From a virus, in the IMG/VR virus record IMGVR_UViG_3300032286_000042, positions 1 through 22,479 of that record: a DNA stretch of 22,479 bases; one strand, given 5' to 3'. A model generated the notes under the pieces. The model did no database searches and was not told where the DNA came from. It saw nothing but the letters and a program-made list of their open reading frames with translations. Below, piece by piece: positions 1 to 22,479 of this stretch. Position 1 is the first letter of the stretch, and the number at the start of each line of letters is the position of its first letter. The position numbers and the translations under genes are program-made.

Positions 1-170
1 TCCTCGAAAGCAAAAAAGACATGAAGTCGAGGGGGCTAGCCTCGCCCGACGCCGCCGACGCCATAGCGGTTACGTTCGCGTTTCCCGTTGCTCGCCGCGA
101 AACGGTTGACCGCAACCCGCGCAAGGGGTACTCTGGCGCAGGAATTTCAACTTCGTGGCTTGGAGCCTGA
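1..170 (+). CDS. Terminase large subunit, C-terminal end (5' truncated)
   Basis: An open frame entering from the left edge (first full codon at 3) encodes 55 residues and stops with TGA at 168-170. The stretch LESKKDMKSRGLASPDAADA followed by IAVTFAF is the typical end of the nuclease domain of phage terminase large subunits: the SPD-x-ADA-x(4)-TF pattern lies at the last conserved helix, close to catalytic acidic residues known in the family. TerL is the ATP-driven motor and headful nuclease that packages DNA through the portal. The position directly upstream of a portal gene supports the call. The ATPase domain and most of the nuclease domain lie outside the window. The stop is one base before the next gene's ATG, so the two are probably co-translated. 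Confidence 0.85.
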   Translation, partial: LESKKDMKSRGLASPDAADAIAVTFAFPVARRETVDRNPRKGYSGAGISTSWLGA

Positions 171-171
171 C

Positions 172-600
172 ATGGCCAACACAAAAGCAATCGGCGTCGC
201 GTTTCTGGACCAGGACATTACCGGCGCGGATTTCGTTAGCGCCGGAACAGTGTACGCTACCGCCGAAATTGGCTACGCCGCGTCCGCGCAGGGCACGGTC
301 ACGCAGGCTACCAGCAAGGCCACTGGTGTCACGTTGAACAAGTCGGCAGGCCGCATCACCATGAACGGCGCGGCGCTGGCGGGCAACACCGCAGAGTCGT
401 TCACGCTGACAAACTCAATTCTGAGCGCCAAGGACGTGATTGTCGTGTGCATCAGCGGCGGCGCGACGGCAGCGGCCTACACGGTCTATGTGTCCAGCAT
501 GGCTGCTGGCTCGGCGGTCATCACACTGCGCAACATGACTGCTGGTTCGCTGTCGGAAGCGGTGGTGGTCAACTTCGCCATCATCCACAACGCGCCGTAA
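172..600 (+). CDS. Small beta-rich protein, probable virion component
   Basis: Encodes 142 residues starting MANTKAIGVAFLDQ. I chose the ATG at 172 because GGAG lies at 162-165 with a 6-base gap and because it abuts the TerL stop; the frame stays open upstream to 88 but that part is TerL coding sequence. The protein is rich in Ala, Gly, Thr, Ser and Val, has no cysteine cluster or evident transmembrane helix, and reads as alternating beta strands. Its second half (RITMNGAALAGNTAESFTL, then AYTVYV and NMTAGSLSEAVVVNFAII) resembles small proteins seen beside portal and terminase genes in many tailed phages, whose function is not settled. A decoration or fibre-like role is inference from composition and location only. 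Confidence 0.75.
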   Translation: MANTKAIGVAFLDQDITGADFVSAGTVYATAEIGYAASAQGTVTQATSKATGVTLNKSAGRITMNGAALAGNTAESFTLTNSILSAKDVIVVCISGGATAAAYTVYVSSMAAGSAVITLRNMTAGSLSEAVVVNFAIIHNAP

Positions 601-606
601 TCAGCC

Positions 607-768
607 ATGCCGCTGGTCAAGTCGTCCTCCAAAGGTGCCTTCCGCAGTAATGTCAAAGCGGAAGTGGCGGCTGGCAAGCCGCTGAAACAGGCGGTCGCCA
701 TCGCGTACTCAACCAAGCGCGCGGCGGAAGCCCCGAAAGCAAAGCCTACGGCCAAAAAGGGCAAATAA
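607..768 (+). CDS. Small basic conserved phage protein (53 aa)
   Basis: Encodes 53 residues beginning MPLVKSSSKGAFRSNVKAEV and ending in a lysine/alanine-rich tail. Lysine is abundant, so the protein is strongly basic. The pattern of S-K-x-AF-x-NVK followed by AGKP-x-KQA-x-AIAYS is one I recognise as a recurrent short protein near terminase and portal genes of tailed phages; its role is unknown. The basic character would allow nucleic acid binding, but that is only inference. The stop TAA overlaps the portal ATG (TAATG at 766-770), indicating translational coupling. No clear Shine-Dalgarno sequence precedes the ATG at 607, which lies six bases after the previous stop, so initiation may depend on termination of the upstream gene. 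Confidence 0.75.
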   Translation: MPLVKSSSKGAFRSNVKAEVAAGKPLKQAVAIAYSTKRAAEAPKAKPTAKKGK

Positions 769-2978
769 TGGCTGCGAACGACGTAAAAGCCGCCGGTAAG
801 GTCTCCGAAGCTGACGACCACGACCGTCTGGCGACGATGCGTTCGCGGTTCACTATGGCTATTTCCGCATATTCGGACAGCCGCGAGGACGAGTTGGACG
901 ATCTGCGCTTCATGGCCGGATCGCCCGACAACCAGTGGCAGTGGCCCGCCGATGTGCTGGCCACCCGTGGCTCGGTGCAGGGCCAGACGATCAACGCGCG
1001 GCCGTGCCTGACGATCAATAAGCTGCCGCAGCACGTCCGGCAGGTGACGAACGAGCAGCGCCAGAATCGCCCGACCGGCAAGGTCATCCCGGCGGACGAC
1101 AAGGCCGACGTGGAGGTCGCCGAGATCTTCGACGGCATGGTGCGGCACATTGAGTACATCTCGGACGCCGACGTGGCCTACGACACGGCCTGCGACAACC
1201 AGGTCACCTACGGCGAGGGCTACATCCGCATTTTGACGGAGTACTGCCGCGAGGACAGCTTCGATCAGGATCTGAAGATTGGCCGCGTCCGCAACTCGTT
1301 CTCGGTCTACATGGACCCCACCATTCAAGACCCGTGCGGGTCTGACGCTGAGTGGTGCTTCCTGACGGAAGACATGACCAAGGACGAGTACGAACGTATG
1401 TTTCCGAATGCCTCGCCGGTCAGTTCCATGATGACGCAGGGCGTGGGCGACCAGTCGCTCGCGCAGTGGCTGAGCGAGGACACGGTCCGCATTGCGGAAT
1501 ATTTCTATTACGAGCACAAGTCGGCAAAGTTGAACCTGTATCCGGGTAACTTAACGGCCATTGACGGCTCGCCGCAGGACAAGCAGCTCAAGCTGATGTT
1601 CCAGAAGCCGCTGCGCACGCGCAACGTGGACCAGCGCAAGGTCAAGTGGCTCAAGACCAACGGTTTTGAGGTGTTGCAGGAGCAGGACTGGGCGGGCAAA
1701 TACATTCCGGTGATCCGCGTCGTCGGCAACGAATGGGAAGTGGACGGGCAGCTCTACGTGTCCGGTCTGGTGCGCAACGCCAAGGACGCGCAGCGCATGT
1801 ACAACTATTGGGTCAGCCAAGAAGCCGAGATGCTGGCGCTGGCACCCAAAGCACCCTTCATTGGTTACGGCGGCCAGTTTGAAGGTTACGAAAACCAATG
1901 GAAGACGGCCAACACGACCAACTGGCCCTACTTGGAGGTCAACCCGGATGTCACTGATGGCGCTGGGTCGGCTCTTCCGCTTCCGCAGCGCGCAGCGCCC
2001 CCGCTCGCACAGACTGGCCTCATACAGGCGAAAATGGGGGCTTCTGACGACATCAAGGCCACCACGGGTCAGTACGACAGTTCACTTGGCGCGACCAGCA
2101 ACGAGCGGTCTGGCAGGGCCATTTTGGCTCGTGAAAAACAGGGCGATACGGGTACGTATCACTACGTAGACAACCTGTCGCGCGCCATCCGGTACGTCAC
2201 GCGGCAGCTTGTGGACATGATCCCCAAGATCTACGACACGGAGCGGATTGCGCGCATCGTCGGCCTCGACGGCGAGGTCGGCATGGTGAAGATCAACCCG
2301 CAGCAGCCCGAAGCTGTCAAGCAGATCGTTGACCAGATGGGCGTCGTGATCGAAAAGGTCTACAATCCGTCCGTTGGCGTCTACGACGTGTGCGTCACGA
2401 CCGGGCCGGGCTACATGACCAAGCGCCAAGAGGCGCTGGACGCCATGTCAATGCTGCTCCAGTCGAACCCAGACCTCTGGAAGGTTGCGGGCGACCTGTT
2501 CATCAAGAACATGGACTGGCCTGGTGCGCAGGAGATGGCCAAGCGGTTCGCCAAGATCATCGACCCGAAGGTCATGGACGGCGAGGACCAGTCGCCGGAA
2601 ATGCAGATGGCCAAACAGCAGATTGAGGCCATGACGCAGCACATGCAGCAGATGGAAGGCATGTTGCAGCGCGTCCAGCAGTCGATGGAATCGCAGGAAC
2701 TGGACATCAAGAAGTTCGACTCGCAGGTAAAGGCGTACGATGCCGAAACCAAGCGCATTTCGGCTGTGCAGGCGTCCATGTCCACCGAACAAATCCAAGA
2801 TATCGTGATGGGAACCATCCACGCGGCTATCGACACGGGCGATTTGATCAGCAACATGCCCGACCGTGGGCAGCTTGAGCAGAACGAGTTTGGCGACGCG
2901 CCTGCAATGGCCCCACAGATGGGCGAGATGCCTATGGAACAGCCTCCGCAGCCTGACATGATGGGACAAGGCCAATGA
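768..2978 (+). CDS. P22-like portal protein
   Basis: Encodes 736 residues, close to the 725 residues of the P22 portal. The dodecameric portal forms the vertex through which DNA is packaged and ejected, and it is the docking site for TerL and the tail accessory factors. The N-terminal segment with NDQ-like helices (RFTMAISAYSDSREDELDD), the conserved ARPCLTINKLPQHVRQVTNEQ stretch near residues 77-97 and the later ATTGQYDSSLGATSNERSGR stretch near 427-446 are typical of the P22 portal family. Residues about 600-690 are Gln/Met-rich and predicted helical, matching the long coiled-coil barrel of P22-type portals; the tail (about 700-736) is Pro/Met/Gln-rich. AAGGG precedes the start, which overlaps the upstream stop. 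The next gene starts at ATGA over the stop. Confidence 0.95.
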   Translation: MAANDVKAAGKVSEADDHDRLATMRSRFTMAISAYSDSREDELDDLRFMAGSPDNQWQWPADVLATRGSVQGQTINARPCLTINKLPQHVRQVTNEQRQNRPTGKVIPADDKADVEVAEIFDGMVRHIEYISDADVAYDTACDNQVTYGEGYIRILTEYCREDSFDQDLKIGRVRNSFSVYMDPTIQDPCGSDAEWCFLTEDMTKDEYERMFPNASPVSSMMTQGVGDQSLAQWLSEDTVRIAEYFYYEHKSAKLNLYPGNLTAIDGSPQDKQLKLMFQKPLRTRNVDQRKVKWLKTNGFEVLQEQDWAGKYIPVIRVVGNEWEVDGQLYVSGLVRNAKDAQRMYNYWVSQEAEMLALAPKAPFIGYGGQFEGYENQWKTANTTNWPYLEVNPDVTDGAGSALPLPQRAAPPLAQTGLIQAKMGASDDIKATTGQYDSSLGATSNERSGRAILAREKQGDTGTYHYVDNLSRAIRYVTRQLVDMIPKIYDTERIARIVGLDGEVGMVKINPQQPEAVKQIVDQMGVVIEKVYNPSVGVYDVCVTTGPGYMTKRQEALDAMSMLLQSNPDLWKVAGDLFIKNMDWPGAQEMAKRFAKIIDPKVMDGEDQSPEMQMAKQQIEAMTQHMQQMEGMLQRVQQSMESQELDIKKFDSQVKAYDAETKRISAVQASMSTEQIQDIVMGTIHAAIDTGDLISNMPDRGQLEQNEFGDAPAMAPQMGEMPMEQPPQPDMMGQGQ

Positions 2979-3337
2979 AACCCGCTGACTTCATCGGTTG
3001 CATGTTTCTGGCGCGGGATGTGGCCCATTCCGTCCACCTGAACACGCGCAGCTATGCCAAACACATGGCCTTGAACGCCTTTTATGACGAGATTGTCGAT
3101 CTAGCCGACTCTTTTGCCGAAGCGTATCAAGGCCGCCACGGTCTGGTCGGCCCGATCACGTTGCATTCGGCTAAAAAGACCACTAATATCGTCGAGTTTT
3201 TGACGGAAAGCTTGGCCGAGATTGAAGAAGCTCGGTATAAGGTCTGCGACAAGGACGAGACGGCCATTCAGAACATCATCGACGAGATCGTCGGTCTGTA
3301 CCTGACGACCCTTTACAAACTTCGCTTCTTGGCGTGA
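2975..3337 (+). CDS. Helical phage protein of unknown function, DUF5856-like
   Basis: Encodes 120 residues that look entirely alpha-helical. The start ATG overlaps the portal stop (ATGA at 2975-2978), so it is coupled to the portal. The segment HLNTRSYAKHMALNAFYDEI followed by VDLADSFAEAYQGRHG (residues about 22-57) resembles a small phage family I associate with DUF5856, and loosely the H-x(4)-Y-x-xH-x-ALNxFY pattern of Dps/ferritin-like four-helix bundles. The assignment comes from memory of the pattern and was not searched. Histidines at 22 and 31 and acidic residues could form a metal site, but this is inference. Its place just after the portal is common for this family in podovirus-like genomes. 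Confidence 0.75.
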   Translation: MKPADFIGCMFLARDVAHSVHLNTRSYAKHMALNAFYDEIVDLADSFAEAYQGRHGLVGPITLHSAKKTTNIVEFLTESLAEIEEARYKVCDKDETAIQNIIDEIVGLYLTTLYKLRFLA

Positions 3338-3346
3338 GGCTCTGAC

Positions 3347-3652
3347 ATGGAACTTTTGAACCCGCTTATTGGCGACCAGTTTGTAGCGCGCACGGCGTCT
3401 TTCACCGGCACCGCTGGCTCGACTGGTACTTGGCCCGCTGGCCCGCAGGGTGTTGTCGTCTGGTCCGATCAGGCGTGCTACATCTTGGTTGGCGAGGGCG
3501 TAACCGCCACGACAGCTAACGGCACACCGCTCCCGGCCAACACGCCGGTTCCCTTCGTCGTACCTAGCGGCACGGGCGCGCCTTGGCGCGTCAGCGCCAT
3601 CCAGGTCAGCACGGGCGGCACGCTGTACGCGAAGCCGATCAACATCCGATGA
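3347..3652 (+). CDS. Small putative structural protein
   Basis: Encodes 101 residues, starting MELLNPLIGDQFVARTASFT. The composition is Gly/Thr/Ala/Pro-rich with predicted beta strands and no catalytic motif. The middle (GPQGVVVWSDQACYILVGEG) and the following ANGTPLPANTPVPFVVPSG read like small beta-sandwich proteins found in phage head/tail modules, where they are usually annotated as hypothetical. GAGG lies about ten bases before the start. The stop overlaps the next gene's start in an ATGA arrangement (3649-3652). A head-decoration or adaptor role is possible, but the sequence does not show it. Confidence 0.7.
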   Translation: MELLNPLIGDQFVARTASFTGTAGSTGTWPAGPQGVVVWSDQACYILVGEGVTATTANGTPLPANTPVPFVVPSGTGAPWRVSAIQVSTGGTLYAKPINIR

Positions 3653-3819
3653 GCTTTGGCATCCCCGTCCGAAACGGCCTTGGGCTTGGTCTGCTGGCGT
3701 CTACGACGCTGGCAACCGGGCGCATTGCGTTTGGCCCCGGCCCTACGGGCAACGGCCTCGTCTGGGGCGCGGGTAACTATCTGGTCTGGGGCGCGGGCAA
3801 CTTCTTGACTTGGGGTTAA
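3649..3819 (+). CDS. Small glycine-rich protein with WGAGN repeats
   Basis: Encodes 56 residues beginning MSFGIPVRNGLGLGLLASTT. The ATG at 3649 overlaps the upstream stop (ATGA). An open frame continues upstream to 3583, but that region is coding sequence of the previous gene. The last 20 residues are two full copies of an eight-residue unit, LVWGAGNY and LVWGAGNF, followed by the partial LTWG. Such short W/G/N repeats occur in some phage virion-associated small proteins, but I do not know a defined function. The protein is small, non-charged and glycine-rich; it could be a structural linker or a fibre-tip element (inference). Three bases separate its stop from the tail-fibre-like gene. Confidence 0.65.
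   Translation: MSFGIPVRNGLGLGLLASTTLATGRIAFGPGPTGNGLVWGAGNYLVWGAGNFLTWG
3757..3816 (+). repeat. 24-base in-frame tandem repeat, 2.5 copies
   Basis: Two consecutive 24-base units (3757-3780 and 3781-3804) share the core gtctggggcgcggg, with a third half unit at 3805-3816. They encode LVWGAGNY, LVWGAGNF and LTWG. The differences are few, so the duplication is recent or held by selection on the protein. Confidence 0.85.
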
Positions 3820-3822
3820 CAC

Positions 3823-5361
3823 ATGGCAGTCGATCTTAAAACCCTCACGCCCACCTCGCCGTTAGCAAAGACGGGATTCCTCTTTGGTGCGGAAAGTCAA
3901 GATGTGGGCACCACCAACCCGTCCGTCTACTCGACGCAAGCTGTCGCCAGAACGCTGCTGGGGTCCACGTCGCTGACGGGGGATGTGCTGACGGCTGACG
4001 CTCCGGTTTTGAACCTGACGCAGACTTGGAACAATGGCGCGGTTACGTTTACGGGCGTGAGGTTTAACGCTGCCGGAACGTCTAACGCAAATAGCTCGTC
4101 AACGTCGTTGCTCATAGACCTTCAGGTTAATGGAGTGAGTAAATTTAAGGTTGGTAAAGATAGTATTGTTTATAATGTTCTTCAAATGTACAAAGGCAAC
4201 ACACAAACCGGCGTTGCTATTAATCTGGAAGACGTTCCCGATGGCTTTACTGCCACCGGGGCTACGCTTAGAATATTTTCAGCAAAAGGTTCTCCTGATC
4301 CGGGTATTACGTTAAATTCGGCTTATGCCCTTGGCTGGAGCGCGTCAGACAATACAAGAAACGCGTACGACACCGTCCTTACTCGCAAGGCAGAACGCAA
4401 CCTCCGGCTTGGATTGGCAGACGCAGCCTCGGCCCTAGCTCAGACGCTCTCCGTTCAGTCTGTTGTGGCAAACACGACCAACGGCGCTGGCGCGGCCTTT
4501 ACGATCAATGGCTCGCAGGGCACTGGCTCGGGCGCTGGCGGCAGCATCATCTTCCAGACGGCTCCGGCTAATACGGGCGGCGGCGCTACAATCCAAAATG
4601 TGCTGGCTCCGGCGCTGACGATTGTGAGTGATAAGTCTGTCAGGTCTGGAAACGCCATTTTTCAAGATGGCTACCTTTCGTTGTTTGTTAATGTATCTGA
4701 TGCGCAATCTTTAAACTTTACCCAACGTTCAATTATTTTCTCTACAGGCATAAGTAACTCAGCTATTACGCTAAACGCAAACGGTGTAATTGGGTTCACA
4801 TCCGCCACGTCGGGTGATGTAGGCGTCATTATGGACACCATTTTACGCCGCGACGACGCCAACATCCTCGCCCAGCGCAACGGCGTCAACGCTCAGACCT
4901 TCCGCGTCTACAACACCTACACCGATGGGTCGAACTACGAGCGGTTGAGCTTTGCACAGGTTAGTTCCGAATGGCGCATTTCCAGCGAAGCAGCAGGGTC
5001 TGGAAGCGTAAGGTCGGTTGCCATTTATGCTGGCGCAACGCAATTGTTTCAGTTTGCGACGGGGTCTTCTTATTTTGGCTCAAACCTAAACGCAAACGTT
5101 GACAACACATATGATATCGGAGCCGCAAGCAACTACCGCCCGCGCTACATCCGGGCCGTGTCTGCAATCGTCACCGCGCCGCGAACTCTTGCCGCCGGTG
5201 CATCACAGATAGCTTCTGCGGCAACGGCTGGCGCTGGCGCACGCTCGTTTGTAACCGACGCTAGCATGAGCATGACGCTTGGCGTAGGCACCGTGGCCAC
5301 GGCTGGCGGTGCAAATGCTGTACCTGTATATAGTGACGGCACTAACTGGCTTATCGGCTAA
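3823..5361 (+). CDS. Tail-fibre-like / appendage protein
   Basis: Encodes 512 residues. The N-terminus (MAVDLKTLTPTSPLAKTGFL) may be the attachment domain. The body is a long Gly/Ser/Thr/Ala-rich beta region. Residues about 337-375 carry an ILRRDDANILAQRNGVNAQ block followed by FRVYNTYTDGSNYERLSF, a motif common in phage fibre and appendage proteins. Near 427, DNTYDIGAASNYRPRYIRA is another recurrent fibre motif. The protein ends in SDGTNWLIG. It probably forms a trimeric receptor-binding or head-fibre structure. The gene sits between portal and scaffold, unusual because P22 places its tailspike gene at the far end of the late region. Internal stretches are strikingly AT-rich (4141-4200 counts 16 G/C in 60), suggesting mosaic acquisition. 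An alternative is a head fibre rather than a tail fibre. Confidence 0.75.
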   Translation: MAVDLKTLTPTSPLAKTGFLFGAESQDVGTTNPSVYSTQAVARTLLGSTSLTGDVLTADAPVLNLTQTWNNGAVTFTGVRFNAAGTSNANSSSTSLLIDLQVNGVSKFKVGKDSIVYNVLQMYKGNTQTGVAINLEDVPDGFTATGATLRIFSAKGSPDPGITLNSAYALGWSASDNTRNAYDTVLTRKAERNLRLGLADAASALAQTLSVQSVVANTTNGAGAAFTINGSQGTGSGAGGSIIFQTAPANTGGGATIQNVLAPALTIVSDKSVRSGNAIFQDGYLSLFVNVSDAQSLNFTQRSIIFSTGISNSAITLNANGVIGFTSATSGDVGVIMDTILRRDDANILAQRNGVNAQTFRVYNTYTDGSNYERLSFAQVSSEWRISSEAAGSGSVRSVAIYAGATQLFQFATGSSYFGSNLNANVDNTYDIGAASNYRPRYIRAVSAIVTAPRTLAAGASQIASAATAGAGARSFVTDASMSMTLGVGTVATAGGANAVPVYSDGTNWLIG

Positions 5362-5374
5362 CATAGGGGAAAAC

Positions 5375-5542
5375 ATGCTCACGCTTAACCTCACCAACGA
5401 AGAAGCCAACGCCCTCGGAGCCCTGCTGGACGCAGCCGTCAAGGCTACCGGCATTCAGGGGGCCAAGGCCGCAGTTATCCTTTTCGAGAAACTTGAACAG
5501 GCGGCGAAGGCCGCTCAGAACGTGGAGCCGACCAATGACTGA
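5375..5542 (+). CDS. Small helical protein (55 aa)
   Basis: Encodes 55 residues beginning MLTLNLTNEEANALGALLDA. The ATG at 5375 is preceded by AGGGGA (5365-5370) with four bases between; the frame is open upstream to 5309, but that part is fibre coding sequence. The protein appears to be two amphipathic helices (residues about 8-24 and 27-48) with an acidic end. Very similar short helical proteins occur beside fibre genes in many phages, with no known function. A fibre chaperone or adaptor role would fit the position but is inference. The stop overlaps the next start. Confidence 0.7.
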   Translation: MLTLNLTNEEANALGALLDAAVKATGIQGAKAAVILFEKLEQAAKAAQNVEPTND

Positions 5543-5747
5543 TTACGCCATTCAGGTTACCGATGGCTACGTTGTCCCGGAAGGGCCGCTGGACGCCACG
5601 CAGTACGTCAACTTCGTGATGAACCGCGCCGCCGAGAGCTACATGGCCCAGTACAAGACCGCCACCGTCAACGAGGGCATTCAGGCTGCGTGTGACGCCT
5701 ACAACGCCGCGCTGCCGGTGCCGCCTGTCGAGGAGCAAGCGCCATGA
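5535..5747 (+). CDS. Small protein with proline-rich tail (70 aa)
   Basis: Encodes 70 residues starting MTDYAIQVTDGYVVPEGPLD. The ATG at 5535 lies eight bases inside the preceding gene. The body contains a predicted helical stretch (QYVNFVMNRAAESYMAQYKT, residues about 23-42) and the C-terminus reads LPVPPVEEQAP. The same PVPPVEE segment ends the next gene's product, so the two proteins share a tail motif. Function unknown. The location after a fibre-like gene and before the scaffold suggests a virion accessory, adaptor or chaperone role, not demonstrated. Confidence 0.65.
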   Translation: MTDYAIQVTDGYVVPEGPLDATQYVNFVMNRAAESYMAQYKTATVNEGIQAACDAYNAALPVPPVEEQAP

Positions 5748-6121
5748 CAACTCAGTATTTTTGGGCCGTAAACTCCATGACGGCGTACCCGCAGTACGCA
5801 GGCGAAACGGATGTCGTCTTCCAGATCGCTTGGGTCTGCTCCGCCACGGACGGCACGTACAACTCCGCCGCCTACGGCTCGGTTGACACGACCTACGTTG
5901 CCGGATCGCCCTTCACGGCTTACGCTGACTTGACCATTGATCAGGTCAACGGCTGGGTCGCCACCGCGCTTGGCCCGGACGGCATTGCCAAGGCTCAGGC
6001 TGACTGCGACGCGGCTATCGCCGCCCAGCAGGACACGTCCAAGCCCGTCACGCCGCCCCTGCCGTGGAACATCCCGACGCCCGCGCCGGACCCAGTGCCG
6101 CCGGTTGAAGAGCTGGTCTGA
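5744..6121 (+). CDS. Phage protein, DUF7936-like, with proline-rich tail
   Basis: Encodes 125 residues. The N-terminal 60 residues (TQYFWAVNSMTAYPQYAGET then DVVFQIAWVCSATDGTYNSA) form a beta-rich domain of a type common in tailed phages and, as I recall, close to DUF7936. A short helical region around residues 66-92 (TIDQVNGWVATALG and a following Ala-rich helix) precedes a proline-rich tail KPVTPPLPW and finally PVPPVEELV. The start overlaps the previous stop (ATGA). Family members usually lie among structural genes and have no assigned biochemistry. The tail shared with the upstream protein suggests both bind the same partner (inference). Confidence 0.75.
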   Translation: MTTQYFWAVNSMTAYPQYAGETDVVFQIAWVCSATDGTYNSAAYGSVDTTYVAGSPFTAYADLTIDQVNGWVATALGPDGIAKAQADCDAAIAAQQDTSKPVTPPLPWNIPTPAPDPVPPVEELV

Positions 6122-6124
6122 TTA

Positions 6125-6153
6125 TTGACGCCGACGACGCCTTGTCGTAATGT
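6125..6153 (+). promoter_or_regulatory. Candidate sigma70-type promoter before scaffold/coat genes
   Basis: TTGACG (6125-6130) and TAATGT (6148-6153) are separated by exactly 17 bases, immediately after the stop at 6121 in one of the few real intergenic gaps on this strand. The -35 matches 5 of 6 consensus positions and the -10 is weaker. It would drive the scaffold and coat genes. No start site was measured. Confidence 0.4.
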
Positions 6154-6168
6154 CAAGCCATAACCGTA

Positions 6169-6185
6169 CTGGTGAGGTTCACCAG
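6169..6185 (+). promoter_or_regulatory. Short hairpin in the scaffold leader
   Basis: CTGGTGA (6169-6175) and TCACCAG (6179-6185) form a perfect 7-bp inverted repeat with a 3-base loop. There is no T-tract after it, so it is not a standard terminator. It lies between the candidate promoter and the scaffold ribosome site, and could be an mRNA-stabilising 5' hairpin or an operator. Confidence 0.4.
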
Positions 6186-6208
6186 GTATCCGAAAGGACA
6201 CATAACGT

Positions 6209-6997
6209 ATGAGCGATGAAGCTCTAGAACTATCAGCGGTTGACACCGCGCCGGTTGCTGAAGCCACGGCGGCTCCTGCTCCTGTTGACACCCAGCCGGA
6301 TGAATCCACGACGGAAGCGACCAAGTCTTTCTCACAGGAAGAGCTTGACGCCATTGTCGGAAAGCGTCTTGCACGCGAACAGCGGAAATGGGAACGAGAG
6401 CAGGCCCAACGTTTAGCCGATCTGGAGGTCCGTAGGGCACCCACGATCAACCCGCCTGATGTCAACGACTTTGACAATGCCCAAGCCTACGCGGAAGCGT
6501 TGGCGGAACGCAAAGCCCAAGAGTTGGTCGCCAGACGGGATTCGGCAAAACAGCAGGCGGCTCTTCTGGATGTCTATCACGAAAAGGAAGAGGACGCTCG
6601 GAGCCGCTACGACGACTTTGAACAGGTCGCGTACAATCCGAACCTCCCCGTCACGGACGTGATGGCCCAGACGATCCAAGCTTCGGACAACGGCCCCGAT
6701 GTCATCTATTGGCTCGGTTCCAACCCGAAAGAAGCCGGTCGCATCTCTGCCCTTCCGCCTATCCTGCAAGCGCGAGAAATCGGACGAATTGAGGCCAAGC
6801 TGGCCGCAAGCCCTCCGGTTAAGAAAACATCAAATGCTCCCGCGCCGATTGCTCCGATTGCAAGCTCCAGATCGTCTGGAACGCCCGCTTACGATACGAC
6901 CGACCCTCGCTCTGTAAAGACCATGAGCACGTCGGAGTGGATTGAAGCTGAGCGTATGCGTCAGATCAAGAAGCAGGAAGCGAAGCGCAACCGCTAG
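6209..6997 (+). CDS. Capsid scaffolding protein
   Basis: Encodes 262 residues, the usual size for scaffolds. Scaffold directs correct assembly of coat subunits into the procapsid and leaves before or during packaging. The first 35 residues are acidic, Ala/Pro/Thr-rich and probably disordered. Residues about 40-75 (FSQEELDAIVGKRLAREQRK onward) form a charged coiled coil of a type seen in many phage scaffolds. The C-terminal helix is basic (MRQIKKQEAKRNR), as in P22 gp8, where a basic C-terminal helix-turn-helix contacts coat. The gene lies directly before the coat gene, separated by a 21-base gap. GAAAGGA lies about 12 bases before ATG. Sequence similarity among scaffolds is poor, so context carries much of the weight. 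Confidence 0.88.
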   Translation: MSDEALELSAVDTAPVAEATAAPAPVDTQPDESTTEATKSFSQEELDAIVGKRLAREQRKWEREQAQRLADLEVRRAPTINPPDVNDFDNAQAYAEALAERKAQELVARRDSAKQQAALLDVYHEKEEDARSRYDDFEQVAYNPNLPVTDVMAQTIQASDNGPDVIYWLGSNPKEAGRISALPPILQAREIGRIEAKLAASPPVKKTSNAPAPIAPIASSRSSGTPAYDTTDPRSVKTMSTSEWIEAERMRQIKKQEAKRNR

Positions 6998-7018
6998 CTT
7001 TTTGAAGGAATATCAAAC

Positions 7019-8233
7019 GTGGGCAATCAAATCCTTACTATCGACATGATCACCCGGAAGGCTCTCGAAATCCTCGAGAACAACCTGGTGCTCACCCGCA
7101 ACGTCAACCGCCAGTACGACGACTCGTTCGCCGTTGAAGGCGCTAAGATCGGCTCGACCCTCCGCATCCGCCTCCCCGACCGCGCTCTGGTCACGGACGG
7201 CGCTGCGCTCCAGGTTCAGGACGACAACGAGCAGTTCACGACCCTGACCGTCTCCTCGCAGAAGCACATTGGCGTGAACTTCACGTCCGCTGAGCTGACG
7301 ATGCAGCTTGACGACTTCGCGGAACGTGTTCTCAAGCCGCGTATCTCGCAGCTCGCCTCCAGCATCGACGCCGATGTCGCCAACTCGTTCCAGTCAATCT
7401 ACAACTCGGTTGGCACGCCCGGCACCGTCCCGTCCACCTCGCTCGTCCTGCTTCAGGCCCAGCAGAAGCTGAACGAGTTTGCCGCCCCGATGTCCCCGCG
7501 CTATGCGACGGTCAACCCGGCTGCGAACGCTGGCCTCGTCGAAGGCATGAAGGGTCTCTTCAACCCGACCTCCACCATCAGCCGCCAGTTCAAGAACGGC
7601 ATGATGGGCGAAGGCATCCTTGGCCTTGAAGAAGTCAACATGTCCCAGTCGATCCGTCAGTTCCTGACCGGCTCGGCCGCGCGTTCTGACTCGCTCGCCG
7701 TCAAGACCACCCTGTCCACGCAGGGCGTCAACACGATCACGTTCAAGTCGGCCACCAACGCGAGGACCGTCGTCCCCGGCGATGTCTTCACGATTGCCAA
7801 CGTGTACGCGGTCAACCCGCAGGTCCGTGAGTCCACTGGCTCGCTCCAGCAGTTCGTTGTGACCAACACGGTCACCTCGTCCGGCACCGAGTTCGCCAAC
7901 GTCACGTTCTCCCCGGCGATCTACACCTCGACGAACGCTCTCGCGACCGTCGATGCGTTCCCCGTGGCTGACGCTGCCGTCACCCTGCTTGGTTCGGCCA
8001 GCACCTACTACCCGCAGAACCTTGTGTACCACAAGGACGCGATCACCTTCGCCACTGCCGACCTTCTGCTTCCGCAGGGTATCGATATGGCCTCGCGTCA
8101 GGTCCACAACGGCATCTCGCTCCGCGTTGTCCGCCAGTACGACATCAATAACGACCGTCTCCCGTGCCGTATTGACGTGCTGTATGGCTTCAACACGATC
8201 CGCCCGCAGATGGCCACGCGCCTCTGGGGCTAA
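7019..8233 (+). CDS. Major capsid protein, P22 gp5-like coat protein
   Basis: Encodes 404 residues (P22 gp5 has 430). Start is GTG at 7019 with GAAGGA at 7004-7009, nine bases upstream; no in-frame ATG lies nearby that would keep the conserved N-terminus. The N-terminus MGNQILTIDMITRKALEILE followed by NNLVLTRNVNRQYDDSF is typical of the P22 coat family, as is the G-x-LRIRLP strand near residue 46-52 and the EELTMQLDDF-type N-arm (SAELTMQLDDFAERVLKPRI). The region near 240-300 is the likely insertion domain. The C-terminal RIDVLYGFNTIRPQMATRLW also matches. Codon choice is strongly C-ending and GC-rich (7141-7200 counts 43 G/C in 60), more so than its neighbours, fitting the highest-expressed virion protein. 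A strong terminator follows. Confidence 0.93.
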   Translation: MGNQILTIDMITRKALEILENNLVLTRNVNRQYDDSFAVEGAKIGSTLRIRLPDRALVTDGAALQVQDDNEQFTTLTVSSQKHIGVNFTSAELTMQLDDFAERVLKPRISQLASSIDADVANSFQSIYNSVGTPGTVPSTSLVLLQAQQKLNEFAAPMSPRYATVNPAANAGLVEGMKGLFNPTSTISRQFKNGMMGEGILGLEEVNMSQSIRQFLTGSAARSDSLAVKTTLSTQGVNTITFKSATNARTVVPGDVFTIANVYAVNPQVRESTGSLQQFVVTNTVTSSGTEFANVTFSPAIYTSTNALATVDAFPVADAAVTLLGSASTYYPQNLVYHKDAITFATADLLLPQGIDMASRQVHNGISLRVVRQYDINNDRLPCRIDVLYGFNTIRPQMATRLWG

Positions 8234-8241
8234 GCCAACCC

Positions 8242-8275
8242 GCCCCCGGCTAACGCCGGGGGCATTTCCTTTTCT
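8242..8275 (+). terminator. Intrinsic terminator after coat gene
   Basis: GCCCCCGGC (8242-8250), loop TAAC, GCCGGGGGC (8255-8263): a perfect 9-bp GC-rich stem followed by the T-rich ATTTCCTTTTCTT. It starts nine bases after the coat stop. It would limit read-through from the coat message into the downstream gene. Confidence 0.88.
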
Positions 8276-8290
8276 TGAAAGGCTCTTAAC

Positions 8291-8707
8291 ATGGCTCTCC
8301 CTTCTGTTGGCGGTGGCTATCAGTTTAACGATGGCAACCTGAACGAAGTCAAAATCACCGTCGCCGCTGTCCCGGCTACGGCAACCGACAGCGCCACGCT
8401 GACGGTCGCCCAGCTGACCAACGGCATCATCATCGGCACACCGACGACGACGGCGGCCTACACGCTGCCTCTGGCGACGGACCTTGAAGCCGTGCTGACG
8501 AACTCCAAGCCTGGCTCGACGTTTGACTTCCGCGTCATCAACACGACGACGGCGGGCGTCATCACCATGACCACCAACACCGGCTGGTCTATCGGCAGCA
8601 GCGGTTCGCAAGGTCTTATGACCATTGCGGCTACGGCTGGCACCGTGCGCTCCTTCCGCGCGCGTAAAACTGCCGACAATTCTTGGGCGCTCTACGCGAT
8701 CTCGTAA
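8291..8707 (+). CDS. Putative abundant structural protein (138 aa), flanked by terminators
   Basis: Encodes 138 residues beginning MALPSVGGGYQFNDGNLNEV. AAAGG lies about eight bases before the ATG. The protein is Thr/Ala/Gly-rich and beta-strand-like: a central NGIIIGTPTTTAAYTLPLAT stretch, then FDFRVINTTTAGVITMTTNT and a final region ending WALYAIS. Similar small beta proteins occur after coat genes in many phages, usually as hypothetical structural proteins. The gene is isolated by intrinsic terminators on both sides. Codon choice is GC-rich like the coat gene, suggesting high expression. A capsid cement/decoration role is a reasonable inference from position, but no defining motif is visible; a fibre-knob-like role is the main alternative. 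Confidence 0.75.
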   Translation: MALPSVGGGYQFNDGNLNEVKITVAAVPATATDSATLTVAQLTNGIIIGTPTTTAAYTLPLATDLEAVLTNSKPGSTFDFRVINTTTAGVITMTTNTGWSIGSSGSQGLMTIAATAGTVRSFRARKTADNSWALYAIS

Positions 8708-8714
8708 GCAAATC

Positions 8715-8744
8715 GGCCCCTGCTTCGGCAGGGGCCACCTTTTC
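8715..8744 (+). terminator. Intrinsic terminator with UUCG tetraloop
   Basis: GGCCCCTGC (8715-8723), loop TTCG (8724-8727), GCAGGGGCC (8728-8736): a perfect 9-bp stem capped by the exceptionally stable C(UUCG)G tetraloop and followed by ACCTTTTC. It lies seven bases after the preceding stop. Confidence 0.88.
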
Positions 8745-8754
8745 AGGGAATTCT

Positions 8755-8967
8755 ATGCACATCTATCTGCGTCACCCGGACCACGGCACCAAGGTCGCCA
8801 CGATGGACCTTGAGGCGATTTATGATGAAGAGAACGGCTGGACGCGCTATACTCCCGGCGAACAGCCCGCCGCGCAGGCGAACGAACTGGTCACCAGACG
8901 ACGCGGGCGTCGTCCTTTGGTTGAGGAAGTAGCGGCAGATGGCAACGACAGCGGGCGATCAGATTAA
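8755..8967 (+). CDS. Small conserved phage protein before gp4-like gene
   Basis: Encodes 70 residues starting MHIYLRHPDHGTKVATMDLE. I chose ATG 8755 because AGGGAA (8745-8750) lies just upstream and because the preceding bases form a terminator. The N-terminal half has a short beta/alpha pattern with H-P-x-HG-x-KVA; the C-terminal half carries a basic run (TRRRGRRP, residues about 46-54) and an acidic end. Proteins with this N-terminus are common just upstream of gp4-like tail genes; their role is unknown. The gene overlaps the next by 29 bases. Confidence 0.75.
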   Translation: MHIYLRHPDHGTKVATMDLEAIYDEENGWTRYTPGEQPAAQANELVTRRRGRRPLVEEVAADGNDSGRSD

Positions 8968-9652
8968 TGGTGCGCTTCGGCTCCTCGGCGTTCTAGCTGA
9001 AGGTGAAACGCCGTCTGCGGCCACGTCGCAGGACGCGCTAACGGCGCTCAACCAGATGATTGACTCGTGGAACACCGAACGGCTTGCGGTGTTCTCCACG
9101 CAGGACCAAGTGTTTAGCTGGCTGCCGGGCAACATCTCGCGCACGCTCGGCCCGACCGGCAACTTCGTCGGCAACCGCCCGATCCTGCTGGACGACTCAA
9201 CCTATTTTCGCGATCCGGCCAGCGGCATCTCTTACGGCATCAAGATCATCAACCAGCAGCAGTATGACGGCATCGCCGTCAAGACTGTGACCAGCACCTA
9301 CCCGCAGGTGATCTGGCTTAACATGACCTACCCTGACATCGAGATGTACATCTACCCGGTGCCGACCAAGGTGTTGGAATGGCATTTCATTTCGGTTGAG
9401 GAGCTGACGCAGCCCGCCACAATCGCAACAACACTAGCCTTCCCGCCGGGCTACCTCCGCGCGTTCCGCTACAATCTGGCTTGCGAAATGGCCCCGGAGT
9501 TCGGCGTCGAACCAACACCCACGGTGTCGCGCATCGCGATGGCGTCCAAACGCAACCTGAAGCGCATCAATAATCCGGGCGACATCATGGCGCTGCCGTA
9601 CAGCATCGTTGGTACAAGACAGCGTTACAATATTTTCGCGAGCAACTACTAA
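8939..9652 (+). CDS. P22 gp4-like tail accessory factor / DNA stabilisation protein
   Basis: Encodes 237 residues (P22 gp4 has 166, so this is somewhat longer, with extra sequence in the middle). gp4-type proteins bind the portal after packaging, help seal the head and form the platform for the rest of the tail. The family signature is clear at the N-terminus: an INGALRLLGVLAEGETPSA helix, then ALTALNQMIDSWNTERLAVF. The middle region and C-terminus (PPGYLRAFRYNLACEMAPEF, then RIAMASKRNLKRIN) also match the family. Its place between the coat gene and a gp10-like gene is that of P22. It overlaps the upstream gene and its stop overlaps the next start (TAATG at 9650-9654). Confidence 0.9.
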   Translation: MATTAGDQINGALRLLGVLAEGETPSAATSQDALTALNQMIDSWNTERLAVFSTQDQVFSWLPGNISRTLGPTGNFVGNRPILLDDSTYFRDPASGISYGIKIINQQQYDGIAVKTVTSTYPQVIWLNMTYPDIEMYIYPVPTKVLEWHFISVEELTQPATIATTLAFPPGYLRAFRYNLACEMAPEFGVEPTPTVSRIAMASKRNLKRINNPGDIMALPYSIVGTRQRYNIFASNY

Positions 9653-11100
9653 TGCAGTCGCCCATCCTCGGCTCCGCATACGTAGCCCGCAGCGTCAACG
9701 CTGCGGATAACCGCATGATTAACATGTTTCCTGAAGTTGTGCCTGAAGGCGGCAAGCAGCCTGCGTTCCTTCAACGTGCGCCGGGGCTAAATTATCTTGC
9801 GACAATGGGCGCAGGCCCAATACGTGGGCTTTGGCAATTCGGCGACTACGGCTACGCCGTGTCGGGCACGTTGCTCTATAAAATCGACACCGATTTTAAC
9901 GTCGTATCTAAAGGCACCGTGGCGGGAACTGGCCCCGTGTCAATGGTTGATAACGGCACGCAATTGTTTATCGCGGCGGGCGCTACCGGCTACATCTACA
10001 ACGCAAACACGGACGTGTTTGCGCAGATCACGGATGTTGACTTTGCGGGCGCGGTAACGGTCGGGTTCCTTGACGGCTATTTCGTATATAATCAGCCCAA
10101 CAGCCAGAAATTCTGGGTCACGACGCTGTACGACGGCACGTCCGTAGACCCGCTTGATTTTGCCAGCGCCGAAGGCTCGCCTGATAATCTGGTATCACTA
10201 ATCGTGGACCACCGCGAAGTCTGGCTGTTCGGTCAAAATTCAACCGAAGTCTGGTACGACGCCGGTTTGCCGGATTTTCCGCTATCCCGCATTCAAGGCG
10301 CGTTTATTGAAATTGGCTGCGCTGCGCCATTTTCGGTTGCCAAACTCGACAACGGCGTGTTCTGGCTCAGTTCGGATGCGCGCGGGCGGGGCATGGTATA
10401 CCGATCCAACGGTTACGCTGGCGTCCGCATTTCAACGCATTCTGTTGAATGGCAAATCCAGCAATATACCGACATTTCAGACGCTGTGGCGTACACCTAC
10501 CAGCAAGACGGCCACGCCTTCTACGTGCTGAATTTTCCTTCCGCCGACATCACATGGGTTTATGATGTGGCTACGCAGGCTTGGCACCAGCGCGCTGGAT
10601 GGCTTAACAACGCGTATACCCGTCATCGGGGCAACTGCCAGATGGCGTTCAACGGCCAGATCGTAATCGGAGATTATCTGGGCGGTCAAATTTACGCTTA
10701 CGACCCTACGGTCTATACCGAAGCAGGGTCCGTCCAAAAATGGTTGCGTTCTTGGCGGGCGTTGCCTACCGGCACCAACAACTTGCGCCGCACAACGCAC
10801 CACACCTTGCAACTTGATTGCGAGTCAGGCGTGGGCCTAGACGGCTCGTCAGACACCGTTACCGTGCAAGGCAGCGACCCGCAGGTCATGTTGCGCTGGT
10901 CAGATGATGGCGGGCATACTTGGTCTAACGAGCATTGGCGGTCAATGGGTAAGCTGGGCCAAACAGGCCGCCGCGTCATATGGCGCAGGCTTGGCATGAC
11001 CATGAAACTTCGCGACCGCGTGTATGAGATTTCGGGGACAGACCCCGTTAAGATCACCATTATGGGCGCGGAAATTGTCGTGGACCCTACCAATGCCTGA
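9652..11100 (+). CDS. P22 gp10-like packaged DNA stabilisation protein (tail hub)
   Basis: Encodes 482 residues, close to P22 gp10 (472). gp10 forms a hexameric ring below gp4 and carries the tail needle and tailspikes. The N-terminus SPILGSAYVARSVNAADNRM followed by INMFPEVVPEGGKQPAFLQR is the strong family signature, with AFLQRAPGL near residue 38-46. The remainder is a beta-propeller-like series of short strands (GLWQFGDYGYAVSG, then LVSLIVDHREVWLFGQNSTE near 183-202), and RRVIWRRLGM near the C-terminus also fits. The start overlaps the upstream stop and the stop lies within the next gene. Confidence 0.92.
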   Translation: MQSPILGSAYVARSVNAADNRMINMFPEVVPEGGKQPAFLQRAPGLNYLATMGAGPIRGLWQFGDYGYAVSGTLLYKIDTDFNVVSKGTVAGTGPVSMVDNGTQLFIAAGATGYIYNANTDVFAQITDVDFAGAVTVGFLDGYFVYNQPNSQKFWVTTLYDGTSVDPLDFASAEGSPDNLVSLIVDHREVWLFGQNSTEVWYDAGLPDFPLSRIQGAFIEIGCAAPFSVAKLDNGVFWLSSDARGRGMVYRSNGYAGVRISTHSVEWQIQQYTDISDAVAYTYQQDGHAFYVLNFPSADITWVYDVATQAWHQRAGWLNNAYTRHRGNCQMAFNGQIVIGDYLGGQIYAYDPTVYTEAGSVQKWLRSWRALPTGTNNLRRTTHHTLQLDCESGVGLDGSSDTVTVQGSDPQVMLRWSDDGGHTWSNEHWRSMGKLGQTGRRVIWRRLGMTMKLRDRVYEISGTDPVKITIMGAEIVVDPTNA

Positions 11101-11671
11101 TAACATCACACAAATCCCGGCCCCGCGTGTCCTGCTCTGGGACACGATGACGAACTATGTGACGCGCGCCTGGTATCGGTATTTCTACAACCTTTACGCC
11201 ATTCTTGGCAGCGGCTCGCTCCGTAGCGGGGCGTTTTACGACACCACTACACAGACCGCCGCCGCTATCGACACGGCCTACGCCATAACGCTTAACAACA
11301 CCAGCATAAGCCAAGGCGTCAGCATTGGGACGCCCACATCGCGGGTCTATGTGGACCGCACAGGCGCATACAACATTCAGGTCTCGTTGCAATTAATCAG
11401 CCTCAATGCACCAGCCAAAAATCTTGTTGTTTGGGTAAACGTAAATGGGGCATCAGTGGCGGAAAGTTCTAGGTTCTTGACCGTTTTAGGGGTTAATTAC
11501 ATTTACGCCCCTGCGTGGAATTTTGTCATTCGTATGAACGCAGGCGATTATTTTGAACTTATGTGGGCTACTACGATTGTTGGCGTAGCGATATTCCGTG
11601 TAGGCCCCTATGCGCCCGCTCCGAACGTTCCCTCGGTCAATCTGACCGTAGCTGCAAACATAGGTGAATAA
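11093..11671 (+). CDS. Putative jelly-roll-like virion protein in the tail-needle position
   Basis: Encodes 192 residues from ATG 11093 (MPDNITQIPAPRVLLWDTMT). The frame is open upstream to 11024, but that is gp10-like coding sequence and no ribosome site supports it. The N-terminal 40 residues are aromatic-rich (AWYRYFYNLYAIL) and may anchor it to the tail. Residues about 45-190 (GSLRSGAFYDTTTQTAAAID, then AYAITLNNTSISQGVSIG and GAYNIQVSLQLI) read as a TNF/C1q-like jelly roll found in many aquatic phage appendage proteins. In P22 this slot holds the gp26 tail needle; here no long coiled coil is visible. A tail or head fibre knob is likely, though the receptor function is inferred. The second half is AT-richer than the flanks. 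Confidence 0.7.
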   Translation: MPDNITQIPAPRVLLWDTMTNYVTRAWYRYFYNLYAILGSGSLRSGAFYDTTTQTAAAIDTAYAITLNNTSISQGVSIGTPTSRVYVDRTGAYNIQVSLQLISLNAPAKNLVVWVNVNGASVAESSRFLTVLGVNYIYAPAWNFVIRMNAGDYFELMWATTIVGVAIFRVGPYAPAPNVPSVNLTVAANIGE

Positions 11672-12582
11672 TGGCTGTCCTCACCCCCACCCCTAAAACA
11701 GCTTTTGTTAACGCTGCTGGCGAACCGCTCGTCGGCGGAAGGCTGTACACCTACATCGCGGGCACAACTACGCTGCAAACGACCTACACGGATTCAACCG
11801 CAGCAACGGCCAACACTAACCCGGTCATCTTGGACTCCCGTGGGGAAGCTAACGTCTGGCTGGGCGGCGCTATCTATAAGTTTGTGCTGAAAGATGCTAC
11901 CGACGCCTTGATCTGGTCGGTGGACAACATTTCGGCGCCTACAGCGGCCGTGTCGCCTGTGCTGTCGGGAAACGTCACTATTTCCTCTGACACGCCTTCG
12001 GCCGCGCTGACAATCACACAGACCGGCACAGGCGCGGCGCTCAGGGTGCAGGACTCCACCGATCCTGACTCTACGCCGTTTCTTATCGACAACACCGGCC
12101 AAGTCGGTATCGGCACCGCCACGCCTGTGTCCGCGCTTGAAGTCGCAAGTCCAGGTGTGATTACGGGCGCGTGGGCGTACTTGCCCGCTGGCACAGCAAT
12201 GCTGTTTGCGCAAACGTCCGCGCCTACCGGCTGGACGAAAAGCACAGCCCACAACAACAAAGCTTTGCGTGTCGTCAGCGGGGCTGCGAGCAGCGGCGGC
12301 TCCGTTGCGTTTACAACCGCGTTTGCGTCGCAGTCCGTGGCGGGTACGGTCGGCAGCACGGTGCTGACAACCAGCCAAATTCCATCCCATACGCATAGCC
12401 TAAGCGCCACACCAATCGTTGGCAGCGGGTTTGGTTATACGGGAAGCACTGGCGTCACCGGGGCGACCCAAACAGCCACTGGTTCTGCTGGTGGCGGTCT
12501 TGGCCATGATCACACATTCACTGGGACAGCGATCAATCTGGCCGTCCAGTACGTCGATGTCATCATCGCGACCAAGGACTGA
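11671..12582 (+). CDS. Tail appendage protein with collar-like C-terminus
   Basis: Encodes 303 residues. Residues 1-90 (KTAFVNAAGEPLVGGRLYTY, then PVILDSRGEANVWLGGAIYK and IWSVDNI) form the N-terminal domain found at the head-binding end of many tailspikes and fibres. Residues about 95-160 are a Thr-rich beta linker ending GQVGIGTATP, as in fibre repeat units. Residues 170-303 are a collar-type C-terminal domain: LPAGTAMLFAQTSAPTGW is the classic opening, followed by two His-x-His pairs (H240/H242 in IPSHTHS and H279/H281 in GHDHT). In T4 gp12-like collar domains such pairs bind metal along the trimer axis. No polysaccharide-degrading domain is seen. It probably contacts the host surface. TAATG couples it to the upstream gene. 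Confidence 0.85.
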   Translation: MAVLTPTPKTAFVNAAGEPLVGGRLYTYIAGTTTLQTTYTDSTAATANTNPVILDSRGEANVWLGGAIYKFVLKDATDALIWSVDNISAPTAAVSPVLSGNVTISSDTPSAALTITQTGTGAALRVQDSTDPDSTPFLIDNTGQVGIGTATPVSALEVASPGVITGAWAYLPAGTAMLFAQTSAPTGWTKSTAHNNKALRVVSGAASSGGSVAFTTAFASQSVAGTVGSTVLTTSQIPSHTHSLSATPIVGSGFGYTGSTGVTGATQTATGSAGGGLGHDHTFTGTAINLAVQYVDVIIATKD

Positions 12583-12584
12583 CG

Positions 12585-12869
12585 ATGCAGCTCAAGAATG
12601 GCACGTTCTGCCCCCTGATCAAAAAGGACTGCGTCCAGCTCCAGTGCGCTTGGTTCACGCAATTGCGCGGGACGCACCCTCAGACGGGTGCAGAGATTGA
12701 CGAGTGGATGTGCGCCATTTCGGCCATGCCCATGCTACAGATTGAGGTCGCCAAGGAAGCCCGCCAGGGTGCTGCGGCGACGGAGAGCTTTCGAAACGAG
12801 ATGGTACGGGTGCAGGGCGAATTTTTGCCTCCCGTGCAACAGGTGCAGATTACGGGGGGCACTTCGTGA
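12585..12869 (+). CDS. Conserved four-cysteine phage protein
   Basis: Encodes 94 residues starting MQLKNGTFCPLIKKDCVQLQ. It contains exactly four cysteines, C9, C16, C21 and C43 (C-x6-C-x4-C-x21-C), in the first half, the arrangement of a possible metal or Fe-S site; the second half is helical (KEARQGAAATESFRNEMVRV). I recognise this as a recurrent family in aquatic tailed phages, always of unknown function. It starts two bases after the preceding stop and is followed by the possible mini-gene and the 2OG oxygenase gene. A zinc-binding or electron-transfer role is inference only. Confidence 0.78.
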   Translation: MQLKNGTFCPLIKKDCVQLQCAWFTQLRGTHPQTGAEIDEWMCAISAMPMLQIEVAKEARQGAAATESFRNEMVRVQGEFLPPVQQVQITGGTS

Positions 12870-12934
12870 CAGACTACGAGCAGTTCCTGATTGTGCACGG
12901 TTTGACCGATAGTTTTGGAGCTTTTACCCTGTGA
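12866..12934 (+). CDS. Possible 22-residue mini-gene
   Basis: A GTG at 12866 overlaps the preceding stop (GTGA) and opens a 22-codon frame (MTDYEQFLIVHGLTDSFGAF and two more residues) that ends in TGA at 12932-12934, itself overlapping the GTG start of the next gene (GTGA at 12931-12934). It thus fills the only gap in this stretch with stop/start overlaps at both ends, the same arrangement used elsewhere in the window. A G-rich run (12854-12859) could serve as a ribosome site. It may be a translational-coupling leader rather than a functional protein. The short length makes chance occurrence quite possible. Confidence 0.35.
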   Translation: MTDYEQFLIVHGLTDSFGAFTL

Positions 12935-13464
12935 AGAACTTTCTTAAAATCGCTGAAGGCGTGGACGTTACCCCGGTCCTGCACGCGCTTATGGTCAATC
13001 CTGACCTGTGGGACGAGCACACGCTCCGCACGACGCACGCCGAGACGGCGCACGCCGCAGCCAGCGACATCTGGCTCATGTTTAACGACGTGTCAGGCGA
13101 AGTCGTTAACGACATCCAAGTGCAGCCATACCGCGCGTGGGACGTTCTCAAGCCGCTGCGGGCGCTCATTCTAGACCTGATCCACCGCGTCAACGGCGTG
13201 CAGCTTGGCCGTTGCATCGTCACGCGCCTGCCGCCGGGCGCGGTCATCACGCCGCATGTGGACTCCGGCGCGCCCGCGACGTTCTATACCCGTTACCAGA
13301 TCGCGCTCCAGAGCCTGCCCGGCGCGCTGTTCCATATCGAAGACGAAACGGTAAACTTTCGCTCCGGCGACATTTGGCTGATTAACAACAAGGCGGAACA
13401 TTCCGTGGTGAACAACAGCGCCGACGACCGGATCGTCTGCATCGTGGACATTCGGAGCGCATGA
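12931..13464 (+). CDS. 2-oxoglutarate/Fe(II)-dependent oxygenase, aspartyl/asparaginyl hydroxylase-like
   Basis: Encodes 177 residues from GTG 12931 (TGGAG ten bases upstream at 12916-12920). Fe(II)/2OG oxygenases use O2 and 2-oxoglutarate to hydroxylate a substrate. The facial triad is visible: H109-x-D111 in ITPHVDSG and distal H157 in NNKAEHSVVNNS, with R167 ten residues after the distal His as the expected 2-oxoglutarate carboxylate ligand. RLPPGAVITPHVDSG and the GDIWLINNKAEHSV block match the aspartyl/asparaginyl hydroxylase type. A beta strand RYQIALQSLPGALF lies between the metal ligands. All catalytic residues are present, so the gene looks functional. The substrate is unknown. It overlaps the GNAT gene by four bases, and the pair is probably a coupled accessory cassette. 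Confidence 0.85.
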   Translation: MKNFLKIAEGVDVTPVLHALMVNPDLWDEHTLRTTHAETAHAAASDIWLMFNDVSGEVVNDIQVQPYRAWDVLKPLRALILDLIHRVNGVQLGRCIVTRLPPGAVITPHVDSGAPATFYTRYQIALQSLPGALFHIEDETVNFRSGDIWLINNKAEHSVVNNSADDRIVCIVDIRSA

Positions 13465-13919
13465 TGTTGACCACCCAAGTTGAGCCATGGTCTGAGTTTG
13501 TTGTGGAGGTTCAGCCGCTTTTCCCACAGCATTGGGAGGAGCTGGCGCTCAACAAGGACAAAGTTCCGCTCGCGCCGCAGTATCACGTGTACGCCGCCCG
13601 TGAGGCCGCAGGCGAACTGATGGTGATAACCCTGCGTGACAAAGGGCGGCTAGTAGGCTATTTTGTCGGAATCGTCGCGCCCGGCTTGCATTACCGCACT
13701 TGTCTGACGCTGACAATGGACATCTTTTGGACTCACCCCGACATTCGGGGCGGGTTTGCGGGCGTAAAATTGTTTCGCGCGGTTGAAAAAGAAGCGAAAA
13801 GGCGAGGCGTGCAACGTATGTTCTACGGCTCCAAGCTTCACAAGGACTGCGGCAGTCTGTTCCGGTATCTGGGCTTGGAGCCCATCGAGACGTACTATTC
13901 CAAATGGATAGGGGCTTAA
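13461..13919 (+). CDS. GNAT-family N-acetyltransferase
   Basis: Encodes 152 residues, the usual length for a single GNAT domain. These enzymes move an acyl group from acyl-CoA to an amine. The segment HPDIRGGFAGVKLFRAVEKE followed by AKRRGVQRMF (residues about 92-121) matches motif A: a substrate strand TLTMDIFWTHPD, then the acetyl-CoA pyrophosphate-binding loop (RGGFAG in place of the canonical Q/R-x-x-G-x-G/A) and helix. The C-terminal GLEPIETYYSKWIG is typical of phage-encoded members, as is the N-terminal HWEELALNKDKVPLAPQY. Two adjacent ATGs (13461, 13464) are possible starts; the first overlaps the oxygenase stop. The substrate is unknown. Confidence 0.87.
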   Translation: MMLTTQVEPWSEFVVEVQPLFPQHWEELALNKDKVPLAPQYHVYAAREAAGELMVITLRDKGRLVGYFVGIVAPGLHYRTCLTLTMDIFWTHPDIRGGFAGVKLFRAVEKEAKRRGVQRMFYGSKLHKDCGSLFRYLGLEPIETYYSKWIGA

Positions 13920-13920
13920 A

Positions 13921-14691
13921 ATGGTCGCAGTCGCAATTGCCGGAGCCGCCGCTGTTGGTGCTGGCGCGTCCATCTACAGCTCAAGCAAAGCCGCTGACGC
14001 GCAGAAAGAGGGCATTGCTGCCTCGACCGCCGCGCAGCAGGCGGCGGCGGATAAGAGCATCGCCGCCCAACGCGAAATGTTTGACATTGGCCGCGCGGAC
14101 CTCGCGCCGTACCGTGAAGGCGGCGTCACAGCGCAAAATCAAATCTTGCAGCTATTGGGGATTGGCGGCAACACTTCAGCGGAAAATTACGGAAAATACG
14201 CTAAAGATTTCGGCATGTCGGACTTTACGGCAGATCCTGGCTATGGGTTCCGCTTTGACCAAGGCATGAAGGCGTTAAACGCCAGCGCCGCCGCGCGCGG
14301 TATGGGCATGTCTGGCGCGAACATTAAAGGCGCTACGGAATACGGTCAAAACATGGGCTCGCAAGAGTACCAGAACGCATTCAACCGCTATCAGACTAAC
14401 CGCACCAATCAACTTACTCCGTTGCAAGGCTTGTATACCGGCGGTCAGGCGGCCGCTGCCGGATCTGCGGCGCAAGCAGGCGCGCTGGGCCAGAATTTGG
14501 GTCAGACTTACACTAATCTGGGCCAAGGTCTGGCGCAGGGGGCTGCGGCAACGGGCAGCGCAAATGCCTCAGCGTACATGAACATGGGCAACTCGCTGAC
14601 AAACGCGTTGAGCGGCGGTTTGAACGCGTACATGGGGTATAACAACATGCAGGCGTACAACGCTCGCACTGCGGCAATGGCTAGGCAATGA
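13921..14691 (+). CDS. Internal virion / DNA ejection protein, gp7-like position
   Basis: Encodes 256 residues. The N-terminus VAVAIAGAAAVGAGASIYSS is a glycine-zipper-like hydrophobic segment (residues 2-21) suited to membrane insertion, followed by an Ala/Gln-rich helix (AQKEGIAASTAAQQAAADKS). A central motif FTADPGYGFRFDQGMKALNA followed by SAAARGMGMSG (residues about 101-131) recurs in phage DNA-transfer proteins. The C-terminal 110 residues are a Gly/Ala/Asn/Gln-rich low-complexity region. In P22 the equivalent slot holds gp7, gp20 and gp16, which are ejected with DNA and form a conduit across the envelope. One base separates it from the GNAT stop. Similarity to gp7 itself cannot be judged by eye, so the assignment rests on composition, motif and order. 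Confidence 0.75.
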   Translation: MVAVAIAGAAAVGAGASIYSSSKAADAQKEGIAASTAAQQAAADKSIAAQREMFDIGRADLAPYREGGVTAQNQILQLLGIGGNTSAENYGKYAKDFGMSDFTADPGYGFRFDQGMKALNASAAARGMGMSGANIKGATEYGQNMGSQEYQNAFNRYQTNRTNQLTPLQGLYTGGQAAAAGSAAQAGALGQNLGQTYTNLGQGLAQGAAATGSANASAYMNMGNSLTNALSGGLNAYMGYNNMQAYNARTAAMARQ

Positions 14692-14701
14692 GGGTCCGAT
14701 A

Positions 14702-16753
14702 ATGGTTGATTACAATATCGCGGTCCCGCAGCAGCAGCTTTTTCAAGCTCCTGACTTTACGCAGAACGCTATGCGTATGCAGCAAGCGCAGTTGCAGGAA
14801 ATGCAAATGCAGGAGCTTGCGCGCAAAAATGCCGCCGCCAGAAACACACAGCAGCTATATGCTGACCCCAATTTTGACCAATTTTCGCCGGAAGGAATTC
14901 GACGATTAGCCCAAACTGGTGGGTATGAGGCAGGAATTGCGGCGGCAAACGCCGCTCGGCAGATAGAAGATTTGCAGCGGCGAACAGCCCTTACTAACGC
15001 GGGGCTTGAAAAAACTCGTCTAGAGATAGGTGCTGCGCAATACGACATAGCACAAAATCGTTTGGCGGCTATTCCGCCAGGCGACGCAAAAGGTTACGCA
15101 GAATGGGACCGCGTGCATGGCCCCGCCTACAGAGCCAACGGCGTAAGTCTCCCCACGCCGGAGCAGTGGGCGCAAGACCCGACAGGTAGACTTCAAGGCC
15201 ATATGGTTTCTACGTCCCAGTCTGTCCGAGAGCGCGCGGCGAAGCGTGAAGAAGCCGGTCGATTTAGAGTGCAGATGACCGAAGCAGGTCCTATGGCGAC
15301 AAATGACTTAGGCCAGTTTAGGATGGCTACGGAACTTCGTGACGGCGCTCCGATGGGCGGCGGCGCAGGTGCTCCTGCGGTTGGTGGCGCTCCGATGGGT
15401 GGCGCTGGTGCTCCGGCGATGCCGGGGGCAGGCGCGGCTCCCGCTGGCTTTGACATGGACCGGGCTAAGCAGGCTATTGCGGGCATTGAGAGCGGCGGCA
15501 GGTACGGCGCTCTTGGGCCGGTCACGGATCGTGGCGACCGCGCATTCGGCAAGTACCAGGTCATGGGCGCGAACATCCCTTCGTGGACCAAGGAAGCCCT
15601 TGGCCGCAGCATGACGCCTGCTGAGTTCTTGGCTAGCCCAGAAGCTCAGGAGCGAGTGTTTGAGACGCAGTTTGGCAAGAGCGTCGCCAAATATGGCAAC
15701 CCAGTTGACGCCGCGTCTGTGTGGTTCTCCGGGCGTCCGCTTGCGAAGGCGGGCAACGCTTCGGACGTGCTGGGGACGACCGTCCCGCAGTACGCGCAGA
15801 AGTTTATGGCCGCATATGAAGGTGGCGCTAACGCGCCCGCCATGATGCGCGCGCCGGGGTTTGCGTCCAGCTCAGGCATTCCGGCCAACGTTGGCCTTCC
15901 GGTCGCGCCGGTAATGAACGCGCTCGCAGGCCCGCAGCCCCCGCAGCAGGGCAATGCTCTCGCCATGCAGGCTGCTCCGATGACGCAGTTGCAGGCTGCG
16001 CCAATGTTGCAGCAGCAGCCCGCGCCGGAAATTACCGCGCCGCAGCCCGCACCCGCGCCGACTACGTTTGAAGAAATGCAACGCACGGCCAACGCCCGTA
16101 ACCTAGAAAAACAACGCGCTATTGAAACCATGAAGGCGCAAGTTGCGGCGGAGGCACCGCCGCGCGCCATGACCGCGCAGCAAGAGCGCTTCATGCTCAA
16201 CACGGTATCTAAGGATCGTTTGTCGGCTGAAACCACTATCGGCACTATGGACGATGTGCTTAAGGCCGTGAAAGACGTGCAAGACCTTACACCCAAGCAG
16301 AAGGAAAGCGTAACCGGCATAACGGCAAAACTTCCGCCGGTTTTTGCCGATTCGCGAACGGCCCGCACCAAGCTTGACAATCTCAAGGGCGTGGTGACGC
16401 AGATGGGCAAGCGCGTTGCGTCGCTCGGCGGCGCAATCGGTAGCATGGCGGTTGCGGAATGGAAGATTGTGTCGGACGCCATCGCGTCGTTGGACACGAC
16501 CAATATGAACCCCAAAGACCTTAACGACCAGCTTGACATTATCGCCGCCAAAGCCAACGCGGCTGCGGCGCGCACCAAAGACGCTTACGAGCGGCAGTAC
16601 GAAGAGCTGAAAACTAAGCACGGAACCCGTTTTGATCTGAGCGGCGGCGCTGCGGCAACGACGGCGAAAGTGCCCGCGATTGGCGCGACCGATAGCGGGT
16701 ATCGTTTTAAGGGCGGCGATCCCGCGAAGGCTGACAGCTGGGAAAAAATCTAA
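14702..16753 (+). CDS. Ejection-type virion protein with internal lytic transglycosylase-like domain
   Basis: Encodes 683 residues. Residues 1-120 are Gln/Met/Ala-rich helical sequence. Residues about 215-242 are a Gly/Ala/Pro linker with a duplicated unit. Residues about 253-372 are a muralytic domain: AIAGIESGGRYGALGP with E263 as candidate catalytic acid, FGKYQVMGANIPSW, then MTPAEFLASPEAQERVFETQ and VDAASVWFSGRPLAKAG match the lysozyme-like transglycosylase domains of phage virions. Residues 376-470 are Pro/Ala/Gln-rich and flexible; the remaining C-terminus is helical with coiled-coil character. It likely travels in the head and locally opens peptidoglycan during DNA entry. Start ATG 14702 follows AGGG. 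Stop TAATG-overlaps the next gene. It could also be compared with gp20/gp16-like proteins, which in P22 also have roles in ejection. Confidence 0.85.
   Translation: MVDYNIAVPQQQLFQAPDFTQNAMRMQQAQLQEMQMQELARKNAAARNTQQLYADPNFDQFSPEGIRRLAQTGGYEAGIAAANAARQIEDLQRRTALTNAGLEKTRLEIGAAQYDIAQNRLAAIPPGDAKGYAEWDRVHGPAYRANGVSLPTPEQWAQDPTGRLQGHMVSTSQSVRERAAKREEAGRFRVQMTEAGPMATNDLGQFRMATELRDGAPMGGGAGAPAVGGAPMGGAGAPAMPGAGAAPAGFDMDRAKQAIAGIESGGRYGALGPVTDRGDRAFGKYQVMGANIPSWTKEALGRSMTPAEFLASPEAQERVFETQFGKSVAKYGNPVDAASVWFSGRPLAKAGNASDVLGTTVPQYAQKFMAAYEGGANAPAMMRAPGFASSSGIPANVGLPVAPVMNALAGPQPPQQGNALAMQAAPMTQLQAAPMLQQQPAPEITAPQPAPAPTTFEEMQRTANARNLEKQRAIETMKAQVAAEAPPRAMTAQQERFMLNTVSKDRLSAETTIGTMDDVLKAVKDVQDLTPKQKESVTGITAKLPPVFADSRTARTKLDNLKGVVTQMGKRVASLGGAIGSMAVAEWKIVSDAIASLDTTNMNPKDLNDQLDIIAAKANAAAARTKDAYERQYEELKTKHGTRFDLSGGAAATTAKVPAIGATDSGYRFKGGDPAKADSWEKI
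15344..15427 (+). repeat. 42-base imperfect direct duplication in ejection-protein linker
   Basis: Two adjacent 42-base units (15344-15385 and 15386-15427) both begin ggcgctccgatggg. They encode GAPMGGGAGAPAVG and GAPMGGAGAPAMPG, forming the flexible linker before the muralytic domain. The units differ by substitutions and a shifted glycine. Confidence 0.7.
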
Positions 16754-18300
16754 TGGCCGGACCTTGGGAGAAATACGCAGCCCCTAGCGCCGAAGAAGGC
16801 CCGTGGTCTAAATACGCGCCCGCTGCGGAAGCGCGCGCGCCAGCCGCGCCCGCTGCTGCGCAGCCACCAGCCATTGACGCGGTTCCGCAAGGCCGCAGCG
16901 GGCGGATGCGCGAGGCGTTTACGCGCCCGGCGGACACCAGCAACATCCCCGTGCAGACGCTGCCGGAGATGGGCGCACGGTACAAGGATATTGGTGTCGG
17001 CGCGGGGCAAGGCGCGCTGGCGGCTATCGCGGGGCTGCCTGGTGACGTAGCAAGTTTGGCGGTAAACAACCCGTTCACGTCGCAGAACCTCGCAAACGAA
17101 TGGTTTGGCGCGGCGAATAAAGACGTGGCGTCTGGCCGCATGTTGGGCGGCATAGCTACAGGTCTTGCCGCGCCGGGGCTAGGCGTGGCAAAAAACGCTT
17201 TGGCGGCAAGAAATTACCCGCTTGCGGCTAAGGGCGCAGGCGCGGCGCAGTTCGTGCTTGACCCCCTATCGCCAATGGTAGCGGGCGCAATCAATGCAGG
17301 CGCGCGCGGTGCAAAGGCTGTTGGCAACATCGGGCGCGCGGCTGAAGAGGCTACGCCAACGACGGCGGGGCTTCTTAATGAAGCCCGCGAAAGTTACCGC
17401 GTAATGGACGAGTCAAATTTGGCTATTAGCCCCAACGTGCTTCAGGCTACCGTTGGAGACATTAAGAAGTCGCTTGAGTCGTCGCGATACTTGGAAGAGC
17501 TTGACCCAATAGCCAAAAACTTTTTGAAAGTGCTGGACGAGCGGGCGCAGGCTCCGCAGTCGCTTACGCAATTGGACGCTTTGCGCGGCAAAGCCCGTGA
17601 TCTAGCGTCTGAAGCGACGGGGGGCGAGCGAAAAGTTTTGTCTTCCATTTCGCGCGCGTTGGACGAGACGCTTAACAACTTGGATGTGACTAAGGTTGTT
17701 CCAAAAGACGCCGCGCTTCCTTTTGCTGCGCCGGAAACTGTACGGGATGCGTTGACGACCGCGCGCGACAAATTTGGCCGCGCGGCCAAAAGCGCTGAAA
17801 TTGAAACGCTTATCCACAGGGCGGACGTATCCACGCAAGATAACCCGATTAAAGCTTTGCGAACAGAGTTTTCCGCGCTGGCGAAGAACGAGGACCGTTT
17901 GGCGCAATACTCAACGGCAGAGCAGAAAATTATTAAGGACATCGCGGCGGGCAACATCGGGTCTAGCACGCTTCAAGGTCTTGAGAACCTCATGCCAGGC
18001 TTCAGCCGAAGCAGCATGTTCGGTAACTTTATGGCCGCGACGGCGGGCGTTGTTGGGTCGTCCATTGGCGGCCCCGTTGGGTCTTTGGCGTTTAGCCTTC
18101 CCGGCGCGATAGGCAAATCGGCGGAAGCGGCGCGTGGCGCGCAGGCGGTGCCCTTCGCTAACCGATTTGCGGAAGGCATCCGCGCGGGCAATATCGGCAA
18201 CGCGATGGCTGAACCGTTCACGTCTACGGCCGCCGTGCGTAACTTCCTCCGCCCCGGCGTCGGCGCGTACAACGCATTCAGTCAACAATCTAACCAGTGA
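16753..18300 (+). CDS. Internal virion / ejection protein
   Basis: Encodes 515 residues. The N-terminus carries two copies of a GPW-x-KYA motif (residues 3-9 and 16-22), a short repeat I have seen at the N-terminus of phage internal virion proteins, followed by an Ala/Pro-rich linker to about residue 45. Hydrophobic glycine-rich stretches occur near residues 79-103 (IGVGAGQGALAAIAGLPGDV) and 422-450 (MFGNFMAATAGVVGSSIGGP), interspersed with long charged helices (residues 215-400). This mix of amphipathic helices and glycine-rich membrane-active segments is typical of proteins that are ejected and insert in the envelope. It lies last in the ejection series, the place of P22 gp16. No enzymatic motif is visible. 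TAATG overlaps the upstream stop. Confidence 0.75.
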   Translation: MAGPWEKYAAPSAEEGPWSKYAPAAEARAPAAPAAAQPPAIDAVPQGRSGRMREAFTRPADTSNIPVQTLPEMGARYKDIGVGAGQGALAAIAGLPGDVASLAVNNPFTSQNLANEWFGAANKDVASGRMLGGIATGLAAPGLGVAKNALAARNYPLAAKGAGAAQFVLDPLSPMVAGAINAGARGAKAVGNIGRAAEEATPTTAGLLNEARESYRVMDESNLAISPNVLQATVGDIKKSLESSRYLEELDPIAKNFLKVLDERAQAPQSLTQLDALRGKARDLASEATGGERKVLSSISRALDETLNNLDVTKVVPKDAALPFAAPETVRDALTTARDKFGRAAKSAEIETLIHRADVSTQDNPIKALRTEFSALAKNEDRLAQYSTAEQKIIKDIAAGNIGSSTLQGLENLMPGFSRSSMFGNFMAATAGVVGSSIGGPVGSLAFSLPGAIGKSAEAARGAQAVPFANRFAEGIRAGNIGNAMAEPFTSTAAVRNFLRPGVGAYNAFSQQSNQ

Positions 18301-18308
18301 TCGGTGAC

Positions 18309-18542
18309 ATGGAACCTCAGACCATTATCAACATCGCTGGCGGTCTCGTCCTCTCGGTCGTGGGCTGGTTGGCGCGAGAGCTGTGGGGCGCGGTCAAAGA
18401 CTTGCGCGAGGACATCCACCGAATTGAGGTCGATCTGCCCAAGACCTACGTCCCCCGCGTAGACATTGACGCACGGATGAAACATATCGAGGACATGTTC
18501 CAACGCATCTACGACAAGCTAGACGCAAAGGCGGACAAATAA
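18309..18542 (+). CDS. Small membrane-anchored coiled-coil protein, lysis-module member
   Basis: Encodes 77 residues from ATG 18309, or 81 from GTG 18297, which overlaps the upstream stop (GTGA). I prefer the ATG because similar proteins begin M-E/D-x-QTII, but neither start has a clear Shine-Dalgarno. Residues about 5-22 (TIINIAGGLVLSVVGWLA) form one transmembrane helix; the rest is a charged helix (DLREDIHRIEVDLPKTYV and RMKHIEDMFQRIYDKLDAKA) of coiled-coil type. Its place directly before a holin and endolysin suggests a holin-like, pinholin or spanin-type role (inference). TAATG couples it to the holin. Confidence 0.75.
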   Translation: MEPQTIINIAGGLVLSVVGWLARELWGAVKDLREDIHRIEVDLPKTYVPRVDIDARMKHIEDMFQRIYDKLDAKADK

Positions 18543-18934
18543 TGGCTTTCGGTTTTGACGACGCCATCGCGGCGGCTTTACGTGTCCTCGACAAGTTCGT
18601 GCCCGACCCGGAGGCGAAGGCCAAGGCGGAGAGCGAGCTGCGGTCCAGCCTTCAGGCGTGGGACAAGAGCCAGACCGACGTGAACGCGGTCGAGGCAGCC
18701 AACCCAAACCTGTTCGTCTCCGGGTGGCGTCCCTTTATTGGCTGGGTCTGCGGCCTTGCGCTGGCCTATCAGTACGTTGCAGCGCCGCTCCTAATGTGGG
18801 TGGCAACCAGCCTGCACATCGCGATGGCGGCCCCGCCCAAGCTCGACGGGATGCTGTGGGAGTTGGTCTTCGCGCTGCTCGGCATGGGCGGCCTTCGCAC
18901 GCTGGAGAAGGTCAAGGGAGTGGCGCGCAAATGA
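18542..18934 (+). CDS. Holin, three-TM GTA-type family
   Basis: Encodes 130 residues. Holins oligomerise in the inner membrane and open at a set time to let endolysin reach the peptidoglycan. The N-terminal 55 residues are a soluble amphipathic helix region (DDAIAAALRVLDKFVPDPEA), followed by the signature NLFVSGWRPFIGWVCGLALA and three hydrophobic segments at about 64-80, 82-96 and 103-118. This is the layout of the three-TM holins of gene transfer agents and related phages of alphaproteobacteria. The start overlaps the previous stop (TAATG) and the stop overlaps the endolysin start (ATGA). Confidence 0.88.
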   Translation: MAFGFDDAIAAALRVLDKFVPDPEAKAKAESELRSSLQAWDKSQTDVNAVEAANPNLFVSGWRPFIGWVCGLALAYQYVAAPLLMWVATSLHIAMAAPPKLDGMLWELVFALLGMGGLRTLEKVKGVARK

Positions 18935-19449
18935 AGGGCAACTTCGACCGTTCCTTGAAGATGATGCTGGCGCACGAAGGCGGCTACGTCTGCAACCCGC
19001 GCGACCCTGGAGGCATGACCAACCTCGGCGTCACCAAGGCGGTGTGGGAGTCCTACATCGATTGCGACGTGACGGAATCGCAGATGCGGGCGCTGACGCC
19101 CGCCAAGGTCGCGCCGCTGTACAAGGAGCGGTACTGGGACGCCGTGCGCGCCGACGAGCTGCCAGCAGGCGTGGACTACGCCATGTTCGACTTCGCGGTG
19201 AACTCCGGCCCCGTGCGCGCCATCAGGACGTTGCAGTCGTCGCTGGCGATCACAACAGACGGCATGATCGGCCCGCGCACGCTGAAGGCCGTCAGCATGA
19301 GCGCGCCCACTGTCGTGATCGACAACCTGTGCCGCGAGCGCGTGCAGTTCTTGGCCCGGCTCTCGACCTATAAGACCTTCGGGCGCGGCTGGACCCGCCG
19401 CGTCAACGAGGTGGAAGTGCTGGCTAGGGAGATGGCCGCGCTGCGTTAA
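18931..19449 (+). CDS. Endolysin, glycosyl hydrolase 108-type muramidase
   Basis: Encodes 172 residues, the normal size of GH108 endolysins. They hydrolyse the N-acetylmuramic acid-N-acetylglucosamine bond in peptidoglycan. E16 in HEGGYV is the catalytic acid in this family; NPRDPGGMTNLGVTKAVWE (residues 22-40) completes the conserved N-terminal block. The C-terminal part from about residue 85 (VDYAMFDFAVNSGPVRAIRT then TDGMIGPRTLKAV) is the PG_binding_3-type domain that usually follows. No signal peptide is seen, so export depends on the holin. ATG 18931 overlaps the holin stop; the frame is open further upstream, but only as a shadow of the holin. The 3' end overlaps the convergent minus-strand gene by 26 bases. 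Confidence 0.93.
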   Translation: MKGNFDRSLKMMLAHEGGYVCNPRDPGGMTNLGVTKAVWESYIDCDVTESQMRALTPAKVAPLYKERYWDAVRADELPAGVDYAMFDFAVNSGPVRAIRTLQSSLAITTDGMIGPRTLKAVSMSAPTVVIDNLCRERVQFLARLSTYKTFGRGWTRRVNEVEVLAREMAALR

Positions 19450-19627
19450 GCACGGCCAGCAGCTCGTCACGCTCGCGTGAGGCGCGCAATGCTGTGAACC
19501 GCTGGTGCAGCCGCACGACGACGGTGCCCCGGCGCATCCCGACCAGCTCGTCCTGCAACAACTGCTGGACCGCTGCTTCGGACAGCTCGGGCAGCTTCTT
19601 GTTAAGATCGCGCCAGTTCATCGTCAT
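19424..19627 (-). CDS. Small helical protein downstream of the helicase
   Basis: Encodes 67 residues from ATG 19627 (MTMNWRDLNKKLPELSEAAV), overlapping the helicase stop by ATGA (19627-19624); an in-frame ATG at 19621 (MNWRDL) is an alternative start. The protein appears all helical, with a conserved-looking core VQQLLQDELVGMRRGTVVVR then LHQRFTALRASRERDELLAV. Small proteins with NWR-x-LN at the start and LHQR-x-x-ALR-x-xRER in the middle occur beside phage replication genes, with unknown function. The 3' end runs 26 bases into the endolysin gene on the other strand. It is the last gene of the minus-strand operon. Confidence 0.75.
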   Translation of the reverse strand: MTMNWRDLNKKLPELSEAAVQQLLQDELVGMRRGTVVVRLHQRFTALRASRERDELLAVLNAARPSP

Positions 19628-20967
19628 GCTTTTAGTTCCTCTAGGGCTATGTCCGAGATCGCGCGCTTGTCGCGCAGGGCGGACCAGATCCGTTCGTCGA
19701 TAGTCTTATTACAAAGCAGCAGGTAACACCAGACCGGCTGCGTCTGCCCACCCCGGTGCAGGCGTCCGACCGTCTGCTCGTAGAGTTCCAGCGACCAGGG
19801 CAGCGACACGAAGACGATCTTGTTGCCGCCGTGTTGCAGATTGAGGCCGTGGCCCGCTGACTTGGGATGGATCAGCAGCAGTTCGATCTGCCCCGCGTTC
19901 CAGCGTTCGATGGCGTTGGCGTCGTCAATCGTTTGGGCGTGCGGAAAGCGCCGCAACAGCTCGGCCAGCTCCTCCTTGTAGTTATAGACGACGAGCGTGT
20001 TCGCCCGCTGGTTCTCATCCAGCAGCTCGGCCAGCCGGTCGAACTTGTGACCGCTGATCCAGATCGCGCGCTTGTCCACGTCGAACTTGCCCGGCCTGTC
20101 GCTGGCGGTCGTCGTGCTGTGGTAGACGAACCCGGAGGCCATCTGTTGCAGCTTGCTCGTCACGGCGGCCGCGTTGGCCGCGATGACCTGATCCGATCCC
20201 AGCTCCAGCATCAGGTCGCGCTTCATAATGTTATAAGGTTTGATGTCGGTCATGTCGCACGCCAGCTCGACCGTATGCAGCGGCGGCAGCTTGTCGGCGT
20301 ACACGCCAGGCTCCAGCACGAACGTCGCAGGCTTGATCGTCGCCATGATCTGCTCCAGCGATCCTTTGCGGGGCGACCACTCGCCGAAGTCGCGGTTGAT
20401 GCAGACGAAGTAGCGTTGCAGGAACGCGCCCTTGGACCGGCCCAGCAGCTTCTGATCCACGATCTTGCACTGGCCAAACACGTCTTCCAGACCGTTGGAC
20501 GTGAACGAGCCGGTCAAGCCCCAACGGTAGCGCACGCCCTTGAGGAGCTTCTCCAGCGCTTTGAACCGCTTTCCGCTAGGGTTCTTAACGCGCGTCAGCT
20601 CGTCGAACACCACGCCGTCGAAGCGGCGCATGTCAGCCTCCGTCAGCGTCTGGATGTTGTCGTAGTTCATGACGACCACGTCGGCGTCGGACGCCAGCGC
20701 AGCCGTCCGCTGTGCCGGCGTGCCGACCGCCAGCGCCATCGTCAACCCCGCCGCCCACTTGGGCCGCTCGACCGGCCACACGTCGGTGCAGACCCGCTTG
20801 GGCGCTAGGATCAGCCACCGCCGGGCGTAGCCGTCTGACACCGCCGCCGCCAGCGCCGTGAGCGTGATGGCGGTCTTGCCCGCGCCGACCGGCGCGAGGA
20901 TCATGGCGGTATCGTGCTCGAACAGGAAGTCGGCCGCGTCGTCCTGGTACGGTCTGAGCTTTAGCAT
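19624..20967 (-). CDS. Superfamily 2 helicase, SNF2-like
   Basis: Encodes 447 residues from ATG 20967 (MLKLRPYQDDAADFLFEHDT). The frame is open upstream to 21129, but those 54 residues are a shadow of the nuclease gene. Motifs in order: Q-like LRPYQ (4-8); Walker A APVGAGKT (25-32); Walker B DEL in VVFDELTRVKNP (119-130); motif III LTGSFTSNGLEDVFGQ (151-166); motifs V/VI SAGHGLNLQ and QTVGRLHRGGQ (398-408). All ATPase motifs are intact. Such enzymes translocate on duplex DNA using ATP and are common in phage replication/recombination clusters; unwinding is not established for all members. The start overlaps the end of the VRR-NUC gene by seven bases, and the stop is shared with the next gene, so all three form an operon. 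Confidence 0.93.
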   Translation of the reverse strand: MLKLRPYQDDAADFLFEHDTAMILAPVGAGKTAITLTALAAAVSDGYARRWLILAPKRVCTDVWPVERPKWAAGLTMALAVGTPAQRTAALASDADVVVMNYDNIQTLTEADMRRFDGVVFDELTRVKNPSGKRFKALEKLLKGVRYRWGLTGSFTSNGLEDVFGQCKIVDQKLLGRSKGAFLQRYFVCINRDFGEWSPRKGSLEQIMATIKPATFVLEPGVYADKLPPLHTVELACDMTDIKPYNIMKRDLMLELGSDQVIAANAAAVTSKLQQMASGFVYHSTTTASDRPGKFDVDKRAIWISGHKFDRLAELLDENQRANTLVVYNYKEELAELLRRFPHAQTIDDANAIERWNAGQIELLLIHPKSAGHGLNLQHGGNKIVFVSLPWSLELYEQTVGRLHRGGQTQPVWCYLLLCNKTIDERIWSALRDKRAISDIALEELKA

Positions 20968-21239
20968 CCCGTCTCCCGCGCCCACTCGTTGATCTCTTCG
21001 CGTGACCACAGGCAAGCGTAGTCCTGTTGCAGCGTCAGCATGTCGGCGGCGAATTTGGTCTGGAGCGGTGCCAGCCGCCCGCCCTTCTTCTTCAGCTCCA
21101 CGAACCACGTCTGGCCGTTGGGCAGGCACGCGACTTGGTCCGACACGCCGCGCAGGTTGGGCGACTTGAACTTGTACGTCCGCCCACCCATGCGGGCGAC
21201 CGTCCAGATGAAATACGCCTCAATTTCTTTCTCAAGCAT
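20961..21239 (-). CDS. VRR-NUC domain nuclease
   Basis: Encodes 92 residues from ATG 21239 (MLEKEIEAYFIWTVARMGGR), preceded on this strand by GGGAG at 21252-21248, eight bases away; an upstream ATG at 21287 in the same frame has no ribosome site. The fold is a minimal PD-(D/E)XK nuclease. Visible active-site residues are D34 in GVSDQV, E48 and K50 in FVELKKKGG, and Q60 in LAPLQTKF, the complete VRR-NUC set. Stand-alone VRR-NUC proteins in phages are thought to cleave branched DNA, such as Holliday junctions, during recombination and packaging. Its operon partner is the helicase, with a seven-base overlap. It is divergently oriented to the DUF2800-type gene. Confidence 0.92.
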   Translation of the reverse strand: MLEKEIEAYFIWTVARMGGRTYKFKSPNLRGVSDQVACLPNGQTWFVELKKKGGRLAPLQTKFAADMLTLQQDYACLWSREEINEWARETGC

Positions 21240-21249
21240 GTTTTTTGCT

Positions 21250-21277
21250 CCCGTTGCAAGAAAAGCTATTGCACGGG
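21250..21277. promoter_or_regulatory. Inverted repeat in divergent intergenic region
   Basis: CCCGTTGCAA (21250-21259) and TTGCACGGG (21269-21277) pair over nine base pairs with one bulged base and a nine-base loop. It lies between the divergent VRR-NUC and DUF2800-type genes. On the minus strand one arm runs into the GGGAG ribosome site of the nuclease gene, so an RNA hairpin could mask it; on DNA it could be an operator. Confidence 0.5.
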
Positions 21278-21280
21278 GGC

Positions 21281-21309
21281 CAAACATTGTCTAGCGTCTG
21301 GCTTGTCAA
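21281..21309 (-). promoter_or_regulatory. Candidate promoter for VRR-NUC/helicase operon
   Basis: A perfect -35 consensus TTGACA reads on the minus strand at 21309-21304. A weak -10 candidate (ATGTTT, 21287-21282) follows after 16 bases. It points towards the VRR-NUC gene. The -10 is poor, so this is tentative. Confidence 0.35.
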
Positions 21310-21328
21310 AAACACGGAAGGTTCACGA

Positions 21329-22459
21329 ATGGCACAACACTCTAGTATCGTCGGCGGCTCCACAGCCAAGCGCGTCATCTCCTGCCCCGGCTCGGTCGCG
21401 CTCGTCCAGCAGATGCCGCCCAAGCCGTCCAGCAAATACGCGGACGAAGGCACGCTGCTCCACAACGTCATTGCCGAGATCTTGACGACCGACCGCACGC
21501 CTGAGAGCTACCTTGGCACGGTCTATGAGGGCATCACGCTCGACCAAGACCTAATCGACGCCAAGCTGCGCCCGGCGCTGGACGCGCTGAACGACATCGA
21601 CCCCGACAAGACGATGGAATACGCCGTCGAGCAAGTCGTCGGCTTTGGTGATCTGCTGCCCGGCGTGTTCGGCTCCGCCGACCTGATCGGACGGCTGGGC
21701 AACCGCGCCATTGTCCTCGATTGGAAGTTCGGCTCCGGCGTCGCCGTGGACGTGGAGGAGAACGCGCAAGCGATGTTCTACGCCGCTGCCGCTATGCGTA
21801 CTGAGGCGACCGCGTGGGCGTTCGAAGGCGCGACCGAGATCGAGTGCATTATCGTGCAGCCGCCCAGCGTCAAGCGTTGGGTGACGACGTTTGACCGCAT
21901 CGCCCAGTTTGAACGCGAGCTGTTGATCGCGGTCAAGACCGCGCAACTGCCCGACGCGCCGCTCTCGTCTGGCGATCACTGCCGCTGGTGCGCCGCCAAG
22001 CCGGTCTGCCCGGTGATGACCGGAGCTGTGGACAGGGCGCTAAAAAATAAGTTGCACGCCATAGACGCGGCGCAGATTGGTGTCTATCTTAAGCAGGCTG
22101 AACTGCTTGAAGCGTGGATCAGCGGCGTGAACGAGCTCGCGTATCAGATGCTTGATGAAGGTCTGTCGGTGCCAGGCTACAAGCTGGTGCCGAAGCGTTC
22201 GACGCGCAAGTGGGTCGACGACGACAAGGCGCTTGAGGCGCTTGAGGCGCTCGGATGGCCTACTAGAGAATTGGTGGAGACGACGGTTATCAGTCCGGCG
22301 AAGGCGGAGAAGCTGCTCAAGAAGCAGAAGGTTCCGCTGCCTGCTGACCTGGTCGTGTCCATCTCAACGGGCAACACTCTGGTAACCGAGGATGATCCTC
22401 GCCCAGCGGTGATGCAGATCGGCAAGCAGCTTGCTTCCGCTCTTGGTAAACTCGTCTAA
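21329..22459 (+). CDS. DUF2800-type PD-(D/E)XK nuclease with four-cysteine cluster
   Basis: Encodes 376 residues from ATG 21329 (MAQHSSIVGGSTAKRVISCP), chosen for GGAAGG at 21316-21321, seven bases upstream; the frame is open to 21245 but that part is leader. The fold resembles Cas4/AddB-type nucleases: EG-x-LLH near E40-H45, GSADLI with D118, VLDWKFGSG with D131 and K133, then Q147 and Y151. The cysteines C19 (ISCPGS) and C218, C221, C227 (CRWCAAKPVC) flank the nuclease core as in Fe-S cluster nucleases, so an iron-sulfur cluster is likely (inference). The family is usually annotated DUF2800 in phages and lies beside DUF2815 single-strand-binding-like and polymerase genes. It probably processes DNA ends in recombination. 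The C-terminal 150 residues are helical. Confidence 0.88.
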   Translation: MAQHSSIVGGSTAKRVISCPGSVALVQQMPPKPSSKYADEGTLLHNVIAEILTTDRTPESYLGTVYEGITLDQDLIDAKLRPALDALNDIDPDKTMEYAVEQVVGFGDLLPGVFGSADLIGRLGNRAIVLDWKFGSGVAVDVEENAQAMFYAAAAMRTEATAWAFEGATEIECIIVQPPSVKRWVTTFDRIAQFERELLIAVKTAQLPDAPLSSGDHCRWCAAKPVCPVMTGAVDRALKNKLHAIDAAQIGVYLKQAELLEAWISGVNELAYQMLDEGLSVPGYKLVPKRSTRKWVDDDKALEALEALGWPTRELVETTVISPAKAEKLLKKQKVPLPADLVVSISTGNTLVTEDDPRPAVMQIGKQLASALGKLV

Positions 22460-22471
22460 AGGAACACACGA

Positions 22472-22479
22472 ATGTCAAA
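22472..22479 (+). CDS. Start of next gene (3' truncated)
   Basis: ATG at 22472 starts MS and is preceded by AAAGGA (22458-22463) with eight bases between. Only two full codons and two bases are in the window, so the product is unreadable. By synteny a DUF2815-type protein often follows a DUF2800 gene, but this is inference. Confidence 0.5.

Follow-up and report, generated by a model that had tools for sequence, protein, structure and literature searches.

In bacteriophage T7, gene 13 immediately precedes the first internal core gene, a slot equivalent to that of the acetyltransferase-like gene studied here, and its product (PF11090) is annotated as 'probable scaffold protein'. Published T7-like phages carry an acetyltransferase between gp12 and gp14 (PMC10142737), and a DUF2833 'putative acetyltransferase' precedes internal virion protein B in T7-like phages (PMC7326022). 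Judging from the annotation of these relatives, T7 gp13 is probably a GNAT. T7 gp14 forms an outer-membrane pore (PMC8954989). In P22, gene 14 (L091:8911-9363) occupies the 26-14-7 slot. Its product is annotated as DUF2824 (PF11039), and as PHROG 651, head morphogenesis. The other enzyme considered here belongs to PF05118, whose characterised members act on free proline or on EGF-like domains, and which presumably also includes the lipid A hydroxylase LpxO.

We analysed an unplaced viral fragment of 22.5 kb with a P22-like late module; this whole stretch of 22,479 nucleotides is referred to as the window. The order of the late module is portal, scaffold, major head protein, gp4-like, gp10-like and tail appendages, followed by the genes for a four-cysteine protein, a 2OG/Fe(II) oxygenase (OX) and a GNAT-fold protein (GNAT), three ejection-type genes, holin and endolysin (Table 1).

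Table 1. Positions of the features discussed, in window coordinates, and the basis of each assignment
Feature	Position	Strand	Basis
gp4-like (Ad3) and gp10-like (Hc3) head-completion genes, marking the P22-like context	8939..11100	+	PHROG 637/12985 and 578
Four-cysteine protein, 94 aa	12585..12869	+	ORF; neighbour judged outside the set
OX, AspH/proline-hydroxylase-family (PF05118) 2OG/Fe(II) oxygenase, 177 aa, GTG start	12931..13464	+	Pfam, invariant residues, PDB profile matches
GNAT-fold protein, 152 aa; positional counterpart of P22 gp14 and T7 gp13	13461..13919	+	PF00583, PHROG 1249, AlphaFold model
gp7-like first ejection protein, uncharged Ala/Gly/Val-rich N-terminus; proposed substrate	13921..14691	+	PHROG 598
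Presumed ejection operon genes two and three (683 and 515 aa)	14702..18300	+	PHROG, gene order

An earlier sequence-only reading of this DNA had placed three genes in tight overlap between the tail and ejection genes. All three open reading frames are present, and the tight packing applies to two of the junctions: OX and GNAT overlap by 4 nt, and the ATG of the first ejection gene follows GNAT after a gap of 1 nt, but the gene for the four-cysteine protein is separated from OX by 61 nt. The product of the first ejection gene matches PHROG 598, 'DNA ejection', at 2e-26, and the 683-aa protein matches PHROG 24990 and 6654; a Pfam and PHROG search assigned the 515-aa protein to no family. The order of the ejection genes is that of P22 7-20-16. 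Elsewhere in the window, the interval between portal and scaffold holds a gene (2975-3337) that matches PHROG 858, 'starvation-inducible transcriptional regulator', and DUF5856, and the head module holds a 512-aa open reading frame (3823-5361) without a Pfam or PHROG match.

The four-cysteine protein, with cysteines at C9, C16, C21 and C43, has no match in Pfam or PHROG. Its homologues occur only in cyanophages and one roseophage, and the two homologue loci that were inspected, one in a cyanophage and one in a roseophage, lack OX and GNAT neighbours. The protein is likewise absent from all loci of OX/GNAT relatives that were searched for it. We therefore reject the suggestion that it belongs to the same set and regard it as a bystander. 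A gene of ~110 aa, conserved before OX in relatives, is also not core because it is variable among lineages.

OX matches PF05118 (aspartyl/asparaginyl beta-hydroxylase) at 2e-14 with 54 bits, above the curated threshold of 22.6. Its GTG start coincides with the residue at which close homologues begin. In an alignment of 19 homologues with 27-100% identity, H109, D111, H157 and R167 are invariant, in agreement with the earlier description of an intact active site, and OX conforms to the family's iron/2OG residue pattern, H-x-D/G ... H ... R. Profile comparison with the PDB retrieves L-proline cis-4-hydroxylase (4p7w, 1.9e-9), proline oxidase (1e5r, 3.6e-8) and AspH (5apa, 1.1e-5). The natural reading of the sequence is that OX would be an active 2OG/Fe(II) enzyme. 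Since 4p7w and 1e5r are its best solved relatives, OX and GNAT might be thought to modify a small metabolite, lipid A or a surface glycan. We consider this very unlikely: the annotated loci that carry the pair show no glycan or lipid gene beside it, and the gene order points to ejection proteins.

GNAT also scores above the curated Pfam threshold (PF00583, 1e-4, 22.9 bits; cutoff 20.7) and matches PHROG 1249 at 5e-11. The best viral structural match to its AlphaFold model (mean pLDDT 79) is the VpV262 acetyltransferase (E 1e-12), and the profile of the window family also matches acetyltransferases in the PDB. When 25 GNAT sequences are compared with the CoA-loop pattern R-x-x-G-x-G/A, in which the superfamily also admits Q at the first position, R96 is found in 25/25 and Gly or Ala at position 101 in 21/25, whereas Gly at position 99 is found in only 3/25, and the window protein has Phe there. 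The statement that GNAT keeps its CoA loop is thus correct for R96 and position 101 but not for position 99. Because the loop is only partly canonical, catalytic activity of GNAT is, as far as its sequence tells, likely but not certain.

The three genes had been taken as unrelated to canonical P22-type assembly, and for GNAT this cannot be maintained, since P22 gene 14 lies in the same slot and its product is predicted to have the same fold. We aligned members of the P22 and phiSG1 types and used the alignment to model P22 gp14 with AlphaFold (mean pLDDT 83). GNAT enzymes occur throughout the top list of its PDB matches (E ~5e-9, probability 1.00), and the model also matches phage RimL-like acetyltransferases and 'internal virion protein A' in BFVD. 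At the level of sequence, the window GNAT profile gave no significant sequence or profile alignment with P22 gp14 or T7 gp13, PF11039 does not match the window GNAT, and a PDB sequence search with the gp14 and gp13 profiles returned nothing useful. As direct profile homology is undetectable, the link between GNAT and P22 gp14 rests on position, size (152 and 151 aa) and fold. Because P22 gene 14 has the same place, the same size and a predicted GNAT fold, GNAT is most likely the counterpart of P22 gp14 and T7 gp13, and OX the added part. In other words, the slot is canonical, and the new parts are OX and the retained enzyme-like sequence of GNAT.

This relationship raises the possibility that GNAT, P22 gp14 and T7 gp13 all have the GNAT fold without catalytic activity and serve as chaperones or scaffolds that assemble ejection proteins, and that OX is a separate enzyme incidentally carried along. 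The head-morphogenesis and scaffold annotations of the two counterparts fit such a role, as do the lack of the first glycine of the canonical CoA loop in GNAT and the divergence of P22 gp14, in which Pfam sees DUF2824 and nothing else. However, members of the window family are still recognised by profiles of active GNAT families (PF00583 and the PDB acetyltransferases) and have kept R96, the glycine at loop position 101 and further invariant polar residues. That GNAT is so closely paired with an intact oxygenase also suggests an enzymatic role. We regard a purely structural GNAT as unlikely.

The pairing was surveyed across phages. A scan of IMG/VR with GNAT as the query gave 70 loci, all from close relatives (57-99%), and OX lies directly upstream of GNAT in all but one of them (L075). 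As these loci are so closely related, the scans were repeated with OX as the query, and GNAT is adjacent in 65/70 and 43/52 loci, down to ~30% OX identity. In the non-redundant set, 102 of 105 OX/GNAT pairs are directly adjacent (101 by rule, and L006, which has a start-codon artefact), and the remaining 3 lie within 210 nt. Within the late structural module, OX and GNAT thus form a conserved set, as had been proposed for them, rather than independent genes at random positions. Co-divergence of OX with GNAT beyond their shared phage history was not found (r 0.57, vs 0.58 with a tail gene).

P22-like modules hold 88 of the distinct pairs (L274, though P22-like, is tallied apart), and the ejection gene comes directly next in 78 of them, most exceptions being contig ends. 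In a second architecture, represented by Limnohabitans phage DC33, the order is terminase, OX, GNAT, small protein and portal, and the small protein after the pair has an Ala-rich, uncharged N-terminus. Further carriers of the pair are the cultured phage PfAn1, an environmental phage of Pseudomonas fluorescens, and assembly contigs of Sphingobium, Sphingopyxis, Sphingomonas and Hyphomicrobiales. In one contig each of Hyphomicrobiales (L409) and Sphingomonas (L413), OX and GNAT are still together although the ejection gene lies upstream of them or is divergent from them. Plasmid p1 of Caenibius sp. WL (L407, 38 kb) combines packaging and head genes of P22-like type with OX, GNAT and the ejection gene, and looks like a phage-plasmid.

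The loci in which the two enzymes are separated are informative. OX without GNAT lies before an ejection gene in L415, and in MW202665 directly before a different DNA-ejection family (PHROG 21132, 1e-48). GNAT without OX lies before the ejection gene in L075 and, in Zobellviridae, before a small gene that is itself followed by a giant virion-type gene. Since each enzyme alone is found before ejection-type genes, the common partner of both is the first ejection-type gene. There are a few exceptions (L312, L317 and L321), in which OX is beside terminase-like genes and adjoins neither GNAT nor an ejection gene. On a plasmid of Massilia violaceinigra (L408:6001-9295), the genes after OX encode a cupin, an Ala-rich protein of 192 aa, a protein of 567 aa and a very large PLxRFG protein; this is possibly a third architecture that ties OX to injected proteins.

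The proteins encoded downstream of GNAT share an unusual N-terminus. They begin with Met and a small residue (the second residue is small in 32/33), followed by an uncharged stretch rich in Ala, Gly and Val. Positions 2-19 hold no charged residue in 27 of 33 non-redundant post-GNAT genes, whereas the same holds for 9 of the 207 coupled genes used as controls (Fisher p 2e-22), a statistic in which one lineage is partly counted often because the P22-like downstream ejection genes are mutually homologous. The small downstream proteins of the Zobellviridae and terminase-portal loci belong to PHROGs other than those of the P22-like ejection genes, and T7 gp14 is one of the 9 controls with uncharged positions 2-19. 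The uncharged N-terminus is absent in P22 gp7 and phiSG1 gp7, and according to the P22 database record gp7 loses its first 20 residues. Therefore, N-terminal acetylation cannot hold as a general rule.

In many short-tailed phages, OX and GNAT occur together just ahead of the gene whose product is injected first, so they probably modify the injection machinery or help to assemble it. Our tentative reading, which we hold at slightly less than an even chance, is that this two-gene cassette of the late module provides late-expressed modification or maturation factors for the ejection proteins of short-tailed phages, most likely for the first of them. Both enzymes would most likely target the protein that the next gene encodes, which is gp7/T7-gp14-like and would be the first to leave the virion and insert into the host envelope; alternatively, the target may be the ejection complex, before or during packaging. 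GNAT may acetylate the ejection protein, perhaps at the N-terminal amine bared by removal of Met before Val, Ala or Gly, an attractive option where an uncharged segment follows. OX, an additional hydroxylase recruited to the same task, may hydroxylate one of its side chains. These modifications could make the ejection protein ready to be packaged into the head or to insert into the membrane.

A virion protein, a host ribosomal protein and a cell-surface molecule had all been put forward as targets by the sequence-only reading. The gene order favours the first, as an ejection protein, while not being proof of a substrate, and makes the ribosome and cell surface less favoured. A host target can be argued from gp28 (Rac) of phage LUZ19, a phage GNAT that acts on host RNA polymerase and whose expression causes cleavage of the alpha subunit (PMC7552054). 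By analogy, OX and GNAT would reprogram the infected cell by modifying host proteins such as RNA polymerase or the ribosome, and published work on marine phages mostly treats their GNATs as host-metabolism genes (PMC6918029, PMC10149686). The gene for Rac is likewise located before those of a small virion protein and the portal. However, the OX-GNAT pair belongs to the late structural module rather than to the early genes and keeps its fixed place beside ejection-type genes across several architectures, and the profile of the window family gives no match to Rac at E 10, so that we rejected Rac as a homologue. Reprogramming of the host by OX and GNAT seems quite unlikely to us, and the placement of such phage acetyltransferases argues for a role in the virion, in contrast to the published host-metabolism label. 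In LUZ19 itself (L416:4535-5249), the genes for Rac and the small virion protein gp29 overlap and lie before the portal, as in the layout of the terminase-portal GNATs, which belong to another family.

Modification of the ejection proteins as we propose it would bring in hydroxylation and acetylation as possible stages in the construction of the phage DNA-injection machine. A wider proposal, possible but rather unlikely, is a dedicated post-translational modification system for the ejection proteins of short-tailed phages. Its GNAT would be common to P22 (gp14), T7 (gp13) and many marine and freshwater phages, a 2OG hydroxylase would have been added in one large group, and the system would be needed for the packaging or the envelope pore of the first injected protein.

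Like L-proline cis-4-hydroxylase, proline 3-hydroxylase and AspH of PF05118, OX has the HxD...H...R motif and a matching profile, in a protein of 177 aa. Rac resembles the window GNAT as a phage GNAT in a similar place but lies outside its sequence family and acts on a host enzyme. The GNAT of the VpV262 type (PHROG 1249) is a sequence homologue of the window GNAT at 31% as well as its best structural match, and directly precedes a small gene, itself before a giant virion-type gene; unlike the window GNAT, it stands without OX. P22 gp14 shares with the window GNAT the slot between the tail-completion genes and gene 7, the size and the predicted fold, but the P22 late module has no OX. The T7 gp13 module also lacks OX, and no relation in sequence between T7 gp13 and the window GNAT could be detected. 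Through this comparison, P22 gene 14 and T7 gene 13, two long-standing unknowns, gain a shared and testable identity as putative GNAT-fold partners of the first ejection protein.
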